Virus record (IMG/VR): IMGVR_UViG_3300037258_000514
Coordinates: 1-64,000 of that record
From: a virus
Length of the DNA stretch: 64,000 bases
Strand: one strand, 5' to 3'
Shown here: in pieces, positions 1-64,000 of the stretch
Layout of the letters: the number at the start of each line of letters is the position of its first letter
Position numbering within the stretch: the first letter of the stretch is position 1
Notes under the pieces: model-generated
Seen by the model: only the letters and a program-made list of their open reading frames with translations
Told to the model about the DNA's origin: nothing
Databases searched by the model: none
Position numbers and translations under genes: made by a program

Positions 1-2
1 TC

Positions 3-344
3 CCCGGCGAAACACTCGAGACAATCGAAGAAATGCGTCAATGGGTAATTAAGGCGAAACCTTCCGCAGTTACGTTCTCACTGTTTCAACCTTATCCGGG
101 AAGTGATGTATGGAACAATCCACAGAACTACGGCGTAACACTTCCAAACAATGCGTTTGATAAGTTTTGGATTTATGGACTCGAAGGAACAGAAGACGAG
201 CTTGTTCTATCACTACCTACAATTACAAAAGGCGAATTACTTAGAGCGCGAAGAGAGATAGGCGCTTTTATTGACTCCAATATCGGACATAGAGATAGAA
301 GGCGCGTGGATAGTCAATTCCATGGCGAACCGGCGATGATGTGA
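3..344 (+). CDS. Radical SAM protein, C-terminal part (5' end outside window)
   Basis: The reading frame is open from the window edge, so the ATG at 33 is probably internal. The visible part opens with Pro-Gly-Glu-Thr followed by Leu-Glu-Thr-Ile-Glu-Glu, the PGET-type motif of B12-binding/radical SAM proteins. A Phe-x-Pro-Tyr-Pro-Gly-Ser stretch follows, typical of the closing strands of that barrel. The CxxxCxxC cluster motif would lie upstream and cannot be seen. The next gene starts inside the stop codon (GTGA), so the two are probably co-translated. With the sugar epimerase and glycosyltransferases downstream, a role in making or modifying a surface glycan is possible but inferred. Substrate unknown. 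Confidence 0.6.
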   Translation, partial: PGETLETIEEMRQWVIKAKPSAVTFSLFQPYPGSDVWNNPQNYGVTLPNNAFDKFWIYGLEGTEDELVLSLPTITKGELLRARREIGAFIDSNIGHRDRRRVDSQFHGEPAMM

Positions 345-1378
345 GAATCTTAATTTGTGGTAGTCAAGGCCGTATAATGTCACATACAATTAACAGACTG
401 CTTGAGGGAGGACATTCTGTTATTGGTGTAGATAATGGTCAGAAGTGGGGACTATCGCAAACGACACAATATGAATTTGTCGCCGGAGATTGTTCATCAG
501 CAGAATTACTTCAACCTCTTCTATATGACATAGATTGCGTTATACAAGCTGCTGCAACACTTTACGGTGTACTCGGTTTCCATCGCTATCCTGCCGATAT
601 TTTAAGTAACGATCTTGCAGTACAGAAAACTGTTTTAGAATGTTCTCTCAAAGCAGGTATTAAGCGTATAGTTTATATTTCATCTTCGATGGTTTATGAT
701 AAATCTAATCATTGTTCAGATGAATTAGACGAGAAGTTTGCTGTACCAGTAACAGATTATGGATTATCAAAGCTTGTATGCGAGCGTTTAGTCCAGGCTT
801 ATACTTATCAACACAATCTGAATTATACAATATGGCGTCCATTTAACGCACTTGATCCAACTGAACGCGCTGAAAGTGAACAGGGAATAAGTCATGTTAT
901 TCCCGATATGCTTCAGAGACTAATTGTAGAACAACAGAACCCTTTAGAAATTCTCGGTGACGGAAATCAGATTAGATGCTTTTGCCACATTCGTGAAATA
1001 GGCGAAGCAATTGCCGACTTTTCATTCGACTCACGAACACTAAATGGAATCTTTAATTTAGGACGCCACGAAGCTATTTCAATGAAAGACTTAGCTTTAA
1101 GGCTTTACGATGAAGCCTGTAAACAGGGTTTAATCGTTAATCCTGAAGAACTTAAATTTACTTCATTAAAGGTTCCGTCTACAGATGTTCGGGAAAGGAT
1201 CGGATCATTTAACAAGATAAAGAAAGCAGTTAATTGGACATCGAATATTTCATTAACTTCGATGATTCACGATTGTGTTTCATCGTATAGTAAACCCAAA
1301 TTACAAAGTAATGAAAGACAACATAAATCATTACAAACTGCAAATCAATCTGCAACATCAATGACTTTTACAGGATGA
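341..1378 (+). CDS. NAD-dependent epimerase/dehydratase (extended SDR)
   Basis: The 345-residue protein starts at a GTG overlapping the previous stop. It opens with a Rossmann strand and the loop GSQGRIM at residues 7-13, where the third glycine of GxxGxxG is replaced by Met. Asp31 follows the second strand and suits NAD binding. Ser114-Ser116 and Tyr140/Lys144 (YGLSK) form the catalytic Ser-Tyr-Lys set of the extended short-chain dehydrogenases. Members act on nucleotide sugars (epimerases, dehydratases). The length fits the family; the last 30 residues are low complexity. Its place before glycosyltransferases suggests it supplies a sugar donor. The exact reaction cannot be read from sequence. 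Confidence 0.8.
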   Translation: MRILICGSQGRIMSHTINRLLEGGHSVIGVDNGQKWGLSQTTQYEFVAGDCSSAELLQPLLYDIDCVIQAAATLYGVLGFHRYPADILSNDLAVQKTVLECSLKAGIKRIVYISSSMVYDKSNHCSDELDEKFAVPVTDYGLSKLVCERLVQAYTYQHNLNYTIWRPFNALDPTERAESEQGISHVIPDMLQRLIVEQQNPLEILGDGNQIRCFCHIREIGEAIADFSFDSRTLNGIFNLGRHEAISMKDLALRLYDEACKQGLIVNPEELKFTSLKVPSTDVRERIGSFNKIKKAVNWTSNISLTSMIHDCVSSYSKPKLQSNERQHKSLQTANQSATSMTFTG

Positions 1379-1381
1379 CAA

Positions 1382-2077
1382 ATGATCTCTGTTCTTCTCC
1401 CTACACGCAAGCGCCCGCTTTTCTTAAAACGCATGGTTGATTCTCTTCGAGAGATGTCAACTATACAACCTGAAATTATCGTTTACATTGACGATGATGA
1501 TCAGGAAACCCCGCCTATGGCTGCTCAACTCGGTCTTGTTTCAATCATCGGTCCCAGAATTACTATGACAGACTACTGGAATAAGTGTTACGAAAAGGCC
1601 AGTAATGATATTGTCATGCAGGCAGGTGACGATATTGTCTTTCGTACAAAAGGCTGGGATAAGATGGTCGAAGACGAATTTGCAAAGTGGCCTGATAAGA
1701 TCGTTCTTGTTCACGGAGATGATCTCGACGACAATTTTAGAAGTAACTTTGGAACTCACTCTCTTTTACACAGACGTTGGATTGAGACGCTCGGGTATTT
1801 TATTCCTCCCTATTTTTCTTCTGATAACGGCGATCGTTGGTTAATGGCCGTAGCTAATTTTTTAGGAAGAAGAGTGTATCTCCCGTTTGTTACAGAACAT
1901 TTGCATTATAGAACAGGCAAAGCTGTACTAGACGATACTTATAAGGAACGTCTAGCTCGCCACAGAGTTGATAACCCTGATCAACTATATATGGATATGA
2001 TTTCAGAAAGAATACAGGACGCCGCAAAGCTACAGGCCATAATGGACGAGGAGCTTGAGAATGTTAATATCGCCTGA
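1382..2077 (+). CDS. Glycosyltransferase, GT-A fold (family 2-like)
   Basis: The 231-residue protein opens with Ile-Ser-Val-Leu-Leu-Pro-Thr-Arg, the usual first strand of family 2 glycosyltransferases. Four consecutive Asp residues (37-40) follow a hydrophobic strand, and Gly-Asp-Asp at 82-84 is the likely metal/nucleotide-binding DxD-type motif. His and Arg residues near 177-180 could complete the acceptor side. There is no membrane segment, so it is probably cytoplasmic. It starts 4 bases after the epimerase stop, and its 3' end overlaps the next glycosyltransferase gene. Donor and acceptor are unknown; the virion or a host glycan are both possible. Confidence 0.75.
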   Translation: MISVLLPTRKRPLFLKRMVDSLREMSTIQPEIIVYIDDDDQETPPMAAQLGLVSIIGPRITMTDYWNKCYEKASNDIVMQAGDDIVFRTKGWDKMVEDEFAKWPDKIVLVHGDDLDDNFRSNFGTHSLLHRRWIETLGYFIPPYFSSDNGDRWLMAVANFLGRRVYLPFVTEHLHYRTGKAVLDDTYKERLARHRVDNPDQLYMDMISERIQDAAKLQAIMDEELENVNIA

Positions 2078-2711
2078 TGAAGTTGGAAAGAACTATTTAC
2101 TTGTAGGTGTGCCTGCATGCGGTCGCGCTACAACAGTTAGATGGGGGATAAATTTAACATCACAGATTTATCCACTCAGTATGTCGCACAATTTCCTAGT
2201 AGTGAAAGGCGCAGAAGCAGGAGAAGCACGAAATCAAATAGTTAACTATGTAAAAGAATCTAAAGCCAAACTTCTTTGGATGGTTGACGACGATGTTTTT
2301 CCTCCGCAATATGCTGTGCAGAAAATGCTCTATGCTATGATGAGTAAAAAAGATGTAATGGCTTGTGCTGGAATTGTCTATACAAAGTCAGAAATCCCTG
2401 TACCGTTAGTATTTGAACATAATGGTTCTGGTCCTTACCTTAATTGGAAACACGGACGCGTTTTTGAAGTTCCGGGTTTTATCAGTACGGGATGTATGCT
2501 TATCAAGACTGAGATTTTTGATAAGATCGAAACTCCGTGGTTTAAAACTACAGACTACCCTGATAGAATGACAGAGGATGTTTACTTTTGTCTAAAGGTT
2601 AGGGAAGCGGGATATAAAATTCTAGCTCACGGCGGCGTGCTTTGTGGACATTACGATTTTAGAACGAAGAAAGTAGTTAGGGCTCCGGAGGAAACAGCAC
2701 TAATCACTTAG
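2061..2711 (+). CDS. Glycosyltransferase-like protein with DDD motif
   Basis: The ATG at 2061 is preceded by AGGAG with a 7-base gap; a TTG at 2055 is too close to that site. The 216-residue product has Trp-Met-Val-Asp-Asp-Asp-Val-Phe-Pro-Pro at about 73-82, the metal-binding DDD of GT-A enzymes, and a conserved Asp-x-x-Phe-Cys segment near 175. The genes at 2940 and 6073 are paralogues; the one at 2940 has lost the acidic triad. The gene ends in TAG, followed four codons later by an in-frame TGA. Function beyond sugar transfer is not determined. Confidence 0.7.
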   Translation: MLISPDEVGKNYLLVGVPACGRATTVRWGINLTSQIYPLSMSHNFLVVKGAEAGEARNQIVNYVKESKAKLLWMVDDDVFPPQYAVQKMLYAMMSKKDVMACAGIVYTKSEIPVPLVFEHNGSGPYLNWKHGRVFEVPGFISTGCMLIKTEIFDKIETPWFKTTDYPDRMTEDVYFCLKVREAGYKILAHGGVLCGHYDFRTKKVVRAPEETALIT

Positions 2712-2722
2712 GAGAGAGTAAG

Positions 2723-2947
2723 ATGAGCGAAAATAAAGAAAGAAGTAGAATGGAACAACTAAGAGAAGCTCGTGAAATTTTACTTTCTTCGTTGTTAAGT
2801 GTTACTGAAAACTCACTTAGCAATATTAGAAGAATTGATAGAGCAATTGAAAAACTTGAAAATAAAGAAGCAGATCCTGCACCGAGTTATGAAGATGATT
2901 TAAAATTCTTGAAACGATTAGGTATTAAGGAAGTAGAAAATGAGTGA
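2723..2947 (+). CDS. Small charged helical protein, unknown
   Basis: This 74-residue product is rich in Glu, Arg and Leu and has spacing consistent with an alpha-helical coiled coil over residues 5-50. A ribosome-binding site (GGAGAG) lies 6 bases before the ATG and overlaps the amber stop of the previous gene. Its stop overlaps the start of the next glycosyltransferase-like gene, indicating translational coupling. I recognise no family. It may be an accessory subunit of the neighbouring glycosyltransferases, but that rests only on position. Confidence 0.6.
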   Translation: MSENKERSRMEQLREAREILLSSLLSVTENSLSNIRRIDRAIEKLENKEADPAPSYEDDLKFLKRLGIKEVENE

Positions 2948-3581
2948 GAATGTAGGGTTTGGAGCAAATAAACTAATCATTAGTGTACCGAGTTGTGAAA
3001 CACCTGCTTCTGTGGATTGGGCTATCAATTTGGCCAGTCAATACTGGCCATTAACTGTTTCCATTGAATACTCATCGCAAGAGGGTGTAGGACAAGATTT
3101 AGATTTGCTCAGGAATTATACAGTTGCGTACGCGTTAGGAACAAAAACAAAGTACATTTGGTTTGTAAGAGAAAATTCTCTTCCGCCGAACTGGGCAGTG
3201 CATCGTTTGTTAGAAGCAATGCGTGTTGATCCTAAGATTATGATTTGTGCTGGTATGTCACGAACAAATGTTCCTGAATCTGTTGAATTTTTAGACGAAG
3301 TTACAGTATTTGTTGATGAAAATAAAAATGAATTCGAAGTACTCTCTCTAACTCAAAACAATCATGTTGGATTGGAGTGTACACTTATTAAAACAGAAGT
3401 ATTCGACTTAATCCCTGAACCGTGGTTTAAATCGACAGATTTAGTTAAATCTGATAGTCGTTTGTGTTATGAGGTTATGGCGGCAGGATATAAGGTCTGT
3501 GCGCATTCAGGTGTAATGTGCGGTCGTGTTGATGAATCAGGTAGAAGTCACTGGCCTGAAGAAGCACTGGTTGCAGTCTAA
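2940..3581 (+). CDS. Glycosyltransferase-like paralogue lacking the DDD motif
   Basis: The 213-residue product aligns along its length with the gene at 2061: same opening strand, a W-x-V-x-x-x-x-x-P-P segment, a Cys-Ala-Gly segment, Leu-Ile-Lys-Thr-Glu-x-Phe-Asp and the closing Ala-His-x-Gly-Val-x-Cys-Gly. At the position of the metal-binding Asp triad it has Arg77-Glu78-Asn79. It is therefore probably catalytically inactive or metal-independent and could serve as a partner subunit. It starts within the end of the preceding small gene. Frame and ribosome-binding context look intact, so it is not a simple pseudogene. Confidence 0.65.
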   Translation: MSENVGFGANKLIISVPSCETPASVDWAINLASQYWPLTVSIEYSSQEGVGQDLDLLRNYTVAYALGTKTKYIWFVRENSLPPNWAVHRLLEAMRVDPKIMICAGMSRTNVPESVEFLDEVTVFVDENKNEFEVLSLTQNNHVGLECTLIKTEVFDLIPEPWFKSTDLVKSDSRLCYEVMAAGYKVCAHSGVMCGRVDESGRSHWPEEALVAV

Positions 3582-3585
3582 TAAA

Positions 3586-4311
3586 ATGAATAAGTTAACT
3601 GTAGTATCTCCCGCTTTTTATGAAACAACTCAGCCTTATCAACTGCTCGTTGATTCCTGTAAGCACTACGGCATTCAACTACATCTTTATGGATTAGGTG
3701 AACCGTGGCCTTGGTACTTTGATGCTAAAGTTTTAAGACTCAAAGCTGAAATAGAAGAACTTGACACAGAACTCGTTCTTGTGTGCGATGCCGATGATGC
3801 GTTTATTATGGGTCCGCAAGCCGAGATTTTAAACAAGTATTACAGGTTCGAATCCGATATTGTTGTATCAGCTGATAGAACTCAAGAAGAGGGAGATTCA
3901 AAATTTCCTCAAAGTATTTTCAGAGACTTATATCCTTTATCTTCAACTCCTTGGCGCTATTGCAACTCAGGCGGTTATATTGGTAAGAAAGAAAGTATTT
4001 TAGATCTTCTAAATACGATGGCTACGCTAAAACAGCCTGAGTATATTCCGATCTATAGAAGTAAAGATTGGGATAACGATCAATTTAGAATGTCAATTGC
4101 ATACTTAAATGGTTATGCTATGCGAGTAGATACTAGATGCAATATTTTTCAAACGACAGGATGCGCAGAGAAAGAAGAACTTGTTTGGAAAAGTAACTAT
4201 TTAATGAATAGTGTAACTGGTAATTTTCCCTGTATCATTCATTTCAATGGCAATGCACCTGGAATAAAGGAGACGTACGAAAAATGCTTCGCGCTTCGAA
4301 CTACTCAGTAA
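3586..4311 (+). CDS. Glycosyltransferase resembling the PLOD/procollagen type
   Basis: I chose the ATG at 3586, just after the previous stop, because the longer frame from 3526 lies inside the previous gene. The 241-residue product has Val-Cys-Asp-Ala-Asp-Asp-Ala at about 66-72, a DxD metal site. Downstream are an Asn-Ser-Gly-Gly-Tyr-Ile-Gly segment and Asp-Trp-Asp-Asn-Asp-Gln. This order is typical of the glycosyltransferase domain of PLOD/LH3-like enzymes and related phage and giant-virus proteins. A His-Phe-Asn-Gly-Asn segment near the end suits the same fold. The acceptor is unknown. It belongs to the 5' glycan cluster and overlaps the next gene by 28 bases. Confidence 0.7.
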   Translation: MNKLTVVSPAFYETTQPYQLLVDSCKHYGIQLHLYGLGEPWPWYFDAKVLRLKAEIEELDTELVLVCDADDAFIMGPQAEILNKYYRFESDIVVSADRTQEEGDSKFPQSIFRDLYPLSSTPWRYCNSGGYIGKKESILDLLNTMATLKQPEYIPIYRSKDWDNDQFRMSIAYLNGYAMRVDTRCNIFQTTGCAEKEELVWKSNYLMNSVTGNFPCIIHFNGNAPGIKETYEKCFALRTTQ

Positions 4312-4544
4312 CATTTAACCCGGATGGTCCTCCCGTTGAGCAGGATAGCTTCACTTGTGGACACTGCCAGAGAATAACATTTGTTAAACCTGGACAGAGA
4401 CCGGATGATATTGGTGGATTGTGCAAAGTATGTATGAATTTGATTTGTCCTGAATGTGTTGGTTTAATGGTGTGCGATCCTTTTGAAGAGAAACTAAAAC
4501 GAGCAGAACAACGTGATAGATTTAGACGTCAAGTAGATCTATAG
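4284..4544 (+). CDS. Small zinc-ribbon protein
   Basis: The 86-residue protein has CxxC at Cys25/Cys28, another pair at Cys47/Cys50 and a further Cys55/Cys58, with a basic C-terminal tail. Zinc-ribbon proteins of this size are common among phage structural genes, where they are thought to be minor virion or assembly proteins. A GGAG site precedes the ATG within the end of the upstream gene. The gene ends in TAG. The next start (4560) is in the same frame with no other stop between, so amber readthrough would give a fused protein. The downstream signal peptide and its own upstream purine stretch argue that two separate proteins are normal. Confidence 0.65.
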   Translation: MLRASNYSVTFNPDGPPVEQDSFTCGHCQRITFVKPGQRPDDIGGLCKVCMNLICPECVGLMVCDPFEEKLKRAEQRDRFRRQVDL

Positions 4545-4559
4545 CGGAGTTACTCTAAA

Positions 4560-5108
4560 ATGCAAATTCTTCAGTTTTTCATCTTAACAGCGATATTTAT
4601 ACAATCTGTTATCATTTTGCCGGCTCAACAACTTATTACACAAGCAAAAGCAGTTTCAGTATTAGTTAACAATGATCAAATTATTGGATATTCCTGGGGA
4701 ATCGCTATTCCCAGTAAATACGAACCGACTAAGCAATTAATTTCATGTAAATTTACAAAAGTAGAGAAAGCAAAAGCTAGTAATGTTCTTCTTGTTAAAA
4801 CGTGCCTCAACAAAACGATTAATATTTATTTCACAAGTGAAGATAGTTTTGTATGCAAGACTCCATGTTCTTTTGAGGGTACGACATTTAATTGGAATGA
4901 TGAAGTACGTTGGGCGCCCGACGGCACAAACTACCGAGTTGTTAATTCCGAAATACTCGTAGTATTTGGTAGTTTTACTGATCCATCAGGCACAATGATT
5001 CCAGCAGCTGCAAATATATCATTTAGAACTTGGCCAACAAATTATCAAGATTACAATTTCCCGATTCTTATGGGCGGAACATTTGGCGTTGAACTAGGTC
5101 AAAAATAA
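4560..5108 (+). CDS. Exported protein of unknown function
   Basis: The 182-residue product begins with a hydrophobic stretch (about residues 5-22) followed by Pro-Ala-Gln-Gln, a plausible Sec signal peptide with a cleavage site near 23. The rest is beta-rich with four cysteines (two in Cys-Lys-Thr-Pro-Cys) that could form disulphides after export. I recognise no family. The stop overlaps the next ATG (TAATG). Exported proteins are unexpected inside a phage tail-fibre cluster, because virion proteins normally assemble in the cytoplasm. It may act on the host envelope or be a moron gene. Confidence 0.55.
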   Translation: MQILQFFILTAIFIQSVIILPAQQLITQAKAVSVLVNNDQIIGYSWGIAIPSKYEPTKQLISCKFTKVEKAKASNVLLVKTCLNKTINIYFTSEDSFVCKTPCSFEGTTFNWNDEVRWAPDGTNYRVVNSEILVVFGSFTDPSGTMIPAAANISFRTWPTNYQDYNFPILMGGTFGVELGQK

Positions 5109-6073
5109 TGGCAGATACTAAGATTAGTGCTCTCCCGACTGTAACAACAGCGCAGGGAACAGATCAATTCGCAGTTAATCAAGGCGGCGTTTCTATGCAG
5201 GAAACGCTTGCTCAAGCATTAACTGATGATGTTCACGCTGGATATTCTGAATACACAGCAATTGCGTCTCCCAGTACACCCTCAGGGGCCGTAAGATTCT
5301 ATGCTCAACAATCAGCAAGATATTTGCCGCGATGGATTGGTCCCTCAGGATTAGATACAGGCGTGCAACCAGCATTGTTTGGTAATAATGTTGTAATGTG
5401 GCTTGTAGGGACATCAATAACGGCGGCTATTAACTTTGGAACTGCTTGGACAGTCGCTACGACACAAGCAACCCCAACCATTGCAAATACAAATTTCATG
5501 ACGCAGATGAAGCGCGCTACGTTTACGACAACAACAACTGCTGCAAATACATCAGGCGTTAGAAGCAGTGCTCCTTGTTGTTGGATTGGAAGTTCTGCTG
5601 GTCAAGGCGGTTTTTATTTTGTTGTAAGATTTGGAATCGCAACATATTCATCGACAATGCGTGTATGGGCAGGATTATCAGCTCTTACAACAGCGTTGGC
5701 AGCCGATCCCAGTTCCACAGTAAATACATGTGCAATGACAAAGGATACAGGGGAAACAACTTGGCAATGTACTACAGTAAATGGACTCGGTTCTGCAACA
5801 AAAATAAGTACAGGGAGAACTACACAAGCCGGAACAACATCAGACATATTTGATTTTAGAATGTTTTGTGCGCCTAATGGTACATCAATCACATTTAATG
5901 TTGAAGACATTACATCGGGAACAGTTTATGTAAATAACTCATCTCAAACGTTAACTTTACCGGGTAACTCAGCTATGTTACTCCCTCACGTTGAATGCAC
6001 GAACGTTGCTGGGGGTGCGGGTACGGCAGTTGCAATCTTCTTAAATAAAATTTACATCGAGACGGATAACTAA
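5108..6073 (+). CDS. Tail fibre / receptor-binding-like structural protein
   Basis: The 321-residue product starts Met-Ala-Asp-Thr-Lys-Ile-Ser-Ala-Leu-Pro, followed by a Gly-Thr-Asp-Gln-Phe segment. This N-terminal signature recurs in many phage tail-fibre and virion surface proteins. The remainder is Thr/Ser/Gly-rich, beta-strand-like and lacks charged clusters, consistent with a beta-sandwich (lectin or laminin-G-like) tip domain. There is no signal peptide. It is coupled to the genes on both sides by TAATG overlaps. Sugar or receptor binding is inferred from the family signature and composition. Confidence 0.65.
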   Translation: MADTKISALPTVTTAQGTDQFAVNQGGVSMQETLAQALTDDVHAGYSEYTAIASPSTPSGAVRFYAQQSARYLPRWIGPSGLDTGVQPALFGNNVVMWLVGTSITAAINFGTAWTVATTQATPTIANTNFMTQMKRATFTTTTTAANTSGVRSSAPCCWIGSSAGQGGFYFVVRFGIATYSSTMRVWAGLSALTTALAADPSSTVNTCAMTKDTGETTWQCTTVNGLGSATKISTGRTTQAGTTSDIFDFRMFCAPNGTSITFNVEDITSGTVYVNNSSQTLTLPGNSAMLLPHVECTNVAGGAGTAVAIFLNKIYIETDN

Positions 6074-6807
6074 TGAAAGAAAAAGTTGTTATCGGCTGGC
6101 CTGATGGAGGAAATGTTTACGGCGGATTTACTAAATCCCTGCTCTCTTTACTTCATTTTGAATTGAACAACCCTAATGATCGCTATGAAGTTTTAGAACC
6201 AATTCGATCTACCGGGTTATATATAACAGAGAATAGAAATGAGTTAATTAGACAAGCTAAAGAATATAAAGCAGATTGGCTTCTTCAGATTGATGGAGAC
6301 GAAACTTTTAATCCTAGTTTACTCAAAACTTTGCTTCGAACAGCTGATAAGGAAACAAGGCCGGTTGTTGTTGGTATTTATGCTAATATTGGATATGTTG
6401 AAAACGGCGGATTTAACCTAATTGATTGTGTATACGCAGAAGGCCCGGATGGACGTTATAGAAATATGGCTCCTCCTAAAAATCTCGTTCCTTTTATTGT
6501 AGACGCAGCAGGAACTGGTGTATTTTTAACGCATACATCGATTTATGACAAGATCCTCCCGCCTTGGTTCTGGCTCGAGCAACTCCAGTTGCCTGACGGT
6601 AAAATCCAGTTTATGAATGAGGATATCGCCTTTTGTCGTATTCTTAGAGAAAACGGATATAAGATCTGGTGCGATCCGCTAGCTGAAGCAACTCATTGGA
6701 AAATGCTTCCGTTAAACGCGTCACCTACCGGTCAATTTATTCGTAAGATAGGGAAAGATAAACAAGAACACAATATTAATATCGGAGCTGAAATAGTAGG
6801 AGTATAA
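6073..6807 (+). CDS. Glycosyltransferase-like protein with DGD motif
   Basis: The 244-residue product has Leu-Gln-Ile-Asp-Gly-Asp-Glu at about 75-81, a DxD metal site. A later Phe-Met-Asn-Glu-Asp-Ile-Ala-Phe-Cys segment matches the acidic catalytic region of its relatives at 2061 and 2940. The gene sits among tail-fibre and virion genes, so it may glycosylate virion proteins; that is inference. ATG overlaps the previous stop. No membrane segments are seen. Confidence 0.65.
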   Translation: MKEKVVIGWPDGGNVYGGFTKSLLSLLHFELNNPNDRYEVLEPIRSTGLYITENRNELIRQAKEYKADWLLQIDGDETFNPSLLKTLLRTADKETRPVVVGIYANIGYVENGGFNLIDCVYAEGPDGRYRNMAPPKNLVPFIVDAAGTGVFLTHTSIYDKILPPWFWLEQLQLPDGKIQFMNEDIAFCRILRENGYKIWCDPLAEATHWKMLPLNASPTGQFIRKIGKDKQEHNINIGAEIVGV

Positions 6808-6984
6808 ATGGCTATTAATTATTACGAATTAGAAAATGGAACAGGACACTATGAATTAGAAAATGGTTCTGGTTCTCTTCTACTACAATCATCCGATGAT
6901 CCGAATTATATTGGTGCAGTTGGAGTAGAGACAAATCTTCCCGGTGGTTTAAGACTAGATCCATTAAAGATAATTGGATATTAA
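6808..6984 (+). CDS. Small protein with internal YELENG repeat
   Basis: A 58-residue frame runs from an ATG directly after the previous stop to a TAA directly before the next ATG, so it fills the gap exactly. The N-terminus contains Tyr-Glu-Leu-Glu-Asn-Gly twice, nine residues apart, followed by a Ser/Leu-rich and Gly-rich tail. Similar short repeat proteins are found among phage tail accessory genes. AGGAG lies upstream of the ATG. The perfect packing and the repeat support a real gene; its role is unknown. Confidence 0.6.
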   Translation: MAINYYELENGTGHYELENGSGSLLLQSSDDPNYIGAVGVETNLPGGLRLDPLKIIGY

Positions 6985-8298
6985 ATGGCGATCAGTCCTG
7001 ATCACATAACAGTTAGTTCTGCGGGTTTATCTTCAGGAGCGTCGTTAACAACGTCTTCTAGTACAGGTAATCTAAGTGCTGTTGCTATATGTTTGTCTGC
7101 TGTAGCAGGATTAGTTAATAGTGTAACAGATAATAAGAGTAATGCGTATTTGTTGGGAGTTAAGAAAGACGACACACTCTCAGATTTGGAGATTTGGTAC
7201 GCTCCGAATGCAACAACAGGAATAACATCAGTTACTGTTACATTTGTAGGTACAGCAACTATGTTATTTGCCGTTTATGACTGTTCCGGAGCATTAACAA
7301 CAAATCCTTTTGTTAACGCTGATTTTATAGAATCAAATGCAACTGGCAGTACAGCGACGACTAATCCTGTTGGTCCAACAGTTAATTACAATTATGGAGG
7401 AACATTTTCTATTGCAATCTGTTTCTCAACTGGTTCCGTGTCAGCTGTAAGTTCACCCTATACTTTAGACCTAGCTAGTCATAACGGATTGGCTCATGCA
7501 GCATTTGCGGGAACAGGCGTATTTCAACCGAGTTGGACAACACTTGTAAGTCAACCTTGGGCCGGTGTTAATGCCCTATTTGCTTCAAATGCAGGATCAA
7601 ATAATATTAGATTTTTAAAAGGTAAAAGTGGAAGTAATTTACCATCAATTCAAGCTAGTCCTGTAACAACGGCTATCGGAGATTTAGTTATTCTAATAGA
7701 TGTTTCAAGTGGCGGTTCAGCGCCATTTTTCACTGATAATAAAGGAAATACTTTTATAAACGTTCCTGGTATGAATCCTTTTAGTGGCGGAGGCGGAGAT
7801 AGTAACGTTGGATATTGCATTCTTACATCAGCCGGAACTAATCATATTTTCCAATTTAATTCGGCTTTTAATACAACCGGACCAATACTTGGAATAGTAA
7901 TTACACCAAATATAACGCCGACACTTACGGATAAGAATATAGCTTTTACATCATCTTCAGGTACTACATTTACAGGTGTTTCTTGCACGCCTCATGCCGG
8001 AGATTATTTATTTAACTGGACAGACGTGCAAGATGGACAAGAGTCAAGTTTTACTGCTAACGGCTCATGGATACTGGGACCATTTGAATTAGACGGTAAT
8101 AGTTATTCAGATCCACAGACATTAACATATCAGTTAAATGCTGTTGGGGGTTCTACATCTGATAATTCATCTGTATCTCCAAATGCAGCTTCGGCAGTCG
8201 AAGCCATAATTGCATTTACAATTGCAGCTTCATCGCCATCGAATATTTATCCAAATGATTTAACACCCGGGACGAATGTAGTATTTGAGATTGCATAA
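6985..8298 (+). CDS. Virion surface protein with two beta-rich repeats
   Basis: The 437-residue product is Ser/Thr/Gly/Asn-rich, has few charges and contains no signal peptide. Residues about 1-200 and 205-420 look like two copies of the same fold: each has a 'gdL.vl..dvs' type strand, a 'tdn.gN.' turn with Asp-Asn-Lys, and a closing 'a..ai.af' strand. The C-terminus reads Asn-Asp-Leu-Thr-Pro-Gly-Thr, a motif also seen at the end of the gene at 10217 (Glu-Asp-Met-Thr-Pro-Gly-Ser). It resembles the downstream gene at 8752. Probably a tail-fibre or decoration protein; exact location unknown. Confidence 0.55.
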   Translation: MAISPDHITVSSAGLSSGASLTTSSSTGNLSAVAICLSAVAGLVNSVTDNKSNAYLLGVKKDDTLSDLEIWYAPNATTGITSVTVTFVGTATMLFAVYDCSGALTTNPFVNADFIESNATGSTATTNPVGPTVNYNYGGTFSIAICFSTGSVSAVSSPYTLDLASHNGLAHAAFAGTGVFQPSWTTLVSQPWAGVNALFASNAGSNNIRFLKGKSGSNLPSIQASPVTTAIGDLVILIDVSSGGSAPFFTDNKGNTFINVPGMNPFSGGGGDSNVGYCILTSAGTNHIFQFNSAFNTTGPILGIVITPNITPTLTDKNIAFTSSSGTTFTGVSCTPHAGDYLFNWTDVQDGQESSFTANGSWILGPFELDGNSYSDPQTLTYQLNAVGGSTSDNSSVSPNAASAVEAIIAFTIAASSPSNIYPNDLTPGTNVVFEIA

Positions 8299-8300
8299 CT

Positions 8301-8774
8301 ATGAGAAAAAAATTTGTCATTACTGCTGTTAGCATACTAGTTATAGTGATTCTTGCATATACACAAGGACCACATATTCATGCTATCTTGGATCTAGGAC
8401 CTCCTAATCAAGCGTTTACTGTTGGACAGTCTGTTCCAGCTTATACTGTTGTTCATACATCAGGATCGCCTTATTCCTTAGTAGGATATTCAGGATATTA
8501 TTGGAATAATACATCAGGGTCCTACGGTTGGCAGTTAGACGCACCAATCGTTGGTAAACAATATTGTTTTGGTAATTACCCTGGAAGATCGGGAATACTA
8601 ACGGTTACGACCGCGCCTTCTGTTTATATCGCATATGAAGGAATAAATGGCACTATTACAACAGGAACATTAATTTCGGGAGGAGCTTTAGGTGATTTTG
8701 TATGCATGGAAGCCGTTGATTTAACTCACTACGTTGTTACAGGAGCAGGGTATGGTAGTTGGACTCCGAGCTAA
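8301..8774 (+). CDS. Exported protein, unknown function
   Basis: The 157-residue product begins Met-Arg-Lys-Lys followed by about 16 hydrophobic residues, a clear Sec-type signal or membrane anchor. The mature part is rich in Gly, Tyr and Ser with a repeated Gly-Tyr-Ser-Gly-Tyr-Tyr pattern and no recognised catalytic motif. It starts 2 bases after the previous stop and its 3' end overlaps the next signal-peptide gene. It is one of a run of exported products placed among virion genes. Confidence 0.5.
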   Translation: MRKKFVITAVSILVIVILAYTQGPHIHAILDLGPPNQAFTVGQSVPAYTVVHTSGSPYSLVGYSGYYWNNTSGSYGWQLDAPIVGKQYCFGNYPGRSGILTVTTAPSVYIAYEGINGTITTGTLISGGALGDFVCMEAVDLTHYVVTGAGYGSWTPS

Positions 8775-10203
8775 ATTATTCTTGTTGTTGCTAATTGTAT
8801 TTTGTGGATGTGCAAGAGCAGCAAATACCCTACTTATTACAGATCCTTCTATGTGGGAATATGTAGATGCTCAAATACTGCAGGGTATAATGCCCGTTAG
8901 TAATGGGGCAGCAAATGATGGTTGGATAATCGTTCAAGACGCTGGATTTGCATGTGAAACAACAACAGCTAGTTGTTTAAATGAATATATGGTTCCAACT
9001 ATTTCAGGCACAGTGTTGGCGTTTTGTTTTAATTCAGGTACAAACGAAACAATACTCAGCGTAACTGGTGGTAGCGGCTGGACTGTTCAACCCTTATCGC
9101 ATCTTGTTGATAATACAAATGGTTCTTATGGAGAGTGCATTACAAGCGCAGCAGGTACATCGGGACTTTCGAATTTAACATTGAATTTAAACGGAGCAAT
9201 AAGTGGGGGATTTTATACAGATTTATTTGAATTACTCCCGCCACCAGGTTCTACGGCTTCGTTTGATACAGCAAATACAGTATCACTTACTTCCTGCACG
9301 AGTTGTCAAGCTGCATCAGTTAGTATATCAACTACAGATATAATAGTAGATTTTATAGTGAATTTTACTAATTTTACTACGACACCAAGTTTTTGGACTT
9401 CGCCCTACATATCGACAATAGTTAATAATGGTATAGGTAAGAATCTGACTAACGGGACAGGTGCTACAGCAACTCAAAGTCCGACCGGTCCATTTAATGA
9501 AATTACTCTTGCTTTCAAATCTACGGCAGGTCTTTTCACGCCGCCAGCAGAGATTCAATCATTACATGGTCTGACAATCGTATCTGATGCGATAGATTGT
9601 ACTCCTATTTGTTCTGCTATTACGCTTACTCCGGCGCCAACGCCAGGCGATTTACTATTTATTCAAGCAGCCGATGAAAATAGTGGTCAACACATTACAT
9701 CAATTAGCGATGGGCATAGCGGAGGTTATACAGTTCCTAGCGGAGCTAATACATGTCAGAACACAGGACCAACAACAAATAATGACGAAAGTTGTGGCTA
9801 TTCCCTGTCAGTCCCGTCCAGTGTTACACAACTTACTATTACAATGAATAGTACGGGATTTGTTGGATTTTTAATTTGGGATGTTCATAAGTCTAGTGGG
9901 GTTTGGAGTTTTGATAGTCAAAATTCTTTAACTACATCTAGTACATCACAATATATAAGTTGTCCTTCATTAAGTATTACAGGAAAAAATGATGCCATCT
10001 TTCAAGCTGCAATTCAAACGGGATCATTTGCAGTTAGTAGCCCTAGCTTCTACCCATTTGCTTGGCAAAATAGTAGTTGGGGAAATCCTGTATTGGTCGG
10101 CGCAGCCAGCGGTGCACTGGGTTTAAACTACAATAAGTACTATCAATGTGTGTGGGAGAGCAATGAAACGCCTTCTGCATTGTATAGTATAGCATTTAAG
10201 TAA
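8752..10203 (+). CDS. Exported beta-rich protein related to the gene at 6985
   Basis: I chose the ATG at 8752 rather than 8734 because it places a hydrophobic signal peptide (Leu-Phe-Leu-Leu-Leu-Leu-Ile-Val-Phe-Cys-Gly-Cys) at the N-terminus, possibly with a lipobox at the Cys. The roughly 483-residue product is Ser/Thr-rich with several Cys pairs. It shows two copies of the fold seen at 6985, each with a 'pgdLlfiqa.d' type strand. Compared with that neighbour it has gained an export signal and cysteines, suggesting a version adapted to the periplasm or cell surface. Function unknown. Confidence 0.5.
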   Translation: MVVGLRAKLFLLLLIVFCGCARAANTLLITDPSMWEYVDAQILQGIMPVSNGAANDGWIIVQDAGFACETTTASCLNEYMVPTISGTVLAFCFNSGTNETILSVTGGSGWTVQPLSHLVDNTNGSYGECITSAAGTSGLSNLTLNLNGAISGGFYTDLFELLPPPGSTASFDTANTVSLTSCTSCQAASVSISTTDIIVDFIVNFTNFTTTPSFWTSPYISTIVNNGIGKNLTNGTGATATQSPTGPFNEITLAFKSTAGLFTPPAEIQSLHGLTIVSDAIDCTPICSAITLTPAPTPGDLLFIQAADENSGQHITSISDGHSGGYTVPSGANTCQNTGPTTNNDESCGYSLSVPSSVTQLTITMNSTGFVGFLIWDVHKSSGVWSFDSQNSLTTSSTSQYISCPSLSITGKNDAIFQAAIQTGSFAVSSPSFYPFAWQNSSWGNPVLVGAASGALGLNYNKYYQCVWESNETPSALYSIAFK

Positions 10204-10216
10204 ATTAGATAACTAA

Positions 10217-10555
10217 ATGAACTACTACCTACAAGATTCGGGAGCAAACAATTGGCAGTTAGGTGTTACTCCTTATGGAGATTTAACAACAGCTCCTGTT
10301 GGAGCTGTGTCTATTCCAACATTAGTATTGAAAGATCTTGCAGGAAACTATTGGGTTTTAGGAGTAACAACTGATGGGGTATTAACCACAACAGGAACTA
10401 GTCCTGCAACTGTTACAACAATTAATTTGCAGGACGGAGCGACGTATTTTTGGAATGTACAGATCACAATATTCGGACAGCTCGAAACATTTTTTCTATC
10501 GGGTAATATACTTCCTGAAGATATGACGCCAGGATCGGAATTTGTGTGGTGTTAA
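10217..10555 (+). CDS. Small protein of three ~30-residue repeats
   Basis: The 112-residue product consists of three related units: Leu-Gln-Asp-Ser...Asn-Trp-Gln-Leu-Gly-Val-Thr; Leu-Lys-Asp-Leu...Tyr-Trp-Val-Leu-Gly-Val-Thr; Leu-Gln-Asp-Gly...Phe-Trp-Asn-Val-Gln-Ile-Thr. Each ends near Gly-x-Leu-x-Thr. Such L.D..G..W.l.vt..G.l repeats occur in phage tail accessory proteins and probably form beta hairpins. The last residues, Asp-Met-Thr-Pro-Gly-Ser, echo the end of the gene at 6985, perhaps a shared attachment motif. Confidence 0.55.
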   Translation: MNYYLQDSGANNWQLGVTPYGDLTTAPVGAVSIPTLVLKDLAGNYWVLGVTTDGVLTTTGTSPATVTTINLQDGATYFWNVQITIFGQLETFFLSGNILPEDMTPGSEFVWC

Positions 10556-10563
10556 AATTTTAG

Positions 10564-13500
10564 ATGTTTAGACAATATCAATACGATGAGCTAACTCAGC
10601 CAACAGTAGTTCCGGCTAATCCAGTTACTCCCTCTATTGATGGTTGGGGACAACCTCAAATCCAACCTACAAGTAATTTCTTATCGAAAGCGCGGGGCTT
10701 TGCTGTTGCATTAATTGCAACAGGAATTTTCTTTACAACTATTGTAACTCCGCATGCTGACGCTTTAAGTGGAGTTTCTTCTTCTGTAAATAGAATAAGA
10801 TTTCAGAAGAAATTTGCTTCCCGAATCCCAAGTTTCTTCTGGAGTGACTATACTCCTCCTGCTGCATTAACTCCTGTTCCTTTTGTTTGCGCAGAATATC
10901 CTACTAAATTTTATGCAAAAAAATATCTTACAGAAGCAGTAGATACGTCTGATGGACAAGCTTCTATAGGTATACCTCCTCCAGCTGTTAAGCAAATAGG
11001 CGGAAGTGCAGGCAAAAGTTTAAGAATTAAGTTTACAAAACCGTCCGTAGCACTAACTCCTTCATTCTTCTGGAGCGGCTATACTCCTGTTATAACTCTA
11101 CCAACAGGTTGGTTAACATTAACTAATCAACCTGCAACGTTAAAAGTAACGTCTAGAGCTGTTTATGAATACAACTCTAATGTTCCTCCGCCGCAACAGT
11201 TAGATTGGATTCAACCACAGAGTCAACCTGTTTCTAGAAAAGTATTAACTACTGCTGAACAACAAGCTGTAATCTTTGGTAGACCGATCGCTCAAGAATA
11301 TCTTGTAGGCGACATTTCAATATCACAACCGTATTCTACAAGAAAAGTTTTACATGCTTCTCAGCAACTGTATTACTTTGCTCCATTATCAGAGCAGTCA
11401 GAAAATGTTCTCGTAAGTAGCTGGTTTCAGAATACACAACAACCTTATCCTTTCAAGAAGTCTTTACCATCAGCTGAACAACAAGCTACATTCTGGAACA
11501 CATCAACTTCTCCAGAAAACGTACTTGTACCAAGCTGGAGTCCAAACTATCCGCAATCTTATCCAACTAGACCTTCTCTACGAACAGAAGATCAACAGTA
11601 CTTCTTCTTTGGAAAGCAGGTAGCCCAAGAATATCTTGTTGGAAATGTTCCTGTAGCACAGCCAGTAGTTAGACTACGTAATAGTGCTGTGTATGAACCA
11701 GCTTCAGGATGGATATTCACTCCACCGCCGGTTCAGACATTTAATGCTTGGTTACCGATATATCCGGATAATGTTTACGGAAGAGATTATTTACTAGCCG
11801 CGCAGCAGCAGGCAACATTTTGGAATACTTCTACTCAACCTGAAAACGTTCTTGAAAGCAGTTGGCAGGGAGTACAGGGACAACAAACACGTAACAGAAG
11901 AATTCAATCAACAGAAGCTGTAAGCTTTATTTCAGATCAGGGATTAGCTTCTGTTATACTTCCTGAGAGAAGCGTTGTAGTAAAAGCCCTTGCTACATAC
12001 CAACCATGTTCAACATGGTTAGCGCAACCAACGTCAACAGTCCTACTTGATTGGCAGCAACCACAATCACAACCTGTAATAGCGAAAAGGGCGACTCAGC
12101 TAGAATCTGTAACAGTTGTTCAACAGCAGTTTAGACTCGATTGGTCTCCTTTTTATCCGGATAGTATTTCGATAAAGAAACTGTTAGTAGCCGAACAACA
12201 GTTCTTAGCTTTAAATACATCTACAAGTCCAGAAACAGTATTTGAGAGTAGTTGGCAAGGTGTTTCATGGAGTTCGCGTCCTACTAAGCAATATCCGTTA
12301 TCTGCTCAGCAACAAGCATTCTTCTGGAACACATTAACACCGCCGGATACGTTGTTCCCCTCGCATTGGGGGCCACAGTATCCACAACCGTTCCCGAAGA
12401 AGCTATATTTACAAACAGCATCGATCCCTTCGACATTTTGGAATACTTCTACTCAATCTGAAGTTGTTACAGAAGATAGATGGCATCAACCGCAAAGTCA
12501 GCCGTATCCGTTTAAGCCATATAGACCAGCAGCCGTTTATCCGACTTCGTTTTACGATCCATCATTTGCTACAGAAGTAGTGGAAGTAAGTAGTTGGGCG
12601 CAGCAGCAATCGCAACCAACACCTAAACGGTTCCCAAGAGCTTCTTACGAAACTATTACATGGGCTCCGTTTACTCCAGCAGCAGTTTCACTAAATTGGT
12701 TCCAACAGATACAACAACCTATAAGGAAAGCTGTATCTGTAAGAAGTGATATAACATTTGTTCAACCAGTTGAAGAGGGTTGGAACCAACAACAAGCTAT
12801 TGTAGTAAGAAAGCAAACAGCACAACAGCAACAAGCTTCGTTCTGGAATACATTTACTCCAGCTGAGGTTATAACTGCTGATAAGTGGCAACCAGTTTGG
12901 CCGCAACCCTTCCCAGCGAAGCGTGTTCTTACAACTGCTGAACAACAAACCGTATTCTGGAACACATCAACTTCTCCAGAAACAGTATTTGTAAGTAGTT
13001 GGATATCTCAACAAAATCAATCTGTTCGTAAATTAGCGTCAGCACAACAGCAGAGTTTCTTCTGGAGCAATTATACTCCTGTTAGTGTATCGTTAGATTG
13101 GTTCCAACAGATACAGCAGCCAGTAAAAACTGTTGTAAAGATAAATACAAGTGCAATTACATTTGTTCAACCAACTGAGGAGGGTTGGAACCAACAACAA
13201 GCTATTGTAGTAAGAAAGCAAGTTGCTCAATATCAATCATTCTTCTGGAACGATTTCACACCTGTAGCAATTTCAGGGTTTGCTACACCAGCTCCTGTTT
13301 ATCCGGATAGAGTCTTAAGTAGGCAGTATTTGCCTGCAAATCAGCAGGCATTCTTCTGGGGAGAATTTACACCTGCTGTTGTTGCAATTACACAACCTGT
13401 TACACTTTATCCCGATAGATTAGTAGGCAGACGTTATTTAATCGCTGATCATCAATCATGTTTCTGGAGTGGATTTACTCCTTATGCTCCGGCAGCAATG

Positions 13501-14181
13501 GATTGGCAGCAGGCAGGTAATCAACCCAGACAAGAAAAGAAGCTTCTCGCTACAGCTGAACAACAGGCACTCGCTTGGAATACAAGTACAAGTGCGGAAA
13601 CAATATTTGTAAGTAGTTGGGTACAACCACAGAATCAACCGAAACTAACTGAGAAGTACCGAAGAGCTTGTTATGATTGGGTTAATTGGATTCCGTTCAC
13701 TCCAGCTGAAGAAGGATCAATGGAGTGGGCGCAACCGATTAATCAACCATATCCATACAAGCACACGCTTGCAACTGCTCAGCAACAAGCATTTTTCTGG
13801 CATATTTCAACCGAAGAAGAAACTGTTACCGTTTCTTCTTGGATGCCACCAATTGAACAGCCTTATCCTTATGGTAAGCATTTTGGAGTAGCGTTACAAC
13901 AAACTTCGGTATGGCATATTTCAACGCAGCAAGAACTTGTTCTTGTAAGTAGTTGGGTACAGCCGATTAGTCAGCCTTATCCTTATACAAGAGTACTACT
14001 AAACGCGCACCAACTTTCAACTGTATGGAATAACTTAACTCCTCCACCGGTTATCCCTGCATTTGTTCAGGGAACAGGAATCGTTACAGAAGCTGTAGTT
14101 GTTTCAGGAGCAGTAACACAAAACGTTAATGCTACAGGAGAAGTTTCTTCTGTACAGGGAACAGGGAGTGTTATTCAATAA
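10564..14181 (+). CDS. Giant repeat protein (1205 aa) with N-terminal membrane segment
   Basis: A hydrophobic segment lies at about residues 42-60. From about 75 to 1160 the protein is a series of diverged repeats of about 35-45 residues built around Gln-Gln-x-x-Phe-(F/W)-Trp-Asn, Thr-Pro/Ser-x-Glu-x-Val, Ser-Ser-Trp and Gln-Pro-Tyr-Pro. The repeats are rich in Gln, Pro and aromatic residues and poor in acidic ones. At DNA level some copies are nearly identical, for example a stretch of about 40 bp near 12776 and near 13182. The C-terminus is a short Gly/Val/Thr-rich tail. No enzyme motif is seen. It ends at the head-tail connector start (TAATG overlap). Possible fibre or whisker. Confidence 0.6.
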   Translation: MFRQYQYDELTQPTVVPANPVTPSIDGWGQPQIQPTSNFLSKARGFAVALIATGIFFTTIVTPHADALSGVSSSVNRIRFQKKFASRIPSFFWSDYTPPAALTPVPFVCAEYPTKFYAKKYLTEAVDTSDGQASIGIPPPAVKQIGGSAGKSLRIKFTKPSVALTPSFFWSGYTPVITLPTGWLTLTNQPATLKVTSRAVYEYNSNVPPPQQLDWIQPQSQPVSRKVLTTAEQQAVIFGRPIAQEYLVGDISISQPYSTRKVLHASQQLYYFAPLSEQSENVLVSSWFQNTQQPYPFKKSLPSAEQQATFWNTSTSPENVLVPSWSPNYPQSYPTRPSLRTEDQQYFFFGKQVAQEYLVGNVPVAQPVVRLRNSAVYEPASGWIFTPPPVQTFNAWLPIYPDNVYGRDYLLAAQQQATFWNTSTQPENVLESSWQGVQGQQTRNRRIQSTEAVSFISDQGLASVILPERSVVVKALATYQPCSTWLAQPTSTVLLDWQQPQSQPVIAKRATQLESVTVVQQQFRLDWSPFYPDSISIKKLLVAEQQFLALNTSTSPETVFESSWQGVSWSSRPTKQYPLSAQQQAFFWNTLTPPDTLFPSHWGPQYPQPFPKKLYLQTASIPSTFWNTSTQSEVVTEDRWHQPQSQPYPFKPYRPAAVYPTSFYDPSFATEVVEVSSWAQQQSQPTPKRFPRASYETITWAPFTPAAVSLNWFQQIQQPIRKAVSVRSDITFVQPVEEGWNQQQAIVVRKQTAQQQQASFWNTFTPAEVITADKWQPVWPQPFPAKRVLTTAEQQTVFWNTSTSPETVFVSSWISQQNQSVRKLASAQQQSFFWSNYTPVSVSLDWFQQIQQPVKTVVKINTSAITFVQPTEEGWNQQQAIVVRKQVAQYQSFFWNDFTPVAISGFATPAPVYPDRVLSRQYLPANQQAFFWGEFTPAVVAITQPVTLYPDRLVGRRYLIADHQSCFWSGFTPYAPAAMDWQQAGNQPRQEKKLLATAEQQALAWNTSTSAETIFVSSWVQPQNQPKLTEKYRRACYDWVNWIPFTPAEEGSMEWAQPINQPYPYKHTLATAQQQAFFWHISTEEETVTVSSWMPPIEQPYPYGKHFGVALQQTSVWHISTQQELVLVSSWVQPISQPYPYTRVLLNAHQLSTVWNNLTPPPVIPAFVQGTGIVTEAVVVSGAVTQNVNATGEVSSVQGTGSVIQ

Positions 14182-15167
14182 TGTCAACAACGATAGTATC
14201 TCCTCCACAATCCTTTACGTTTAGAGCGCTACAACAAGCCCAGATAACGTGGAACCTAACAGATCAGTTAGGAGTTCCGATTACTGGAGCCACTGTTAAT
14301 GCAACATGCTATGTTGACCAAAATATTCAAAATCCTACATTGTATCCTGGTACACCAATTGCAGGATTTAACAACGTTGTATTTACGGAGACACCTGCTC
14401 TTTCGGGAATATACATAGTAATTCTTCCTGCATCTATTTCACCACCGCAATGTACGATTGGATATGTTACGGTAATTTCCGCTCTGCTGGGTCCGACTGC
14501 TGTCGGAACATGGACGATACCAACTGTTTTTGTTCCGCCACAAAATATAATCGACCTTGTAACTCTAGAACAAGCAAAAGATTGGTTAGGTATCGCCTCA
14601 AGCAATACAGATTCGGATGGCACTATTCAATTTATTATTTCAGCATTCAGCGAATACGTAATTAACAGAACGGGAATCAGTTCATTTAATTCAATTCAAA
14701 CTTACAACGAGACTTATGATGGGAATGGTGCGTCTAGAATGTTTGTGCGAAATCCGCCCATTCAATCATTAATTTTATTACAAATCGGATCTAATCAGAT
14801 TTCTGTTTCATCTGGTCCTACATCAACGGGCATATATGTTGAGGATTCTAGAAAGTCTATTGCATTTAGATCTTCAGGATGGGCGTTGTATCCTCCTCAG
14901 TCGATATATCCTTATGTGTTTACTTCAGGACAAGGAAATGTTTTAGTTAGCTACTTAGGTGGTTATACATCCGTTCCCTTTGATTTAGGTGAGACGTGCA
15001 TGAAAGTTGTTGGAATCAACTACACAAGACAAGCTTTTATTGACTTAGCTAGCAAAACAATTGCGGCAGGCGGAGGTGCAACAGGGACAACGCGATATAG
15101 GGATTGGGCCATGCCACCTGAATGTGAACGCGTAATCTACTTCTACCAAAGAAGGGCGATGCCTTAA
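14181..15167 (+). CDS. Head-tail connector (gp6-like) with N-terminal extension
   Basis: Residues about 125-328 carry the pattern of phage gp6/Gp15-type head-tail connectors: Leu-Val-Thr-Leu-Glu-Gln-Ala-Lys-Asp-Trp-Leu-Gly, then Asp-Gly-Thr-Ile-Gln-x-x-Ile and Glu-x-x-Ile-x-Arg-Thr-Gly. A Tyr-Asp-Gly-Asn-Gly segment and Pro-Pro-Ile turn lead to the closing helices. Residues 1-120 form an extra beta-rich domain (Ig-like by pattern), making the protein longer than usual connectors. In siphoviruses this ring sits below the portal. The downstream HK97-gp10-like and tail terminator genes support the assignment. Confidence 0.65.
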   Translation: MSTTIVSPPQSFTFRALQQAQITWNLTDQLGVPITGATVNATCYVDQNIQNPTLYPGTPIAGFNNVVFTETPALSGIYIVILPASISPPQCTIGYVTVISALLGPTAVGTWTIPTVFVPPQNIIDLVTLEQAKDWLGIASSNTDSDGTIQFIISAFSEYVINRTGISSFNSIQTYNETYDGNGASRMFVRNPPIQSLILLQIGSNQISVSSGPTSTGIYVEDSRKSIAFRSSGWALYPPQSIYPYVFTSGQGNVLVSYLGGYTSVPFDLGETCMKVVGINYTRQAFIDLASKTIAAGGGATGTTRYRDWAMPPECERVIYFYQRRAMP

Positions 15168-15745
15168 TGCCAAAAATTATTTCATTTTCTTTCGATGGAT
15201 CAGATACGCGCGCTGTTGCCGCACTCAGAGTTACAAACGAACGCCTTACTGTAATGCTTCTTGAAAAGATGACATTTCTAATGACTCGTTTACAAGAAAA
15301 GATTAGAGGGAAAATTCACTCAGTATCAGGCAAATTAAGTAGTAGTATTGATAATCCAAGAGCTGAAGTTGAAGGGACGAATATTGTAGGAAAACTTGAC
15401 GTAGGAAAAACAGCTATTAGTGAGGATGGATTTAACTATACAATGGCTGTTGAGAAAGGCATTGAAAAAGAATACGAAATACACCCGTTAGCTGTTGAAG
15501 GTACAAGGATGTATTTAAATCCTAAAGGATTATGGAGAAGAGGACACCATAAGGGAGCGATTAGACGTTTTGGACAAGGAAACTTACAACTATTTTCGCA
15601 GAAGCTTGGAAAGGAAGTATTTGCTAGTTATGTTACACATGGACCTGTTGAAGGTAAGTATTTTATCAAGTCTAGTTTAGAAGAAATGCAAGAAGAATTT
15701 AGACAGGGAATTATCGAAACGTTAGAGAGTGTTAATCAATCTTAG
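15167..15745 (+). CDS. HK97-gp10-like head-tail/tail completion protein
   Basis: The 192-residue protein sits between the connector and the tail terminator, the usual place of HK97 gp10-like proteins. The pattern fits: a long N-terminal helix, a Val-Gly-Lys-Leu-Asp-Val-Gly strand, Ala-Val-Glu-Lys-Gly-Ile near 106, Ile-His-Pro at 121-123, and a C-terminal helix rich in Glu. It probably forms part of the neck. Stop is TAG with the ribosome-binding site of the next gene (TAGGAG) overlapping it; readthrough would add 17 residues before TGA. Confidence 0.6.
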   Translation: MPKIISFSFDGSDTRAVAALRVTNERLTVMLLEKMTFLMTRLQEKIRGKIHSVSGKLSSSIDNPRAEVEGTNIVGKLDVGKTAISEDGFNYTMAVEKGIEKEYEIHPLAVEGTRMYLNPKGLWRRGHHKGAIRRFGQGNLQLFSQKLGKEVFASYVTHGPVEGKYFIKSSLEEMQEEFRQGIIETLESVNQS

Positions 15746-15753
15746 GAGTTATT

Positions 15754-16011
15754 ATGCCAAATACACGTGCAGTGCGATCTTACAAATTGTCTGGTATGAA
15801 GAAAGCATCCGATGGCGGAGTACCGTCGCAGGGTGTTCCTCCAGAAAACTCTACATATCCTGTTTTTGTAATGGAACCAGAACCAACAGAAGGAAATTCA
15901 AATCTTTACTCAGGAACGCCTGAGAATAAAGAATATTTGGGACGTTTACCAACAACACCTACGCCAATCGGAACAGTTGATCTTGGTCCCGTGGATCAGA
16001 AAGCAAAGTAA
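15754..16011 (+). CDS. Small Pro/Gly-rich protein, unknown
   Basis: An 85-residue product, rich in Pro, Gly, Glu and Lys, with no predicted helix-rich core and probably disordered. A GGAG site lies 7 bases before the ATG. It sits between the HK97-gp10-like gene and a promoter-like repeat element, so it may be a minor neck or decoration protein. I recognise no family. Confidence 0.5.
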   Translation: MPNTRAVRSYKLSGMKKASDGGVPSQGVPPENSTYPVFVMEPEPTEGNSNLYSGTPENKEYLGRLPTTPTPIGTVDLGPVDQKAK

Positions 16012-16031
16012 AGTTTAACTGCAAGTTGTTT

Positions 16032-16060
16032 TGATTTGCTTAGCGTTTAACGAGTAGTTA
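16032..16060 (+). repeat. 29-bp intergenic element, copy A
   Basis: This stretch lies in the only clear gap of the neck/tail cluster, between 16011 and 16075. The same 29 bases occur, in the reverse orientation and without mismatch, at 63431-63459 in the oppositely transcribed arm, again upstream of a gene. Both copies therefore have the same orientation relative to transcription. A 12-base core recurs at 46890-46901 before the SbcC gene. The core reads TTGCTTAGCGTT. A transcription signal or protein-binding site is the likely meaning. Confidence 0.6.
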
Positions 16061-16074
16061 AGGGAGAGTTGTAT

Positions 16075-16509
16075 ATGAATGCTATTGAATTAACTAACGC
16101 GCTTAGACCAGAAGAAAATAAGGATTGTTACAGTTTTTCAATTAGTACCAAAAAAGTTGTCACATACCTTCGTGATTTAGCAAATAAACTTGAAAGAGAT
16201 GAGGCAGGTATTCAATCTATTAAGATTGATAGCACTGCAGAATTTGATGAATTCCCTCGAGTAACGTTAAACGTTTGCTTTGTTGAAAAAATAAAACCCC
16301 ATGCTGATGAAATAGCTTTAGAAAGAAAGAAAAGCGAATCTTTCGATATGCGAGTGTTTTCAGGTAAAATACCAAAACAAGTTGCAAAGCTAACACTGCC
16401 TGCGAAGATGCAAAAATTGGCAAATGAAACAGGTATGCCTATCGAACCTCCTCCACAAGACTTTTTAGATAACATCGCCATTGCAGAATCATTAAGGTGG
16501 AATAAGTAA
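16075..16509 (+). CDS. Hypothetical protein, possibly regulatory or accessory
   Basis: I chose ATG 16075 because AAGGGAGAG stands 7 bases upstream; the TTG at 16069 is too close. The 144-residue product is charged and mixed alpha/beta, with Phe-Ser-Ile-Ser-Thr-Lys-Lys-Val near residue 25. It has no signal peptide or membrane segment and no recognised motif. It stands alone behind the 29-bp repeated element and interrupts the neck genes. It may be an inserted accessory gene with its own promoter. Confidence 0.5.
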   Translation: MNAIELTNALRPEENKDCYSFSISTKKVVTYLRDLANKLERDEAGIQSIKIDSTAEFDEFPRVTLNVCFVEKIKPHADEIALERKKSESFDMRVFSGKIPKQVAKLTLPAKMQKLANETGMPIEPPPQDFLDNIAIAESLRWNK

Positions 16510-16510
16510 T

Positions 16511-16981
16511 ATGGCTATTCAGCCTTTACCTCACGCGACGAGGAACCAAGTTTTTACTGCTCTCTATAACTTGCTTCTAACGACTCCACCGCCTGTCGGT
16601 CAGAAGTGGAACTATACTAGTCAATCATTGGAGTTATGGGATCAAGTTAAAGAAGCTAACCAACCTTCGTTGTTTTTACATAGAAGTGTGCAGATTGCAA
16701 CAGAAAATCATGCCTATGGTGTAACGAAGTGGTTATGGAAATCTTCTGTTTGGGTTTACTATAGAGTTGAGAACTACAATACAAAGAATACTTATCCGGA
16801 TCAATTAACAGATCAGTTTCTTGACGGATTAGAACAAGTGTTTTTACCTGTTCCGCCTTATAAGAACCAAACACTAGGTGGACTGTGCGTTAATGCGTGG
16901 ATAGATGGTCAGTGTATTTTTGATTCTGGTCTACAGGACGGACAGGCAGTTATTGTCATTCCTATTTCAATATACGTATGA
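16511..16981 (+). CDS. Tail terminator / tail completion protein
   Basis: The 156-residue protein lies directly upstream of the tail-tube gene (apart from an inserted endonuclease), the standard position of the gpU-like tail terminator. Its pattern also fits: an N-terminal helix, a Ser-Leu-Phe-Leu-His-Arg strand, a Val-Trp-Val-Tyr-Tyr-Arg strand, a helix with Asp-Gly-Leu-Glu-Gln-Val, and a final Ile-Ile-Pro-Ile-Ser-Ile-Tyr-Val-type strand shared by this fold. It would cap the growing tail tube and join it to the head. Its stop overlaps the endonuclease start (ATGA). Confidence 0.6.
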   Translation: MAIQPLPHATRNQVFTALYNLLLTTPPPVGQKWNYTSQSLELWDQVKEANQPSLFLHRSVQIATENHAYGVTKWLWKSSVWVYYRVENYNTKNTYPDQLTDQFLDGLEQVFLPVPPYKNQTLGGLCVNAWIDGQCIFDSGLQDGQAVIVIPISIYV

Positions 16982-17694
16982 TTGTATATCTAATTACAAA
17001 TAATCGTGTATTTAACAAATACAACTGTAACAATATGTTATACGTTGGATGGACAAGTACGGATTTTAAAACTCGATGGAAATTACATTTATACGAAGTA
17101 CAGAGAGGAGGGAAGTATTACTTTAATAATGCAATTAGAAAATACGGTTCGGAAAGTTTTACATATGAAATTCTCTCTACAGTTAATACTGTAGCAGAAG
17201 CGCATAGTTTAGAACAGTTATGGATTTCTGTTCTTAGAACATATGATCCGGAATATGGTTATAACATGACCTATGGAGGTGAGGGAGCTAAACATACTAT
17301 AGGTACGAGGAAAAAATTACGCGAATTAAGATTAGGAAAATCTCCTGTTAACAAAGGTAAGTCTAATGTTGAATTTTTTGGAAAAGAACGCGCTGCTGCA
17401 ATTAAAAATCAAAACTCTTCTTCAAAGCGAGGAAAAATTTCGCCTATAAGAGGTATTCCCCGTACGCAGGAAGTAAAGAATAAAATTCGAAATACGTTAA
17501 TATCTAAAAAACTTCAATCATCGAAGAAAGGCAGAACTTATGAAGAGATTTACGGTAGAGAAAAAGCTGTTGAATTAAAACGAAATTTGAGATCTTCTGT
17601 CAAACTCAAGCGTTTGTATTTTTCTCCTCCTGTCGGAGAATTACAAGATGTAAACTTAACTAGAAGTGACAAAGGAGAACATCAATGCCTGTAA
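16978..17694 (+). CDS. GIY-YIG homing endonuclease
   Basis: The 238-residue protein has an N-terminal GIY-YIG nuclease pattern: Val-Tyr-Leu-Ile at 3-6 and Leu-Tyr-Val-Gly-Trp at 21-25, Arg34 region, and Tyr-Gly-x-Glu-x-Phe at about 58-64 with a Glu at about 79. A NUMOD3-like helix segment with Lys-His-Thr and Lys/Arg-rich DNA-binding repeats follows. It is wedged between tail terminator and tail tube with overlaps at both ends, and the tail-tube ribosome-binding site lies inside it. Such free-standing genes copy themselves into phage genomes lacking them. Confidence 0.75.
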   Translation: MIVYLITNNRVFNKYNCNNMLYVGWTSTDFKTRWKLHLYEVQRGGKYYFNNAIRKYGSESFTYEILSTVNTVAEAHSLEQLWISVLRTYDPEYGYNMTYGGEGAKHTIGTRKKLRELRLGKSPVNKGKSNVEFFGKERAAAIKNQNSSSKRGKISPIRGIPRTQEVKNKIRNTLISKKLQSSKKGRTYEEIYGREKAVELKRNLRSSVKLKRLYFSPPVGELQDVNLTRSDKGEHQCL

Positions 17695-18443
17695 TCGAGT
17701 TCGGAAGTGGCCTGCTATACGGAACACCAAATGCCGGCAATCTCCCTACAAATCCTACACCTATTCGCCTTTTACTTCAGGAAGTTTCAATTGATTTCAA
17801 AGGCGATTTAAAGAAACTATACACACAGTCTCAGTTGCCAATTGCGACCGCTCGCGGTAAGATCGACGTAACTGGTAAAGCTAAAATTGTAAACTTTGAT
17901 CCTGATCCCATCAATCAACTTTTCTGGGCGCAGTCAATTGCAACCGGAATTGAAATTCCTGTGGATCAAGAAGCTGATACTATTCCATCAGTATCAACTT
18001 TCACCATTACTGTTACAAATGGAGCAACATTTGCTGTTGATCACGGTGTGTCATTTACAACGGGATCTAGGTCAGGTCAGTTGTTACTAAACGTTGCATC
18101 AGCTCCAGCAACGGGACAGTATCAAGTTAATGCGTCAGGTACATATACATTTGCTGCTGTTGATAACAGTTTGGGCGTAGCGATTAGCTATACCTACACG
18201 AATGCAACACGCGGTAAGACCATTACACTAACGAACCAGTTAATGGGTTATGCGCCTATCGTACAGATGGACTTGTTTGCTAACTTCAGAAACAAAGTTT
18301 TGGGTATTAGACTTAATGCTTGCACTTTGGGCAGCTGGTCTTATCCTTCAAAGCTTGAGGACTTCTGGATGGCAGACGTGGCGTTTGACGCTAACACAGA
18401 TAACAGCAACAATCTCGGCAAGATCTTCGCCGACACATTTTAA
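17685..18443 (+). CDS. Major tail protein (tail tube)
   Basis: The 252-residue, beta-rich, nearly charge-balanced product lies between tail terminator and tail assembly chaperone, followed by a terminator hairpin, as expected for an abundant tube protein. It has a Gly-rich N-terminal arm, a 'vti.fkgdlk.ly' region, Gly-Lys-Ile-Asp-Val-Thr-Gly-Lys typical of tube proteins, and a 'vqmdl..nfrnk...i.l..c..' segment near the end. AAAGGAG lies 7 bases before the ATG. An inserted middle region (about 90-165) could form a surface loop domain. Confidence 0.75.
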   Translation: MPVIEFGSGLLYGTPNAGNLPTNPTPIRLLLQEVSIDFKGDLKKLYTQSQLPIATARGKIDVTGKAKIVNFDPDPINQLFWAQSIATGIEIPVDQEADTIPSVSTFTITVTNGATFAVDHGVSFTTGSRSGQLLLNVASAPATGQYQVNASGTYTFAAVDNSLGVAISYTYTNATRGKTITLTNQLMGYAPIVQMDLFANFRNKVLGIRLNACTLGSWSYPSKLEDFWMADVAFDANTDNSNNLGKIFADTF

Positions 18444-18458
18444 TCGATGTGTCATTTT

Positions 18459-18498
18459 GGTAGGGAGGCTCTTACAGATCCCTACCAGTTTATTTAAT
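18459..18498 (+). terminator. Intrinsic terminator after the tail-tube gene
   Basis: GGTAGGGA (18459-18466) pairs exactly with TCCCTACC (18479-18486) across a 12-base loop, followed by a T-rich run (AGTTTATTT). It lies 15 bases after the tail-tube stop. It may reduce transcription into the less needed assembly chaperone and tape measure genes. Confidence 0.6.
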
Positions 18499-18503
18499 AT
18501 ACT

Positions 18504-18657
18504 ATGTCTACTCTTGGATATAAGCACTCTCCGGAAACGATTGCTAGAATAAGGGCTTCTAATCTTGGAACTTCGTTATACTGTAAGTAATGGATTAACG
18601 CTGTGTCCTAGCTGTCACAGAAAAGAAGAAACTAAATTAACAAAAGAGAGGAATTCA
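18504..18657 (+). pseudogene. Remnant of an HNH homing endonuclease (NUMOD3 + HNH C-terminal part)
   Basis: An ATG at 18504 opens a 28-residue frame with Gly-Tyr-Lys-His-Ser-Pro-Glu-Thr-Ile-Ala-Arg-Ile, the NUMOD3 DNA-binding motif, ending at 18590. In another frame (from about 18565) follows Glu-Leu-Arg-Tyr, then Asn-Gly-Leu-Thr-Leu-Cys-Pro-Ser-Cys-His-Arg-Lys, which is the C-terminal half of an HNH nuclease finger. The central His-Asn part is missing. The arrangement fits an internal deletion with frameshift of an inserted homing endonuclease. The second frame runs in phase into the tail chaperone gene. Confidence 0.65.
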
Positions 18658-19011
18658 ATGAACACAGAAGTTAAGATTAATGAAAAATCATACCAAGCTG
18701 CTCCCTTGCGACTAAAGCAACTACGAACTATCAGCGAGATGATTGGTGCAGGATTGCCAACACCAAAAAGTGCTTACGAGGATATTAGTCGTTGGCTTCC
18801 TTTTGTTCTTCAATGTTTGCAAGTTAATCATCCTGAAGTAACAGCAGATACGCTTGACGAAATGACTCCCCAGGAGTTTACGGAAGCTTGGCAAGCAATT
18901 GTAGCAAATTCGAAGGTTAAAGTTGTTTCGGGGGAAACGAAGCCGGCGCCGAATGGAGTGCTATCTACGGAAGGCTCGCTACCGCCGTCGGCTGGTCCTA
19001 CCGTACAATAG
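18658..19011 (+). CDS. Tail assembly chaperone, short form (gpG-like)
   Basis: Position between tail tube and tape measure and size (117 residues) fit the gpG-like chaperone. ATG 18658 has GAGAGG 6 bases upstream; the frame is open further upstream only because of the endonuclease remnant. Residues 1-85 are helical with 'yqaaPLrlkQLr.is.mi' at the start, a pattern of tail chaperones binding the tape measure. The last 25 residues are a Pro/Gly/Ser tail with little character. That is what one expects downstream of a frameshift site where the other frame carries the conserved sequence. Confidence 0.7.
   Translation: MNTEVKINEKSYQAAPLRLKQLRTISEMIGAGLPTPKSAYEDISRWLPFVLQCLQVNHPEVTADTLDEMTPQEFTEAWQAIVANSKVKVVSGETKPAPNGVLSTEGSLPPSAGPTVQ
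18930..18936 (+). other. Candidate -1 ribosomal slippery site
   Basis: GGGGGAA, read G|GGG|GAA in the zero frame, stands just after the last -1 frame stop (TAA, 18918-18920) and before the zero-frame stop (TAG, 19009). Slipping back one base joins the chaperone to a well-formed open frame that ends at 19277, next to the tape measure start. The P-site glycine tRNA re-pairs perfectly; the A-site match is imperfect, so this exact heptamer is a best candidate only. Confidence 0.5.
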
Positions 19012-19277
19012 ATGAACATACACTTGACGAAGTAGAAGAAGTATTTGATTGGCTTATTGACCATCCTCCAGCAGCTGATATTCTATTTGTAGCGCATAAG
19101 ATCAAATCCAATAGATTATCAAAGAAAAGAATTAAGAAAATGAATGAAGCTTTGTTGGAATCGTCGCTTCGCGAAGTTGCTGGGGTTGGATTAGATGCCA
19201 CTGAAATGCCCGATGATTTTAAAGAAAATATGCGTTATGCACAAGAATTAATGAGAAAGTGCAAAATCATAAACTAA
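18933..19277 (+). CDS. Tail assembly chaperone frameshift extension (gpT-like)
   Basis: This -1 frame has no start codon of its own near its beginning but codes for about 114 residues. It begins Gly-Asn-Glu-Ala-Gly-Ala-Glu-Trp, followed by Ala-Ile-Tyr-Gly-Arg-Leu-Ala-Thr-Ala-Val-Gly-Trp-Ser, a pattern seen in frameshifted tail chaperone domains. It ends with a basic helical region and stops one base before the tape measure ATG. Fusion through slippage near 18930 would give a protein of about 206 residues. In lambda-like phages the minor fused form recruits the tape measure and tube subunits. Confidence 0.75.
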   Translation, partial: GNEAGAEWSAIYGRLATAVGWSYRTIDEHTLDEVEEVFDWLIDHPPAADILFVAHKIKSNRLSKKRIKKMNEALLESSLREVAGVGLDATEMPDDFKENMRYAQELMRKCKIIN

Positions 19278-19278
19278 T

Positions 19279-22200
19279 ATGGACGATCTTGAACTTAGAG
19301 CACTTTTTGATACATCTGAATTTAAAGAAGGTATAGCAGAGATCGGCGAGTCATTACATAAGATGACCGCTGATTTTCTGTCGTCGGCTTCTGAAATAAC
19401 AGATAGTGAAGATACTGTTCTAGCTTCTTTAGGTCCAAACCTTGTAGCAGCACTTTCTCCTTCTGCTGAAGCGCTAAATGCTGTAGGAGAAAGTGTTTCC
19501 GGGATGCTACGTGAATTTGGCGTCCTAGACGATGAAGCGTCAAATACAGCAGTTGCTTTAGCGTCGATTGGCACAGGCGCAAGCGCGGCTGTGGGAGGAG
19601 AAACAGCATTAAGTACAGCACTTGATGATCTCTTCTCTTCTCTTTCTGAAACAGGCGGACTACTTGAAGGTGTTGTAGTACCGGCGAATACGAAACTCGC
19701 CGTCGCCCTTGATGCACTATTTGAACCTCTAACAGCAGTAGCAAGTGGATTCGAAACCCTTACACCGTTAGAGAATGAATTCAGTGCTGCACTGGATAGA
19801 GTATTTGCTTCATTAAACGCTGTAACTGATGAAACAGCAAACGTTGCCTCATCTGAAACTTTACTAAGCGGCGCGCTAGATCAACTACTAAATCCACTAG
19901 TAGCAGTTGATAATGCTGTTAAAGATGTAGGCATATCATTTGACCGGTTAGAGTCAACAGCTGGAGGTGTACAAGGCATCCTGGAAGGGATGAGTGGCCT
20001 ATTTAGCGATTCAGCTGAATCTCTTCTAAAAACACAGGTAGCTGCTGAAGCTTCTGCCGAAGGGCTAGCTAAAGTTGAAACTGCTGAAAGGAGATTAGCT
20101 GAAGCTACAGCTGCGAGAAAAGAAATACAAGACAGAATTTCTTCAGCGCCAACTTCAGCAATAGGAAACGCGCAGGAAGCCCCTTCATCTATCACCGCTA
20201 CTCAAGATGAACTGATAGTAGCATATAGAGAAGAAGCTGAAGCACTAAGACAAGTTAAAGAAGTAAAAGCAGATATTATTCAAATAACTGCTACTGAAGA
20301 TGCTTCTCTACAGTCTCTCAGTCAGTACATAACACAACTTCAAAATTCCTATACTCAAGAAGCTACTGCGGCAATAAAAGCTTCAATAGCTGCTACCGCG
20401 CTTGAAGACGCGCAGAGAAATGGACTAGCAACTTCACGTCAAGTAGTTGCCGCACAGAATGATGAAATTGCTGCATACGAACGAGAACGTGAAACTCTTC
20501 AATCTTTAATTGCAGCAAAAGAAGCTTATGCAGCAGGCGGAGTTGGAGCTACAGGAGCAGCAGCTGTAGTTCCAACGGCAGATACCTCTCAACTAGACGT
20601 ATTTTCTGCTAAGGCGAGTGAACTTCAGCAAGAAATTACAGGACTAAAAGAGAGCCTTGCTAGTTTAACGCCTGCATTTGAAGCCGTTGGAGAATCTGCT
20701 AATGAAGCAGCGGGTCAACTCGCACTATTTGCAGGTGAAGCTAATGTATCAACCACACCATTAACAGAAGGTTTACAGGATGCAAATGGGCAGCTTCCGT
20801 TATTCACTTCAAATATTGCTGATGCGAATGGACAGTTAGGTTTATTTGAAATTCAATCCTCTGCGGCAGCAGCGGCAGAAGCAGCTTATGAAGCTTCGTT
20901 AGGTGAAGGATCAGCAGCGCAAAATGCTTTTAACATCTCTATTGGTCAAGGCGTAATAGTTACAGAGAAGATGCAAGCTGCAATTGATTATCTAACTAAT
21001 GCCGAAGCTGTGAGCGAAGGCGGCGCGCTAAATCTAGCTACAGCAAAAAGACTGTTAGCTCAAGAAGCACAGAAGGCTGGATTATCAATAAAGGAACTTG
21101 GTAATGAAATTTCGCTCACAAAGATTAAATCAGATGCAGCTAGAGCCGCGATCTCGCAACTTGATCAACTACTCGGTAACTTAGCTGGTCGAGGTGTTGC
21201 AGAAGAACTAGGTCTTGGTAGACTAAGTTACGCTTTGGGTTTATTGGGAAGGTCTTTAGCGCCACTTAATGCAATATTTGTAGCTGCATTCCCAATAATT
21301 GGTGTTGCACTTGCTATTCAAGTAATTCAAGATTTAATTGATAAAATCAGACTGGCTGGAGACGAAACTAGAAAGAATATTCTTTCTTTTACTGATCTTA
21401 GTGCTTCTGCTACTGTAGCGGCTGAATCACTTGAACTTGTAAATCTAAGATTAGATGATCAGATAGCAAAGCTTGAAGGCGGTCCTGCAAGCAATCAACT
21501 CGCAGAAGCATTAATTGAGAATAGAATTGAAGCCGATAAGCTAACGAAGTCTGTTGGTGATACTCTTGAGAAAATTACTGAGTTAATTGAGAAAGCAGAT
21601 ATAGGTGTTATACCTGCGTTCTTTAAGGGCGAGGCTCCTTCTAGCGTTGCATTTGATTTAGGCAGTAAGTATGATGATCTTAAAACAAAGATTGATCTAG
21701 CTTCTGCTGCCCTCGGTTCTTATAGGGAAGCACAAGCAGATGTTGATACACAAGCCGAAAAAGTTAACGCTGCTATACAAAGTGGTAATACTAATGCGAT
21801 AGCTTCTGCAGTGGCAGTTGCAGCTGTAAAGAAACAAACGGCAGCTGATGCTCTTGCCGCAGCCAATGCAGCTCAAACAGATGCAGTAAAAGCTGGACAA
21901 ACAGCAAAAGATCAGTTAGACACAGAAAAAGCAGCAAGAATAAAGTCTTTAGAAACTCCGCAATATGCTCCGGGTGGCGGTTACGCTCCTGCTATTCAAA
22001 AACCTGCTCTCTCTTCTACTGATGCGATAAAAGAAGCAAACACTGAATATGTGCATCAAGAAGCTGTAATTAATAATACAACTGCTGCACTTAAAGAACA
22101 AAGAATAGCTCAGGATGAAGGTGCACGTGCTGATGTAAAAAGATTAAAAGAAGCTGCCGATGCAAAGGCTACTGCAGATTATGCTGCGTTGAAAGAGCAG

Positions 22201-25200
22201 CGTACTCCTGAAATTAAGTCAGGTGCAACTGATGAAGAGAAAGAAGCTGCAAGAATACGTTCTACTGCAGCGGCAAATCTCGCTCTTCAAGAAGCTACAA
22301 TTAAAAAGGAAGTTGAAGATGCTCAGCTTGCCGGTAGGTCTAAAGCAGCAGCAGAAGAACAAGGTGCGCGAGAAGTAGCGGCTGCGAAAGAAACAGCTCG
22401 ACAACAAGATCTTGCCGCTGAGCAAATTAGCTACGAAACTAAGAAGAAATCAACAGAACAAGAAATTGCACTTGCACAACAAAATCCAGATCAGGGTAAG
22501 AAAGCTGCTGAATTACTTACATTAAATACTCAGCTTGAACAGATAGAAAAGGATCATACAACAGCAGTAGCTACAATTGATGCTAAGTCAAAGACCGATC
22601 AATTAAATGCTGAAGCAGAAGTTGATAAGCAACTTATAGCTGAAAGAACAAAGCAAACAAATGAACTTGTAACTGTTGCATCAGAAGAGACTAGAGCACT
22701 AATTGATGAGCAGAAGCGCGCAGCATCTGAACAACTACAACAAGTAACAACAGGTGAACAAGAAAAACTAGTAGCGATTAATGAAAGCGAAAAACTACAC
22801 TTCGACTCAGTACGACAAGCTGCTGCAGAAAGACAAGCAGCCCTCGAAGACGAGAGAGCTGCTGCCAATGTTATATATGAGAAAGAAAAAGATGATATTG
22901 AAACGCAGCAAGCATCGCTTGCACTTCTTTCTGGTCAACTACCTGAAGGAAGTCCCGGTATCGAAAAACTTCAAAGTCAACTTGATAAATTAGCGCAATC
23001 ACTTAGAACTGTTACAGAAGAACAGGATAAGTTTAATCAGAAGATTCGCGAGCAGGAATCACTTGCATCAGGTAAATCGTGGGATGAACAATATCAAGCT
23101 CTTTCCAACTTTACAAATCAAGCCACAGGAGCGTTTAATGGATTCGTAGGACAGATTATTACATCTAATCAGAGAATCAGTGTTGATTTTTACCACATGA
23201 CTCTTCAGTTAGAGAATGATTTTTTCCAGATGCTTTTGAAGATGGTAGAACAACTGCCTTTCTTCACAAGTATTCAACATGAAGTACAAAATATTATTCA
23301 AGGAGCTTTTAGCAAATTAGGATTGGGTCCTCCTGTTGCTGGTCCCGGTGAAGTTCCTTCTATTACACCAGGATTAACACAACAAGTTGTTGGTAGCGGA
23401 ACTACAACGGATACAGCTGCACAACAAGCTCAAACAGAAGCAATTGAAGCAGGAATTCCTCCGATTCAACAACTTGCTACTTCTGCTGAGTATGCAGCGA
23501 ATACTTTAGAGGCACAGAAATTTACCGGTATCGGAGGCGCAGAAGTAGCATCTCCACTAACGCCTATAGAAGCGCGATTTGGGAGTGGTATTGCTGCTGA
23601 GGGTAATCTTCCTGCAATAGAGGCACCTCTTGGAACAGGTGCAACTGATATTGATAGTCAGTTAAGGGGAGAACAATCAGCAATAACGGCGGGATTCCAA
23701 GTACAACATGTACCTCCAGGAACATCGGGACTCATTCCTCCCGGAGGTACCGCAGCCGCTAACGACCAAGCTAAAATTACAGCAGAGCAGACAAATACTA
23801 CTGCAATCCAACAGTTAAACTCTTCAATACAAACAAAGACACAAACTACTACACCTACAGCAGCTACAAATGCTCCGCCCGCGCCTTCAGCCGTTACAGC
23901 AACAGAAGGAGGAGCTACTCAAAGCGCAGGCGCATCACAGTTTACAAGTGTTCTTCAATCGACTGTAGTGGCCTTACAACAATTTAATCTTGCGTTGCAA
24001 AGAGCTGTTAGTACACTTACTCAATTAAATACATCAACTCAAACTGCTACTACGTCACAATCGACGCACACAGCAACAGTAAACAATTCGAGCGTAGCTC
24101 ATCAGATAAATACACCTTCAGTTCAACAATCAACAGTAGCTAACACACTTAACACAGGTACAACAAATACTAATACAACATCTACAATACTTAATACAGG
24201 AACACAAAACGCAAATACAACTTCTACACTTATTAACACAGGAATAACGAATACTGATACGGTTTCAACGATAGGAAACGTAGCAGTTACAAATACTGAT
24301 ACTGCTACCACAGCAGTTCATGCAGCATCTACTACTGCCGATACAGGAGCAACACACGCACATTCAGCTTCGCTCTTTACAAGTATTGGAGCAATATTTA
24401 CTCACACTGCAGCTGTAATTCACGATACTGCAGTGTCAATTGGACATGCAGCAGCGGTAACTGCTTCAACAATTGCGCACGTACTTCACGCTGTTTTCGT
24501 TCATTTATCGTCAGCAGCACATGCACTTCATCTGGGAACAGTTCTTGCCGATACAGCAGCTATTATTACGCACACAGCTGAAGTACTCGCTGACGTAATA
24601 GCATTAATTATTCACGCTATTGTTGCTTTATTTACTTCAGGACATGCTGAAGGCGGGTTAATTCAAGGAGCGGGAACGGGAACGAGCGATTCGATTCCCT
24701 CATTGTTGTCTCATGGTGAATACGTAATTCAAGCTGAGAGTGTTGGCAAACCTGGAATGCTTAATTTGTTGCATGCAATTAATGCTGGTAACATTGGAGC
24801 AGAGCATTTTAGTAATGAAAGTCATGATAGTATAGCTTCAAAAGCTACTGCTGAAAAATCTAACGCGGCCCAGTTTATAGATCATAGTTCTGCAACAAGA
24901 TCAGTCTCGAGATTGGAAACACAAGCCTCGTTGGCAGGAACGTTCTCTGCTATGGGTTATACAGGAAAGACTATTAAAGCTGCAAGTGGTGGATTTGTTG
25001 GTCCGACAGGTGTATATCACGATGATATTCTTCTCCCAACTTCATTTAATGTTAATTTAAAGAACGTTGTTTCTCCGGAACATAACGAAGATACAACAGA
25101 TGGAAGAATTGGTGCTACAGTACAAAATGAACGTGTTGCTTCAGTAGCCACTTCAGCTAATTCAGTTGCTGCCACAGCTGCAAACCTAACATCAGGAAAA

Positions 25201-25635
25201 GGCGGTAAACCTCAAGATAATGATACAATTCCCGAAAGCTTAGTTGCTCATACAGAAAAGAACATCAGGAATATAGGAAACGCTTTAAATCTTCAAACTA
25301 CGCAAACGGCACGAGGAATTCAAACAAGTTTAAATGAAGGTTTATTTGTTCCTACGTTCATGGGAGCATCTGGAATTACACCGACAACTAGATTAGCAAG
25401 TAATATCGCTTCAACCGCTAGCGCGTTAAAGACAGACGTACATAATACATTTGATTCGCCACAACATACTACAGTTGCTCCTGTTGTACATTTTCATGGA
25501 GGAGATGTACAAGCACTAGACGGAGAAGGTGTAGGAGCTATTCTTGCGCGTAATCATAAACATGTATCCAAAATTGTAGAGGGAGCAGTAAGACGCGGAT
25601 TGATTAACCCAAAGGATTTTCTAAAACACTCTTAA
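19279..25635 (+). CDS. Tape measure protein
   Basis: The 2118-residue product is by far the longest and follows the tail chaperone, which defines it as the tape measure. The N-terminal half is Ala/Glu/Gln-rich helix and coiled coil. A hydrophobic stretch near residues 665-690 could insert in the membrane. Asn/Thr repeats about 11 residues apart lie around 1600-1660, then a His/Ala-rich amphipathic region to about 1790. Gly-Gly-Leu-Ile-Gln...Gly-Thr-Gly-Thr-Ser-Asp-Ser-Ile-Pro and Ser-His-Gly-Glu-Tyr-Val-Ile are the conserved motif of siphovirus tape measures. At the usual 1.5 Angstrom per residue the tail would be about 300 nm long. Confidence 0.9.
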   Translation: MDDLELRALFDTSEFKEGIAEIGESLHKMTADFLSSASEITDSEDTVLASLGPNLVAALSPSAEALNAVGESVSGMLREFGVLDDEASNTAVALASIGTGASAAVGGETALSTALDDLFSSLSETGGLLEGVVVPANTKLAVALDALFEPLTAVASGFETLTPLENEFSAALDRVFASLNAVTDETANVASSETLLSGALDQLLNPLVAVDNAVKDVGISFDRLESTAGGVQGILEGMSGLFSDSAESLLKTQVAAEASAEGLAKVETAERRLAEATAARKEIQDRISSAPTSAIGNAQEAPSSITATQDELIVAYREEAEALRQVKEVKADIIQITATEDASLQSLSQYITQLQNSYTQEATAAIKASIAATALEDAQRNGLATSRQVVAAQNDEIAAYERERETLQSLIAAKEAYAAGGVGATGAAAVVPTADTSQLDVFSAKASELQQEITGLKESLASLTPAFEAVGESANEAAGQLALFAGEANVSTTPLTEGLQDANGQLPLFTSNIADANGQLGLFEIQSSAAAAAEAAYEASLGEGSAAQNAFNISIGQGVIVTEKMQAAIDYLTNAEAVSEGGALNLATAKRLLAQEAQKAGLSIKELGNEISLTKIKSDAARAAISQLDQLLGNLAGRGVAEELGLGRLSYALGLLGRSLAPLNAIFVAAFPIIGVALAIQVIQDLIDKIRLAGDETRKNILSFTDLSASATVAAESLELVNLRLDDQIAKLEGGPASNQLAEALIENRIEADKLTKSVGDTLEKITELIEKADIGVIPAFFKGEAPSSVAFDLGSKYDDLKTKIDLASAALGSYREAQADVDTQAEKVNAAIQSGNTNAIASAVAVAAVKKQTAADALAAANAAQTDAVKAGQTAKDQLDTEKAARIKSLETPQYAPGGGYAPAIQKPALSSTDAIKEANTEYVHQEAVINNTTAALKEQRIAQDEGARADVKRLKEAADAKATADYAALKEQRTPEIKSGATDEEKEAARIRSTAAANLALQEATIKKEVEDAQLAGRSKAAAEEQGAREVAAAKETARQQDLAAEQISYETKKKSTEQEIALAQQNPDQGKKAAELLTLNTQLEQIEKDHTTAVATIDAKSKTDQLNAEAEVDKQLIAERTKQTNELVTVASEETRALIDEQKRAASEQLQQVTTGEQEKLVAINESEKLHFDSVRQAAAERQAALEDERAAANVIYEKEKDDIETQQASLALLSGQLPEGSPGIEKLQSQLDKLAQSLRTVTEEQDKFNQKIREQESLASGKSWDEQYQALSNFTNQATGAFNGFVGQIITSNQRISVDFYHMTLQLENDFFQMLLKMVEQLPFFTSIQHEVQNIIQGAFSKLGLGPPVAGPGEVPSITPGLTQQVVGSGTTTDTAAQQAQTEAIEAGIPPIQQLATSAEYAANTLEAQKFTGIGGAEVASPLTPIEARFGSGIAAEGNLPAIEAPLGTGATDIDSQLRGEQSAITAGFQVQHVPPGTSGLIPPGGTAAANDQAKITAEQTNTTAIQQLNSSIQTKTQTTTPTAATNAPPAPSAVTATEGGATQSAGASQFTSVLQSTVVALQQFNLALQRAVSTLTQLNTSTQTATTSQSTHTATVNNSSVAHQINTPSVQQSTVANTLNTGTTNTNTTSTILNTGTQNANTTSTLINTGITNTDTVSTIGNVAVTNTDTATTAVHAASTTADTGATHAHSASLFTSIGAIFTHTAAVIHDTAVSIGHAAAVTASTIAHVLHAVFVHLSSAAHALHLGTVLADTAAIITHTAEVLADVIALIIHAIVALFTSGHAEGGLIQGAGTGTSDSIPSLLSHGEYVIQAESVGKPGMLNLLHAINAGNIGAEHFSNESHDSIASKATAEKSNAAQFIDHSSATRSVSRLETQASLAGTFSAMGYTGKTIKAASGGFVGPTGVYHDDILLPTSFNVNLKNVVSPEHNEDTTDGRIGATVQNERVASVATSANSVAATAANLTSGKGGKPQDNDTIPESLVAHTEKNIRNIGNALNLQTTQTARGIQTSLNEGLFVPTFMGASGITPTTRLASNIASTASALKTDVHNTFDSPQHTTVAPVVHFHGGDVQALDGEGVGAILARNHKHVSKIVEGAVRRGLINPKDFLKHS

Positions 25636-25639
25636 CACT

Positions 25640-26614
25640 ATGTCAATAGCATTCCCTGTTTTTCCTACACTTATAGCGGGACAGTCATTCATTACTCCAA
25701 ACCAACCTCTTAGAGGTGTAGGATGGAGTGTGAAAAAAACTCCCACATGGAGCAATGAACGTCAGCAAACAACATCAGGACGCACGCTTGTAGTTAAGTA
25801 TTGGGTAAATCCTCTTTGGAAGTGGGAGTTCAGTTATGAAATAATTCTAGACAATCCTGATAATTCTAATAGTTTTTACTCAACGCCATTCCCGGCCACA
25901 GATTTTGAAATGCTTCAAGGATTTTATTGTGGGATGGAAGGTATGGGGAATGAATTTGCGTATCAACCACCTGATTCTATTAGAGGTGGAAGTTTTACAA
26001 TAACATCAGTTTATATTGGGACTGCAAATATAGCTGTACTTGGAATTAATTCGTCATTATCTGTCGGACAACTTAGACTTGGTGATGGTTTACATATTTC
26101 GGGTTTAAGTGTTGTAACAGGTTTAAATGGAGGAAATGGCACTGTAATAGGTCTTGATACAGTAGCTAATAAAATTACGTTGTCTATTACTATTGCTACG
26201 CATGTTTTTACTGCGGATAGCGGAACAGCAGTTGGCGGACAACCTCTAAGTGTTCCTGATGGTGATGGTAATATTGAAATAGTAAATACGATTGGCGCTT
26301 ATCCAAACACACTAGTCGCGGCCCCTGCAATTAATACTTCTGTGGAATCTGTTCAGTTGCCTGATACATCCACAATTATAATCTACAGTAACGGAACTGA
26401 CGTAACGAGTAGTTGTACTTTTGCTGCTGCAAATACGATCGCTGATTATCAGGGTGTTGTTGCTCAATTCGGGGTAACATCTTTAACAGCACCAATTACT
26501 GCATCATTCCAATACTTTTACTTATGTCGCTTTTCTGAAGATACACAAGAATTTGAAAATTTTATGGCTATGCTTTGGAAAGCAACAGTCAAAATAGATC
26601 AGGTGCGAATCTAA
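25640..26614 (+). CDS. Distal tail protein, DUF2460-like (first copy)
   Basis: The 324-residue product begins with Phe-Pro-x-Phe-Pro-Thr-Leu, Gly-Trp-Ser-Val-Lys-Lys-Thr, and Trp-Glu-Phe-Ser-Tyr-Glu. It closes with Phe-Tyr-Leu-Cys-Arg-Phe-Ser-Glu-Asp-Thr-Gln-Glu-Phe, the signature of the DUF2460/gp12-type protein of GTA-like tails. A beta-rich insert occupies about 110-240. It follows the tape measure, as distal tail proteins do. The gene at 27893 is a clear paralogue. Confidence 0.7.
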   Translation: MSIAFPVFPTLIAGQSFITPNQPLRGVGWSVKKTPTWSNERQQTTSGRTLVVKYWVNPLWKWEFSYEIILDNPDNSNSFYSTPFPATDFEMLQGFYCGMEGMGNEFAYQPPDSIRGGSFTITSVYIGTANIAVLGINSSLSVGQLRLGDGLHISGLSVVTGLNGGNGTVIGLDTVANKITLSITIATHVFTADSGTAVGGQPLSVPDGDGNIEIVNTIGAYPNTLVAAPAINTSVESVQLPDTSTIIIYSNGTDVTSSCTFAAANTIADYQGVVAQFGVTSLTAPITASFQYFYLCRFSEDTQEFENFMAMLWKATVKIDQVRI

Positions 26615-27891
26615 TGGGGTTGCAATTCTTAATGTCGGGATGTAACTTTTGCTTTAATCAGGGTATAACTACTGCTGGAGTGTTCGGCGCGACATTTCAA
26701 GCTACTTTATCAAATAGTGCCCCTGCAGGCAGAGGAAGTTCGTATGCAGTTCAAACAACTGGATCAGGAGGACAAGTATCTGCATTTTCGTTAGCATCAA
26801 ACTACTCAACCCTTATCGCAGGATTTGCTTACTACCCCACAGGACTTAGCTTTGTTATTCAACCGCAGATATTAACATTCTATACAAACAGTATAGCGAG
26901 TCAGTGTGATGTACGAGTAAATAGTAGTGGACTCTTTTACTTTACTAGAAACGGAACTACAATAAGCGGATTGAGTTCTATAGCTTTAAGCCAAAACGTA
27001 TGGCAGTATATAGAATTTAAAGCTTTCTTCTCAATAGGAACTTCAGGGACATGCGAAGTTAGAGTAAATGGTGTTCCTGTTCTAACAGCAACGGGATTAG
27101 ATAACTCCTCTACAGGAAACGGGGGACTCGTACAGTACGGAACACTAGGCGCTACTCAAGGATACTACAGAGATTTTTATTTCTTAGATGGTATAACAGG
27201 AGTAAATACAGATTATTTAGGAGATATTAGTGTTCAAGAATACTATCCGAATGGGGCAGGTGTAAATTCTCAATGGACGCCAAACGTCGGACCTTTCTTA
27301 ATTACCTCCGTAGCAGCAGGAACTGGTGTTTATACAGGAGTAATTACAGGAGGAGGATCAAATGCTTACCAAGGATATTACTTTGTAGCAAGCGGTTTCG
27401 GCCAATCTGCAAATAACGGAACTTTTTTGTGTACAGCATCATCATTAACTACATTAACACTAGCCAATGCATCAAGTCAGATTGATACAACAGGAACAAT
27501 TGATTTTCAATGTATAGTTCAGCCAGGTATTCATGGCGGTGCAGTTGATAATTCTACTTCGAATGTAGGAACCCGTCCGAATCAAGATGTAACATATATT
27601 TCAGATTCAACTTCCAGTGATATTTCTGACTTCGTTCATCAACAGTTTACTACGGCTAACGCATTAATTCCTGGAATTACGCATTTATCTTATGCCCGAA
27701 AAGATGATGTTGGCACGAGACTAATCGCGCAAGTTCTTCTATTGGGAGGAGCAACTGCTGTTTCTAACAGCATATCTTTAAGTACGAACTATCAGTACTA
27801 TCAACAGGTAATGGATGTTGATCCGAATAGTAATCCCTGGACAGTTTCAAATTTTAATTTGACAACAGGCGGAGTAAAGGAGTTAACATAA
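26614..27891 (+). CDS. Lectin-like (laminin-G/concanavalin fold) tail protein, copy 1
   Basis: I chose the ATG at 26614, which overlaps the previous stop (TAATG). The roughly 425-residue product has the pattern of LamG-like domains: 'cdvrvnssGlfyftrnGttisg', Trp-Gln-Tyr-Ile-Glu-Phe-Lys, and Gly-Thr-Cys-Glu-Val-Arg-Val-Asn-Gly. It is Ser/Thr/Gly-rich. A closely similar protein is coded at 34853. Such domains often bind surface sugars, so adsorption is a reasonable inference. Its location between two copies of the distal tail gene is unusual. Confidence 0.65.
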   Translation: MGLQFLMSGCNFCFNQGITTAGVFGATFQATLSNSAPAGRGSSYAVQTTGSGGQVSAFSLASNYSTLIAGFAYYPTGLSFVIQPQILTFYTNSIASQCDVRVNSSGLFYFTRNGTTISGLSSIALSQNVWQYIEFKAFFSIGTSGTCEVRVNGVPVLTATGLDNSSTGNGGLVQYGTLGATQGYYRDFYFLDGITGVNTDYLGDISVQEYYPNGAGVNSQWTPNVGPFLITSVAAGTGVYTGVITGGGSNAYQGYYFVASGFGQSANNGTFLCTASSLTTLTLANASSQIDTTGTIDFQCIVQPGIHGGAVDNSTSNVGTRPNQDVTYISDSTSSDISDFVHQQFTTANALIPGITHLSYARKDDVGTRLIAQVLLLGGATAVSNSISLSTNYQYYQQVMDVDPNSNPWTVSNFNLTTGGVKELT

Positions 27892-27892
27892 A

Positions 27893-28996
27893 TTGGCTGC
27901 GCGACTCGATCAGGATTTATATCTTCTAGCCGTCCAGAAGACAGGAGCAAGAGCTCGCTTAGATCAAGATTTACTTCTTGTTGCAAAAGCCTCTGATGGT
28001 TTCCTCCAAACATTACCTATAGTTGTTGCGGGTCAAAGTACTAATCTTCCTCTAAATGCAGTTCGTGGAGTTGGATGGAGTGTAAAAAAATCAGCAAAGT
28101 ATTTTTCAATTCCTCAACAGTCTACATCAGGCGTATCTACAGTAGTTATACTAGCAAGAAATCCTGAATGGCACTGGGAGTTTACTTTTGAGATACTTCT
28201 AGATAATCCAAATCAACCTAATTCTTTCTATACTATTCCTTTTCCTGCCACGGATATTGAAGAACTAACAAGTTTCTATTCAAGTGCTCAAGGTGCAGGG
28301 AAATTTGCTTATCAACCTCCTGATTCTGCGCGAGGAGGTACATTCGTAGTCACAACAGTTAATGTTCCTACAAACGGATTAGTAGCTATAACGACAGATG
28401 GCGCCACTCCTGTTACAAATCTTAAACTTGGAGATATACTTGTCGGAAACAGTTTTTCTTTAGCGACGTATTTAAATAGAGCAGCAGCAACTGTTGTTGG
28501 AATTAACCCGTTAATAAGTGCGTTTACTATTGCTGTGAGTACATCAGGTATCCATGCACCGGTAACAGATAACGGTCAGATGGTAGGAGGACAGCCACTA
28601 ATAGTTACAAATAATACGTGTGAACTTGTTAGTACGATAGGAACCGTTCCTCTAACTATAACATCTTCGCCATCAACAAGTTTAACGGTTGAAGCTGTAC
28701 AGCTAATAGATAAAGAAACTCTCACCTTTTATTCCAATGGTGTTCGTCTTCTAAACTATACAATAGATAGAACATTCGCTTTAACAGGAAGAGCAATGTA
28801 CATAGCTAAGGGAAAAGGCGTAAGCCCTTATCAAGGTATTTCAGTTTCATTTCTTTCTACGCCTACTAATCCTGTTACAGCAAGCTATAACTACTATTAT
28901 TTGTGTAAGTTTTCAGATGATACACAAGAATATGATAATTTTGTTGCAACACTTTGGGCATGTAGTTCAATAAAAATTCAACAGACAAAACACTAA
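27893..28996 (+). CDS. Distal tail protein, DUF2460-like (second copy) with QD-repeat N-terminus
   Basis: Translation starts at TTG 27893 behind AAAGGAG. Residues 1-35 contain two Arg-Leu-Asp-Gln-Asp-Leu-x-Leu-(L/V)-Ala units, related to the Ser-Gln-Asp-Ile-Thr-Leu-Val repeats coded at 36194. From about 38 the protein aligns with the gene at 25640: Ile-Val-Val-Ala-Gly-Gln-Ser, Gly-Val-Gly-Trp-Ser-Val-Lys-Lys, Trp-Glu-Phe-Thr-Phe-Glu and the closing Tyr-Leu-Cys-Lys-Phe-Ser-Asp-Asp-Thr-Gln-Glu. The two copies share less in the central insert. They may form different rings of the tail tip. Confidence 0.7.
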   Translation: MAARLDQDLYLLAVQKTGARARLDQDLLLVAKASDGFLQTLPIVVAGQSTNLPLNAVRGVGWSVKKSAKYFSIPQQSTSGVSTVVILARNPEWHWEFTFEILLDNPNQPNSFYTIPFPATDIEELTSFYSSAQGAGKFAYQPPDSARGGTFVVTTVNVPTNGLVAITTDGATPVTNLKLGDILVGNSFSLATYLNRAAATVVGINPLISAFTIAVSTSGIHAPVTDNGQMVGGQPLIVTNNTCELVSTIGTVPLTITSSPSTSLTVEAVQLIDKETLTFYSNGVRLLNYTIDRTFALTGRAMYIAKGKGVSPYQGISVSFLSTPTNPVTASYNYYYLCKFSDDTQEYDNFVATLWACSSIKIQQTKH

Positions 28997-28997
28997 A

Positions 28998-30044
28998 ATG
29001 CGCTCAATTTACGATTCAACTACAGGTAACGATGTTACATCATCAGTTCAATCAACATTACTTGCAGGACGCACATTCTTTACACGATATTTGTTTCGTT
29101 TTCAGGTGTTAGGATTTTGGTTCACAAATGCAACAAATAATTTTGTTGACTTTGCTTTTACAACAGACTTTCCTATCTTCGTAAACAAATATCAGGTTAC
29201 AGCGACAGGAGCAACACAATTAGGATCATATTCAGGAGGAATACTTCAGAATAATGGTGTTACTTTTTTCCCTGACCAGTTTGATATAACATCATCAATT
29301 GATTACGATATTGGATTTGCAGATCATCCTGTCGAAATTACTTGGTATATAGATGATACAAGAAATTACTCAGGGAATAGCGGAACAGGATTAAATGCAG
29401 TAACTAGTCCGAATGGACTAACGATGAAACAAGCTATGCTAATGGGGGCGTTTAATGAAGCTCCCTTTTGGATACATCAAGCGTTGTACACAGCAGATCC
29501 CACTAAAGGAGGAACTTTTTTAGGAACAGTTTTAATGTTTAGAGGTTATATTAGAAAAGTTGTGGCCTCGAAGAACTCCCTAATTCTAAGTATTACAAGC
29601 TTGATGGATGCATTTCAACAAACACAAGTTCCAACACAAACATTTACTCCAAACTGCCGCGCTGTTCCATTCTTGCCGGCAGCAGGAGGAACTTATGCGG
29701 GACATTGGGTTAGTATTGCCTCTGTTACATCACCTACACAGATTACATTTAACATAGGAGCTACATTAAGTATTCCTGAAGACGCATTGAGAGATTATTA
29801 CATAGGATTTACATCAAATATTGGTGGAGGTGTTGTTCCTTGGGGTACAGCGACGCCTCCTGCTCCATTTTGGAGGATTAGAGGTAACCCTTCAACAACA
29901 AGTAGTAGTACAGTAACGTGCTATTTCTACGAGCCGCCAATTGTTCCGGCAAGTCCTTCGGATATACCTGTAATGGGTCAAACAAGTTTGGCAGGTTCAC
30001 CAAAAGGTTTCCCCTACATTCCGCCTCCAGAATTATCAATATAA
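28998..30044 (+). CDS. Baseplate hub protein, DUF2163-like
   Basis: The 348-residue product follows DUF2460 and precedes the NlpC/P60 gene, the order of GTA genes gp12-gp13-gp14. It has an early Tyr-Leu-Phe-Arg-Phe segment, Trp-Tyr-Ile-Asp-Asp near 112, Gly-Thr-Val-Leu-Met-Phe-Arg-Gly near 180, and 'tqtftpnCra.pF' near 215, as in DUF2163 proteins where a conserved Cys follows the first domain. The C-terminus is Pro-rich. It probably forms part of the tail tip hub. Confidence 0.65.
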   Translation: MRSIYDSTTGNDVTSSVQSTLLAGRTFFTRYLFRFQVLGFWFTNATNNFVDFAFTTDFPIFVNKYQVTATGATQLGSYSGGILQNNGVTFFPDQFDITSSIDYDIGFADHPVEITWYIDDTRNYSGNSGTGLNAVTSPNGLTMKQAMLMGAFNEAPFWIHQALYTADPTKGGTFLGTVLMFRGYIRKVVASKNSLILSITSLMDAFQQTQVPTQTFTPNCRAVPFLPAAGGTYAGHWVSIASVTSPTQITFNIGATLSIPEDALRDYYIGFTSNIGGGVVPWGTATPPAPFWRIRGNPSTTSSSTVTCYFYEPPIVPASPSDIPVMGQTSLAGSPKGFPYIPPPELSI

Positions 30045-30066
30045 CCTCTAAGGAGCATTTCCTGTC

Positions 30067-30333
30067 ATGCCCGATACATTAATTGATGTACAAAATATAG
30101 TTGCTAAACAACTGGGTGTTGAATTAAACGCTGTACAACCAGAATCATTACTAGCCGAAGAACTCGGTGCAAATTCGCTAGACAAGGTTGAAATTATTAT
30201 TCGTATTGAAGAACGATATGACATTATTATTCATGATAATGATGCTAAGGATATACGAACTGTTTCTGATGCAGTTAAAGCTATTGATGAACGTGTAGCT
30301 CAGAGAGAAGAAAAACTTGATATATCCTTCTGA
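30067..30333 (+). CDS. Acyl carrier protein
   Basis: The 88-residue, acidic, helical product has Glu-Leu-Gly-Ala-Asn-Ser-Leu-Asp-Lys-Val-Glu-Ile, matching the phosphopantetheine attachment motif GADSLDTVEL of bacterial AcpP, with Ser37 as attachment site and Asn in place of the preceding Asp. Length fits AcpP. An AAGGAG site lies 11 bases upstream. It is coded between tail hub genes with no fatty-acid or polyketide genes nearby. Either it is a phage copy that diverts the host's acyl chemistry, or a structural reuse of the fold, or it acylates a tail protein. All three are inference. Confidence 0.8.
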   Translation: MPDTLIDVQNIVAKQLGVELNAVQPESLLAEELGANSLDKVEIIIRIEERYDIIIHDNDAKDIRTVSDAVKAIDERVAQREEKLDISF

Positions 30334-30571
30334 ACTTGTCGAGGAAGTAACAATAGGATTTAAGAATCCAAAAATACGTCGTGTCCTTCGTATTTACAGA
30401 AAAGCTTTTGGAGTAGATCCAGCGCATATTGGTGGATATTACGATGCCGCGTATCTTCTGAAAGTTATACGTTTTTCAGAGTTTTATGCTAGAATGCGTA
30501 ATAGACGCGCTGTAGCAATAATTAAGCAATTGCGGAAGGAGTTATCTGCATGTCGTCGCCAGAAGAAGTAA
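30317..30571 (+). CDS. Small basic protein, unknown
   Basis: An 84-residue frame beginning at TTG 30317 overlaps the end of the acyl carrier gene and the start of the NlpC/P60 gene. It is helical and Arg/Lys-rich, with Tyr-Tyr-Asp-Ala-Ala-Tyr in the middle and a basic C-terminus. Small helical proteins are found at this place in several GTA-like tail clusters. The start is uncertain. Confidence 0.45.
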   Translation: MIYPSELVEEVTIGFKNPKIRRVLRIYRKAFGVDPAHIGGYYDAAYLLKVIRFSEFYARMRNRRAVAIIKQLRKELSACRRQKK

Positions 30572-31038
30572 CTAATCAGCGAGTGGCAGTGTGTACTGAA
30601 GCAGAATCTTGGATAAAAACTCCTTTTCATCACGCTGCCTGTGTAAAAGGAGCGGGAGTTGATTGTGCACATGTTGGAGCAACGTTTGAAAAAGTTCTCG
30701 GGATAAAACTTCCTTTTCCATCGTACTACGCATCTCAGTGGCATTTACACGAAACAATGACTCCAGAAGGATTGAGATTCGTAGAAATATACGTTGATGG
30801 CCTCCATAATGGAGGATTTATTGATATTACTAAAGAACAAGCTCTTCCCGGAGATGTAGTTCTATCAAAACTTGGACGCACATTTTGTCATGGCGGTATT
30901 ATCGTAGGATGGCCTTGGGTTGTTCAGGCAGAATCTTCTCCTGTGGGTGCCGGGAAAGTAGTTAAAGCAAATGCTACAGCAAATTGGTTCCTATCAGGAA
31001 GAACACTAAAATTCTTTTCTTATAAGGATTGGCATTAA
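30550..31038 (+). CDS. NlpC/P60-type peptidase of the tail tip
   Basis: The 162-residue protein has Gly-Val-Asp-Cys39-Ala-His-Val, the catalytic Cys motif of NlpC/P60 peptidases (usually DCSG/DCAH), and Phe-Cys-His114-Gly-Gly-Ile-Ile-Val carrying the His. Pro-Gly-Asp-Val-Val at 100-104 is the family's usual strand before the His. These enzymes cut cell-wall peptides; the GTA gp14 homologue sits at the tail tip and aids DNA entry. Context between DUF2163 and tip protein is the same here. Confidence 0.8.
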   Translation: MSSPEEVTNQRVAVCTEAESWIKTPFHHAACVKGAGVDCAHVGATFEKVLGIKLPFPSYYASQWHLHETMTPEGLRFVEIYVDGLHNGGFIDITKEQALPGDVVLSKLGRTFCHGGIIVGWPWVVQAESSPVGAGKVVKANATANWFLSGRTLKFFSYKDWH

Positions 31039-31040
31039 AG

Positions 31041-34000
31041 ATGGCTTCTACTAAAGCGCCCGCCCAACAGACACAAAGAGTTACCGGATTACAAATATCT
31101 GATACTGCTATGGGGCAATGTCTTCAATATGTATTTGGACATTGCCGTTGTCCTCATACCCTAATCTACTACTCAAACTTTCAAGTTCATCAACAACAAA
31201 ACTCTCTGAAGAAAGGAGGCAAAGCGGGAAGTACCAACTGGTACAGTGTTAACGCTGATTTCTTTCTTGGTTATGGTCCATTTGAAGGTCTTGTAAGTTG
31301 CTGGGAAAGTAGCGTTTGGTATTATGCAACATACAGTTCGCAAACATTTACAGGATCAGGAACAGGAACGCAATTCAATTTTACAATAAGTAACAATTCT
31401 TCTGATCTAATTCTCGTAATGGGCGTAGCTTATAGTTCAGCATATAATATCAACTACAGCGATTATGCTGATCCATTTACAACAAACGCATTTAATTTAT
31501 CAGGTACATCGTATCTTCCTCTATATAACGCCTTCTTTCCATTGCCAAATTACGGAAATATTTCTTTAAGTGGACAACCTTTTGCATACTATAATGATAA
31601 TCCAACAGAACCAACAGTTACAGTAATTTTTCCATCTGCAGTTACAAGTCCTCAGATTATTGTTTACTATGCTGAAGTTGGAGGAAATAACGGTTTAATC
31701 AATAATCAATCAGGTAAAAAAGGTGGTGGGAATCTTCCTTATCAAAATGGCGGATTAGTTTTTGAAAGAGTATTAGGTGTCGGACCTTCAGGAAATCCTC
31801 TTACATATCCAGAATTTTCTGGAGATGGCGGCGCTAATATTGCATTGGGCGCGTCAGCAATTCTGCCTCAGTTTAACTATGAGGTAAAAGCTTTATTTGG
31901 ATTAGGTAATTCATCACCTGTTAGCACATACAATCCAGGAGCGGCTCCTGGAGACCCTGGTCAGTATATTGCTAAAACGACAAGTGGTGATTGTAATCCT
32001 GCAGATATTATCTGTGACCTAATTTGCTCAGGCAATAGAGAACCTGGGGACGTAGATTTTGTTTGGCAGCATGGATTAGGATTTAGTAGCTATATTCCCT
32101 CCACAGTTGATGCTTATTGGGCATATAGTCGATTTGGGGGTATCTTAAAAGATGAACCTAATTTGAACGGAACTAGTGGAGGAACGCATACATTTTATCG
32201 CCCAACAACATCTTCCGGTTCAGGAGGACCAGTACCGGGATATGTAAACCCCGCAAATGCTTATGACAATGATCCTACTACGTTTTCATCGGGATTTACT
32301 AATGTAGCTATTGATGATCTTGTCAGTGAAACCTGGAGTGGATTTCCCGCAGGAACAGTTAGTACTAATACGTTTTTAAGAATATTGTCTTCAGTTCCAA
32401 AAGTTGTTTCCGGAGGATTAGCAGAACTTCAATATTCAATTGATGGTGGATCATCCTTTACTACAATATATTCAGAAACATCGCAATCAGGACAAGATGT
32501 GTCCAGAAACGAACAAACTGACTCTGTTTTAATTCCTAGTGGGACATCAATGACTGATGTTCAGGTACAAGCTATTGTAAACTTTGGATCAGGAAGTGCA
32601 AGTCAACTTATTAATGAGATCTATCTTGACGCAGTAGTTTTTTCTGGAGGAGGAGGAACTGGAAGTTTAGGTTTAACAAATCTAAGAAACTACTGTATGG
32701 CTTACAACATCTTTATTTCAGGAGCTATAGATAATCAATCTATAGCAGCACAAATACTAGACGATCTTGCTGCAGTGGCAAATAGCGCCCCGGTATTTGA
32801 TGGCGCAGCTCTTGATTTTATTCCTTACTGCGAAGTTAGTAACTATGGGAATGGTACAAGTTATGTAGCCCTATCTGCAAGTGGGCCACTTTTTAATCTG
32901 ACATCAGCTAACTTCTTGCCTGTAAAAGGAAAAGCTCCCGTTGAAGAAACTTATGATAGAGCAAAAGATAACTTCAACTCAATTCAAGTAGGATTTAAAG
33001 ATGCTACTGCTCAATGGACAGATAACTTTATAATCTTAACAGATTCAATGGATGTTACTATCCAAGGAGCAATGAATTCTACACAGAGAAATTTTTCGTA
33101 TATAACGAATGCAGCTACAGCGCAAGCCGTTGGGTATCCACTATTACGGCGAACATTATTAGTAGAACGAAAAGAATATAAATTTTCTCTTCCTGCCGTT
33201 TGGTCTACAATCCTTACACCAATGGATCTAGTTACATTAGATGAATCTACGATTAGTTCTTATCCAATACCTGTAAGGATTAAAACTTTATCGCTAGATA
33301 AAAAAATGGAACTGCAAGTTACGGCTGAACCATACATCTATGCATCAAGCAGTCCGATAGTTCCGGGAGCGACAGGAACTGCGCAAGCTATTCAAAACCC
33401 CGGGAATGGTAGTAATGATCCGGGAAATATTAATACACCTATAATTTTAGAAACAGTTCCAAAACTTATACCGACAGGACCCTCAATTGCATTTTGTGTT
33501 TCAGGTTCCGGAGCCTACTGGGGCGGCGCTATTATTTGGATGTCCACTGATGGAGGAAATTCTTATGCGCAAGTTGCAGGTGTAACAAATAGACAAACAC
33601 AGGGAGTAACATCAACATCAACATATCCTAATAATACTGACCCTGATAGCACAGACAGTTTATTTGTTGATTTAACTGAGAGTTTAGGGACACTCAATAG
33701 TGTTTCGTCTTCACAGCAAGATCAATTCTTTCCTTCTTTGTGTTACTTACAAGGCGGAGGAACATTTACAGATCCAAACGGTAATATCTTTACAATTCCT
33801 TATGAATTGGTGTCATTTCAAACTGCAACATTAACTGCTGCTAATAAATATGAAATGGGTGCTGTTACATCTACGCCTATTCGACGCGGCGTATTTAATA
33901 CGCCTCCTACTTCACATGCATCAGGCAGTCAGTTTTCGTTTTTATCAGATGGTATTGTAGTAACAATAAATCTTCCAAACAACTTAATTGGAACAACGCT

Positions 34001-34853
34001 TTACTTTAAGTTTACTTCATTTAATATTCAGGGAGGTAGTTCTCAGCAACTACAAGATGTTTCTGCATATACATTTACTCCAACAGGTCAGGTTGGATGG
34101 ATGCAAGGCACATACACTGTTTCTCCACAACCTACAATTTACCAAGGCCAGAGTGGAGGGTGGGCTGGTGTTGATACAAATAGTTCTACATGGACTACAT
34201 CAGCAGATATATACTTCCCACCTATTACAACGACTTATTCAGGTGGATCATCTGTGAAATATGCTGCAAGAGATGCGGGAATCGTTGCGTTTACTAATCC
34301 GCTAGGTGGCGAACAAACTTGGGTTACAATTTATGATCCTGGGTTGGTAGGAGATTTTGGCGCATCTTCTCTTCTTAACACGTATGCTGATCTAAACCAG
34401 ACACGGTGGAATACGCCCGGCTATATTCGTGTAGGTACTCTGACATCATTAGCTTTCTCTGGTGGAGGCGGTTCAGGGGGAGGTGGAGGAACAAGTCCAG
34501 GTGGAGTAAACGATTCCATTATGTATATTCCAATTGTTGCTGGAACGTATGCCGCAAATCAAGAATTATTTTACACAATTTATCCAAGAACCGTTACTTT
34601 CCCTGTAAATCTAACAGGTACAACTGTTGGAAGTAGAGTTAATCCAACTTCTACTGTAACTGTAACATTAAATAAAAATGGAAGTTCAATAGGAACAATT
34701 AGTATAACATCGGCAGGGGTAGCAACAATAACATTTACGGCTGCTGTTTCATTTAACGGAATTTCAGATAGCTTTAGTATCGTAGCACCTTCTAGTTCTG
34801 ATTCTGCCTTTGCAGGTTTCTTCATGGCGATATACGCAAGTAGGAGCAACTAA
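31041..34853 (+). CDS. Tail tip / host specificity protein (gp15/TipJ-like)
   Basis: The 1270-residue product starts at ATG 31041. The N-terminus has the 'a.Gt.i..vyG..r.pg.liy..' style of tail tip proteins. Ile-Cys-Asp-Leu-Ile near residue 325 and a 'd.dl.n.ri.' region near 640-720 with Asp-Asn-Phe-Asn-Ser-Ile-Gln-Val fit the phage-tail_3 (gp15-like) fold. A coagulation-factor-like beta insert near 380-540 and a C-terminal Gly-rich linker plus beta domain (about 1140-1270) may contact the host. It follows the NlpC/P60 gene as in GTAs. Confidence 0.7.
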   Translation: MASTKAPAQQTQRVTGLQISDTAMGQCLQYVFGHCRCPHTLIYYSNFQVHQQQNSLKKGGKAGSTNWYSVNADFFLGYGPFEGLVSCWESSVWYYATYSSQTFTGSGTGTQFNFTISNNSSDLILVMGVAYSSAYNINYSDYADPFTTNAFNLSGTSYLPLYNAFFPLPNYGNISLSGQPFAYYNDNPTEPTVTVIFPSAVTSPQIIVYYAEVGGNNGLINNQSGKKGGGNLPYQNGGLVFERVLGVGPSGNPLTYPEFSGDGGANIALGASAILPQFNYEVKALFGLGNSSPVSTYNPGAAPGDPGQYIAKTTSGDCNPADIICDLICSGNREPGDVDFVWQHGLGFSSYIPSTVDAYWAYSRFGGILKDEPNLNGTSGGTHTFYRPTTSSGSGGPVPGYVNPANAYDNDPTTFSSGFTNVAIDDLVSETWSGFPAGTVSTNTFLRILSSVPKVVSGGLAELQYSIDGGSSFTTIYSETSQSGQDVSRNEQTDSVLIPSGTSMTDVQVQAIVNFGSGSASQLINEIYLDAVVFSGGGGTGSLGLTNLRNYCMAYNIFISGAIDNQSIAAQILDDLAAVANSAPVFDGAALDFIPYCEVSNYGNGTSYVALSASGPLFNLTSANFLPVKGKAPVEETYDRAKDNFNSIQVGFKDATAQWTDNFIILTDSMDVTIQGAMNSTQRNFSYITNAATAQAVGYPLLRRTLLVERKEYKFSLPAVWSTILTPMDLVTLDESTISSYPIPVRIKTLSLDKKMELQVTAEPYIYASSSPIVPGATGTAQAIQNPGNGSNDPGNINTPIILETVPKLIPTGPSIAFCVSGSGAYWGGAIIWMSTDGGNSYAQVAGVTNRQTQGVTSTSTYPNNTDPDSTDSLFVDLTESLGTLNSVSSSQQDQFFPSLCYLQGGGTFTDPNGNIFTIPYELVSFQTATLTAANKYEMGAVTSTPIRRGVFNTPPTSHASGSQFSFLSDGIVVTINLPNNLIGTTLYFKFTSFNIQGGSSQQLQDVSAYTFTPTGQVGWMQGTYTVSPQPTIYQGQSGGWAGVDTNSSTWTTSADIYFPPITTTYSGGSSVKYAARDAGIVAFTNPLGGEQTWVTIYDPGLVGDFGASSLLNTYADLNQTRWNTPGYIRVGTLTSLAFSGGGGSGGGGGTSPGGVNDSIMYIPIVAGTYAANQELFYTIYPRTVTFPVNLTGTTVGSRVNPTSTVTVTLNKNGSSIGTISITSAGVATITFTAAVSFNGISDSFSIVAPSSSDSAFAGFFMAIYASRSN

Positions 34854-36190
34854 TGTCAATTCGTTTTGTTGAATCCGGCGGACAATACCATCTTAACTCT
34901 GGAGTGGGAGTTGCAGGAGTATGGGGATCCGCTTCTAGTAACGGCATTGTTAGTAATGCTATTGCTAGGAATGGTAGTACTTATGCTTATGGGCAGAATA
35001 GTAACTTAAAAACTCCCAATCTTGGAGGCGGTTCAGGATATAATGGCATGGTTGCTGGATTTGCGCTTTATTCTCCAACGATTACAAACAATCAACAACT
35101 AATTGTCTTTTTAGATAATTCGAATGCAAATCAATGCGATGTTAGAATGAATGGCTCCGGCCAGCTTTTCTTCACAAGAAATGGAACAACGATAGGAAGC
35201 ACTAGTACAAGCGTTTTAACTGCAAATACCTGGAGTTATATAGAATTTAAAGCTTCATTTAGTATAACGGGAACAGGCAGTTGTGAAGTTAGAGTAAATG
35301 GAATAGTATTTGTATCCTCTTCGAGTTTGACAAATGCTACTACAACAGCGAAAGGGTTTGGTGTTCAATTTGCTACAGAAAATGCAGCAAATGCAGCTGC
35401 TATGGATTTTTATGTACTCGACACTGACTCAAGTAGCGGTGGCGGTTCAAATCCAAATAATACGTATTTAGGTGATATAACAGTTGCAGAAATTTATCCG
35501 AACGGCGCTGGAGTTCATTCGGATTGGTCGCAAGCTACAAACAATGGCGGAGCAGGTTCTCCTCCTCCGTTTGCTTTGTCATCATGTAATAATACATCAG
35601 GCGGCACAACTGTTTATAACAGAACAACAACTGCAACAGGAGAAGCTACCAATGCCTACCAAGGCTACTACTTTATTGTATCAGGATTTGTCACACATAG
35701 CGCACAGAATAATGGGACATTTTTATGTGATTTATCATCAACTACAACAATAACGTTATCGAATCCGAATGGGATAGCCGAAACTGTTTCTGCATCGGCA
35801 GCTTTCCAAGCTATTACGCAATGCGGTATCCATGGCGGTATTGTAGACGGCTATCAACTTGGCGCTGTTGGAACGCGTAATAATGGTGATGCTACATTTA
35901 TACTAGACAGTTCTTCAGGCGATATAAATGATTTTGCTCATCAAACCCTACCAGGAATCGGTACAATTTATGGTGTAGTTCATGTTTCTCTAGCCCGGGA
36001 TGATGCTGGCGGCGGAGCAACAATGAATCAAGTTTGTATTTCAAATGCGACTACTGAAACATCGACAGCTATTTCTCTTGGAGCTTCGTACCAGTACTAT
36101 CAAGACATTATCGAACTAGATCCTCATACATCAGCAACATGGACTGGTTCAAATTATAATGCGGCTACATTCGGTCCAAAGAAAACATAA
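34853..36190 (+). CDS. Lectin-like tail protein, copy 2
   Basis: The 445-residue product is a paralogue of the gene at 26614: 'cdvrmnGsgqlfftrnGttig', Trp-Ser-Tyr-Ile-Glu-Phe-Lys-Ala, Cys-Glu-Val-Arg-Val-Asn-Gly, then Leu-Gly-Asp-Ile-x-Val-x-Glu-x-Tyr-Pro-Asn-Gly-Ala-Gly-Val and a late Ile-His-Gly-Gly. Long stretches differ at DNA level, so the duplication is not recent. The fold pattern suggests carbohydrate binding. ATG overlaps the stop of the tip gene. Confidence 0.65.
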   Translation: MSIRFVESGGQYHLNSGVGVAGVWGSASSNGIVSNAIARNGSTYAYGQNSNLKTPNLGGGSGYNGMVAGFALYSPTITNNQQLIVFLDNSNANQCDVRMNGSGQLFFTRNGTTIGSTSTSVLTANTWSYIEFKASFSITGTGSCEVRVNGIVFVSSSSLTNATTTAKGFGVQFATENAANAAAMDFYVLDTDSSSGGGSNPNNTYLGDITVAEIYPNGAGVHSDWSQATNNGGAGSPPPFALSSCNNTSGGTTVYNRTTTATGEATNAYQGYYFIVSGFVTHSAQNNGTFLCDLSSTTTITLSNPNGIAETVSASAAFQAITQCGIHGGIVDGYQLGAVGTRNNGDATFILDSSSGDINDFAHQTLPGIGTIYGVVHVSLARDDAGGGATMNQVCISNATTETSTAISLGASYQYYQDIIELDPHTSATWTGSNYNAATFGPKKT

Positions 36191-36193
36191 CAA

Positions 36194-36499
36194 ATGGCGA
36201 TTAGAAATAGTCAAGACATTACACTAGTTGTTTTTTCAGGACAACCAAATGTAAGAGTTTCGCAAGACATTACACTAGTTGTTTTTTCAGGACAACCAAA
36301 TGTAAGAGTTTCGCAAGACATTACACTAGTTGCTTATACGAGACTTTTTGGTCCTGCAACACAGCTACTTACATTTACTGATCCTGGATTCGGTTTTAAG
36401 CCTGTGATACGAAGAAATCAAGGATTATTTCAAACGGCAAGTACTTTAGTATATCCAACAACACGAAAAGTATTTCCGATTGTATTTTGTGTAACATAG
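36194..36499 (+). CDS. QD-repeat protein, likely minor tail component
   Basis: The 101-residue product begins with three units of Ser-Gln-Asp-Ile-Thr-Leu-Val. The first two are complete 17-residue units coded by identical 51-bp DNA repeats. Similar 'R.sQ...lv' repeats lie at the N-terminus of the second distal tail protein (27893), which also follows a lectin-like gene. The C-terminal half has no known motif. The gene ends in TAG, in frame with the lipoprotein gene at 36509. Confidence 0.5.
   Translation: MAIRNSQDITLVVFSGQPNVRVSQDITLVVFSGQPNVRVSQDITLVAYTRLFGPATQLLTFTDPGFGFKPVIRRNQGLFQTASTLVYPTTRKVFPIVFCVT
36212..36332 (+). repeat. 51-bp direct tandem repeat inside a coding region
   Basis: Two identical 51-bp units (36212-36262, 36263-36313) are followed by 19 bases of a third. 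The unit is a multiple of three, so copy number can change without breaking the frame. Exact identity implies a recent duplication or ongoing homogenisation. Confidence 0.85.
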
Positions 36500-36508
36500 G
36501 GAGGCAGT

Positions 36509-38002
36509 ATGAAGTGGAAGTTAGTTACAGCATTGCTATGTATTTGTATTGGAATCGTATCGTGTACAAAACCCGCGCAACAATCGAGTGCCAAACTTGT
36601 ACAAAATAAAACACTCGCACCCGAACAGCCTCAACCCAGTACAGTGCAAGGGGCGCCAACAAGTTATACAGTTGCAAGAACCGATCAAGCTATAACACAG
36701 GTTCCTGCTCCAATGCCTAAGTGGGGTTCAACAGGTATAGGACAGAAATGGTGTAATCCTGCTTTCAACGGAATTTGTATGATTCGTTTAACAGATAGAA
36801 CATCATGGCCGAATGCTGCCTCGGGTTTATCTGTTGAAGCCGGGAAAGAAAATCCTTTTTCAAAGGATTCAAAGTTTGTTATGGTATCGAATTCTAACGG
36901 AGCTTCGAAGATAATTGCGTTTGATCCGAAGAAAGAGCTCCCCAAAGCAACCGCTACCGTATTTAAAAACGGTCCTGCTGAATTTTCTTACAATGAAGCA
37001 AATAGTGCATTTCAGCGGCAGAATAAAACTCAAGTTGCTAAACTTACTTCAACAAATAGCTGGTTAACATATTCATCAACATTAGTATATGATTTTGCTA
37101 AGTGTTTGCCTACAGGATATGTTGTTACATGGGTAAGTTCCTGGTCGATCTCTTCGAGCGATACAGAGTTTACTTCCATTTATTCAAATAATGGCGGACA
37201 AGGATCTGGTGGACTTGTAGTGTACTGGAAGAAAAGTAAAGGCTGTGCATCGTTAAATACACTTACAGGAGTTGTAACAGACTGGAACGGAAAAGTACTC
37301 GGGACTATTGATGATGGATCTAAGCCTCTAGCCGATAGATTTGTTGTTCATGATGGTGGTTCTGTAAAAATGCCTGGAGTCGTATCTTTGGGTTATTCAG
37401 TTAATGACAATACTAAAGGTGCGAAAGGGACATCAGGTTGTAAAGCAGGAGATTGCGCTGGTAATGATCCTTACTTTTGGGAAGTGTATGATTCATCAGG
37501 AAAAGTTACTACGCATCTTCGACCATGCGGTCCTTATCAATGCGGAGGACATTCAGCCTCAGCGTATCAACATGCTGCGGGCAAAAAGCTAGAATTGCAC
37601 AATCTATTAAATCCTTCAACACCTTTAACAAAGTTAATTACACTTCCCTGTTGCGGTTATGACATGCAAGGATCTTGGAATAATGCTGATAGCACAAGTG
37701 CGCAGCCAATAGCAATCGTTACGTCACTTGTAACAAAAGTACCTGGTCCTCCATTTAACGGACCTTACCAGAATGAAATCACAATGGTTCAACCTGTAGC
37801 TAATGGCAAAGCTTGGAGAGAGGGGCAAACATTAAATACAGGAATGTCTCCTTACTATATTTGCCAAACAGCGCATCAATCTATAAGTCCGGATGGACAT
37901 TGGGTTCTATTCTCTACAGATGCTGGGGGTAATGGCGCTTTAGGGTATGAAGTAGGTAGCGCTATATCTGCATGTGACGCCTTCTTGATGGAATTAAAAT
38001 AA
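36509..38002 (+). CDS. Lipoprotein, possibly beta-propeller
   Basis: The 497-residue product starts with a lipoprotein signal: basic residues, a hydrophobic run and the lipobox Ile-Val-Ser-Cys at about 16-19, followed by Thr-Lys-Pro. The mature protein has repeated 'fs.Dskfv.....g....y.....' and 'SPDGhwvlFstDagGn' segments, typical blades of beta-propeller proteins. GGGAGG precedes the ATG. A large envelope lipoprotein in a phage late operon may alter the host surface, for example excluding other phages, but no direct evidence exists. Confidence 0.6.
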   Translation: MKWKLVTALLCICIGIVSCTKPAQQSSAKLVQNKTLAPEQPQPSTVQGAPTSYTVARTDQAITQVPAPMPKWGSTGIGQKWCNPAFNGICMIRLTDRTSWPNAASGLSVEAGKENPFSKDSKFVMVSNSNGASKIIAFDPKKELPKATATVFKNGPAEFSYNEANSAFQRQNKTQVAKLTSTNSWLTYSSTLVYDFAKCLPTGYVVTWVSSWSISSSDTEFTSIYSNNGGQGSGGLVVYWKKSKGCASLNTLTGVVTDWNGKVLGTIDDGSKPLADRFVVHDGGSVKMPGVVSLGYSVNDNTKGAKGTSGCKAGDCAGNDPYFWEVYDSSGKVTTHLRPCGPYQCGGHSASAYQHAAGKKLELHNLLNPSTPLTKLITLPCCGYDMQGSWNNADSTSAQPIAIVTSLVTKVPGPPFNGPYQNEITMVQPVANGKAWREGQTLNTGMSPYYICQTAHQSISPDGHWVLFSTDAGGNGALGYEVGSAISACDAFLMELK

Positions 38003-38048
38003 CAAGACACTTTGTCTAAACTACATTAAAATACAAAAGGAGAAGTAA

Positions 38049-38675
38049 ATGAATACACTAACAGTAAAATTTAGGAACGTAGAAATTGACGATATTCCGC
38101 GTATGGCAACATCACTACTCCTAATCCCGATTCTAGTCGTTATGCTGGGAGCCTGGAGTTGTAGTGTTCAACAAACACAAACATGGTTACAGATTGCGCA
38201 GAGTGATTTACCTGTTCTTTCACAAGAAGCTGTAAATATTTTAAATCTTGTGAATCCTGCTGATAGTGCGATTGCGCAACAAGTATCTACCGCTGCCACA
38301 GTAGCATTAACCCTTATCACTGATGCTATTGCAGCTTACAATGTTAATCCATCAGCTACTACATTGCAGGCCGTTGCAGCAGCATTCGATAAAGCAGGAA
38401 GTGAACTATCAGGATTAATGCAAACATTAACGTTTGTTAATCCTACAGATGAGTTGATCGTTGGCGCGGCTGTAGCTGCTATTGTTACAACACTTGACAT
38501 AATTGCTTTACAGATTCCGGGATCAGCTCCGAATGCAATGAAGGCGCGATTCTCTAGAATGTCAAAATCCGGAACAGTTAAGAATTCTATTCCTACTCCG
38601 CAACAACTTAAGAAAAATTGGAATAAGAATATATGTTCTAAGGGCGTAAATGTTACAACTTGTAAATTGAAGTAG
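38049..38675 (+). CDS. Membrane-anchored or lipoprotein-like protein, unknown
   Basis: The 208-residue product has a hydrophobic segment at about 20-38, ending Gly-Ala-Trp-Ser-Cys, which could be a lipobox, preceded by a charged cytoplasmic-like N-terminus longer than usual. The rest is Ala/Val/Leu-rich helix, with a basic tail containing two Cys. AAAAGGAGAAG stands before the ATG. It ends in TAG, with TGA three codons later. A role in lysis or envelope attachment is possible; no family is recognised. Confidence 0.5.
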   Translation: MNTLTVKFRNVEIDDIPRMATSLLLIPILVVMLGAWSCSVQQTQTWLQIAQSDLPVLSQEAVNILNLVNPADSAIAQQVSTAATVALTLITDAIAAYNVNPSATTLQAVAAAFDKAGSELSGLMQTLTFVNPTDELIVGAAVAAIVTTLDIIALQIPGSAPNAMKARFSRMSKSGTVKNSIPTPQQLKKNWNKNICSKGVNVTTCKLK

Positions 38676-38683
38676 GAGTTCAC

Positions 38684-38899
38684 ATGAAACTAAAACTAAC
38701 ACTTTTATTGCTAACGCTATCACCTATGATGTATGCATCGCAGCTTGATAGTAAATCATTGTTTATAGGCGTAGGACTTGGTTTAGGAACCTATGCTTCA
38801 CGACAATATATCGCAAAACCTGTAGCAAAAGCAACAAAGAAAGCTGCGAAGAAAACAGCATACGGTGCCGTTCATATTGTTACCCTAGGGAAGAAGTAA
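38684..38899 (+). CDS. Small exported basic protein
   Basis: The 71-residue product begins Met-Lys-Leu-Lys with a hydrophobic run and Met-Tyr-Ala-Ser, a plausible signal peptidase site near residue 18. A second Gly-rich hydrophobic stretch and a Lys/Ala-rich tail follow. GGAG lies 5 bases upstream of the ATG. Possibly a membrane-active or lysis-related peptide; this is only a suggestion from composition. Confidence 0.5.
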   Translation: MKLKLTLLLLTLSPMMYASQLDSKSLFIGVGLGLGTYASRQYIAKPVAKATKKAAKKTAYGAVHIVTLGKK

Positions 38900-38911
38900 G
38901 GAGTAATCTAA

Positions 38912-39658
38912 ATGAGCAACAGGAAGTTAGGAAAGCTCGCTCCAAAGCAAAATGCTAAAACACTAAAACTCTCTAAATATACTTTTGCTCTGCCTCAAGC
39001 ACCTGCAAAAATATATAGAGAGTATAAAATCCCAGAAGAACTTTGGGGGATGGATGCAAATGATCTGTATGGTGATTGTACATGTGCTGCTATTGCGCAT
39101 ATGTTAATGCTTATAACAGCACATACAGGTACAATGGTAGTACCAACCACACAACAGGTACTTCAGGAATATAGTGATATAACAGGCTTTAACGTTGGAC
39201 CTCCACCAATCAATGATAACGGTGCAGCTATAACTGATGTTCTTAACTATTGGAGAACAACAGGTATTGCAGGGCATAAGATTCTTGGATGGGTTCAAAT
39301 TGACCACACAAATATTGAAGTGGTTAAGCAGGCTATCTGGTTGTTTGGAGCCGTTGATATCGGTGTGATGCTACCGAATTCTGCATCGACTCAAACAGAT
39401 AACAGACAATCATGGAATATAGTTAAACCTGATGGTGGTATTGATGGCGGCCATTCTATTCCTATATTTGGCTATGGAGCGGATGGTTGTACAAGTGTAA
39501 CTTGGGGACAGTTGCAACAGATTAATTGGGCTTGGTTTAACAAGTATTGTGACGAAGCTTATGCAGTCCTTACTGAGGATTGGATTAATCAGGCAACTCA
39601 ATCAGCCCCGAATAATTTTAACTTAGATCAGCTGAAGCAAGATTTAGCGGCGTTGTAA
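38912..39658 (+). CDS. Papain-like cysteine peptidase
   Basis: The 248-residue product carries Leu-Tyr-Gly-Asp-Cys-Thr-Cys-Ala-Ala-Ile (Cys56/Cys58), resembling the papain-type active site where a Gly-x-Cys is followed by small residues. Gly-Gly-His181-Ser-Ile-Pro-Ile-Phe-Gly-Tyr matches the His segment (GGHA...GY). An aromatic/Asn position (Asn or Trp near 198-212) may complete the triad. There is no signal peptide. Neighbours are exported proteins. It could process virion proteins, attack host proteins or assist lysis. Substrate unknown. Confidence 0.65.
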   Translation: MSNRKLGKLAPKQNAKTLKLSKYTFALPQAPAKIYREYKIPEELWGMDANDLYGDCTCAAIAHMLMLITAHTGTMVVPTTQQVLQEYSDITGFNVGPPPINDNGAAITDVLNYWRTTGIAGHKILGWVQIDHTNIEVVKQAIWLFGAVDIGVMLPNSASTQTDNRQSWNIVKPDGGIDGGHSIPIFGYGADGCTSVTWGQLQQINWAWFNKYCDEAYAVLTEDWINQATQSAPNNFNLDQLKQDLAAL

Positions 39659-39669
39659 GAAAGGACAAA

Positions 39670-39882
39670 ATGTCAGTCCTTGCATGGATTATTAAAGTGT
39701 ACAATAAACTAGTTGCTCTATACAAAATTGCGGAGCAAATACAGAAACAACAGCAGCTTTATCAACAAGATATAGATACAAGATTTGATACTGTAGATAA
39801 GGATCTTGCGTCTATTAAAAAAGCAATTGGGATAGGTGTTCCTGTACAAGAAACAATTGTATGGGGCGCACCAAAACCATAG
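39670..39882 (+). CDS. Small coiled-coil protein with WGAPKP end
   Basis: The 70-residue product has an amphipathic N-terminal helix, a Gln-rich coiled-coil stretch (about 22-50) and ends Glu-Thr-Ile-Val-Trp-Gly-Ala-Pro-Lys-Pro. The next gene ends with a similar Glu-Thr-Val-Gln-Phe-Gly-Thr-Pro-Thr-Pro. The shared ending may be an interaction tail. AAAGGA precedes the ATG. Stop is TAG with TAA four codons later. Confidence 0.55.
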   Translation: MSVLAWIIKVYNKLVALYKIAEQIQKQQQLYQQDIDTRFDTVDKDLASIKKAIGIGVPVQETIVWGAPKP

Positions 39883-39916
39883 ATGTTACACAACTAAATG
39901 CGAAAGGAAATTACAA

Positions 39917-40240
39917 ATGCCAGCAACAATTACAGATGTACAGTCAATCCCGGTAACAGGTATCGCAGCGGTTGATGCTGCGGGTGAAGCTGTTACAGTT
40001 GATACCACGCAAGTTACAACAAGTGTTGGGGATCCAACACTTCTTGCGTTCACCTTAGATCCAACAACTAACCTCCCAACGTTTAGTTTCAACAAGGGAG
40101 TATTTACAGGAACTCTTCCTGCAACAAGTCAAGTTAGTTTACAGGACACAGTAAATAATCTAACTTCGCAGGATACAGTTACTGTTAATGCGTCTGCTGC
40201 CACATCTGAGACAGTTCAGTTCGGTACGCCGACTCCGTAA
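39917..40240 (+). CDS. Small beta-rich protein (Ig-like), last gene of the + operon
   Basis: I chose the ATG at 39917, which has AAAGGA 8 bases upstream; the frame is open earlier only through the end of the previous gene. The 107-residue product is Thr/Val/Ala-rich with an Ig-like (Big-type) pattern, for example Ser-Gln-Val-Ser-Leu-Gln-Asp and Ala-Ala-Thr-Ser-Glu-Thr-Val. It is followed by a strong terminator. Abundant decoration protein is a fair guess given composition and position, but unproven. Confidence 0.55.
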   Translation: MPATITDVQSIPVTGIAAVDAAGEAVTVDTTQVTTSVGDPTLLAFTLDPTTNLPTFSFNKGVFTGTLPATSQVSLQDTVNNLTSQDTVTVNASAATSETVQFGTPTP

Positions 40241-40260
40241 GATTTCATAACTGATTAATA

Positions 40261-40294
40261 AACCGGACAGCTAAATACTGTCCGGTTTTTTATC
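40261..40294 (+). terminator. Intrinsic terminator of the late + operon
   Basis: AACCGGACAG pairs perfectly over 10 bp with CTGTCCGGTT across a 7-base loop (CTAAATA), followed by TTTTTAT. It is 20 bases after the last stop. A textbook Rho-independent signal. Confidence 0.9.
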
Positions 40295-40302
40295 TTCTCA
40301 TC

Positions 40303-40740
40303 ATGCTAACAAACGTAGCAGCAGAGCGGCAAAAGAAGACACGATCCGACAGATTAGCTCGTGTAAAAGATCTTCTTCTAACGGGAGCTTCTAACGCTGT
40401 TATTTCAGAAGAACTACATGCAACTGAAAGAACAGTTAAAGCTTACATGCACTCTTTATTTACAATATACAATATCACAGGTAAATGCAAAAGAGTAAAG
40501 TTAGCCGTAAGATTAATTGACGATGTAGAAAAAGAACAGACAAATTTAAATATGACAAAGCTAGAGAAACTAATAATAAATCTTGTTGTAGAAGGAAAAA
40601 TTAATCGACAGATTAGCGAAGAACTCCATTTATCAGAAAATATGGTAAAAAATTATCTCCGCACTATATATGATAAAACAGGAATGGGTTGCAGAACAGA
40701 GTTAGCACTCTGGGCAAAATCAAAAAGTTTCGTTGCTTAG
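40303..40740 (+). CDS. Tandem LuxR-type helix-turn-helix regulator
   Basis: The 145-residue product holds two LuxR/GerE-type HTH domains and nothing else. Domain 1 (about 18-70) has Leu-Leu-Leu-Thr-Gly-Ala-Ser-Asn, Ile-Ser-Glu-Glu-Leu and Thr-Glu-Arg-Thr-Val-Lys-Ala-Tyr. Domain 2 (about 83-137) has Leu-Val-Val-Glu-Gly-Lys, Ile-Ser-Glu-Glu-Leu-His-Leu-Ser-Glu and Met-Val-Lys-Asn-Tyr-Leu. There is no receiver or sensor domain. It lies between two terminators, next to the promoter of the tRNA operon. It could act on late transcription. Stop is TAG with TGA four codons later. Confidence 0.75.
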   Translation: MLTNVAAERQKKTRSDRLARVKDLLLTGASNAVISEELHATERTVKAYMHSLFTIYNITGKCKRVKLAVRLIDDVEKEQTNLNMTKLEKLIINLVVEGKINRQISEELHLSENMVKNYLRTIYDKTGMGCRTELALWAKSKSFVA

Positions 40741-40756
40741 GGAGGCAACGCTTGAA

Positions 40757-40803
40757 GGGCTACAAACTGCTCCTGGAAGGGTTTGTAGCCCATTTTTATT
40801 TTA
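40757..40803 (+). terminator. Intrinsic terminator after the LuxR-HTH gene
   Basis: GGGCTACAAAC (40757-40767) pairs perfectly over 11 bp with GTTTGTAGCCC (40781-40791) around a 13-base loop, followed by ATTTTTATTTT. It separates the regulator from the PTH2/tRNA transcript. Confidence 0.9.
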
Positions 40804-40812
40804 AAGAAAAGC

Positions 40813-40840
40813 TTGACATTGGACCCTCAATTTTTATATT
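40813..40840 (+). promoter_or_regulatory. Sigma-70-type promoter for the PTH2/tRNA transcript
   Basis: TTGACA (40813-40818) and TATATT (40835-40840) are separated by 16 bases, close to the bacterial housekeeping consensus. It directly follows a terminator. The expected start near 40847 leaves only about 10 bases before the ATG at 40858, so the first message is nearly leaderless. Confidence 0.75.
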
Positions 40841-40857
40841 ATTACGCTATGACATAG

Positions 40858-41328
40858 ATGAATCAGAACGCCCCGAATCCTGCCGATAAATACGTGTATC
40901 TCTTCGTCCGCCAAGATCTACCAATTCAACACCAAATTGTTCAATCCAATCACGCCACTCATATGATGGCTTCGATTCGCCCGGAAGAGTGCGTGCCCAA
41001 TATCGTACTTATTGGTGTGCCCGACTTAAACGCTCTTCTTCGTGTGGCGCAGAAGCTTAGAGCTAATCAAATTCCTCACTACGAGTGGGTCGAACCAGAT
41101 TTTGATTTAGGTTTTACTTCAATTGCTACTGCTCCGATTACTGGAGAGAAGCGTCAAGTTTTGAAGAACTATAGACTTTATTCCCCTGGAACCGTTGCGG
41201 TAAACGGCGTCGCTTGTATAGACCAGCCAATCCGCGCAGCTTGTCTCTTAACTGAGGACAGGGGAGCCAGTGCCCGAGTAGCTCAACAGCAAGAGCAGCC
41301 CGGTCTAAACGGGATGGCTGAAGGTTAA
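40858..41328 (+). CDS. Peptidyl-tRNA hydrolase 2-like protein
   Basis: Residues about 11-115 follow the PTH2/Bit1 pattern: Tyr-Val-Tyr-Leu-Phe-Val-Arg-Gln-Asp-Leu, then Gln-Ser-Asn-His-Ala-Thr-His in place of QCSHA, and Ile-Val-Leu-Ile-Gly-Val-Pro-Asp. A helix, Ile-Pro-His-Tyr and a final 'siataPi...' strand come next. Family members release peptides from stalled tRNAs, and some phage copies are of unknown activity; the invariant Cys-Ser is Ser-Asn here. The last 40 residues have no PTH2 counterpart, and the frame ends inside the first tRNA gene. Being co-transcribed with tRNAs supports a translation-related role. Confidence 0.55.
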   Translation: MNQNAPNPADKYVYLFVRQDLPIQHQIVQSNHATHMMASIRPEECVPNIVLIGVPDLNALLRVAQKLRANQIPHYEWVEPDFDLGFTSIATAPITGEKRQVLKNYRLYSPGTVAVNGVACIDQPIRAACLLTEDRGASARVAQQQEQPGLNGMAEG

Positions 41329-41347
41329 AGTCCTTCCTTGGGCACCA
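41272..41347 (+). tRNA. tRNA with CUA anticodon (amber suppressor)
   Basis: A 76-base cloverleaf with encoded CCA: acceptor GCCCGAG/CTTGGGC, TA, D-arm GCTC/GAGC with loop AACAGCAA, anticodon stem GCCCG/CGGGA (one G-A mismatch), loop GTCTAAA, variable TGGCT, T-arm GAAGG/CCTTC with loop TTAAAGT, then A and CCA. The loop centre after U33 is CUA, which reads the codon UAG. The D-loop lacks GG and the T-loop lacks the usual TTC, a paired loss. The amino acid cannot be told. The 5' two thirds overlap the end of the PTH2-like frame, whose TAA lies in the T-loop. Confidence 0.8.
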
Positions 41348-41350
41348 TAT

Positions 41351-41400
41351 AGGGCGGGCTAGCGCGCTAGCTAGGGGCTTCAGTGCCTCCCGCCCTACCA
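41351..41400 (+). ncRNA. 50-nt tRNA-like element lacking D and anticodon arms
   Basis: Acceptor AGGGCGG (41351-41357) pairs over 7 bp with CCGCCCT (41390-41396), followed by A and CCA. A T-arm GGGGC/GCCTC has loop TTCAGT. Where D and anticodon arms should be is one 5-bp hairpin, GCTAG/CTAGC with loop CGCG. It lies in the 58-base gap between two full tRNAs and has the 3' end of a tRNA. It cannot decode. It might be a degenerated tRNA or a tRNA mimic processed with its neighbours. Confidence 0.55.
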
Positions 41401-41405
41401 GATAT

Positions 41406-41486
41406 GCCGCTGTAGCTCAGATGGGCTGTATCCAGAGCAGCTTCCTTTTAGGGAGCAGGTCGGTGGTTCGATTCCATCCAGCGGCT
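41406..41486 (+). tRNA. tRNA with UUU anticodon (Lys-type), enlarged D-loop
   Basis: Acceptor GCCGCTG/CAGCGGC (7 bp), TA, D-stem GCTC/GAGC with a 16-base loop (normal is 7-11), anticodon stem GCTTC/GGAGC, loop CTTTTAG with UUU, and T-arm GGTGG/CCATC with loop TTCGATT. No CCA is encoded and the discriminator base is T, unlike ordinary tRNA-Lys. Function is likely but these oddities leave room for a decayed gene. Confidence 0.7.
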
Positions 41487-41502
41487 CTCTTTAAAATCGT
41501 GC

Positions 41503-41530
41503 GTCGGTTCGAACCCGACATGGCGCTCCA
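41503..41530 (+). pseudogene. 3' half of a tRNA gene
   Basis: A perfect T-arm, GTCGG-TTCGAAC-CCGAC (41503-41519), is followed by ATGGCGC, T and CCA (41520-41530). No matching 5' acceptor (GCGCCAT) lies within the preceding 100 bases. It is therefore an isolated 3' half, either a relic of a deleted tRNA gene or a phage attachment core of the type that restores a host tRNA. No integrase is present in the window. Confidence 0.65.
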
Positions 41531-41567
41531 CTTCTTAACTACACCGTGTTTAAGACATATCCACTCA

Positions 41568-42974
41568 TCATCCATTTTCACTCCCTTGCTGCAGTTGATT
41601 TGCCAGTTCCATTGTCATCGCAGTAGAATCCAAACAAAACTGTCCTATCCTGTAGTTCTGTGAAATTAGTGCTGTAAATCCATCCTCTGAATCTCTTCCA
41701 GCAGCAGCGTAAATTCTAGCTAACCCCAAACGCTTTTCCTCAGGAGTTTGACTATACGTTATAACGTTATCCGCTGTACCTATTTTCGACCAATCTTCTG
41801 CAATATGTTTCTTTCCCACAAGATTAGCTTCGTCAGACTCTTTATTACCTTGACTAGCTGTTACAAGTGCTTTATCTCTACTAACAGCAATTCCTCTAAG
41901 TTCCTTGTAGAGTCTACCTGTATCAATACGAAGAATCGAAGAATCAATCCTCATTAAATCCGCATAGTCAACGATGATGATATCTGGATCAAAGGGAATC
42001 TCATGTCCGGCGCCACGCTTAAGAGAATCAAGATACAAGCATAACTGCTCAGTTGATAACATCCCGGGCGGATATTCCTTTATTAGAAATGGAGGAAAAC
42101 TATTTGCCATTGCTAGTAACTTACGACTAACTTCTTTTCTCTTTGCAATGACAGAGTCTCTAATAATATCACGAAAACTAAGTACAACTCCACCTTCCCC
42201 GTCTCTTTGAAAGTAGGGAGTACGTACTTCTTGCGCCTCGTCTTTTGTTAAACTAAACAAAGCTTGAATATAACGTTTTGCTGTCTTCTCTTCGCTTAAT
42301 TCAAGTGTTAGATGAAGTACTTTATGATGATGTTGTATCGCTGCTTTTCCCACGTCTGTTAGCCACCAAGACTTTCCCCTCTTAGCAGCCGCGATGATAA
42401 ACATTAGTGTCTTACGTTCAGGTCTGATCCCCTTTCTATCAAATACTTCTATTCCTGATGAGAAAAATTCATGTTCTTCATTCTTATCCAGAAATCTAAA
42501 TGCTTGTCCAGGATCGAATAACTGTATCCCTTTAGATCCTTCTGTTTGTATTGATACTTGTTTGTAGAGAGCTTCTTTTGCTTGTTCGAGCTCGCCTTGA
42601 TCAACTAAATCTGTTGCTGTTTCAAGTGTTTTCTGTAGCTGCTGAATAGCGATGAAGTGATCGAGTTGTTCAATAATAAACTGCGGTTGGATTAATATGG
42701 ATTGCTTACGAAGTAAATCTATCTCTTGTTTTAAAACACGTCCTTCATCTCCGCGACGAAGTTCGCTCTCGAGTAAATACTCCAACTGCATACCGGGGGC
42801 GATGGAATACTTTTCGATATATGCAAGCGATGTCTTTGCTATATCTTGTGTTTGTTTGTTTGTAAAAAGAGAATTATCGCGTATTCTTAATGCAACCGTA
42901 GCTGCGTGTTCTGCACTAAATGCCAAAAGGCAGAGTACTGCTTCTTCGAGAGCAGCATTAGATATTTTGGTCAT
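41568..42974 (-). CDS. dnaB: Replicative DNA helicase, DnaB-like
   Basis: The 468-residue protein has an N-terminal helical domain (about 1-130) and a RecA-like domain. The Walker A segment is Ala-Ala-Ala-Lys-Arg-Gly-Lys-Ser (195-202), with Ala replacing the first Gly. Leu-Thr-Leu-Glu-Leu-Ser gives the catalytic Glu near 222-227. The Walker B strand is Ile-Ile-Ile-Val-Asp-Tyr-Ala-Asp near 335, and a sensor segment Thr-Ala-Ser-Gln follows. It would unwind DNA ahead of the phage polymerase. It is the last gene of the leftward operon. Confidence 0.85.
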   Translation of the reverse strand: MTKISNAALEEAVLCLLAFSAEHAATVALRIRDNSLFTNKQTQDIAKTSLAYIEKYSIAPGMQLEYLLESELRRGDEGRVLKQEIDLLRKQSILIQPQFIIEQLDHFIAIQQLQKTLETATDLVDQGELEQAKEALYKQVSIQTEGSKGIQLFDPGQAFRFLDKNEEHEFFSSGIEVFDRKGIRPERKTLMFIIAAAKRGKSWWLTDVGKAAIQHHHKVLHLTLELSEEKTAKRYIQALFSLTKDEAQEVRTPYFQRDGEGGVVLSFRDIIRDSVIAKRKEVSRKLLAMANSFPPFLIKEYPPGMLSTEQLCLYLDSLKRGAGHEIPFDPDIIIVDYADLMRIDSSILRIDTGRLYKELRGIAVSRDKALVTASQGNKESDEANLVGKKHIAEDWSKIGTADNVITYSQTPEEKRLGLARIYAAAGRDSEDGFTALISQNYRIGQFCLDSTAMTMELANQLQQGSENG

Positions 42975-42977
42975 TTA

Positions 42978-43175
42978 CTATCGAGCGGCGAGAATTGCTT
43001 TCTTAACTTCGCTTACAGGAACTGCTCCTGTTGCATTCTTCTGTTCAAGCATTAACTTAAAAAAGACTGAGAAGTTTTGATTTAATTCCGCGATCTGGGC
43101 TGTCGTCTCAACACGAAGTGCAGCTTCCATACTGTTTAGTGATTTAAACTGATTTCTAATTTCGTTAGATGTCAT
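42978..43175 (-). CDS. Small helical protein, unknown
   Basis: A 65-residue product, helical and Ala/Glu-rich, with Gln-Asn-Phe-Ser-Val-Phe-Phe-Lys in the middle. It starts on the stop of the preceding nuclease-QueD gene (ATGA overlap) and ends with TAG immediately followed by TAA, three bases before the helicase ATG. It may be a helicase partner or loader fragment, judged by position only. Confidence 0.55.
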   Translation of the reverse strand: MTSNEIRNQFKSLNSMEAALRVETTAQIAELNQNFSVFFKLMLEQKNATGAVPVSEVKKAILAAR

Positions 43176-44326
43176 TCTAGCTCCTTTGGTAAAACTAATA
43201 GCCCACTGTTTGTATAAACTAAGGAATACATTGTAGTTGATGTTAGTTCAAATGTTGCAGAGCACTTTCTTGTTTCCTCAACACAACATTTTACTAAGTG
43301 CACTCCTGTTCCTGTAAGTTGTTTTGGACCGACATGCTCAACAAGAAATTTAGCGATATTTTCAGCTGTAGGATTAAATGGAGTAATTACAACAGTTTTA
43401 TCAAGAGCCTTAAATGTTTTACTCCAAGGATCTTTCTTCCATATTAAAAATCTATGATCCCAGTTTGTTTCTAGCCATTGGCATAGAAGTGTGTTAATTA
43501 CTCCAAAATCAATTACTCTTCCTATTGAATCTAGAGAAGAAGCAACGCATGTAAAGTGTATTCTATAATTATGTCCATGAGCGTGGGAGCAAGCCCCTTC
43601 GTGTCCATATACTCTATGACCTGAAGAGAAATCGTGATAACGAGTAGCTGTAATTAAACTGTTATGAATTTTCTTAGCTATCCATAAGGGAATATCATGC
43701 TCCCAAAGTATTTCGACTTCCCATCCCTTTGCTTTGATAAAGCTAAGTCTTTGTTTTTCGTATGAAATACTTTTCTCTAAAACTTGTTTATCTACAATTT
43801 TATCAAATCCACATATCGAGCAGTTATGCCAAAAACATCCATTAACTTCGAGAATTTTCTTCTCATTTAGTGAGGCAAAATCTACTTGGTATCTTCCGAT
43901 ATGATATTGCCTTTTCCATCCCTGAAGATATTTCGCAACTAAATCTTCTACTTTTGATGTTTTTCTTCTGCCAACTTCAGGAGAATGAAAAATCCAATGT
44001 GCACCATTTTTTAGTGCTGTTGAAATCTTCTTAGCTATTTCAGGATCTTTAGCTATATTCTTCTCGCCATGCTGATATCCTACTTTAGGCATAGAAGTTC
44101 CGTAAATACCTAAGTATGTTTTTCCTTTTGTTCCGTGTCCTTGTTTATAAACAGGTCCGGATTTTACTTCGTGCGACAATCTTATAATTTTTGTTCCGCA
44201 TCCACAGGAACATTCTACTTCTATGGGTGTTAAGCATAAATTGCATATAAACGATTTAATATCGTTAGCTAGAAAACGGTCCTCGCAGTATTTGCAACTA
44301 CGCTCTTTCGGTGTAGTTAAACGCAT
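43172..44326 (-). CDS. queD: Vsr-like nuclease fused to QueD (6-carboxytetrahydropterin synthase)
   Basis: The 384-residue protein has two parts. Residues 1-225 carry CxxC pairs (11/14, 28/31), a middle DNA-binding region, and a Vsr/EDxHD-type nuclease: Val-Asp-Phe (148-150), Asn-Gly-Cys-Phe-Trp-His-Asn-Cys (162-169) and Trp-Glu-His-Asp (208-211). Residues 227-384 are QueD: Ser-Ser-Gly-His237-Arg, Cys246 with His250-Gly-His252, Trp-Asp-His-Arg near 294 and Val-Glu-Glu-Thr near 355. QueD makes the precursor for 7-deazaguanine. The link between domains is direct. A homing nuclease that entered the queD start in frame is the simplest explanation. Confidence 0.8.
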   Translation of the reverse strand: MRLTTPKERSCKYCEDRFLANDIKSFICNLCLTPIEVECSCGCGTKIIRLSHEVKSGPVYKQGHGTKGKTYLGIYGTSMPKVGYQHGEKNIAKDPEIAKKISTALKNGAHWIFHSPEVGRRKTSKVEDLVAKYLQGWKRQYHIGRYQVDFASLNEKKILEVNGCFWHNCSICGFDKIVDKQVLEKSISYEKQRLSFIKAKGWEVEILWEHDIPLWIAKKIHNSLITATRYHDFSSGHRVYGHEGACSHAHGHNYRIHFTCVASSLDSIGRVIDFGVINTLLCQWLETNWDHRFLIWKKDPWSKTFKALDKTVVITPFNPTAENIAKFLVEHVGPKQLTGTGVHLVKCCVEETRKCSATFELTSTTMYSLVYTNSGLLVLPKELE

Positions 44327-44336
44327 AAATCGTTTC

Positions 44337-44588
44337 TCACTTCTTGTCCCTCACTAACTGCGCTTTCTTTTTTGCTCTGTTGATTCTTCTATGTCTTGCT
44401 GAATGACAGGCTCTGCATCTCGGTTGTACTTTCCACCACCATCTATAGCCGCTATAATGATCGTACTCACAAGGACCCCCACCACAATCCACGCAAGGCA
44501 GATAAAAGGGTGGATCAATAGTACCTTTGCGTATAGCGCGGTAAATGCGACAGTGACAGCGATGAGCCACTTTGTTCTTCGTTGCCAT
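44337..44588 (-). CDS. Small HNH-type zinc protein
   Basis: The 83-residue product has Cys-Val-Asp-Cys-Gly, Glu-Tyr-Asp-His-Tyr-Ser-Gly-Tyr and Arg-Cys-Arg-Ala-Cys-His, the order C-x2-C, DH, C-x2-CH of small HNH endonucleases, and a very basic C-terminus. In phages such small HNH proteins serve as nicking or packaging nucleases or as mobile elements. The overlapping frame 44354-44593 has no such motif and is discarded. It starts two bases after the stop of the small gene upstream. Confidence 0.65.
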   Translation of the reverse strand: MATKNKVAHRCHCRIYRAIRKGTIDPPFYLPCVDCGGGPCEYDHYSGYRWWWKVQPRCRACHSARHRRINRAKKKAQLVRDKK

Positions 44589-44589
44589 T

Positions 44590-44745
44590 TCATTTAGATT
44601 TTGCCTGGTCGTCTGCTATTTTTGTCGCTGCCGCAATTCGGGCAAGTTCAGCAAACATAGAACTACCTTTAATTGTTTGTGAAATTCTTCTTCTTCGAGC
44701 TTTAGATTTACCTCTATTGGCATTATACTTCTTATTAATCGCCAT
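44590..44745 (-). CDS. Very small basic protein (51 aa)
   Basis: ATG at 44745 lies within the last codons of the SbcC-like gene, and the TGA at 44590 is adjacent to the next start, so the frame fills the gap exactly. The first half is Arg/Lys-rich, the second an Ala-rich helix. A small DNA-binding protein is possible. Coupled translation supports a true gene. Confidence 0.5.
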   Translation of the reverse strand: MAINKKYNANRGKSKARRRRISQTIKGSSMFAELARIAAATKIADDQAKSK

Positions 44746-46828
44746 CATGCTCACTTACCTTATAAATTTTACTTCCTGTTGTTTCTTTTACTACAGTCCA
44801 TATTTCCTTAAAACCACTGAACGCTAATGCTCTGTGATCTACGATCCAGATTTGTTTATCATTTGCTTCTGCTCGATACTGAAGTGATTGTAATAAATCT
44901 TCAATACCTTCTGATGATAACCATGATGATGGTTCATCCCACACTTCAAATGTAAATCTAACTCCTGCTGCTCTATGTATTAAACTAGCTAATCCCATAG
45001 CAATAGCAAGGCGAAGGCGCTGTGTTTCTCCCCCTGACCATACATCCCAAGTACCTTGTGCCGTAGGAGAACTAATATGTATTTGTACACCTAACTTGAT
45101 CGTAGCTGATTTTGTTTCGGTTTCAGTGGCGAGTGCCACACTCCAGCCTGTCAACCCTAGCGCACTTATTGCAGACTGAATTTCGAGTTGTAACACAGCA
45201 AGTACCTGCTGAACGAAATAAAGCCGAATGCGTTTAAAACCATGCTTCCAATATTCGGCGGCGATAACTTGTGATTCTATTAATTTATACTCAGTTTCTT
45301 GAGCTACCAGCAGTGTGAGTAAACGTGATCTTTCTTCTTTAACTCTTTCAAGTTTTTTTATGAAAGGATTTTCTTCGATACTAACTGCTGCCATCTGTAT
45401 GGCGTAAGGATCTTTCTTATTCTTAACATCTACAATTTGCTTTGTAAATGGATTGTTTTCGTTTTCGAGCACTGCAAGTTGTTTTATGTAAGGATCGTTA
45501 TCGTGTGCGCGAACGAGCGCCGAAGCGTCTTTCTCAATCTGTCGAATCTGATCTTTTAGGCTTTTTACCTCCTTCTCAAGTATTTGCTTCTTACCATTAT
45601 GTTGAGAATTTGTTACGATGCAACCCTGAATCTGTAAGTTAAAGTCTATAATTTCTTTAGATTTAACTTCTACAACAGCCTGCGCTTTATCACGAGTGTC
45701 TTCGAGAGTTTTCTTTATCTTGCCAACACACTCAAGTTCGTGCTTCTTCTTATCATGTTCGATCTTCTGAAAGCACGTAGGGCACGTTTCTTGTGTCCAG
45801 AGGGAGGCTGCCGTATCACAACTCGCTATATCGTATGTTGTCTTATATAAGATTGCTGTCTGTTCTTTATTTATCTTTTCAAATTCTTTTACAAGGAGTT
45901 GCATTTGTTGAATGTGTCCCTGTAAAGGATTACTTACAAAGTTCTCATACTCAAACTCTAACGGTGCAAGACGTGTTTCAAGATCTTCTATCTGCTGAAG
46001 TTTATCTTCAGCTTCTGTCATTTTGGATTGTTTCCACTCAGCGATACTTTCTGTAAGATGAATGATCTGCTCTTGTTGCTTTCCCAACCAGTTTATAGCT
46101 TGACTTTCAAGTAGGGTTACTTGACGTACTTTTTCATCAGCCCAATCACGTGATTGTTTATCTAGTGACGCAAGCCGCAAGTCTCTTTCAAGATTCCAAG
46201 TTTGTATATCAGCTGATAAGGTTTCTTCAGTAGCTAATGAGTTTAAACTGCCGTTAGTAAAAGCCCGTGCTGTTTTCTTTTGTTCCAAAACTTTTTCAAG
46301 ACTGGATTGCTTGCTACTTGCAGCTTCAGTTGCTTTCTGCCAGACGCTTAGTGAGAGTACTTCGTCAAGTAGAGCGCCACGTTCCGACGTATCTTTATCC
46401 GGAAATAATTCGACACCTTGTCCGAAGATAACAGAATTAAGAAAACGAAGTTTAGATAAGCAGAAAAGTTGATCTACTTCATTTTGTGTTACGATCACGT
46501 CGTTTATTTCGACCTTCATTGGAGGACCGTAACGTTTTACTTTGTATAGGGTTTCATCTATAAACACATGAAATTCTACTTCTGTAGTTTCCTGTCCCCA
46601 ACTTATTACAGAAGATGTTCGTGCACCTTTTATGCTAGTGCCTGTTACACACCAACAAACAGCATCCCAAAATGAACTTTTACCAGCTCCATTAGCTCCG
46701 AGTCGTAGATCTACCTTATTATTGCCTGATAGAAGTTTTAATCCATTTGTATCAGGAAACACAACTGTTTCACTAGAGAACGAACGAAAGTTCTTAATCG
46801 TTACGCGTTGTGGTTTAATAGTCTTCAT
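44735..46828 (-). CDS. sbcC: SbcC/Rad50-like recombination ATPase
   Basis: The 697-residue protein has Walker A Gly-Ala-Asn-Gly-Ala-Gly-Lys-Ser-Ser (44-52), a long coiled coil with a Cys-Pro-Thr-Cys zinc hook near residue 345, the signature Trp-Ser-Gly-Gly-Glu-Thr-Gln-Arg-Leu near 605, and Walker B Phe-Glu-Val-Trp-Asp-Glu-Pro. This is the SbcC/Rad50/T4 gp46 architecture at the short length typical for phages. With the SbcD-like product at 48000 it should form an end-processing nuclease. Three small genes separate them. A gap of 96 bases with a repeated core (46890-46901) precedes it, so it may have its own promoter. Confidence 0.9.
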   Translation of the reverse strand: MKTIKPQRVTIKNFRSFSSETVVFPDTNGLKLLSGNNKVDLRLGANGAGKSSFWDAVCWCVTGTSIKGARTSSVISWGQETTEVEFHVFIDETLYKVKRYGPPMKVEINDVIVTQNEVDQLFCLSKLRFLNSVIFGQGVELFPDKDTSERGALLDEVLSLSVWQKATEAASSKQSSLEKVLEQKKTARAFTNGSLNSLATEETLSADIQTWNLERDLRLASLDKQSRDWADEKVRQVTLLESQAINWLGKQQEQIIHLTESIAEWKQSKMTEAEDKLQQIEDLETRLAPLEFEYENFVSNPLQGHIQQMQLLVKEFEKINKEQTAILYKTTYDIASCDTAASLWTQETCPTCFQKIEHDKKKHELECVGKIKKTLEDTRDKAQAVVEVKSKEIIDFNLQIQGCIVTNSQHNGKKQILEKEVKSLKDQIRQIEKDASALVRAHDNDPYIKQLAVLENENNPFTKQIVDVKNKKDPYAIQMAAVSIEENPFIKKLERVKEERSRLLTLLVAQETEYKLIESQVIAAEYWKHGFKRIRLYFVQQVLAVLQLEIQSAISALGLTGWSVALATETETKSATIKLGVQIHISSPTAQGTWDVWSGGETQRLRLAIAMGLASLIHRAAGVRFTFEVWDEPSSWLSSEGIEDLLQSLQYRAEANDKQIWIVDHRALAFSGFKEIWTVVKETTGSKIYKVSEHDGD

Positions 46829-46889
46829 CTAATCTACATCATTTCGTCATCATAGCCTAAGAGACACGCCATAGCAAAACGATCAAGCA

Positions 46890-46901
46890 AACGCTAAGCA
46901 A
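46890..46901 (-). promoter_or_regulatory. 12-bp core of the repeated intergenic element, copy C
   Basis: On the - strand this reads TTGCTTAGCGTT, identical to the core of the 29-bp elements at 16032 and 63431. It lies in the gap before the SbcC gene, about 60 bases from its start. The flanks differ. Possible promoter or regulator site. Confidence 0.4.
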
Positions 46902-46924
46902 CCAATGGCAATTAGCAGAGTAAA

Positions 46925-47215
46925 TTAGTCTTCGAGGCGGACAGCGCGCTCGATATTTGTTTCGATTCTGGCTACAGGCACAGGGGGCGGTGGAGGAGGG
47001 GCAGCTTGAGGAATAGGACCATTGTAAATAAAGATTCTATCGCCGCTGCCATTATCCTGCCAGTTCAAAAATCCGTGTGTTGTTTCTATTCTGCCCATTG
47101 TATTATTCCAAACAACGGGCACACCTTTTTCTTGTAGAATGGGAATAAGAGCTTGATCTCCTGGAAGCGCCCTAAGGCGAGAATAACTAATCGTGACTTT
47201 AATTTCATTCCCCAT
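46925..47215 (-). CDS. Small protein with shared RxVRxED C-terminal tail (1)
   Basis: The 96-residue product has an N-terminal beta/alpha part, a Pro-rich linker (seven consecutive prolines near 71-77) and the ending Glu-Arg-Ala-Val-Arg-Leu-Glu-Asp. The two genes just upstream in the operon end almost the same way. It sits between SbcD and SbcC genes. The linker followed by a conserved tip looks like a docking tail, as in SSB-type proteins. Function of the globular part unknown. Confidence 0.6.
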   Translation of the reverse strand: MGNEIKVTISYSRLRALPGDQALIPILQEKGVPVVWNNTMGRIETTHGFLNWQDNGSGDRIFIYNGPIPQAAPPPPPPVPVARIETNIERAVRLED

Positions 47216-47216
47216 C

Positions 47217-47810
47217 TTAGTCTTCTAATCTAATCTCTCTATCTTCTTCTACTGTTACGTGAATCGCATTTTTTGCTTTTGCTGCATGTGCAAGGTGTTG
47301 CCTAGCTATAAGAAGTTCTGTTTCAAGTTCGCGCTTTTCCTTAAGTAATGCTGTATAAGAATTTGAAGTTCCTACATTCGAAGTAGAATTATCAACTGCA
47401 CCGCTATAATGCGAGGGGTAGGATGTATTTCCAGGAACAAGTCCTCCAGACGCTCCAATTTCTACGATTTCACTATCTGGAGGAATATATGCGTAATTAG
47501 AAAAGTTAGGACTAGCACTTGTACAGTTAACATTTGTGGTAAAAGATACTGCTGTTTCTTTGGCATTTTTAATTGCTGATGACAATTGCTTAATCTTTTC
47601 TGCTGTTAAGTTAACAGTACCTGTAAGATGTTTGTCAAACGATTCTAAGTCAGCGGCAGTAGCTTTTGATATGTAGGGCGAATTTGAATATGAAGGTCCG
47701 GGAGTAGATTGAGTATTCATACCTGTAAGTTCGCGCGGAACATGCTCTCCGCACTCTATACAAAGGCAAAGACTGCTTCCATCGTCGTAAAATTTATGAG
47801 CGCACTTCAT
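47217..47810 (-). CDS. Zinc-finger/coiled-coil protein with shared C-terminal tail (2)
   Basis: The 197-residue product begins with a probable zinc site (Cys3, His5, Cys15/Cys17/Cys20 region), has a Ser/Thr/Asn/Gly-rich middle, a coiled-coil Leu/Glu stretch near 155-180, and ends Asp-Arg-Glu-Ile-Arg-Leu-Glu-Asp. It starts on the stop of the previous gene. A role in the SbcCD-type complex is suggested only by position. Confidence 0.6.
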   Translation of the reverse strand: MKCAHKFYDDGSSLCLCIECGEHVPRELTGMNTQSTPGPSYSNSPYISKATAADLESFDKHLTGTVNLTAEKIKQLSSAIKNAKETAVSFTTNVNCTSASPNFSNYAYIPPDSEIVEIGASGGLVPGNTSYPSHYSGAVDNSTSNVGTSNSYTALLKEKRELETELLIARQHLAHAAKAKNAIHVTVEEDREIRLED

Positions 47811-47998
47811 TAGTCTTCAAATCTTACTTCACGTTCTGCCTGTATTTCAGTTGTACAATTAACTGTAGCACGTGCCTCATTTATTGACTCTACACAACCA
47901 ATAAGCATAAGATGCGTTTTTAGCATCGCTATGCGAAGTTCGTTCTCGATCTTGTTCTCTTCTAACTTATTGTGGAGGAAAATTTCTCTAACGTGCAT
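47810..47998 (-). CDS. Small helical protein with shared C-terminal tail (3)
   Basis: I chose ATG 47998, one base after the SbcD-like stop; the longer frame lies inside that gene. The 62-residue product is helical, with Asn-Lys-Leu-Glu-Glu-Asn-Lys, and ends Glu-Arg-Glu-Val-Arg-Phe-Glu-Asp. The DNA coding this tail differs in most third positions from the two sister genes, so the similarity is kept at protein level. Confidence 0.55.
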   Translation of the reverse strand: MHVREIFLHNKLEENKIENELRIAMLKTHLMLIGCVESINEARATVNCTTEIQAEREVRFED

Positions 47999-47999
47999 A

Positions 48000-48995
48000 T
48001 TATATACCTTCCAACAGTGCAACACCCATATCAATTACATCGCTGCTAAGTTTTTCATCTGCGCCGAATGTACGGACAACTTCCGCTGGTTTCATCAGTT
48101 CGAGTTGTTCTACTTTCTTGTTAGTATTAGCCTTTACTCCATCACCGATGAGTATACTTTCAGTAGAAGCTATATGAATCCCACGATCACTTCCCCACTT
48201 AGTTATCACTTTTTGTTCTTCAGGCCACTGCGTAAGTTGCTTACCTGTTAGATGATATCTTATTCTAACTTGGTCGCCTTTCTTATAAGGCATAGTCATG
48301 AGTTCTTGTGAAGATGCAATATCTAAGATTGCTCTTTTTGTTGTATCAAGCCATATATCTATAGGCATGGCAAAGCAATCATCTTTAATAAGTATTACTC
48401 TATTAGGCCACGATTCACTAAATTTTACCGGATGCGGCGTACCGATGTAAATTACGTTTCCAACAGTTTGTGGACGATGAATGTCTCCTGAGTAAATAAT
48501 AAAGTTATTTACTGATAATGGCAGAGTACAACCGGACAGCACTCTATCATTCTCTACAAGTGACCCGGAAACACACTGATGCATGAATAACGTCTTTACT
48601 CCTTTGAAATTTAGCTTTTCCCAATCTTTCTCAGGGTTAGAAGTAAACGGTAGGAAATACACGCCATCATGTAACTCCGGTTCTTGAATGTATTTAATGC
48701 CTAGTTTGTTAAGAAATTTCCAGTAATATAATCCTGTTGTTGGTGCATCGTGGTTTCCTGATATGATCTTTATATCTGCTTTTGTAAAAGATTGAAGATG
48801 ACTAAATACGTCTATCACTCCGTTAATAAGAGTTCGTGAGTGGTAATCCTTTCTGTCTACAAGATCACCTAAGCAATCAATCTCACTAACTTGATGCTTA
48901 ATAGCTAACTCTTCTAACGTCTTAAAAATATTCCATCTGTAAGCTTCCAGTGGATTGTCTGTTAGATGAGGATCTGTAAAGAGTAATCTGTTCAT
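48000..48995 (-). CDS. sbcD: SbcD/Mre11-like nuclease
   Basis: The 331-residue protein has the calcineurin-type metal sites: Asp8-x-His10, Gly43-Asp44-Leu-Val-Asp-Arg, Gly80-Asn-His-Asp83, Met-His-Gln near 138, and Gly-Asp-Ile-His near 172. This is the nuclease partner of SbcC/Rad50, here at the size of T4 gp47. Its start overlaps the preceding gene (ATGA). The pair likely processes DNA ends during recombination-dependent replication. Confidence 0.9.
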   Translation of the reverse strand: MNRLLFTDPHLTDNPLEAYRWNIFKTLEELAIKHQVSEIDCLGDLVDRKDYHSRTLINGVIDVFSHLQSFTKADIKIISGNHDAPTTGLYYWKFLNKLGIKYIQEPELHDGVYFLPFTSNPEKDWEKLNFKGVKTLFMHQCVSGSLVENDRVLSGCTLPLSVNNFIIYSGDIHRPQTVGNVIYIGTPHPVKFSESWPNRVILIKDDCFAMPIDIWLDTTKRAILDIASSQELMTMPYKKGDQVRIRYHLTGKQLTQWPEEQKVITKWGSDRGIHIASTESILIGDGVKANTNKKVEQLELMKPAEVVRTFGADEKLSSDVIDMGVALLEGI

Positions 48996-49201
48996 CTTTT
49001 TAGCTCAGGTACAAAATCTCTATGCGTTGGTTTAAGTCGAAACGACTTTCTAGTTATTTGCATTTTATCCCATGAATAATCAAATTCAGCTCCACAACAT
49101 AAACAGGTGATGTACGAGCGATTTTCTTGTTTTATTGTAAAAACACGACTCGTATGTTCATGTTTGCATCCGAACAAAAAATTAAGTAGATTAAAAAGCA
49201 T
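48992..49201 (-). CDS. Small Cys/His protein
   Basis: The 69-residue product has Cys12, His14-Glu-His16 and Cys-Leu-Cys-Cys near 33-36, a possible zinc site, and a basic tail. It overlaps both neighbours by a few bases. Small zinc proteins cluster here with the recombination genes. No family recognised. Confidence 0.5.
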   Translation of the reverse strand: MLFNLLNFLFGCKHEHTSRVFTIKQENRSYITCLCCGAEFDYSWDKMQITRKSFRLKPTHRDFVPELKR

Positions 49202-49376
49202 CTTCTACACACTTTGCATCCTCATACACCACTAAACAACGAGGACAGATTTTAGGTCGCTCTCTAGTCTTCATTGAAAATTCTAACCCACAATCCCAAC
49301 AGTGCCACATACGATAAGTTGTTAAAACTACTTCAAGAGTTTGTGAACCACAATTAGGCAGGATTTCGCGGATCAT
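49191..49376 (-). CDS. Small zinc-ribbon protein
   Basis: The 61-residue product has Cys-Trp-Asp-Cys-Gly-Leu-Glu-Phe and Cys-Pro-Arg-Cys about 18 residues later, a standard two-knuckle zinc ribbon. It overlaps the start of the next gene and the end of the nuclease gene (ATGA). Possibly a DNA- or protein-binding adaptor. Confidence 0.55.
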   Translation of the reverse strand: MIREILPNCGSQTLEVVLTTYRMWHCWDCGLEFSMKTRERPKICPRCLVVYEDAKCVEDAF

Positions 49377-49930
49377 TCTCTTGTCCTTAACAACTTACCC
49401 AAGTATGCCTTAGATGGAATTTCTTTAACAAATTCTTCCAGTCTAAACATATATACCTGTCCGTTGAATATCTTGTGGAAAGATAAAGTTTCAGGAACAT
49501 TTTCAAAAACTTCATCGAAACAATATTTCATACCATTTATAGGCATGAAAAGCAAATCGGGTTTATGATTTTGTTTCGCAATAAGCCACCACATCTTACC
49601 TAATCCTTCCGCTTCACTTTGTACTTTTAGTAACGCATCGTAGAGTAAACCTTTACGAAAAAGAAAGTTGTGTATTTCTAGATCTTTCCAAAATTTACAC
49701 TCAACAACAAACTGAGAACAGAAATCAAAAGCAAGAGGATCTTGTGCCATCAGATCCCCTGCTTGCCCTGCTGAAATTAGTTGTTTGTTATAGTTTGTAA
49801 ACTGTGCGCCTGATCCGACCGTACGACAGAGTAATTTTTTATGAACGCCTTCGGAGAGCCAGAGACTGATTTTCTCACTTACATCGTTTTCATAACCTCC
49901 ACCTTTAGCTTTTCCTCCTCCACTACGCAT
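49373..49930 (-). CDS. PD-(D/E)XK nuclease (Holliday junction resolvase-like)
   Basis: The 185-residue protein has a Gly/Lys-rich N-terminus, Glu14 in a helix, Gly-Asp-Leu (58-60) and Phe-Val-Val-Glu-Cys-Lys (74-79), the E-x-K strand of PD-(D/E)XK nucleases. The later half is less conserved. The context of RecA, SbcD and SbcC favours a recombination nuclease. A packaging or restriction-like role cannot be excluded. Confidence 0.65.
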   Translation of the reverse strand: MRSGGGKAKGGGYENDVSEKISLWLSEGVHKKLLCRTVGSGAQFTNYNKQLISAGQAGDLMAQDPLAFDFCSQFVVECKFWKDLEIHNFLFRKGLLYDALLKVQSEAEGLGKMWWLIAKQNHKPDLLFMPINGMKYCFDEVFENVPETLSFHKIFNGQVYMFRLEEFVKEIPSKAYLGKLLRTRE

Positions 49931-50051
49931 GATGCACTTCCAATCCGGAAGTTATTATTAGTTTTCTTCCTTGCCACCAGTTATGTACACCGATATAAAA
50001 ACATCCATCTATAATATTAGTTGTTTTGTATATCGTAAACTGTTTCGTCAT
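49923..50051 (-). CDS. Truncated GIY-YIG domain peptide (42 aa)
   Basis: The frame starts with an ATGA overlap on the previous gene and ends with TAG beside the next start, with TAA five codons later. Residues about 5-22 read Thr-Ile-Tyr-Lys-Thr-Thr-Asn and Phe-Tyr-Ile-Gly-Val-His, the opening of a GIY-YIG nuclease; the catalytic Arg and Glu parts are gone. It is a remnant of a homing endonuclease that has kept its coupled reading frame. Confidence 0.55.
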   Translation of the reverse strand: MTKQFTIYKTTNIIDGCFYIGVHNWWQGRKLIITSGLEVHHA

Positions 50052-50425
50052 ATATTCTTCTCATGCCCGTGACAAAGAATATGTCCGCACGTTGTGCAAT
50101 AAAGTTCATTCTCAATGTCATCAGGTCTAAAGTCAATGTCATGTGGAGCGAAGCCGTGCCGCTCTGCTGCTCTATCTTCTAACAGCCAAAGTACGTTTTG
50201 TAAAAATCTAATAGAATGATCGTTGTTAATATGCTGATGTTGATTGTTGAGATAACGAAATCTATGTATGAGTGCACGGATGTTATCTTGAATATTTGTT
50301 CCGGAGTGGCTTCCTACGTTTCCTGGATAACCGTCTCCTTCACGCTTCATAAAATCAAGCTGTTGGGGAAGACCTCCGTCATAACTATCAAGTAAGTAAC
50401 TATGTCCAGGATCGAGTACTATCAT
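50048..50425 (-). CDS. Conserved phage/bacterial protein, unknown function
   Basis: The 125-residue product has Asp-Pro-Gly-His near the start, a Phe-x-Lys-Arg-Glu-Gly segment, Ser-Gly-Thr-Asn-x-Gln-Asp, Tyr-Leu-Asn-Asn-Gln and Glu-Asp-Arg-Ala-Ala-Glu-Arg-His-Gly. This order is known from many uncharacterised proteins of bacteria and phages. A CxxC and His-rich tail (Cys-Thr-Thr-Cys-Gly-His) is added here. It overlaps the next gene upstream by 4 bases. No function can be assigned. Confidence 0.6.
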   Translation of the reverse strand: MIVLDPGHSYLLDSYDGGLPQQLDFMKREGDGYPGNVGSHSGTNIQDNIRALIHRFRYLNNQHQHINNDHSIRFLQNVLWLLEDRAAERHGFAPHDIDFRPDDIENELYCTTCGHILCHGHEKNI

Positions 50426-50652
50426 TTAAGTATGTTCTTTCTTTGTTCTTCCATAAGCGCTGCGCACTCAATTGCGTCGAGCATTTTCTGATCGTTAAGT
50501 GTATTTAAACCTAGACGAATACGTTCTTGTATCCATGCTAAGATTGCTACTTGCGCGGCAGGATCTCGTGCAAGGAGAACAAACATTAATTCATCATCTC
50601 CAGCTCGATTAAAACAACTATTTGGATTAGCTACTTCTTCATTTTTTCTCAT
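50422..50652 (-). CDS. Conserved small protein, unknown function
   Basis: The 76-residue product has Asp-Glu-Leu-Met-Phe-Val-Leu-Leu-Ala-Arg-Asp-Pro-Ala-Ala and Trp-Ile-Gln-Glu-Arg-Ile-x-Leu-Gly-Leu-Asn, a pattern frequently found beside the DPGH protein coded next to it. Both genes couple by overlap. They probably act together, but how is unknown. Confidence 0.6.
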   Translation of the reverse strand: MRKNEEVANPNSCFNRAGDDELMFVLLARDPAAQVAILAWIQERIRLGLNTLNDQKMLDAIECAALMEEQRKNILK

Positions 50653-51707
50653 CTGTATTTCCTTATTGATGGTGCAAGATTTTGCTCAATCTTAGTCCAA
50701 CGCGTAATAGCATCCTGTTTAATATTTGCAAGTAGTTCGTCGAGCAAAACATAATCTTGCTTTTCGCGTGCTGTCTCTATTTGATCTTTTAAAGCTTTTG
50801 CAGTTTCTTTTGGATAAGCACCACTACTTTGGAGCCACTCCACCATTGATATTTCATCATCAATTCCATATCCAAAAATAATTCTAAATGAAGCTTCGCG
50901 AAAGGGCATGGCTACACTACACTTCTTAACTCTAGCGAGTACGTCTACGCCAACCGGTCTTTCTTCGCCTAATGACTGACGAGTTATTTTACCTTCTTCT
51001 CTAAGCCAAACGATTTGACTTGCATAGAAGTTAAGTGCTCTCCCTCCTGAGCGCGTAGATTGCTCACCGAAAGATACACCAATTGCATCACGAAGCTGAC
51101 TAATAATCCCTAGTGTACAATTAGCTCTAGTAATGTCTCGAGCAAGCACACGGAATAAAGCTGACATCTTCTTAGCCTTAGCTGTACCATAACTTCCGCC
51201 TTCTTCATCCCCGCGTTTCTTAATCTCTCCGTAACGCTCTAGTTCATCTTTATCGCTTAATGAATCGAGAGAATCCAGAATGTATAACTTAGGTCTTGTA
51301 TCATCTACTTTTCTATCTTTTTCTTTCTTCTTTGGATCACCGTTGATAAACTCTGTAAAATCAAACTGAAAGTCTTCAACTGTCTCAAGTGGTTCATCTG
51401 GAAGAGCTACTTCTGGAGGGAAACCTATACTTTCAGCAAAGTCACGTTCGAAGCGCGATTCGGCTTCTCCATAACGCATATCACAATTAGGTCCGAAGGT
51501 ACGTTTGAAGTTTGCGAATGCCTCAAACGCTTGCAAAGTCTTTCCGCTGCTTCTATCGCCTACAAGATTAAAAACACGCTTGCAAGCCCAACCTCCACCG
51601 AGCGCTAAATTTAGTAAAGTACTGCCTGTTGAAAAGAATTTTGTTAAGGGAACTGGAGAGTTTTTTAACTGCTCTTTTTCATCTTTCGAAGTGGTTTCAT
51701 TAGCCAT
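50649..51707 (-). CDS. recA: RecA/UvsX-like recombinase
   Basis: The 352-residue protein has Walker A Gly-Asp-Arg-Ser-Ser-Gly-Lys-Thr (50-57), Glu76/Glu78 region for the catalytic carboxylate, Walker B Leu-Tyr-Ile-Leu-Asp-Ser-Leu-Asp near 142, and Ile-Ser-Gln-Leu-Arg near 204 followed by Gly-Gly-Arg-Ala-Leu. This is the RecA-fold recombinase core; the N-terminal domain is short and the C-terminus is Lys/Glu-rich helix. It would drive strand exchange with the SSB and SbcCD-like products. Its start lies inside the preceding small gene. Confidence 0.9.
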   Translation of the reverse strand: MANETTSKDEKEQLKNSPVPLTKFFSTGSTLLNLALGGGWACKRVFNLVGDRSSGKTLQAFEAFANFKRTFGPNCDMRYGEAESRFERDFAESIGFPPEVALPDEPLETVEDFQFDFTEFINGDPKKKEKDRKVDDTRPKLYILDSLDSLSDKDELERYGEIKKRGDEEGGSYGTAKAKKMSALFRVLARDITRANCTLGIISQLRDAIGVSFGEQSTRSGGRALNFYASQIVWLREEGKITRQSLGEERPVGVDVLARVKKCSVAMPFREASFRIIFGYGIDDEISMVEWLQSSGAYPKETAKALKDQIETAREKQDYVLLDELLANIKQDAITRWTKIEQNLAPSIRKYR

Positions 51708-51841
51708 TCGTAAGCCTCTTCACGAGAATCAAATATCGCAATACTAGTGGGTACCACTGATTTAACTTTCGCAATTGTTCTAAGATCACCCACTGTTGTT
51801 CTATAACCGATCCACACACGATCAGTTCTGCGCTTAGCCAT
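51665..51841 (-). CDS. Small basic protein, unknown
   Basis: I chose ATG 51841, behind GAAGGAGATT; the frame from 51874 has no ribosome-binding site. The 58-residue product has Trp-Ile-Gly-Tyr-Arg, a 'vv.tsiaifdsreeAyewl' alpha/beta segment and a Lys-rich tail. It overlaps the RecA start by 43 bases. Possibly a small regulator; no family known. Confidence 0.5.
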   Translation of the reverse strand: MAKRRTDRVWIGYRTTVGDLRTIAKVKSVVPTSIAIFDSREEAYEWLMKPLRKMKKSS

Positions 51842-52103
51842 GCACGTAATCTCCTTCTGCCCTTGCACTTCCATGTTCAGTAATATGGAACACTGAAGTG
51901 TCCTCTATCTTGGGAGGTTCTTTACTAGGCCAGTAAGAAGAATTTTTGGGTAGTGTTCGCAAATATTCTTGCATCTCAGCAAGCTTTTGAACCATCGCTT
52001 TATCAAAACGTTTCTTATCTATATCAGCAAATGATAGGGCTGCTTTTACTCCTGCAAGAGCTAATCTTCGTCTGCGCTCTGCGTATTGTCCTTGATCAAG
52101 CAT
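51834..52103 (-). CDS. Small helical protein, unknown
   Basis: The 89-residue product is Arg/Ala-rich helix for the first 50 residues, then a Pro/Ser region and a His/Gly tail. ATG overlaps the stop of the gene before it (TAATG) and its own end overlaps the next start. Nothing identifies its role. Confidence 0.5.
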   Translation of the reverse strand: MLDQGQYAERRRRLALAGVKAALSFADIDKKRFDKAMVQKLAEMQEYLRTLPKNSSYWPSKEPPKIEDTSVFHITEHGSARAEGDYVHG

Positions 52104-52765
52104 TAAAATCCTAATCTCAACTCTCTAATTTTGTAAGGATCGCTCATTGCCCACGCAACAATTTCTGGCATCCACGTATCGAGAGTGAAATAATCAGCCC
52201 ACTGTTTTAACCTGTCGAGTTTCCTTCTTGTATCAGCTACCGATATGTCGTTAAGAGGTTTCATCTTTGAAAGTGCCCCCTTTGTTCCATCAATCTTCTT
52301 CAAGGCCCACGCTCTGCCGAGCCCACGACTTGTTAGTAAGTTGTGTTGTTTGTATTGATTTACTTGTAGTGGAGGAAGGTCACACTCAAAAGCTCGTTCT
52401 TCATAGTGCATACATCTGCCTGTTACAACATCCAGATTACGACACCAATCACCTGTATGATCCTGCTGTAGATCTGAGAATAGAAGAAATTCTTTTTCGT
52501 TTACTTTTACTTTAAACTCAAGTGTAGCCTCCTTTACGCGCTTAGTTTCATCAGGTAAGTAATTAAGAGCATATCGCTTACAACATGCTCCGCACTTTTC
52601 AGGACAATCTAGTTCGCGAAAGATCATTGGACTTACTACAAGGGGTTTAGGCGTAATTGTAAAGAGACTGTAATTAATCGTCTTCCGCGTAACAGCAGCG
52701 AAAAATCGTGTAAATAATCTATCTAAGTCGGCAGGATCTGTTTTGTGCCCGATATGAATGAGCAT
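52103..52765 (-). CDS. YkgJ-family cysteine-cluster protein
   Basis: The 220-residue protein has Cys-Pro-Glu-Lys-Cys-Gly-Ala-Cys-Cys near 54-62, and later Trp-Cys-Arg-Asn and Arg-Cys-Met-His-Tyr...Cys-Asp-Leu-Pro-Pro. This matches the metal- or Fe-S-binding pattern CxxxCxxCC ... C ... C ... C of YkgJ-like proteins. The function of the family is not settled. The long C-terminal helical region is extra. Confidence 0.7.
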   Translation of the reverse strand: MLIHIGHKTDPADLDRLFTRFFAAVTRKTINYSLFTITPKPLVVSPMIFRELDCPEKCGACCKRYALNYLPDETKRVKEATLEFKVKVNEKEFLLFSDLQQDHTGDWCRNLDVVTGRCMHYEERAFECDLPPLQVNQYKQHNLLTSRGLGRAWALKKIDGTKGALSKMKPLNDISVADTRRKLDRLKQWADYFTLDTWMPEIVAWAMSDPYKIRELRLGF

Positions 52766-52767
52766 TA

Positions 52768-53052
52768 CTACACCCTATTAATTCCATCTACAACAACAAA
52801 ATCTGAATCATCTTGCCATCCGTACTTTGAAGCAAAAGCTTTTGCCGCTGTATGAAACAAACGCATTGATGTTTCAGCAAAAACAACTTTACCATCAGGT
52901 AAAGTAATAGCAAATGATATAGATGGTTTACCAGACGTCATCCCTCCCGCTAAACCGCCTATCTTTATATCATTATCTGCTATGATAACATTCTCGCGCG
53001 GTATACCTTCAAGCATACCGTCACCTGCTAAGAAGATCTTCAAAAGAGCCAT
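52768..53052 (-). CDS. Small alpha/beta protein, unknown
   Basis: The 94-residue product has 'isfaitlpdGkvvfaEtsmrlf..aakafa.kyg', a pattern seen in small uncharacterised phage proteins. It ends in TAG followed at once by TAA. Its start lies directly beside the queF stop. No function can be assigned. Confidence 0.5.
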   Translation of the reverse strand: MALLKIFLAGDGMLEGIPRENVIIADNDIKIGGLAGGMTSGKPSISFAITLPDGKVVFAETSMRLFHTAAKAFASKYGWQDDSDFVVVDGINRV

Positions 53053-53496
53053 TTACTTCATTTCCTTTTGAAGTCTCACATGAGGCTGAAAGGAAATTCC
53101 TCCTCTTGGATAAAACCTGCCTATTACATTAATCCAGTGTGGCCGTAAGAAGTTAAACAAATCCGCTGCAATGCGATTTGTTACGTCTTCATGAAAAGCT
53201 CCTGAATTACGGAAAGAGAATAGATATAGTTTTAAACTCTTACTCTCTACGCATAGCGTATCTGGTGAGTATGTGATCTCAATTGTCGCAAAATCGGGTT
53301 GTCCTGTTTTTGGACAAAGACAAGTAAATTCAGGAGCTTTTATTTCAATTGTGTACTCGTGCTTCTGCTGAGGGTTTGAAAAAGATTCAAGAAGTGTTGG
53401 ATTGTAGTAAACTTCGTACTTCGTATCCCCACTTCCTAAAGACTTTAAATTTGGTGGAGGAGGAACAGGAGGATAGTCTTCTTTTGTTATGGTCAT
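53053..53496 (-). CDS. queF: QueF, 7-cyano-7-deazaguanine reductase
   Basis: The 147-residue, type I (single-domain) protein has Cys61-Pro-Lys-Thr-Gly-Gln-Pro-Asp68-Phe-Ala, the catalytic Cys and Asp at the standard spacing of seven. The family motif Glu-Ser-Lys-Ser-Leu-Lys-Leu-Tyr lies at 84-91, and Phe-His-Glu-Asp follows near 101. QueF reduces preQ0 to preQ1 with NADPH. Both catalytic residues are kept, so activity is expected. With QueE and QueD it marks a deazaguanine route; preQ1-type DNA bases are known in some phages. Confidence 0.85.
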
Positions 53497-53768
53497 TATT
53501 TTATCTCATACTTTACTAAGAATTCTTCGAACGAGTTAGGTATGTCGTTAATTTCTCGAGCCTTAAGAGACGGAGTGCTTTTGATCGAAGATTCGATCTC
53601 CAGCACTCTCATGTCAGGATTCATCTCTCTTTCAATACGTTCACTAAGTGTTTTTACAACGGATTCTTCTGCTTCAGCTCTTACTTCATTTTTAAGCTGA
53701 TCGACGAAACTTTGATGTTTTCGTTGAAGATGCTCAGTTGTTAAGGGATCGTATTGAAATTGTTCCAT
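53496..53768 (-). CDS. Acidic helical protein, unknown
   Basis: The 90-residue product is Glu-rich and predicted helical (Glu-Val-Arg-Ala-Glu-Ala-Glu-Glu). It overlaps the queF start by one base. No family recognised. Confidence 0.5.
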
Positions 53769-53771
53769 TGG

Positions 53772-54014
53772 TTACCTATCTCCTCTAACACTAGGCATTG
53801 GACCGTTTGTGTTTGGTTTCTTTGGTTGCACGGCACCTGCTTCAACAATTGATAATTCTTCAATATCAAAAGTCGATGTTTTAACTGGTTCACCATCTTT
53901 AATTTCTTGTGGCTGAATAGTTAAGCGAATACAACCGTTTATCCATGTTGTATAAGCTACAACTATTCCGGTAAGACCAGTTACACGATCTTTAACTTTA
54001 TCACCTAAATTCAT
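53772..54014 (-). CDS. Conserved small beta-barrel-like protein
   Basis: The 80-residue product has Leu-Gly-Asp-Lys-Val-Lys-Asp-Arg-Val-Thr-Gly-Leu-Thr-Gly-Ile-Val and Asn-Gly-Cys-Ile-Arg-Leu-Thr-Ile-Gln-Pro, a pattern found in many small phage proteins of unknown function. It likely forms a small SH3-like barrel. One-base overlap with the next gene upstream. Confidence 0.6.
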   Translation of the reverse strand: MNLGDKVKDRVTGLTGIVVAYTTWINGCIRLTIQPQEIKDGEPVKTSTFDIEELSIVEAGAVQPKKPNTNGPMPSVRGDR

Positions 54015-54250
54015 TATGCAGCCGCCTGTATAACTTTCTTACCACGTGTTACGCGAATTGTTTTTGCAACGTTTCCGTCAGCTGTCAGGAAGTAGAAGAA
54101 TCCTTTTTCGGGAACAAATGCTCCTGAAGCTACAACTGTGCGATCCTTTGTTTTTCTATCTTGTGCTACAACATCACTACCAGAAATAAAGTAGCGAAAA
54201 CCTTCTTGACGCTTAATGTTAGTTTTAGCAACTACTGTTGACTCTGCCAT
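54014..54250 (-). CDS. Small beta-rich basic protein, unknown
   Basis: The 78-residue product alternates short strands with Lys/Arg and has Gly-Phe-Arg-Tyr-Phe-Ile-Ser-Gly-Ser-Asp near the start. AAGGAG lies upstream of the ATG. The roughly 50-base gap before it is A+T-rich, with no clear hairpin. Confidence 0.5.
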   Translation of the reverse strand: MAESTVVAKTNIKRQEGFRYFISGSDVVAQDRKTKDRTVVASGAFVPEKGFFYFLTADGNVAKTIRVTRGKKVIQAAA

Positions 54251-54300
54251 TGTGTTATTTCTCCTTTAATTTTATAGTAAAAACGTAGTGCTACCGCCTT

Positions 54301-55089
54301 TTATCTTACATTCATAATCTTGTGCATCTGAACCGAAATTCTCCAGTTTGGAAATTTCTTCTGCCAGTCTAAACATAATTTGAGATTCGTCATATTAACT
54401 TTATTTTCAAAGTTAATTGGTTGCAGCCATACTAGCTGATGTTTTAAAATCTCTTCAGGTAGTTGATAAGGATCAAATTTTTCATCTACAAGTAATTTTA
54501 TTTCATTTGCAATCTTTAACATTTCAGGCAAAGCCTTAAATTTTGGTGAACATGTAATCCATATATATGCGTGAGAATCGAAACTAGTAAAGGTTTTATT
54601 TAATGGAATTGTTCCTGAAGTCTCAAGTCGGATTTCTTTTCCTGCATTATGAAGTATATCAACAAGTGATGTTAATGGATGCATCATAGGTTCGCCTCCT
54701 GAAATGCAAACGTACTTAACTTCTTGCGGAAGTAATGCAATTATTTCGTAAGCAAATAAGCGTTCTTTTACTCTATAGTCTGTATCACACTCCATTGTTC
54801 GCCCGTCAAGTATTGTACACTTTTCTGTGTAAATAGGTAGAAGCGCGCTCTTTTCTTGAAAATATTTCGCTACAGCACAATTCGGCTTATGTCCAATATC
54901 CGGATCACAGTCGCTTGTACATTTATCAGGTTGAACAGGATTTTCATAACGCTCTTTTGAATAAGGCTTACCAACAGTACAACCGGCTAACCTAATGAAT
55001 GTCTGTAATTGACCACTATACGTTCCTTCACCTTGAGGTGATGTAAAAATTTCTGCTATTGGATATTTATATTCTTTAGATTTAAACAT
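54301..55089 (-). CDS. queE: QueE, 7-carboxy-7-deazaguanine synthase
   Basis: The 262-residue protein starts with Ile-Phe-Thr-Ser-Pro-Gln-Gly-Glu-Gly and Phe-Ile-Arg-Leu-Ala-Gly-Cys37, typical for QueE. Between Cys37 and Cys-Asp-Thr-Asp (Cys101) lies an insert of about 60 residues with Cys57, Cys61, Cys71 and Cys91, longer than in the E. coli or B. subtilis enzymes. Ile-Ser-Gly-Gly-Glu-Pro (129-134) and Glu-Thr-Ser-Gly-Thr near 155 are the SAM-binding motifs. It forms CDG from the QueD product, using a [4Fe-4S] cluster. The extra Cys residues could bind an added metal. Confidence 0.85.
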   Translation of the reverse strand: MFKSKEYKYPIAEIFTSPQGEGTYSGQLQTFIRLAGCTVGKPYSKERYENPVQPDKCTSDCDPDIGHKPNCAVAKYFQEKSALLPIYTEKCTILDGRTMECDTDYRVKERLFAYEIIALLPQEVKYVCISGGEPMMHPLTSLVDILHNAGKEIRLETSGTIPLNKTFTSFDSHAYIWITCSPKFKALPEMLKIANEIKLLVDEKFDPYQLPEEILKHQLVWLQPINFENKVNMTNLKLCLDWQKKFPNWRISVQMHKIMNVR

Positions 55090-55144
55090 GTTTTACCTGT
55101 TTGTTTTCCTTTCCATTAGTAATCCATGTAGAGCCGACTAACAT

Positions 55145-56224
55145 TTATTTTGGTGGTCCTGTTTGAAATCTTGCTTTCAATCGTGAGATACCGTCTCCTG
55201 CTGCTTGAGGTTCAGCTGTGACTGTTGCAACCACAGGTTGGGTTTGTTGTGCAACCACAGGTTGCGCAGTTACTGCCGGAGCAGAACCATTTGTCAGATC
55301 GCGGCTAAAGTCGCAATCACCCTGGTGATTACCAACAAAGGCGCATCCCCATACTCTCCCGCCTGCCTTCATTGACTTGTTACAAAATTCAGGAGGAGTT
55401 AAGACAAGAGGTACAGTAGGCGGAACTGGTTGCTGTACTTGGACTTGCTGAGCTTGCGGCTGTTGTATTTCAGTTCGTGGAGGGCGATCAGACTGTACAG
55501 CTTGCGGCGGCACTTGTTGCGTTTGTTCTGGTTCGGCATTCTTTTCCTTCTCCGGAACATTACCCTCAAACAAGTGCTTCATCTCATCGTAATCTCTATA
55601 CAAGAGAACAGTTGGAAGAGGATTGTTGACAATAATATCCAAGTAGTGATCTTCAATTACTGACTGCCTACGAGCAAGCTGTGGTGCAGAATATTTTGTT
55701 GTCTCACCCTCACCTGTCTTATCAAAGTAAACATCATAGCCAAGTGTTGGATGGTCTATATGATAAATCTCACCTGATTCGCGATCCTTGCAGATCTTTG
55801 AGATATCTCTATCCAACGTCCACGGCATTGACCAGACCATTGGATTTTCGTTCTTGTCTTCTTCTTTCCTATCAATTACCCATACAAGAACGCGTCGCTT
55901 GGGTTTGAACTCTGATGCATCATCACGTCCCTGTGCTTCTGCCTGTAGTTGAAATTCGCATATAGGACAAGCCATGCGCATCATCTTGTTTAAGCAGAGA
56001 ACAGTTCCACCCTCAGGACTCGCATCGTAATGCACCCAAACATCATAACCATGATGCGTTGCGCCATCCCATGTTGGGGGAGCAATACGAATTGAGTTTT
56101 CATCCTTACGTGCTCCGTAAGTGTTAAACTGATCCTTGATAATACCTATGTAAGTGTTACCTGATTGATTCGCTCGTTTTGCCCAATTGGCCTCTTCACG
56201 TGGTTTGTAAACGAAATTTGCCAT
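55145..56224 (-). CDS. Single-stranded DNA-binding protein (gp32-like)
   Basis: The 359-residue protein has an N-terminal Lys/Arg region, an OB-like core and Cys-Pro-Ile-Cys near 85, reminiscent of phage SSBs with a zinc site. The C-terminal third is Gln/Pro-rich linker with Cys-x(n)-Cys-x(n)-His-x(n)-Cys (second zinc-like site near 290-310) and a short basic end. Its position between clamp loader and queE in the replication arm supports SSB. Unlike typical SSBs it has no acidic C-terminal tip. Confidence 0.6.
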   Translation of the reverse strand: MANFVYKPREEANWAKRANQSGNTYIGIIKDQFNTYGARKDENSIRIAPPTWDGATHHGYDVWVHYDASPEGGTVLCLNKMMRMACPICEFQLQAEAQGRDDASEFKPKRRVLVWVIDRKEEDKNENPMVWSMPWTLDRDISKICKDRESGEIYHIDHPTLGYDVYFDKTGEGETTKYSAPQLARRQSVIEDHYLDIIVNNPLPTVLLYRDYDEMKHLFEGNVPEKEKNAEPEQTQQVPPQAVQSDRPPRTEIQQPQAQQVQVQQPVPPTVPLVLTPPEFCNKSMKAGGRVWGCAFVGNHQGDCDFSRDLTNGSAPAVTAQPVVAQQTQPVVATVTAEPQAAGDGISRLKARFQTGPPK

Positions 56225-56232
56225 CGCTGCGT

Positions 56233-56364
56233 TTATTCCTTTCCTCTAAATTTTCTTTGCCAAACTTGAAAGTCTTGGAGTGAACGTAAGATTGCGGATG
56301 ACCATAATCGCAGCGCTATGTACACTGTAAATATACCAAGAACTATCTCTAAAGCAATTTTCAT
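56233..56364 (-). CDS. Small membrane protein (43 aa)
   Basis: The frame starts at ATG 56364 and codes a hydrophobic segment (about residues 2-22) followed by a basic, Gln/Arg-rich tail. It lies in an otherwise empty 151-base gap between two genes and ends with GAA TAA near the ribosome-binding site of the SSB gene. One transmembrane helix with positive tail. Role unknown. Confidence 0.5.
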   Translation of the reverse strand: MKIALEIVLGIFTVYIALRLWSSAILRSLQDFQVWQRKFRGKE

Positions 56365-56375
56365 TCATTTACCTT

Positions 56376-56873
56376 TTATTCTTTAATATCTGCAAGGCCT
56401 CTAATTTCACGCCGTCGCTTTGTTCTCACGTAATCTGTAGTCAAAAAACCATTACTTAATAAATCGGCTGCCACTCTAATTTGTGATGATTTAGTTCTCA
56501 TTGCTTCCTGCATTGACGACCACAATGCTGCATCGAGTCTTGCTTGACTAAGTTTGTTTTGACTTGTTTTATACAAGTCGTATAAAGGCAGTTGAGAATC
56601 AATTGTTGACTCAGAACGCGCTTTTCCGTTATCACCTGGCACTATTCTTAACTGCTGCGCAATATTAGCTTTTGTTCGATCAAACTCTTCTTTCGCTGAA
56701 TCACGCAGCTCATTTGCAATTGCTACACACTCACCTGCATCCTGAACAAGTACCGGAATCTCTATAAGTTCTTCGTCAATGTCGAGCAATTCCAAGCGAC
56801 GTTTAGAACGAAACCACAAATATTTTTCAGTTCTAAATGACGGTACTAAATCAGAATCTTTATTATCTTCCAT
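56376..56873 (-). CDS. Helical protein, possible recombination mediator
   Basis: The 165-residue product is helical throughout: residues 25-65 are acidic, 90-135 are Leu/Ser/Ala-rich and the end is basic (Arg-Arg-Arg-Glu-Ile-Arg). Length, composition and position next to clamp loader and SSB resemble UvsY-type recombination mediators of phages, but I see no diagnostic motif. Treat as hypothetical. Confidence 0.4.
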   Translation of the reverse strand: MEDNKDSDLVPSFRTEKYLWFRSKRRLELLDIDEELIEIPVLVQDAGECVAIANELRDSAKEEFDRTKANIAQQLRIVPGDNGKARSESTIDSQLPLYDLYKTSQNKLSQARLDAALWSSMQEAMRTKSSQIRVAADLLSNGFLTTDYVRTKRRREIRGLADIKE

Positions 56874-56934
56874 TGTAATTATACCAATTACTTATGATTG
56901 TTTAAGCAGCGTCTCATATGATTTAACGCAATAC

Positions 56935-57972
56935 TTAATTTCCCCACAGCACTTGTCCTATACCGGAGTACAACTGAACTTTCTTATTCCAACTTCCATT
57001 TGTTTCCGAAATTGATCTAAGCAATTTCCAGATTTGTTGCGCGTTTTCAGTGTCTTTACTACGTGATAAAGATGAAGTTAAGATGTTGAGAATGTGACTA
57101 TGTGCTGCTGTAAAATCTTCAATGTTTCCGAGCATCTTTGTAATCATTCCCCAATCACGTCCACCCTTTGCAAGATACACACCAAGTGCAGCAGCAGGAG
57201 AGTTATCTGATTCTACTTCAACAATTATTTGAGAGAGATCGTCTCTTGATTTTACAGCATGTCCTGCCTGAAGGATGGATAAAGCGTTGCGGGCACTTCC
57301 ATCTGCCGCTTGAACAATCGCATTAAATACATCATCTACAACTGTCCACTTCTCAACTTCGCAAACAAGAGTAAGAAGCTTTTCAATATCACGCGCTTTT
57401 AGTGGTTTAAGCGCAACAGGATAGCATCTACCCTTCTTGACCGTTAGCTTTACTGCTTCTGGCTCTGTTGTGCAGAGCGCCCAGTAAAGAAACAGAGGAG
57501 GTTCTTCGATTGGCTTTAGCAAAGGTTCCCAAGCCTTATCGGACAAGTTGTGACACTCGTCTACGATAATCATTCTGTTTTTCTGTCCTGGTATGACAAG
57601 AGAAGGAAAACAAGAATTTTCAACGAGCCTTCTTGTATCATCTACACCGCTATTGCTAGCAGCGTCCATCTCCTGGATAAAAGCATTTACTTCCTTTGCA
57701 ATAATTCTCGCTAGAGTTGTCTTGCCTACACCTGTTGGTCCTGTAAATAAAAATGCATGCGGATGCGCATCGCCTTTCATTGCTTCAGCTAAGGCTTTAA
57801 TGCAAAGTTCATTCCCAATAACTTCCTCAAACACTTCAGGACGATATTTTGTAATCAATGGCAAAGACATTTTCTTCCTTTGTTTCTCTTCTCTATAATC
57901 GTCGAGTTCGATTGCTTGTTGTACTTCAAATAGCGGTTCTTCGTCTTTTGGATACGTATAAGGAACGCGCAT
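56935..57972 (-). CDS. Clamp loader ATPase (DnaX/RFC-like)
   Basis: From ATG 57972 (TAATG overlap with the GIY-YIG stop) the protein has 345 residues. A second ATG at 57870, behind AAGGAAG, begins Met-Ser-Leu-Pro-Leu-Ile-Thr-Lys-Tyr-Arg-Pro, the usual opening of clamp loaders, and may be the true start. Walker A is Gly-Pro-Thr-Gly-Val-Gly-Lys-Thr (78-85) and Walker B Ile-Ile-Val-Asp-Glu-Cys-His-Asn. Sensor residues are Thr-Thr-Glu-Pro and Gly-Ser-Ala-Arg-Asn. It would load the DnaN-like clamp coded at 61443. Only one loader gene is visible, so it may form homopentamers. Confidence 0.85.
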   Translation of the reverse strand: MRVPYTYPKDEEPLFEVQQAIELDDYREEKQRKKMSLPLITKYRPEVFEEVIGNELCIKALAEAMKGDAHPHAFLFTGPTGVGKTTLARIIAKEVNAFIQEMDAASNSGVDDTRRLVENSCFPSLVIPGQKNRMIIVDECHNLSDKAWEPLLKPIEEPPLFLYWALCTTEPEAVKLTVKKGRCYPVALKPLKARDIEKLLTLVCEVEKWTVVDDVFNAIVQAADGSARNALSILQAGHAVKSRDDLSQIIVEVESDNSPAAALGVYLAKGGRDWGMITKMLGNIEDFTAAHSHILNILTSSLSRSKDTENAQQIWKLLRSISETNGSWNKKVQLYSGIGQVLWGN

Positions 57973-58709
57973 TAAGTTAATGCTCTTCTCGGACGTCCCG
58001 ATGGTTTTATTCTGTGCGTGAGACCGTAATGCCAACCATCAGGTAGTTGTTCTGTTTTAAGTAATTTCCTATTGTTTATGCCATTTGTAATTAAGTTGTA
58101 AGGATTTGCTTTTAATGTAACGGATTGATGAAGAGAACGCTTTAACTTGATTTCTGCAGAAGACGCAATACGCATTAATGAAGCTTTTCTTGCGGCCTTA
58201 ATTTCGGGCCTTTCCCAAACAATAGCGTTCTTACTTCCGCGTACTTTCCTGTATTGGGGATCAGACCATGTTTCTCTTATCCTAGTAGATTTTCTAGCTC
58301 TACTTTCTGGCGTTGAATGAATTTGCTTACAGATTGTTTGAAATAACAATCCGTATCGTGGCCCACCTTTAGAAGATTCTAAAACGTTATAACCATTTCT
58401 TACTGAATCGAAAAGCTTAATGTACGCTCTTTCCATTTCAAGCAAAATTTCTCTATTGTAATCATCTTGATAGTAAAGAGGAAGAAGTAGAAAAGAACTA
58501 ACTTTATACTTTAGAAGAGCACTTCGTATTATCGGACCGATACTACTTCTTTCAGGAGAAGTGTAATCAAGCAAACGTGTTGCCACATTCTGACTGATAC
58601 CAACATATTTCTTTTCATTTAGCATGTTTTGAATACAATATATACCGGGACGATATTCAGGGATATTACGTTCTAACACTTTGAACCCGCGCCAGTCTGC
58701 GAATATCAT
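57972..58709 (-). CDS. GIY-YIG homing endonuclease
   Basis: The 245-residue product has Gly-Ile-Tyr-Cys-Ile (22-26) and Lys-Tyr-Val-Gly-Ile-Ser (34-39), Arg45 region, Tyr-x-Lys-Leu-Phe and Tyr-Asn-Val-Leu near 105-112. A basic C-terminal DNA-binding region with Lys/Arg helices follows. Its ATG directly follows the TAG of the polymerase gene in the same frame, and its TAA overlaps the clamp-loader start. It appears to have inserted between polymerase and clamp loader without harming either. Readthrough of the TAG would give a polymerase-endonuclease fusion. Confidence 0.75.
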   Translation of the reverse strand: MIFADWRGFKVLERNIPEYRPGIYCIQNMLNEKKYVGISQNVATRLLDYTSPERSSIGPIIRSALLKYKVSSFLLLPLYYQDDYNREILLEMERAYIKLFDSVRNGYNVLESSKGGPRYGLLFQTICKQIHSTPESRARKSTRIRETWSDPQYRKVRGSKNAIVWERPEIKAARKASLMRIASSAEIKLKRSLHQSVTLKANPYNLITNGINNRKLLKTEQLPDGWHYGLTHRIKPSGRPRRALT

Positions 58710-61220
58710 CTAGAAATAGCTCCCAGTAAATTTAGTTAGAGTTTCCAAATCGCACCAGTTATATCCTACTCGCGCTTCTGTCATAAGTGGTACCGTTACA
58801 AAAGGAAATCTTGGTTTAACTATTTCAACTCCTATCGTAGTAATATACGATTCCGTTTTATCTGAATCAGGTATCGCGAAGATTAGATCGTCATGAACAT
58901 TAACCCGAGGTAATAAATTCATATCTGTCTCAATTGCCATCTCAAATAGAGCGTTTTGGGCTTCTAACACAAGCTCTGCAGCAGTACCTTGAACAGGTGT
59001 ATTAATTACTTCGTTTCCAGGTAGTACTTCGTTCCTCTCTCTGCCTGTTAGTGAAGCTACCGTTCCCGTAGCTTTATACCTTCTAAACTGTCCGTCAACC
59101 CAAGCTTTTGTTACTTTATATTCTGTCCAGAATTCATGCAAGATCTCTTCGCAAATACGAAGCGGGATTCCCGTCCTTGTAGCAATAGATTTAGCAATTG
59201 ATCCATAAAAGCTGGCAAATACAAAATCAGTTTTAATGATCGTGCGCCCGCCTTTTAGTATGTGCTTCTCTGTTGTTTCTCCTGTCTTTTGTTTTAGACG
59301 ATCCATATAAGCCGGATAGGCTTTAATAATTCTATACAGCCATTTCCAGTGGATATCGTCATCATCTACAAAAGCTTTCTTTAAGACAGGATCTTTACTA
59401 AACATTGCGATAACTCTGCCTTCAAGTTGTCCATAGTCAAAAGCAGCAAACATATAACCAGGAGGAGGGATTATCTGACGTCTAACCTCTCTGTGCTTTC
59501 GTTTCGGCCAATTCTGCATGTTGGGATCGGCGCCAGAGAGGCGATAAGTGTTTGTGTGAACTACAGTATATTGTCCGTGGATAAGTCCATCTACACCGAT
59601 AATACGTCCCTTTAAAATCGGATCAACGTAAGTGGATTTTTGTTTTTCAACTTCTCTGTATTCAAGAGTTAAATCAATTAATCTACAACTTTTCTTCTCC
59701 GCTAATTTTTCAAGTTCGTCTGCTTCTGTAACATAGTTTATTTTTCCCGCTGCAGTGACGTTCGTTGGAACTTGATAGTGATAATACTTATCCAATACGT
59801 AAGCTAAAGTTTGACCTGAGGAAATACTAAATATTTTGCTTTCTTTTTTCTCAAAATCTCTAACTTCAGGTAATAATGAAGCTTCTTTTTCACATGCTTG
59901 AGATTTCTTAAATAAGTCTTTCTGTAGCGATTCACTCTCCTTAATGTCGTAGTTTAATCCCTGTACTTCCATTGCAACAGTTGATTGCACTGTTTGAACA
60001 CTGCGTCGGTAATTAGGCAATTGAACAGGAGGAAGCATTTCAAGCATTTGGTAATATAACAATGCTTCAGCCCAAGCATCCAGCGCATTATACTCTAAAA
60101 CTTGTTCAGGAGAATATTCAGATAAGCGCTCTTTATCAAGCGGTCCTAATCCCTGTCCTGCAAGTGCGTTGTTTGTTAACTGCTTTACATCAATACCGAA
60201 ATAAATACGTGATAGAACATCTAAACTACCAAGTCCTTTTCTCTTGTGAAGTAAACGTGCAAGAATTTCTGTATCATGTAATTTCTGTTTGTAGTTCTTT
60301 GTCAAACCTACGATCCAAGGAAGTTCCATACTAGCATGTTGTGCTATCCATTCTTTATCGGATAACATCATTTCAGTTAGTACTTCCATTCCCCACGGAT
60401 CTAAATCACCCGGCCATCTAACTTTGAATGAAAACGTGAGTATTCCATCAGAACATCCACAAGTAAGTAAACGCGCGTCACGTTGGTAATGTCGAAACTT
60501 AAACGTTTCAAAATCTATTGCATAAGGACTTCTTAATTTATGAAAAAGATTAAGAACTTCTTGCTTTGTTTTTGGATAGAGTATTTCTTTTGGGGGAATT
60601 TTAATCTTTGGCGGAGCTTGAAATTTGGTCTTAACGTTCTCAAAGAAGTTTATAAGGTCATTTTGGAAAAGAGGCAGTACTGTATTAACTGTACTTCCAT
60701 CTGCATAATCTTCTCTCTCAGCACGTGCGACGTAAGATGGATGAAAAGTAGATGTAAACCAGCAAACGTGATCTCCAACTATAACAGGAAAAGGAATTCC
60801 TCTTATTTTAGAGATTGTAGGAGCATCCGGCCAAAAATAATTGAGTGCCTCATTTCCAATACCAAGAATGGCATGGGGACGGAGACTTAGGATATCCTGT
60901 TTAAGAAAGTTGGCACAACAGCTTACCTCACGTGGTGTTGGAGTTCTATTCTTTGGTGGACGACATCTTACTGTGTTCTGCCAATAAAGCTTTTTCTCCC
61001 AGTTAGGAGGGAAGTTTTCACGAAGAAACTGTCCTGTCTTTCCAATAAACGGAAACCCTTTATCGTCTTCGGTTTGTCCAGGAGCTTCTCCAATTACCAA
61101 TACTTTGTAAGGACTTTGCTCCTTCGCTATTGCCATAGGCATGCGAGGGGTCTTTAATATTGGCCACTCCTGTTTCAAGGAGCAGGAATTGCAGCTGTCG
61201 AATTGTATTAGTCCGGGCAA
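58710..61220 (-). CDS. polA: DNA polymerase A with N-terminal uracil-DNA glycosylase domain
   Basis: The 836-residue protein has three parts. Residues 1-195 are a family 4-type uracil-DNA glycosylase: Gly-Glu-Ala-Pro-Gly (44-48), His-Pro-Ser-Tyr (160-163) and four Cys (10, 13, 86, 102) with the spacing of its Fe-S cluster. Residues 230-390 are a 3'-5' exonuclease (Asp236-Phe-Glu238, His-Asp-Thr-Glu, Tyr-Asn-Ala-Leu-Asp). The rest is family A polymerase: motif A Ala-Phe-Asp-Tyr-Gly-Gln-Leu-Glu-Gly-Arg, motif B Lys-Thr-Asp-Phe-Val-Phe-Ala-Ser-Phe-Tyr-Gly and motif C Val-His-Asp-Asp. It copies the phage genome and may sense or remove uracil. Confidence 0.9.
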   Translation of the reverse strand: MPGLIQFDSCNSCSLKQEWPILKTPRMPMAIAKEQSPYKVLVIGEAPGQTEDDKGFPFIGKTGQFLRENFPPNWEKKLYWQNTVRCRPPKNRTPTPREVSCCANFLKQDILSLRPHAILGIGNEALNYFWPDAPTISKIRGIPFPVIVGDHVCWFTSTFHPSYVARAEREDYADGSTVNTVLPLFQNDLINFFENVKTKFQAPPKIKIPPKEILYPKTKQEVLNLFHKLRSPYAIDFETFKFRHYQRDARLLTCGCSDGILTFSFKVRWPGDLDPWGMEVLTEMMLSDKEWIAQHASMELPWIVGLTKNYKQKLHDTEILARLLHKRKGLGSLDVLSRIYFGIDVKQLTNNALAGQGLGPLDKERLSEYSPEQVLEYNALDAWAEALLYYQMLEMLPPVQLPNYRRSVQTVQSTVAMEVQGLNYDIKESESLQKDLFKKSQACEKEASLLPEVRDFEKKESKIFSISSGQTLAYVLDKYYHYQVPTNVTAAGKINYVTEADELEKLAEKKSCRLIDLTLEYREVEKQKSTYVDPILKGRIIGVDGLIHGQYTVVHTNTYRLSGADPNMQNWPKRKHREVRRQIIPPPGYMFAAFDYGQLEGRVIAMFSKDPVLKKAFVDDDDIHWKWLYRIIKAYPAYMDRLKQKTGETTEKHILKGGRTIIKTDFVFASFYGSIAKSIATRTGIPLRICEEILHEFWTEYKVTKAWVDGQFRRYKATGTVASLTGRERNEVLPGNEVINTPVQGTAAELVLEAQNALFEMAIETDMNLLPRVNVHDDLIFAIPDSDKTESYITTIGVEIVKPRFPFVTVPLMTEARVGYNWCDLETLTKFTGSYF

Positions 61221-61221
61221 T

Positions 61222-61446
61222 TTACTTTGGTTCTAAGAGATAGATACCTACAATTGCATCCTGCATAAAATATGCAATGGTTTCAGTTTTATCTCCGTTA
61301 GTTTTATCTCTGTTAGTCTTATAAAGCGAGACTGTCGGCGCATACCAACCAGTTCCATCAGCTTCTATGTCAACATACTTAGTTGTTACAGATGCACGTA
61401 CTGCTGCGACATCGTTACCCCGAAATATTATCCTGTAAGTTTTCAT
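61222..61446 (-). CDS. Small beta-rich protein, unknown
   Basis: The 74-residue product has Tyr-Arg-Ile-Ile-Phe-Arg-Gly-Asn-Asp-Val-Ala-Ala-Val-Arg and alternating strands, and ends Ile-Tyr-Leu-Leu-Glu-Pro-Lys. It overlaps the clamp gene by 4 bases. Such small proteins are common beside phage clamps. No known role. Confidence 0.5.
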   Translation of the reverse strand: MKTYRIIFRGNDVAAVRASVTTKYVDIEADGTGWYAPTVSLYKTNRDKTNGDKTETIAYFMQDAIVGIYLLEPK

Positions 61447-62537
61447 TTTGCCTCTCCATCTACAACGTAAATAAACTCAGGTTCATCACCGCGAAGTACT
61501 AGCGTACTCTTTCCGTCCTTGTTAAGATAATCAAATACAATCGTCTTAACGTGCATTAAAGCAATAAGTAGTAGATCAGCTGATAGCGCAACTTGCTCAT
61601 ACTTAATATCGACAGGCAATCCTTCAGCAATAAAAAATTCTTCCGTTGAACTTGCGATGCCTGAATGCGATAAGATTAGTTTTCCATCTTCTACTTTAAC
61701 TGTGATCGTGAAGGATGTATTACGATCCGATAGGAAGCGCGCTCTTGTAATAAACTTTCTCACAGCATCGCCGTTTATCTTTGTTGTTTGTGTTTGTAAC
61801 TTGTAACCATCTATGAGTTCTTTTAAATCATGTTCTAAAGGAACTGAAATAGGTAAGTGGGCTTTTAGCCAATCGCCTTGAATGAAAATTCCATCTTTAG
61901 TAATGTCAATCGCACAGTTAGGACAAACGGATACAAATGTTGAAATAATTCCCGGAACTGGCGGACGCACAGTTACTTCGTTTCTAAGAAATGTTCCATC
62001 TTGTAATATAGGAAATGTTCCTCTTGGAATCTTCGAACAGGCAAGTGAGATTGAATTTGAGGATAACAAAAATAAATCATCGCCTACAGGTTTAAAAGCA
62101 ATCCCGTACAACCCAACAGAGACAGCATGAGCTTGACACGCTGATGCTGCAAGATCGAGTGCATCGCTAAGGCTTTTGCTAGGGATCCAAGGATATGATT
62201 GATGATCAAGTGCAGGGATTTGATGATCACTAAATACAATATTCCATCGCCCTGTAGCTGCTCCGCATTGCCAGTTAATTCTATTCTCTTTTTCAATAAA
62301 AGTAATTTCACTGTCACTAGGAAGTGAACGGGCTACTGCCAGTACAGCAACAGTATCCAATAACGTTGGTTTTGTTATACCTGTGTCATCACAAAGAATG
62401 GCTGCTGTACCAAACTCACTAGTACAACGAATTTGTTCTTTATCAATCTCAATACTTCGAAATAGAGAAGTGATACTACTTGAGAATGAGATTTTTGATA
62501 GGATATTTGTTATAGCAAGAAGTGCAGAAACTTTCAT
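61443..62537 (-). CDS. dnaN: Sliding clamp (DnaN-like)
   Basis: The 364-residue length matches bacterial beta clamps. Three alpha/beta repeats can be traced. They contain Ile-Arg-Cys-Thr-Ser-Glu-Phe near 37, 'lsdaldlaasAcqah..s..lyGiafkp..ddlfllssns.slA' in the middle (the usual 'S.yG...v.i......l.l.atds..l'), and 'kfitRarfl.drntsf' in the third. The typical C-terminal peptide-binding end is altered. It is accompanied by a clamp loader. Divergent, but length, pattern and context agree. Confidence 0.75.
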   Translation of the reverse strand: MKVSALLAITNILSKISFSSSITSLFRSIEIDKEQIRCTSEFGTAAILCDDTGITKPTLLDTVAVLAVARSLPSDSEITFIEKENRINWQCGAATGRWNIVFSDHQIPALDHQSYPWIPSKSLSDALDLAASACQAHAVSVGLYGIAFKPVGDDLFLLSSNSISLACSKIPRGTFPILQDGTFLRNEVTVRPPVPGIISTFVSVCPNCAIDITKDGIFIQGDWLKAHLPISVPLEHDLKELIDGYKLQTQTTKINGDAVRKFITRARFLSDRNTSFTITVKVEDGKLILSHSGIASSTEEFFIAEGLPVDIKYEQVALSADLLLIALMHVKTIVFDYLNKDGKSTLVLRGDEPEFIYVVDGEAK

Positions 62538-62555
62538 CTTTTCCTCTTCTTTACT

Positions 62556-62990
62556 TCAATTTTTTAGATTCGGTTCCTCGCAGAGTAGTTTAGTTCTTTC
62601 CAGCATGATAATTTTACCGAGATGATTTTCGCCCGCTCCGTTAACTGTCCCCCAGTAAGTATCTCCCCACCAATTGCCTTCTTCAAGCTGTTCATTGTCT
62701 GTATCAAGTAGCAGTTGCCGTAGCGGATTTACAGAAAATTTCTGTGCAACAAGTTCTTGCATAATCTTGTTGCGCATTTCATTCCAACCATCACGCAATT
62801 GGACAATTCTACCAAGGTGTTTAGCTTCTGATGCTTTACAGTGAAAAAACTTGGATCGCTCTTCCTTATTTCTACATTTGGCGGCTTGAAAGGCATTTTC
62901 AACGGATGGATATCTATCGCCTTCGTAGTAGATAAAACAACTCCAGAAGTTTGAAAGAAATCTGTATTGTCCAACAAAGTTGTTAATCAT
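62556..62990 (-). CDS. NADAR domain protein
   Basis: The 144-residue product has Tyr-Arg-Phe-Leu-Ser-Asn-Phe, Tyr-Pro-Ser-Val-Glu-Asn-Ala-Phe-Gln-Ala-Ala-Lys, Arg-Asp-Gly-Trp near 67, and Trp-Trp-Gly-Asp-Thr-Tyr-Trp-Gly. This is the signature of NADAR (YbiA-like) proteins. Family members act on ADP-ribose-linked compounds, and some remove ADP-ribose from guanine in DNA, which reverses DarT-type toxins. A phage copy could protect its DNA from such a defence; this is inference. It overlaps the preceding gene by 4 bases. Confidence 0.85.
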   Translation of the reverse strand: MINNFVGQYRFLSNFWSCFIYYEGDRYPSVENAFQAAKCRNKEERSKFFHCKASEAKHLGRIVQLRDGWNEMRNKIMQELVAQKFSVNPLRQLLLDTDNEQLEEGNWWGDTYWGTVNGAGENHLGKIIMLERTKLLCEEPNLKN

Positions 62991-63382
62991 ATAATTACTT
63001 GTCCTCCATTTGTTGGGGGAGGTAGCGTCATTGATTCTTCAACAGGCGTAAGGCGCTGCTTCTCGATAAGCTCAGCAATACACTCTCTGCCTGTTATTGT
63101 TACTTTTGTATAGAAGTTTTCAATCAGCTTTAAGCTAAGTTCGTTGATTACAGTTTTTTGCTCCCGCCCTGATTGAAGTATTTTTAAAGCATGTTCGCAG
63201 ATTTGATTAGTACAATCAGTAAACTCGGAAGTTTTATCCCCGTCAGCATGGAAGTGGGCATGACGTTCTTGAACGAGTGCAGCGAAGGCTGTGCGTAATT
63301 GGGTTTCTTCTTGCCTTTCATACAGTAGGTAAGATACAATTGTTTGTAATCTTGCTAACTGTACTTCCATCGTTGGACCCAT
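62987..63382 (-). CDS. Helical protein, unknown
   Basis: The 131-residue product is largely helical (Leu-Gln-Thr-Ile-Val-Ser-Tyr-Leu-Leu-Tyr-Glu-Arg) with two Cys and a His-Ala-His-Phe-His segment near 41-45, and a Pro/Gly-rich end. GAGAGGGA lies 6 bases before the ATG. It is the first gene after the repeated 29-bp element and may head its own transcript. Family not recognised. Confidence 0.5.
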   Translation of the reverse strand: MGPTMEVQLARLQTIVSYLLYERQEETQLRTAFAALVQERHAHFHADGDKTSEFTDCTNQICEHALKILQSGREQKTVINELSLKLIENFYTKVTITGRECIAELIEKQRLTPVEESMTLPPPTNGGQVII

Positions 63383-63430
63383 AAAATCCCTCTCATTAAT
63401 TTTCGTTATACTTTGATATACCGAAGCATC

Positions 63431-63459
63431 TAACTACTCGTTTAACGCTAAGCAAATCA
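63431..63459 (-). repeat. 29-bp intergenic element, copy B
   Basis: Reverse complement of the element at 16032-16060, identical over all 29 bases. It lies in the 95-base gap between two - strand genes, about 50 bases before the start at 63382. Relative to the downstream gene the orientation is the same as at 16032. This argues for a transcription or binding signal rather than a chance match. Confidence 0.6.
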
Positions 63460-63477
63460 CGTTAACTAGCAGGTGTT

Positions 63478-63786
63478 TTAGGATTCTTTCTGTTTTGGCG
63501 GACTAATTACAATGTCGAGTTCGCGCGTGCTCTGCTGAAATCCTACAGGACCTCTTTCACGAGATTCGACAATCCATGCTATCTTTTCCATCTGAGTAAG
63601 TGATGTTGCTGTACGATTAGAATAATCAGAACATTCCGCAACAGCAAATTTCATAATTGCATCTAGAATACCGCATTTAATAACATGCTCTAGATTTGCT
63701 CCTTTTACAACAGTTGCTTGTGAGCAAGTTTCGCAAAGTGACTTCTCAATTCGCGGTGTCCCATTTTTAACTTTAATTACAATCAT
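63478..63786 (-). CDS. Small protein with CxxC motif
   Basis: The 102-residue product has Leu-Cys-Glu-Thr-Cys-Ser at 17-22, Cys38 and Cys52, and a mixed alpha/beta rest (Glu-Lys-Ile-Ala-Trp-Ile-Val-Glu). A zinc site at the N-terminus is likely. It starts with an ATGA overlap on the gene before it. No family assigned. Confidence 0.5.
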   Translation of the reverse strand: MIVIKVKNGTPRIEKSLCETCSQATVVKGANLEHVIKCGILDAIMKFAVAECSDYSNRTATSLTQMEKIAWIVESRERGPVGFQQSTRELDIVISPPKQKES

Positions 63787-63947
63787 AGCGTTTTTACTTT
63801 TCTTGTCGGTGTTTTACATCTCATGCAGTGCATATCTTCTTTCCTACACTTGCCCTGTGAGAGAAGATAAAATCTTGCCTTACAAGACCCGCAGTAAATC
63901 TCGAAGATTTTTTCGCCTTTACTGTGCTTAGAAAGAAATTTGCTCAT
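63783..63947 (-). CDS. Small zinc-ribbon protein (54 aa)
   Basis: ATG at 63947 overlaps the stop of the partial gene before it (ATGA), and its own TGA overlaps the next ATG. The product has Tyr-Cys-Gly-Ser-Cys-Lys and, about 20 residues later, Cys-Met-Arg-Cys-Lys, a zinc ribbon, with a Lys/Arg-rich remainder. Such ribbons are typical of small phage transcription or DNA-binding proteins. Confidence 0.6.
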   Translation of the reverse strand: MSKFLSKHSKGEKIFEIYCGSCKARFYLLSQGKCRKEDMHCMRCKTPTRKVKTL

Positions 63948-64000
63948 ATTACTGCTAATTCGGCTTTAAGAATACACTCTTGGATTTTGTCCCAGTAGCG
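63944..64000 (-). CDS. Partial gene, C-terminal 18 residues
   Basis: The frame is open from the window edge to a TGA that overlaps the next ATG. The visible end reads Arg-Tyr-Trp-Asp-Lys-Ile-Gln-Glu and is helical. Too short for identification; the coupling with the zinc-ribbon gene shows the operon continues to the right. Confidence 0.45.
   Translation of the reverse strand, partial: RYWDKIQECILKAELAVI

What the first reader, a model, noticed from the sequence alone, without database searches (positions are those of the whole stretch)
41272..41347. Amber-suppressor tRNA encoded by a phage that still uses TAG as a stop
The cloverleaf is complete (7-bp acceptor, 4-bp D, 5-bp T arm, encoded CCA) and the anticodon is CUA. 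Suppressor tRNAs are known from phages that recode TAG, but here the structural genes have no evident internal TAG and about a dozen genes end in TAG. The tRNA may serve limited readthrough of selected genes, interfere with host termination, or be a step towards recoding. The T-loop also holds the stop codon of the overlapping protein gene.
Basis: partly seen in the sequence, partly recalled or inferred. Interest (0 to 1): 0.8.

Follow-up and report, generated by a model that had tools for sequence, protein, structure and literature searches.

The report
Phage enzyme locked behind stop codon
A virus of bacteria carries a tRNA that reads the stop codon UAG as an amino acid, and its most likely job, shared by many very different phages, is to unlock one enzyme gene (or a pair) that has a UAG placed just after its start codon, a target that an earlier study of a related phage looked for and did not find.

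Summary
The tRNA is real (Rfam 54.6 bits, anticodon CUA), and the 176-kb phage uses TAG as an ordinary stop (48 of 227 long ORFs). The overlapping upstream gene, a peptidyl-tRNA-hydrolase-2 (PTH2) fold protein, really starts nine bases earlier as ATG-ACA-TAG: an in-frame amber at codon 3. In relatives the same gene has an early in-frame TAG in 71 of 84 loci, mostly codon 3 or 4, in phages of Salmonella, Acinetobacter, Cronobacter, Xanthomonas, Stenotrophomonas, Tenacibaculum and many metagenomic phages. It is almost never TAA or TGA (strict count TAG 63, TGA 1, TAA 0). A tRNA-CUA was found in 63 of those 71 records; RaK2 and Hallingskeid, without the amber, showed none. A partner gene, an HD protein most like the HD domain of a tRNA-processing enzyme, carries its own TAG in 59 of 88 loci. 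In XacN1, whose authors could not find what its suppressor tRNAs read, the only strict candidate in 320 kb is the fused HD-PTH2 gene. Best explanation: an amber lock that ties synthesis of a tRNA-3'-end enzyme module to a working suppressor tRNA. Readthrough itself is not shown. A new CCA-ended mini-tRNA-like element follows the tRNA.

The parts
40813..40842 (+). promoter-like pair (TTGACA 40813-40818 and a TATATT/TATTAT -10 within 40835-40842) ending 6-8 nt before the ATG; leaderless mRNA possible
   Evidence: read from the sequence; similar TTGACA/-10 spacing before the ATG in L015 and L016. Not tested experimentally
40849..40857 (+). ATG-ACA-TAG: true start of the PTH2-like gene with in-frame amber codon at codon 3 (TAG 40855-40857)
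   Evidence: conserved early TAG in 71 of 84 homologous loci
40849..41328 (+). PTH2-fold protein gene (159 codons with the amber read); conserved domain ends near 41185, the tail runs into the tRNA
   Evidence: Pfam PTH2 in 6 of 7 family members, AlphaFold model matches Pth2 structures at Z 14.2
41272..41347 (+). amber suppressor tRNA, anticodon CUA, encoded CCA
   Evidence: ARAGORN, Rfam RF00005 54.6 bits
41350..41400 (+). mini-tRNA-like element: 9-bp acceptor-like stem, two hairpins (second with TTCAGT hexaloop), CCA end, no anticodon arm
   Evidence: folding; same architecture only beside this gene in a 5.1-Mb scan
41406..41487 (+). tRNA-like gene in the slot where relatives have a second tRNA-CUA; anticodon loop CTTTTAG reads UUU (Lys) with a long D loop; ARAGORN's Trp call uses an odd fold
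   Evidence: Rfam 53.2 bits, ARAGORN tRNA-Trp at unusual position 27, own reading of the sequence

Best explanation
The suppressor tRNA serves a dedicated amber lock. The PTH2-fold gene, and in other phages its HD-domain partner or the fused HD-PTH2 gene, starts ATG-(one or two codons)-UAG. Ribosomes stop there by RF1 unless a charged tRNA-CUA decodes the UAG, so the enzyme is made only when the phage's suppressor tRNA has been transcribed, processed and charged. Shown by sequence: the conserved in-frame early TAG, its near-exclusive identity as TAG, its co-occurrence with tRNA-CUA, the PTH2 fold, and an HD fold closest to a tRNA-processing enzyme. Inferred: that readthrough happens, and that the lock couples a tRNA-3'-end (recycling or repair) activity to the state of the phage tRNA pool, most simply as a feedback loop. 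The amber lies in a variable N-terminal tail, so the residue inserted should not matter, which fits the very mixed suppressor tRNAs.
For: Early in-frame TAG in 71 of 84 loci, 45 at codon 3 and 15 at codon 4. Strict count of SD-ATG-early stop before the domain: PTH2-like TAG 63, TGA 1, TAA 0; HD TAG 23, TGA 1, TAA 0. tRNA-CUA found in 63 of the 71 amber records; RaK2 and Hallingskeid have neither amber nor a detected tRNA-CUA. Base after TAG is a purine in 70 of 71 versus 27 of 48 ordinary TAG stops in this phage. Strict whole-genome scans give one candidate each in XacN1 and Arash, this gene. The TAG follows the start codon of the fusion in XacN1/RAS14. HD partner has its own TAG in 59 of 88 loci. 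Amber in 76 of 92 non-redundant tree tips, on both sides of the deepest split. Folds.
Against: No expression or protein data. Five loci (L060, L066, L068, L079, L087) have tRNA-CUA but no early amber, and in seven amber records no tRNA-CUA was found (three are short fragments; L047, L083, L084, L085 are large records). The window's suppressor tRNA lacks the usual elbow contacts, so its activity is unsure. PTH2 catalytic residues are only partly kept, so the enzymatic role is uncertain. Some loci have a possible start at or after the TAG (TAG-ATG in the window and L023; ATT in others).
Confidence: 0.82

Rival explanations
1. Non-readthrough minigene: ATG-NNN-TAG is a two- or three-codon ORF, like the lambda bar minigenes, that causes peptidyl-tRNA drop-off or controls a downstream start by reinitiation; the suppressor tRNA is unrelated to it.
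For: Two-codon ORFs are known to cause drop-off and need Pth (general knowledge), and the protein has a Pth2 fold. In the window and L023 an ATG follows the TAG directly.
Against: A minigene would work with any stop, yet TAG is nearly exclusive. Most loci have no start codon between the TAG and the domain, e.g. Arash TAG-AAC-AAA-CAC-TGG. In GAP32-like phages the HD gene has the TAG at about codon 47. tRNA-CUA co-occurs.
Confidence: 0.08
2. The tRNA gives low-level readthrough of many TAG-ending genes, with no special target.
For: 48 of 227 long ORFs end in TAG and would be exposed to the tRNA.
Against: Named sites are ordinary gene ends; median extension is only 9 codons with no next-base preference; one conserved target stands out across phages.
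Confidence: 0.05
3. Relic of, or step towards, general TAG recoding (genetic code 15), or a host that reads TAG as sense.
For: Recoding phages with tRNA-CUA are known (PMC10607447, PMC9523058).
Against: A relic would decay; here TAG is kept near the start in both halves of the tree and in two genes, while TAG is otherwise a stop. Cultured members infect Salmonella, Xanthomonas, Acinetobacter, Cronobacter and Tenacibaculum, which to my knowledge use the standard code.
Confidence: 0.03

Closest known systems
TAG-recoding phages with suppressor tRNA-CUA (crAss-like and related, genetic code 15)
   Same: Phage-encoded tRNA-CUA is thought to decode in-frame TAG
   Different: There TAG is sense in many genes; here TAG is a normal stop and only one gene or a gene pair carries it, near the start
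Suppressor tRNAs of standard-code jumbo phages (XacN1 PMC5852040, RsoM2USA PMC8504454)
   Same: Same kind of tRNA in the same kind of phage; XacN1 is a member of this set
   Different: Their papers identified no specific target; the HD-PTH2 gene with amber codon 3 is the candidate found here
Autoregulated translation-factor genes: prfB (RF2) frameshift, infC AUU start, lambda bar minigenes (from general knowledge)
   Same: A gene of the translation machinery carries an early decoding obstacle that its own pathway can sense
   Different: Those use a frameshift, a rare start codon or drop-off, not a dedicated suppressor tRNA; feedback is not shown here
Phage PTH2 proteins (Iyer et al. 2021, PMC7824862)
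   Same: PTH2-family proteins of jumbo phages, proposed to act in ribosome rescue / RNA repair
   Different: No early amber codon, suppressor tRNA or HD pairing was described in the passages found

Membership tests
Amber suppressor tRNA | tRNA cloverleaf with anticodon CUA and CCA end | tested here: met
   ARAGORN, Rfam 54.6 bits, folding
Amber suppressor tRNA | charged and decodes UAG in vivo | not testable with these tools
   needs tRNA sequencing and reporter assays
tRNA-Pyl | pyrrolysine system (tRNA-Pyl features with PylRS) | not tested
   ARAGORN labels every CUA tRNA 'Pyl'; no search for PylRS was made
TAG-recoding phages (code 15) | TAG used as sense across many genes | tested here: not met
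   48 of 227 long ORFs end in TAG; genome scan finds no other convincing early-TAG gene
PTH2 family (PF01981) | PTH2 sequence and fold | tested here: met
   Pfam PTH2 in 6 of 7 members, best E 3.1e-6, although the window protein itself is below the cut-off; fold 3erj Z 14.2, next unrelated 4.3
PTH2 family (PF01981) | catalytic residues of cellular Pth2 / hydrolase activity | tested here: inconclusive
   R-x-D and Q-x-x-H-A kept; the lysine loop and D-A-G-x-T motif are changed; residue roles recalled, activity not testable here
HD domain of tRNA nucleotidyltransferases (partner gene in other phages) | HD fold closest to a tRNA-processing enzyme | tested here: met
   model pLDDT 94.8; 3wfo Z 14.8, next PhnZ 10.9; fold only
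Programmed stop-codon readthrough | conserved in-frame stop of one identity before a conserved domain | tested here: met
Programmed stop-codon readthrough | extended protein product detected | not testable with these tools
   needs mass spectrometry

The most novel reading that the evidence does not exclude
The locus is a tRNA-pool interlock: the suppressor tRNA reports that phage tRNAs are made, CCA-ended and charged, and only then permits synthesis of PTH2/HD proteins that act on tRNA 3' ends. These may act back on the suppressor tRNA, or on the CCA-ended mini-tRNA-like RNA beside it, closing a feedback loop.
Probability: 0.3. Interest if true: 0.95.

Novelty: new variant of a known kind. 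Interest (0 to 1): 0.86.

Why it matters
Phages with the standard code often carry suppressor tRNAs for which the papers found here name no specific target. This gives a conserved candidate target that can be tested in cultured phages (Arash, ME3, XacN1, GAP32), and a natural example of gene control by a dedicated suppressor tRNA. It also shows that annotation hides such genes: the TAG removes the true N-terminus or splits the gene (GAP32_398/399), and short PHROG families such as phrog_34073 and phrog_26054 look like the resulting fragments. Two adjoining tRNA-end proteins under amber locks suggest a control layer on tRNA maintenance during infection.

Tried and rejected
DNA similarity to named phages: none. 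A close-relative scan with the neighbouring helicase found nothing. One scan of cellular genomes with a single peptide pattern confirmed no relative; this does not show absence. A home-made tRNA-CUA scan had to be loosened before it recovered the second tRNA-CUA of L027. PADLOC: only one weak match, of a side gene, E 0.011. HD partner in the window's genome: none found. Other early-amber genes in G000: one weak candidate at 146219, not claimed. The amber genes of GAP32, pT24 and ME3 are not in that strict scan, because their upstream regions miss its SD pattern. Nine of ten literature searches found no description of the early amber; subscription journals and preprints are largely absent from the library.

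Full report
Observation. The tRNA at 41272-41347 is real: ARAGORN reads anticodon CUA and Rfam scores it 54.6 bits against a gathering score of 29. The record is a 175,952-base phage with about 32 tRNA genes. Thirty lie in one cluster at 81-98.8 kb on the minus strand; the suppressor lies apart, on the plus strand, in a small locus of its own. Its D loop lacks G18G19 and its T loop lacks C56. TAG is a normal stop here: 48 of 227 long ORFs end in it, with a median in-frame extension of 9 codons and no clear preference for the next base.

The ORF that overlaps the tRNA was listed from ATG 40858. In frame directly before it stands ATG ACA TAG (40849-40857). Two IMG/VR relatives of the protein have the same arrangement, ATG-TCA-TAG and ATG-ACA-TAG, in frame with the conserved domain, and both have tRNA-CUA at the 3' end of the gene. 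The pattern recurs in phages of the GenBank collection: Arash ATG-CTG-TAG, ME3 ATG-ACT-TAG, CBB ATG-GCA-CAA-TAG, LR756511 ATG-ACT-CAC-TAG, pT24 ATG-AAA-TAG, GAP32 and XbC2 codon 4. Where such genes were annotated, the start had been put after the TAG.

Scale. A profile of seven members finds 70 IMG/VR loci. Of 84 loci examined, 71 have an in-frame TAG soon after a start codon: 45 at codon 3, 15 at codon 4, the rest at codons 5-13 (L076, GTG-CGT-TAG behind a Shine-Dalgarno site, added by eye). In most the start codon follows a Shine-Dalgarno site; in the window's own clade there is often a TTGACA/-10 pair ending 6-8 nt before the ATG instead, which may mean leaderless mRNA (inference). Many loci are related, so I also counted groups: before L076 was added, 42 of 55 clusters at 90% identity and 29 of 40 at 70% hold an amber. 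A tree of 92 non-redundant PTH2 domains, including those found through the HD gene, has the amber in 76, on both sides of its deepest split, with at least 12 changes of state; few columns make many of its forks uncertain.

Controls. With a strict rule (4-nt Shine-Dalgarno, ATG, stop within five codons, in frame and close before the domain) the stop is TAG in 63, TGA in 1 and TAA in 0 loci for the PTH2-like gene, and TAG 23, TGA 1, TAA 0 for the HD gene. The base after TAG is a purine in 70 of 71 loci, against 27 of 48 ordinary TAG stops of this phage; a purine after UAG is known to favour suppression (general knowledge). In strict scans for SD-ATG-early stop-long frame, XacN1 (320 kb) and Arash (180 kb) each give exactly one candidate, this gene. 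The GAP32, pT24 and ME3 genes escape that scan because their upstream regions do not fit its SD pattern.

Co-occurrence. tRNA-CUA was found in 63 of the 71 amber records, within 4 kb or elsewhere in the record (my tally). It was not found in seven, three of them short fragments, and one (L099) was not searched. Of 13 loci without the early amber, five have tRNA-CUA (L060, L066, L068, L079, L087) and eight do not show one. The latter include RaK2, phiKp_21 and Hallingskeid, related lineages without either, and L049, whose record has 51 tRNA matches, none read as CUA. L063 has a broken frame.

Partner. Next to or fused with the PTH2-like gene of many phages is an HD-domain gene (phrog_14850). 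It too carries TAG: at about codon 47 in the GAP32-like phages, where GAP32_398 and GAP32_399 are two halves of one gene, at a similar place in L064, L069-L071 and L076, and near the start in L038 and L055. A scan with the HD profile adds many loci in which both genes start with an early amber. Over 138 loci: HD in 88, with early TAG in 44 and internal TAG only in 15; 75 loci hold both genes, 31 with early TAG in both and 67 with TAG in at least one (automatic count, partly redundant). In XacN1 and RAS14 the two domains are fused and one TAG at codon 3 precedes both; their annotated starts lie after it. In Arash the HD gene has no TAG but its start overlaps the end of the PTH2-like gene, which would allow translational coupling (inference). 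The window phage has no detectable HD partner.

Function. The PTH2-like model has the Pth2 fold (3erj Z 14.2, Bit1 13.7, next unrelated 4.3), although cellular Pth2 motifs are only partly kept. The HD model (pLDDT 94.8) is closest to entries titled 'tRNA processing enzyme' (3wfo, Z 14.8), which I recall as the Aquifex tRNA nucleotidyltransferase; PhnZ follows at 10.9. So both proteins point to tRNA 3' ends. Iyer et al. (PMC7824862) proposed ribosome rescue for phage PTH2. My explanation is that the suppressor tRNA licenses synthesis of these proteins. Because the amber of the PTH2-like gene lies in a variable tail, any inserted residue would do, which fits the mixed set of suppressor tRNAs (discriminator A 28, G 17, T 11 among 64). 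Whether the loop is feedback, a timer or an interlock is open.

Second element. Right after the suppressor tRNA lies a 51-nt CCA-ended element with a long acceptor-like stem and two hairpins but no anticodon arm (41350-41400). The same architecture, with largely different stem sequences, follows the gene in L015, L016, L024, L025, L027, L028 and L053. A motif scan of 5.1 Mb (both strands) found no other place; shuffled sequence gave 3 hits. In L053 the gene has no early amber and no tRNA-CUA was found, but the mini-element is there, so the element is tied to the gene rather than to the tRNA. In this clade the PTH2-like frame also runs into the tRNA without a stop before it, so excising the tRNA from the transcript would cut the mRNA (inference).

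Prior work. [quoted passage not shown] The RsoM2USA paper only suggests several potential targets (PMC8504454). Searches found no description of the early amber, but the library is incomplete. Limits: everything here is sequence inference; readthrough, charging and enzyme activity are untested.

Noticed in passing
window 41350-41400; L015 2839-2882 and 2884-2932; L016 5381-5432; L024 4396-4445; L025 4375-4426; L027 4381-4430; L028 4385-4437 and 4440-4491; L053 4325-4379: CCA-ended mini-tRNA-like elements (44-55 nt, acceptor-like stem plus two hairpins, TTNANT hexaloop, no anticodon arm), found only beside the PTH2-like gene in one clade; possible new RNA family.
   Followed up: partly
L036 5787-6248; L037 5960-6442; L041 5734-5940; L088 6241-6444; L044 5419; L048 3507; L065 4789: Further candidate amber-locked genes near the locus (ATG-ACA/ACG-TAG): a ~150-aa protein without family match, and a small Cys-rich protein matching DUF3222.
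   Followed up: partly
window 41488-41530: A tRNA 3' half (T arm, acceptor 3' strand, CCA) without a 5' half, directly after the Lys-like tRNA; perhaps a tRNA remnant or an attachment site.
   Followed up: no
L163 and L165 (G003, record of L049): The record of an amber-free PTH2-like gene has tRNAs with anticodon TCA (reads UGA) but none with CTA; UGA reading was not examined.
   Followed up: no
G000 84616-84690 (L010 616-690): ARAGORN reads a four-base anticodon (cgat) in a tRNA with an enlarged anticodon loop.
   Followed up: no
window 58710-61220 (-) and 43172-44326 (-): Unusual fusions: uracil-DNA glycosylase domain with DNA polymerase A, and an endonuclease-like/DUF559 region with a 6-pyruvoyl-tetrahydropterin synthase (QueD-like) domain.
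   Followed up: no
L206 (G006 93164-93267, minus strand): tRNA-CUA with a long extra variable arm in a phage of the window's clade; ARAGORN misses it, Rfam finds it.
   Followed up: partly

Follow-up and report, generated by a model that had tools for sequence, protein, structure and literature searches.

A putative small CCA-ended tRNA mimic of phages, apparently linked to an amber suppressor-type tRNA and an amber-gated PTH2-like gene

The question raised by this locus is whether a 50-nt sequence that carries the two ends of a tRNA, and lies between two tRNA genes of a phage, is an element in its own right and, if so, what it could do. The sequence is found in a stretch of 64,000 nucleotides (here called the window) from a phage record of 175,952 b. 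Its presence and fold at 41351-41400 are confirmed (Table 1). The acceptor stem is fully paired, as the initial annotation had described it, but has 8 bp and not seven, and the ACCA end is read directly at 41397-41400; acceptor and end are of the kind required of a canonical tRNA (7 bp plus NCCA). A single 5-bp hairpin does take the place of the D and anticodon arms. No D arm is present and tRNA(CUA), ending 3 nt upstream, leaves no room for one, while the 7-nt anticodon loop with U33 is also absent, the loop being GCGCTA in the window and GGCA, GCAA or a purine-33 loop in the relatives described below. The T-arm, which had been called perfect, is fully paired, but its loop has 6 nt (TTCAGT) in place of the canonical 7-nt TTCRANN. 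The term "armless" is loose, as one hairpin and a T-like arm remain, and we refer to the element as a mini-tRNA.

Both tRNAs between which it had been placed are called by ARAGORN and score above the Rfam tRNA cut-off. At the window locus ARAGORN called these flanking tRNAs only, and so did Rfam at gathering score, leaving the mini-tRNA unmatched; over the mini-tRNAs of nine loci Rfam gave zero matches at E 0.1 or better. The folding energy of the window copy is unremarkable (z -1.73, with 13 of 200 shuffles folding equally well), so that the single sequence alone is no proof and the proof has to be comparative.

Table 1. Positions of the cassette features in the window and of RNA elements in other phage records
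Feature	Record	Position	Strand	Details
Sigma-70-type promoter-like site	window	40813..40841	+	TTGACA, about 17 nt, ATATTA; ends 7 nt before ATG
Amber-gated PTH2-fold protein gene	window	40849..41328	+	in-frame TAG 40855-40857 (ATG ACA TAG ATG ...); 3' end overlaps tRNA
tRNA, anticodon CUA (amber suppressor type)	window	41272..41347 (mature part by eye 41274-41347)	+	ARAGORN, Rfam tRNA
Mini-tRNA	window	41351..41400	+	AGGGCGGGCTAGCGCGCTAGCTAGGGGCTTCAGTGCCTCCCGCCCTACCA, read directly from sequence
Mini-tRNA acceptor stem	window	41351-41358 / 41389-41396	+	8 bp
Mini-tRNA hairpin	window	41359-41374	+	CTAGC/GCTAG 5 bp, loop GCGCTA
Mini-tRNA T-like arm	window	41375-41388	+	GGC/GCC plus one G.U; loop TTCAGT 41379-41384
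Mini-tRNA 3' end	window	41397; 41398-41400	+	discriminator A; CCA
Second tRNA	window	41406..41487	+	ARAGORN Trp (cca); Rfam tRNA; unusually long D-loop
tRNA 3' half	window	41488..41531	+	by eye; T-arm, acceptor strand, TCCA; 5' half not visible
tRNA-like genes with 4-nt anticodon loop	L033	4007-4081, 4402-4477		
	L034	3549-3624		
	L036	5538-5611		
	L042	about 3399-3469		
Other minis, including 36-nt form	L059	5083-5132, 5531-5581		
	L061	4709-4758		
	L058	4547-4592, about 4595-4641		
	L036	about 5612-5648		
Permuted-type tmRNA genes	L033	478-823		
	L036	1055-1405		
	L039	1256-1649		
	L043	1328-1647		
	L062	2618-2949		

The tRNA upstream of the mini-tRNA is of the amber suppressor type by its anticodon, and its charging and reading of UAG are predicted. 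It was labelled Pyl by ARAGORN, and its T-loop, TTAAAGT, contains the TAA stop (41326-41328) of the preceding ORF. In the second tRNA the anticodon loop CTTTTAG (UUU), read by eye, suits a five-bp arm better than Trp (cca). The phage also has a separate array of 30 tRNAs (ARAGORN), none of them CUA, and the cassette tRNA is the only CUA tRNA among the Rfam tRNA matches of the record. The array is nearly complete, on the minus strand, in L108 (G000 79500-99499), which also holds a tRNA-His missed by ARAGORN because of a repeated acceptor strand. One descriptor match in the main array, resembling a D-armless tRNA-His, was rejected as a mini-tRNA, being the full 75-nt tRNA-His with its repeated acceptor strand and hence a descriptor artefact. 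Phage-wide reassignment of TAG was likewise rejected, 8 of the 59 long window ORFs ending in TAG, with the frame mostly closing soon after.

Relatives in IMG/VR were reached through the ORF upstream of the mini-tRNA, the same small element being then found downstream of that ORF; in the phage DNA collection the window locus had no DNA match. A descriptor made of the 7-bp acceptor, a 6-nt TTNADT loop and NCCA, with the hairpin absent from its conditions, gave 10 matches in 20 sources and none in an equally large control of mononucleotide-shuffled sequence. Including L054, L071 and L111, which joined through later searches, the family has 12 mini-tRNAs in 11 phage records (the window, L050 with two, L051, L029, L058, L071, L056, L055, L057, L054 and L111), so the search for the same element in related phages, as initially proposed, was fruitful. 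In a 456-kb phage (L034/L061) an extra element, with the loop TTGATT, is flanked on both sides by tRNA(CUA) genes. The conserved length is 44-55 nt, with the T-loop and the discriminator 10-12 nt apart. The window has every feature of the family (acceptor, hairpin, 6-nt TTNADT loop, NCCA, and both a tRNA(CUA) and a PTH2-like gene upstream); it is weak with covariance model R1 (13.8 bits, out of register), was undetected in the R1 genome search and is a divergent member. A generic three-way descriptor matched 25 times, and shuffled sequence gave 3 matches. Chance accounts for many of the 25, above all in coding regions, and the matches with the conserved loop or adjoining a tRNA were the ones relied upon.

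Despite a strand identity of about 45% (38-54%), pairing is near-complete. Among 11 elements standard pairs occupy 80 of 80 acceptor, 70 of 72 hairpin and 33 of 33 T-arm cells (183 of 185 in total), and none of 10,000 partner shuffles reached the observed pairing in any stem. This count includes L111 and leaves out L061, which is included in the comparison of bases and discriminators; the second copy of L050 (L050b), whose hairpin does not fold in register, is excluded from both. In the comparison of bases L050a lacks one unpaired base, which leaves the pair counts unchanged. Since the acceptor and the loop are conditions of the descriptor, the pairing of the hairpin is an independent test. 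In an alignment of six sequences (A4) 98% of the cells pair and both partners change in 11 of the 18 pairs (shuffles, 0 of 500); pairing drops to 35-57% in slid registers. Compensatory changes, which the initial annotation had suggested looking for, are present in all three stems, and on this comparative evidence the structure is under selection and the element is real and conserved. That it is a deletion remnant of a neighbouring tRNA is refuted for the family by these independent changes and by the same architecture in 11 phage records, and we consider this explanation extremely improbable even if phage tRNA arrays do contain remnants (the 3' half at 41488..41531 being a possible one) and the window copy alone could be decaying. 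The statement that the element is unlike a random remnant has thus stood, given the compensatory changes and its recurrence beside tRNA(CUA) in other phages.

The T-like loop has the consensus UUNARU with few exceptions, the loops of the relatives being TTGAGT, TTAAGT, TTGAAT and TTAATT. The discriminator is A, G or T and the acceptor pairs vary freely, and this free variation points to a putative recognition of shape, and not to recognition by one synthetase. The hairpin is capped by GGCA in five elements and by GCAA in one, these six of the 12 holding no anticodon, and otherwise by loops holding CTA. A 7-nt loop in which CTA takes the place of the anticodon is found in four elements (TACTAGT, TGCTAGT, AGCTAGC and TGCTAGC), which might suggest a decoding tRNA that lacks the D arm, as in some mitochondria, and reads UAG. 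We find this very unlikely, as all four have a purine instead of U at position 33, the tetraloop elements have no anticodon, and a full tRNA(CUA) adjoins in 10 of the 11 records.

Upstream of the mini-tRNA is the gene that the initial annotation had already noticed as coding for a PTH2-like protein. The AlphaFold (AF2) model of the window protein has indeed a PTH2 fold (pLDDT 75); the best structure matches, 3erj, 1q7s, 2zv3 and 1xty, all have Z >12, with the archaeal Pth2 3erj at Z 12.7 (rmsd 2.2 over 98) and 1xty at Z 12.2, and Foldseek agrees. By sequence, the window protein remains below the cut-off of Pfam PF01981 (15.5 bits vs 23); 14 of 24 homologues match Pfam PTH2 at E 0.1 or better, and two fusion homologues exceed the cut-off. 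PDB 24bt matches by sequence at E 7e-4. The lysines of 24bt are absent at the aligned positions, which have Q/H/A and others instead, and E replaces the D of 24bt. The lysine before the conserved Q..HA motif is the active-site lysine of PTH2, and at the aligned place it is absent in 24 of 24. Catalysis by the PTH2-like protein, and even its binding of tRNA, are therefore putative. No homologue of the protein was found in the genome-contig collection, and a search with the DnaB neighbour of the locus gave no relatives.

One of the unusual characteristics of these genes is the in-frame TAG found a few codons after the start; 43 of the 51 genes have it, or 25 of the 31 clusters formed at 70% identity, with the domain continuing past it and ATG-NNN-TAG as the commonest opening; for this tally labels were assigned manually, the start codon of L031 is ambiguous and L013 was left out as partial. 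The codon is present in the cultured phages GAP32, CBB-like phages, ME3, Arash, RAS14 and XacN1, and missing in L071, L075, L076/L078, L085, RaK2 with RCIP0023, and Hallingskeid. In RAS14 (L047 1063-1848) and XacN1 (L121 673-1512) the PTH2 domain is C-terminal in a longer protein with an N-terminal part that is HD-like by eye (Pfam sees only PTH2 in XacN1), and the amber codon is still codon 3. A restart without suppression is possible in the window and in L026, both of which have an ATG immediately 3' of the TAG. In existing annotation GAP32_397 starts after the UAG and pEa_SNUABM_19 omits the gene; being trimmed or omitted by annotators, it has easily escaped notice. The nearest PHROG, 34073 (unknown function), has 77 aa, a length which fits gene models cut after the TAG. 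The locus L071 (4001-4650) has no amber codon, and its cassette tRNA has, by eye, the anticodon UUG (Gln) and not CUA; loss of the amber codon and change of the suppressor look coupled here, and the UUG anticodon may be a hint that the suppressors carry Gln. In L075 a tRNA with a UUA anticodon (ochre type) is found at 2761-2836, 1.2 kb before an amber-free PTH2-like gene.

The order of the cassette is a strong promoter-like site (in some members), the PTH2-fold gene, tRNA(CUA), the mini-tRNA and often another tRNA(CUA). Judging from the promoter-like site of the window, we infer that the PTH2-like mRNA would be leaderless or nearly so. The arrangement TTGACA-spacer-TA...T directly 5' of ATGNCATAGAT also exists in L002, L008/L022 and L013. 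The promoter-plus-start pattern gave 19 matches, four with a PTH2-like gene (L008, L009, which equals L002, L013 and L022); in the remaining 15 a PTH2-like gene was not encoded. The CUA tRNAs of L051, L054 and L111 were uncalled by ARAGORN and read by eye.

All mini-tRNAs adjoin a gene for a PTH2-fold protein. As the loci were mostly fetched through the protein this linkage is partly by design, a bias lessened by RNA-only and whole-record scans. An RNA-only loop pattern matched 31 contigs, of which six had a perfect acceptor and the same six a PTH2-like motif upstream (others, 0 of 25); these six were already known loci. A second RNA-only pattern gave seven matches, five true and two by chance, and led to the new locus L111, which carries an amber-gated PTH2-like gene and a tRNA(CUA). 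R1, run over 28 whole records, gave 11 matches in 10 of them. Each of the 10 has one match in its cassette; the match outside the cassette, in a repetitive coding-type region of G026, was rejected as chance. A mini-tRNA of this type is missing from the surroundings of most PTH2-like genes, including those of the cultured GAP32/ME3 group, from which it follows that the protein does not need the mini-tRNA. On the sequence evidence tRNA(CUA), mini-tRNA and PTH2-like gene form one recurrent cassette, which looks like real and so far undescribed phage machinery. The initial annotation, supported in part by the results above, had missed this cassette together with the in-frame amber codon and the CUA identity of the upstream tRNA.

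Within the cassette the parts are tightly packed. The 3' end of the PTH2-like ORF overlaps tRNA(CUA), and in 10 of the 11 records the first mini-tRNA copy begins 1-7 nt after the CCA of this tRNA, the exception being L071, which has a mini-tRNA with neither amber codon nor tRNA(CUA). Considering all copies, the gap to the preceding tRNA(CUA) or mini-tRNA CCA is 1-3 nt in nine of 12 and 7 nt in two more. In 6 of the 11 records the stop codon of the ORF is at loop positions 2-4 of the T-like loop. The region could accordingly be kept as the C-terminal tail and stop of the protein and not as RNA; this is highly improbable, because the fold is kept in the window, L050 (second copy), L054, L057 and L071, in which the ORF ends at another place or runs in a different frame, and coding leaves the stem covariation and the NCCA unexplained.

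The closest rival of our functional reading is a processing element. The mini-tRNA would be a landing site for RNase P, whose 5' cut frees the 3' end of tRNA(CUA) and sets the balance between suppressor maturation and translation of the overlapping mRNA; the mini-tRNA would then be a by-product. The tight spacing, the overlap of ORF and tRNA, the stops within the T-like loop and the conservation of shape only, not sequence, are all in line with it. We hold it to be doubtful, seeing that the mini-tRNA of L071 has no tRNA before it, that L050 and L058 have two and three minis in tandem, that ordinary tRNA arrays manage without such an element, and that a cut site requires neither conserved hairpin loops nor an encoded NCCA.

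We tentatively favour, at somewhat less than an even chance, the reading of the mini-tRNA as a small, stable and non-decoding tRNA mimic which is most likely a ligand or competitor of the PTH2-fold protein of its cassette. Pth-type proteins recognise the CCA, acceptor and T-arm of tRNA, the very parts that the mini-tRNA has kept, and the PTH2-fold protein is for this reason its most likely partner. According to this proposal the cassette transcript would be cut by host tRNA-processing enzymes, freeing tRNA(CUA) and the mini-tRNA; tRNA(CUA) would carry ribosomes past the amber codon, so that synthesis of the PTH2-fold protein has to wait for an active suppressor; and the mini-tRNA, presenting the Pth-recognised part of a tRNA without an anticodon, would bind the protein and limit its action on real peptidyl- or aminoacyl-tRNAs. 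In favour of the ligand we counted the selected structure, the linkage to the PTH2 gene, the apparent recognition of shape, the PTH2 fold of the neighbour and the non-decoding loops; against it, the lack of the 24bt lysines, the many PTH2-like genes without a mini-tRNA, L071, and the weak score and post-amber ATG of the window. Confidence in a functional reading drawn from sequence is at best moderate.

A decoy role, directed at host enzymes or defence factors that work on the 3' end or the acceptor arm of tRNAs (CCA enzymes, EF-Tu, 3'-end toxins), with the PTH2-like protein clearing blocked aminoacyl- or peptidyl-tRNAs, would suit the generic shape and variable sequence, and related huge phages carry full-size tRNAs with a 4-nt anticodon loop that are also non-decoding. 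The single copy per genome seen in most records seems few for a sponge, and we judge such a decoy unlikely. Returning to the ligand proposal, its boldest form is a self-contained circuit gated by a stop codon, in which a UAG-ended minigene of two to few codons forms the opening, the suppressor opens the gate and the mini-tRNA titrates the PTH2-fold regulator; the suppressors of many non-recoded phages would then exist for this gate, and the mini-tRNAs would be the first known family of CCA-ended phage tRNA mimics that are protein ligands. We regard this as rather speculative and probably too far-reaching.

With respect to known systems, the mini-tRNA shares with the canonical tRNA (Rfam RF00005) an acceptor stem with a T-like arm on top and NCCA, and differs in having no D arm, no decoding anticodon loop and a T-like loop of 6 nt. 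Some mitochondrial tRNAs lack arms and decode with a 7-nt loop and U33; the three-way layout is similar where the D arm is absent, whereas the mini-tRNAs have tetraloops or purine-33 loops and belong to phages. The tRNA-like domain of tmRNA has acceptor and T-arm, a CCA end and no anticodon, like the mini-tRNA, together with the G3.U70 alanine identity pair and a tag reading frame; the mini-tRNA, at 50 nt, has no tag frame and no G3.U70 (all 11 of 11 have G-C or C-G as pair 3). YrlA, the bacterial Y RNA (Rfam RF02553), is also a non-decoding tRNA mimic, but of about 110 nt and with other motifs, and the mini-tRNA is unmatched by it; a sub-threshold YrlA (Y RNA-like) match is located downstream of a mini-tRNA at L094 1836-1942.

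PTH2 was noted in jumbo phages in a study that is said to be by Iyer and colleagues. That account (PMC7824862) places PTH2, the same protein family as that of the cassette, in ribosome rescue. The word "suppressor" occurs 0 times in its main text, and what it says of PTH2 includes no amber codon at the N-terminus and no partner of the suppressor or mini-tRNA kind. Theta ribozymes, portrayed in part of another report (PMC10879173) as self-cleaving HDV-like elements next to suppressor tRNAs of recoded gut phages, are similarly small RNAs adjoining a phage suppressor tRNA; as depicted there they differ from the mini-tRNA, which has a tRNA-like fold and comes from a window in which TAG is not reassigned. 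A search of the open-licence literature found no account of an amber-gated PTH2 gene or of phage mini-tRNAs. The mini-tRNAs make up a new structured RNA family without an Rfam entry, and the cassette offers a candidate answer to an open question, as a phage suppressor-type tRNA is here tied to one gene that almost always opens with an in-frame UAG.

Other unusual RNAs were observed near these genes (Table 1). Close to the same PTH2-like gene, huge phages (up to 463 kb) and L042 have tRNA-like genes of full size that keep the CCA and both the D and the T arm; their anticodon loop has 4 nt (GAAA, GCAA or CTCG), so they cannot decode. Beside tRNAs of the same phages there are other tRNA-like minis which end in CCA and have GAAA-type hairpins, as well as a form of 36 nt with acceptor plus one hairpin. 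L008 has repeated GGGTCGG...GGTTA units at about 1500-1939, with apparent permuted tRNA halves closed by TTCG loops. In five phage loci the amber-gated PTH2-like gene is preceded by a permuted-type tmRNA gene, and the two together are a possible ribosome-rescue module. Finally, at 43172-44326 the window encodes a fusion in which an endonuclease-like domain precedes a QueD-like 6-pyruvoyl-tetrahydropterin synthase domain.

What the first reader, a model, noticed from the sequence alone, without database searches (positions are those of the whole stretch)
43172..44326. Vsr-like homing nuclease fused in frame to QueD
One frame codes zinc knuckles, an EDxHD/Vsr nuclease and a complete QueD with Cys246, His237, His250 and His252. 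It joins a selfish-type nuclease with a base-modification enzyme. It may be a homing gene that captured the queD start, or a functional link in which the nuclease cuts unmodified DNA while QueD helps protect phage DNA.
Basis: partly seen in the sequence, partly recalled or inferred. Interest (0 to 1): 0.75.

Follow-up and report, generated by a model that had tools for sequence, protein, structure and literature searches.

The report
Phage homing nuclease fused to QueD
In one phage, a selfish DNA-cutting gene sits on the start of the phage's only queD gene, a step in making modified DNA bases, so that the QueD enzyme can apparently be made only as the tail of the nuclease.

Summary
Window 43172-44326(-) is one 384-aa frame. 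It has cysteine pairs at the N-terminus (residues 11-43), a Vsr/EDxHD-type nuclease (about 120-212) and a full QueD (225-361). In-frame ATG/GTG/TTG codons occur only at residues 1, 50, 79, 342 and 366, so QueD has no standard start of its own. It is the only QueD found in the 176-kb phage record, which also carries FolE, QueE, QueC and DpdA. The QueD half keeps 45 of 46 strongly conserved positions. A related phage (G001) has an unfused queD in the same place, between SbcC and DnaB. None of 80 close QueD loci and none of 70 pattern hits shows this fusion. The nuclease fold matches Vsr and I-Bth0305I; its residues read E-D-H-E, because the last Asp of EDxHD is Glu190. The best account is a homing-type endonuclease gene that landed on the start of queD, merged frames and took over its translation start, leaving QueD working as a C-terminal domain. 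A designed link between cutting and base modification is not supported, though a related nuclease is fused to a Mom-type DNA-modification domain. It is a new variant of a known kind, seen once.

The parts
43172..44326 (-). Nuclease-QueD fusion ORF, 384 aa, ATG start, TGA stop; the stop overlaps the ATG of the next ORF
44198..44296 (-). Zinc-knuckle-like cysteines (residues 11-43: C11, C14, C28, C31, C39, C41, C43)
   Evidence: read from the translation; this stretch is low-confidence in the model
43691..43969 (-). Vsr/EDxHD-type nuclease domain (residues 120-212; E127, D149, E160, H167, and E190 in place of the last Asp)
43655..43690 (-). Junction: rest of the last nuclease helix (residues 213-224); codon 224 is TTA where standalone QueDs have their start
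43244..43654 (-). QueD domain (residues 225-361) with H237, C246, H250, H252, D290, H291, E351
43175..43243 (-). C-terminal tail beyond the QueD match (residues 362-384), low confidence in the model
44337..44588 (-). 83-aa Endo VII-like small nuclease ORF directly upstream
   Evidence: phrog_2340 E 0.0016; no Pfam match at E 0.01
42978..43175 (-). 65-aa ORF of unknown function; its ATG overlaps the fusion's stop
41568..42974 (-). DnaB-like helicase, right-hand flank shared with relative G001
44735..46828 (-). SbcC-like subunit, left-hand flank shared with relative G001
54301..55089 (-). QueE-like radical SAM protein, partner enzyme of the pathway
63944..64000 (-). 3' end of the DpdA-like transglycosylase gene (whole gene at 63944-65005 of the record, past the window edge)

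Best explanation
A homing-type endonuclease gene of the Vsr/EDxHD kind inserted at the 5' end of the phage's only queD gene. Its reading frame runs without a stop into queD, whose own start codon is gone. Shown: one open frame, no standard start for QueD alone, both domains with their folds, an unfused queD at the same place in a related phage, and the other four enzymes of the 7-deazaguanine pathway in the record. Inferred: the ribosome starts at the nuclease ATG and makes one 384-aa protein; its C-terminal QueD domain works in making preQ0 for DNA modification; its N-terminal nuclease cuts, or once cut, queD-region DNA lacking the insertion, so that the gene is copied into it. With the start taken over, the phage could not lose the nuclease frame without also losing QueD.
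For: The frame is open and in-frame starts are only at residues 1, 50, 79, 342 and 366. One PTPS match in the 175,952-bp record; FolE, QueC, QueE and DpdA are present. The QueD half keeps 45 of 46 positions that are at least 95% conserved in 70 distinct relatives, with an ordinary branch length (0.82, where many unclustered rows are 0.8-1.5). The nuclease fold matches 1cw0 (E 3.9e-4) and 3r3p, I-Bth0305I (1.1e-3). A second gene of the type stands free in the same record, and none at E 0.01 was found in G001. G001 has queD unfused between SbcC and DnaB. None of 80 viral QueD loci is fused. Relatives of the nuclease overlap the start codon of the next gene in other phages: an Fe-S_biosyn gene in 11 of 37 loci and a terminase gene in 4 of 37. 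An in-frame run of such a nuclease into RecA's C-terminal part is seen in L166.
Against: No closely related isolate with and without the nuclease was found, so the exact insertion boundary and recent homing are not shown. QueD of G001 is only 45% identical, while the fused QueD is 66% identical to that of Pseudomonas phage NP1, so the locus history may be less simple than an insertion into a resident gene. Gene overlap as such is common in phages: 9 of 24 neighbouring + strand pairs overlap in the NP1 stretch (counted by hand), so the overlap pattern of the relatives is not special. E190 in place of Asp may mean that the nuclease is impaired. No target site was tested.
Confidence: 0.7

Rival explanations
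1. A functional bifunctional enzyme: the nuclease cuts DNA lacking deazaguanine (host or competing phage) and the physical link to QueD couples cutting to the modification pathway.
For: All five pathway genes are present. A related Vsr-type nuclease in L151 is fused in frame to a Mom-type DNA modification domain (Pfam Mom E 9.9e-26), so nuclease-modifier fusions do occur.
Against: QueD acts on a small molecule and not on DNA. The fusion was seen once (0 of 80 QueD loci; 0 of 70 pattern hits). The other pathway genes stand elsewhere. The nuclease has E190 where 16 of 17 relatives have Asp and one a gap.
Confidence: 0.07
2. A dead end: the insertion broke translation of queD, or the nuclease half is decaying, and the fusion is a recent and transient allele.
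For: Seen in one record only; E190 departs from Asp; start codon of QueD lost.
Against: The frame is fully open over 384 codons, QueD keeps 45 of 46 conserved positions, and it is the only QueD beside a full pathway. A very recent event could still look like this.
Confidence: 0.15
3. An intein or a self-splicing intron removes the nuclease part, so mature QueD is not fused.
For: The residues before the junction read HN-S, as at an intein end. Vsr-type nucleases do sit in inteins and introns (L131 intein match; group II introns in PMC12350094, passages read). L166 RecA is interrupted by such a nuclease.
Against: No intein or Hint match in the fusion. Only 12-13 residues lie between the nuclease and QueD and they form the last helix of the nuclease. 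No Rfam intron at the locus; that control is weak, since Rfam also found none in L166. No upstream piece of queD was seen.
Confidence: 0.04
4. An assembly chimera joined two unrelated sequences.
For: The record is a virus contig whose source is not told, and no second copy could be checked.
Against: Both flanking genes, DnaB and SbcC, flank queD in G001 too. GC of the two halves is alike (35.0% and 36.0%). The frame is open across the joint.
Confidence: 0.04

Closest known systems
I-Bth0305I and other EDxHD homing endonucleases (3r3p; PMC3943268, passages read)
   Same: Catalytic fold, E/D/H positions, zinc-type extra region for DNA binding
   Different: Not in an intron, fused to QueD, last Asp is Glu190
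QueD of siphophages with deazaguanine pathway genes, such as Pseudomonas phage NP1 (66% identity)
   Same: Full QueD domain with zinc and catalytic residues, other pathway enzymes present
   Different: NP1 QueD stands alone with its own start; in NP1 an HNH homing gene lies upstream of the dpdA-type gene and overlaps its start
ShiLan and lone LAGLIDADG insertions in phage DNA methylase genes (PMC11855218, abstract and passages read)
   Same: Endonuclease insertion read through in frame with a DNA-modification gene, with no sign of splicing
   Different: There the element lies inside the methylase gene, and the ShiLan HNH is read in another frame; here the nuclease is the N-terminal domain itself
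mobE in Aeh1 nrdA and other T4-type free-standing homing genes (PMC2988022, passages read)
   Same: Homing gene inserted in a metabolic gene that stays functional; overlapping frames
   Different: mobE splits nrdA in two; here queD is whole apart from its Met codon
Vsr-Mom protein in L151 (IMGVR_UViG_3300037088_000815)
   Same: Related nuclease N-terminal to a DNA-modification domain
   Different: Mom acts on DNA; QueD makes a precursor

Membership tests
EDxHD (Vsr-type) homing endonucleases | Vsr-like catalytic fold | tested here: met
   Foldseek 1cw0 E 3.9e-4, 3r3p E 1.1e-3; profile hits to the same PDB entries
EDxHD (Vsr-type) homing endonucleases | Residues E, D, H, D of the motif | tested here: not met
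   E127, D149 and H167 kept; last Asp is E190, with Asp in 16 of 17 relatives and a gap in one. Which column is the last D follows from recalled Vsr numbering (D97). So it is filed as EDxHD-like only.
EDxHD (Vsr-type) homing endonucleases | Extra DNA-binding region (zinc or NUMOD) | tested here: inconclusive
   Paired cysteines at 11-43, no Pfam match there
EDxHD (Vsr-type) homing endonucleases | Allele without the gene at the same locus | tested here: inconclusive
   G001 has unfused queD in synteny but only 45% identical; no close isolate
EDxHD (Vsr-type) homing endonucleases | Site-specific cleavage and homing | not testable with these tools
   -
QueD (6-carboxytetrahydropterin synthase) | PTPS fold with zinc histidines and catalytic Cys | tested here: met
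   NCBIfam equivalog cut-off not reached (66.2 against 89.25 bits)
QueD (6-carboxytetrahydropterin synthase) | Catalytic activity | not testable with these tools
   -
Vsr mismatch repair endonuclease | NCBIfam cut-off for vsr | tested here: not met
   26.6 against 97.85 bits
Intein | Splicing domain blocks | tested here: not met
   No intein or Hint match at E 1
Group I or II intron | Ribozyme match at the locus | tested here: inconclusive
   None at E 1, but the search also found none in L166

The most novel reading that the evidence does not exclude
Start capture as a way to stay: the selfish nuclease has made itself unlosable by becoming the only translation start of a gene that the phage needs for its DNA modification. 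The out-of-frame start overlaps of related nucleases with iscA-type and terminase genes would be milder stages of the same strategy.
Probability: 0.25. Interest if true: 0.6.

Novelty: new variant of a known kind. Interest (0 to 1): 0.42.

Why it matters
Free-standing homing genes are thought to persist by landing beside genes without harming them. Here one appears to have taken over the start of a whole metabolic enzyme, so that the nuclease and a DNA-modification step must be made together. If the phage carries deazaguanine in its DNA, the fused QueD works, which would show that a homing gene can be kept by being welded to a needed enzyme. It also gives a single clean protein with which to ask whether cutting and base modification interact.

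Tried and rejected
Single-sequence searches for the nuclease found nothing in viral contigs (patterns from one sequence) and no relative in genome contigs (12 pattern stretches, none confirmed); an alignment search then gave 37 viral loci. The helicase search found nothing; the SbcC search found G001 and L092; L092's record had no match to the fusion protein. Patterns for the same fusion gave 30, 9 and 31 stretches, none with QueD. A joint alignment of both halves misaligned them, so the halves were modelled with separate alignments; in the full-length model the nuclease half is poor. An intein and an intron were considered and set aside. TAG reassignment was considered because of a CTA-anticodon tRNA and set aside: 25 of 117 ORFs of 150 aa or more end in TAG, segments overlapping by 1 kb counted as they stand. 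Enrichment of start overlap among the nuclease relatives was dropped as an argument because 9 of 24 ordinary NP1 gene pairs overlap too. Ten paper searches listed no report of a homing nuclease fused to QueD; the library holds open-licence papers only.

Full report
What is there. The ORF at 43172-44326(-) is a single frame of 384 codons. Pfam, PHROGs and NCBIfam place a QueD-type PTPS domain at residues 223-361 and a Vsr/DUF559-type nuclease before it. A model of the nuclease part, built with 16 relatives, is confident from about residue 121 (block means mostly 88-98) to the end (84), and its best PDB matches are Vsr (1cw0, E 3.9e-4) and I-Bth0305I (3r3p, E 1.1e-3). A model of the whole protein, with QueD relatives only, is confident for the QueD part and matches E. 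coli QueD and other PTPS structures. The last nuclease helix (209-223) runs directly into the first QueD strand at 225.

Can QueD be made alone? In-frame ATG, GTG or TTG codons exist only at residues 1, 50, 79, 342 and 366. Starts at 50 or 79 would still include the nuclease, and those at 342 and 366 lie past most of the QueD active site. Standalone relatives start with M-ITATRYHD or the like; here the codon before ITATRYHD is TTA. A single change from TTG would explain that, but this is speculation. An ATT codon at 225 cannot be excluded as a rare start. The only GGAG-type site near the junction lies about 45 bases before it.

Is QueD likely to work? It is the only PTPS match in the 175,952-bp record. 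FolE (PF01227 E 1.5e-61), QueC (PF06508 E 1.7e-53), QueE (phrog_2076 E 3.7e-29) and a DpdA-like transglycosylase (phrog_887 E 5.3e-37) are encoded elsewhere in the record. Against 70 distinct relatives (84 loci less duplicates), 45 of 46 columns conserved in at least 95% are kept; the exception is K278N. Its branch in the tree is not unusually long, and its place is unresolved.

Is the nuclease intact? E127, D149, E160 and H167 are kept. The column that should be the last Asp of EDxHD holds Glu190; 16 of the 17 aligned relatives have Asp and one has a gap. E127 itself is Glu in 14 of 17 relatives and His in 3. The change is conservative and may or may not impair cutting.

Locus comparison. G001, a 180-kb relative found through SbcC, shares many genes at about 25-76% identity. 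It carries an unfused queD with its own ATG between SbcC and DnaB, followed by a queE that contains an intein-like insertion. The same flanks hold the fusion here. Its QueD is 45% identical to the fused one, less than NP1's 66%, although NP1's other pathway proteins are 25-51% identical; so exchange of queD together with the nuclease is possible. G001 has no nuclease of this type at E 0.01 (its last 30 bases were not fetched).

How common is it? Of 263 viral stretches that encode a QueD relative, the best 80 were kept; by eye, each shows a start codon within about 13 codons of the QueD core. The nuclease profile hit only six of the 80 loci (L006-L011, the same sequence), weakly and 1.6-2.6 kb away. 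Patterns for the same joint gave 70 stretches in all, none with QueD. The tool may leave out records very near the window.

What the nuclease's relatives do. Of 37 viral loci (found by one motif, so a biased sample), 6 have an in-frame C-terminal extension of 150 aa or more: L131 (weak intein match), L151 (Mom, E 9.9e-26), L157, L159 and L161 (like sequences; L159 matches PHROG 559 and 3339) and L166 (RecA C-terminal part, E 6.7e-9). In 11 of 37 the nuclease frame ends past the start codon of an Fe-S_biosyn gene and in 4 of 37 of a terminase-type gene (Pfam checked on one or two representatives, the rest by like sequence). This shows that such genes can sit on the start of a neighbour, but 9 of 24 ordinary pairs in NP1 overlap too.

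Verdict. The fused frame is real. It is most simply read as a homing-type gene that took over the translation start of queD, with QueD kept as a working domain. Function of either half was not tested. Literature: passages of PMC3943268, PMC12350094, PMC6083498, PMC10448857, PMC11855218 and PMC2988022 were read; the other papers were seen in search listings only.

Noticed in passing
window 44337-44588 (-): 83-aa Endo VII-like ORF (weak phrog_2340 match) 10 bases upstream of the fusion; Endo VII-type homing nucleases are known (F-CphI, PMC6083498), so two homing-type genes may sit in tandem.
   Followed up: partly
L091 13060-14667 and 14930-17572: queE of relative G001 carries an intein-like insertion with an HNH-like motif at the radical SAM cysteine motif, and its DnaB gene matches in two pieces with a long insert between.
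   Followed up: partly
L097 925-1740 (record about 173.0-173.8 kb): Second, free-standing Vsr/EDxHD-type gene of 271 aa in the same record; weaker profile hits at L082 14527-15072, L083 2956-3711 and L087 15765-16511.
   Followed up: partly
L151 2554-4017: A Vsr-type nuclease fused in frame to a Mom-family DNA modification domain.
   Followed up: partly
L140-L148, L152, L158: Vsr-type homing genes whose 3' ends overlap the start codon of an Fe-S_biosyn (iscA-type) gene by 4 to 29 bases.
   Followed up: partly
L166 1529-3846: RecA gene interrupted by a Vsr-type nuclease whose frame runs into the RecA C-terminal part.
   Followed up: partly
window 41272-41347 (+): tRNA with anticodon CTA (called tRNA-Pyl by ARAGORN) and a tRNA-Trp at 41406-41487; no sign of TAG reassignment.
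   Followed up: partly
L082 and L083 (record about 81-99 kb): Dense array of tRNA genes (6 and 26 calls, 2 shared by overlap), one with a four-base anticodon (cgat).
   Followed up: no
L088 13373-13816: Phage NP1 has an HNH homing gene between folE and the dpdA-type gene, overlapping the start of the latter by 4 bases.
   Followed up: no
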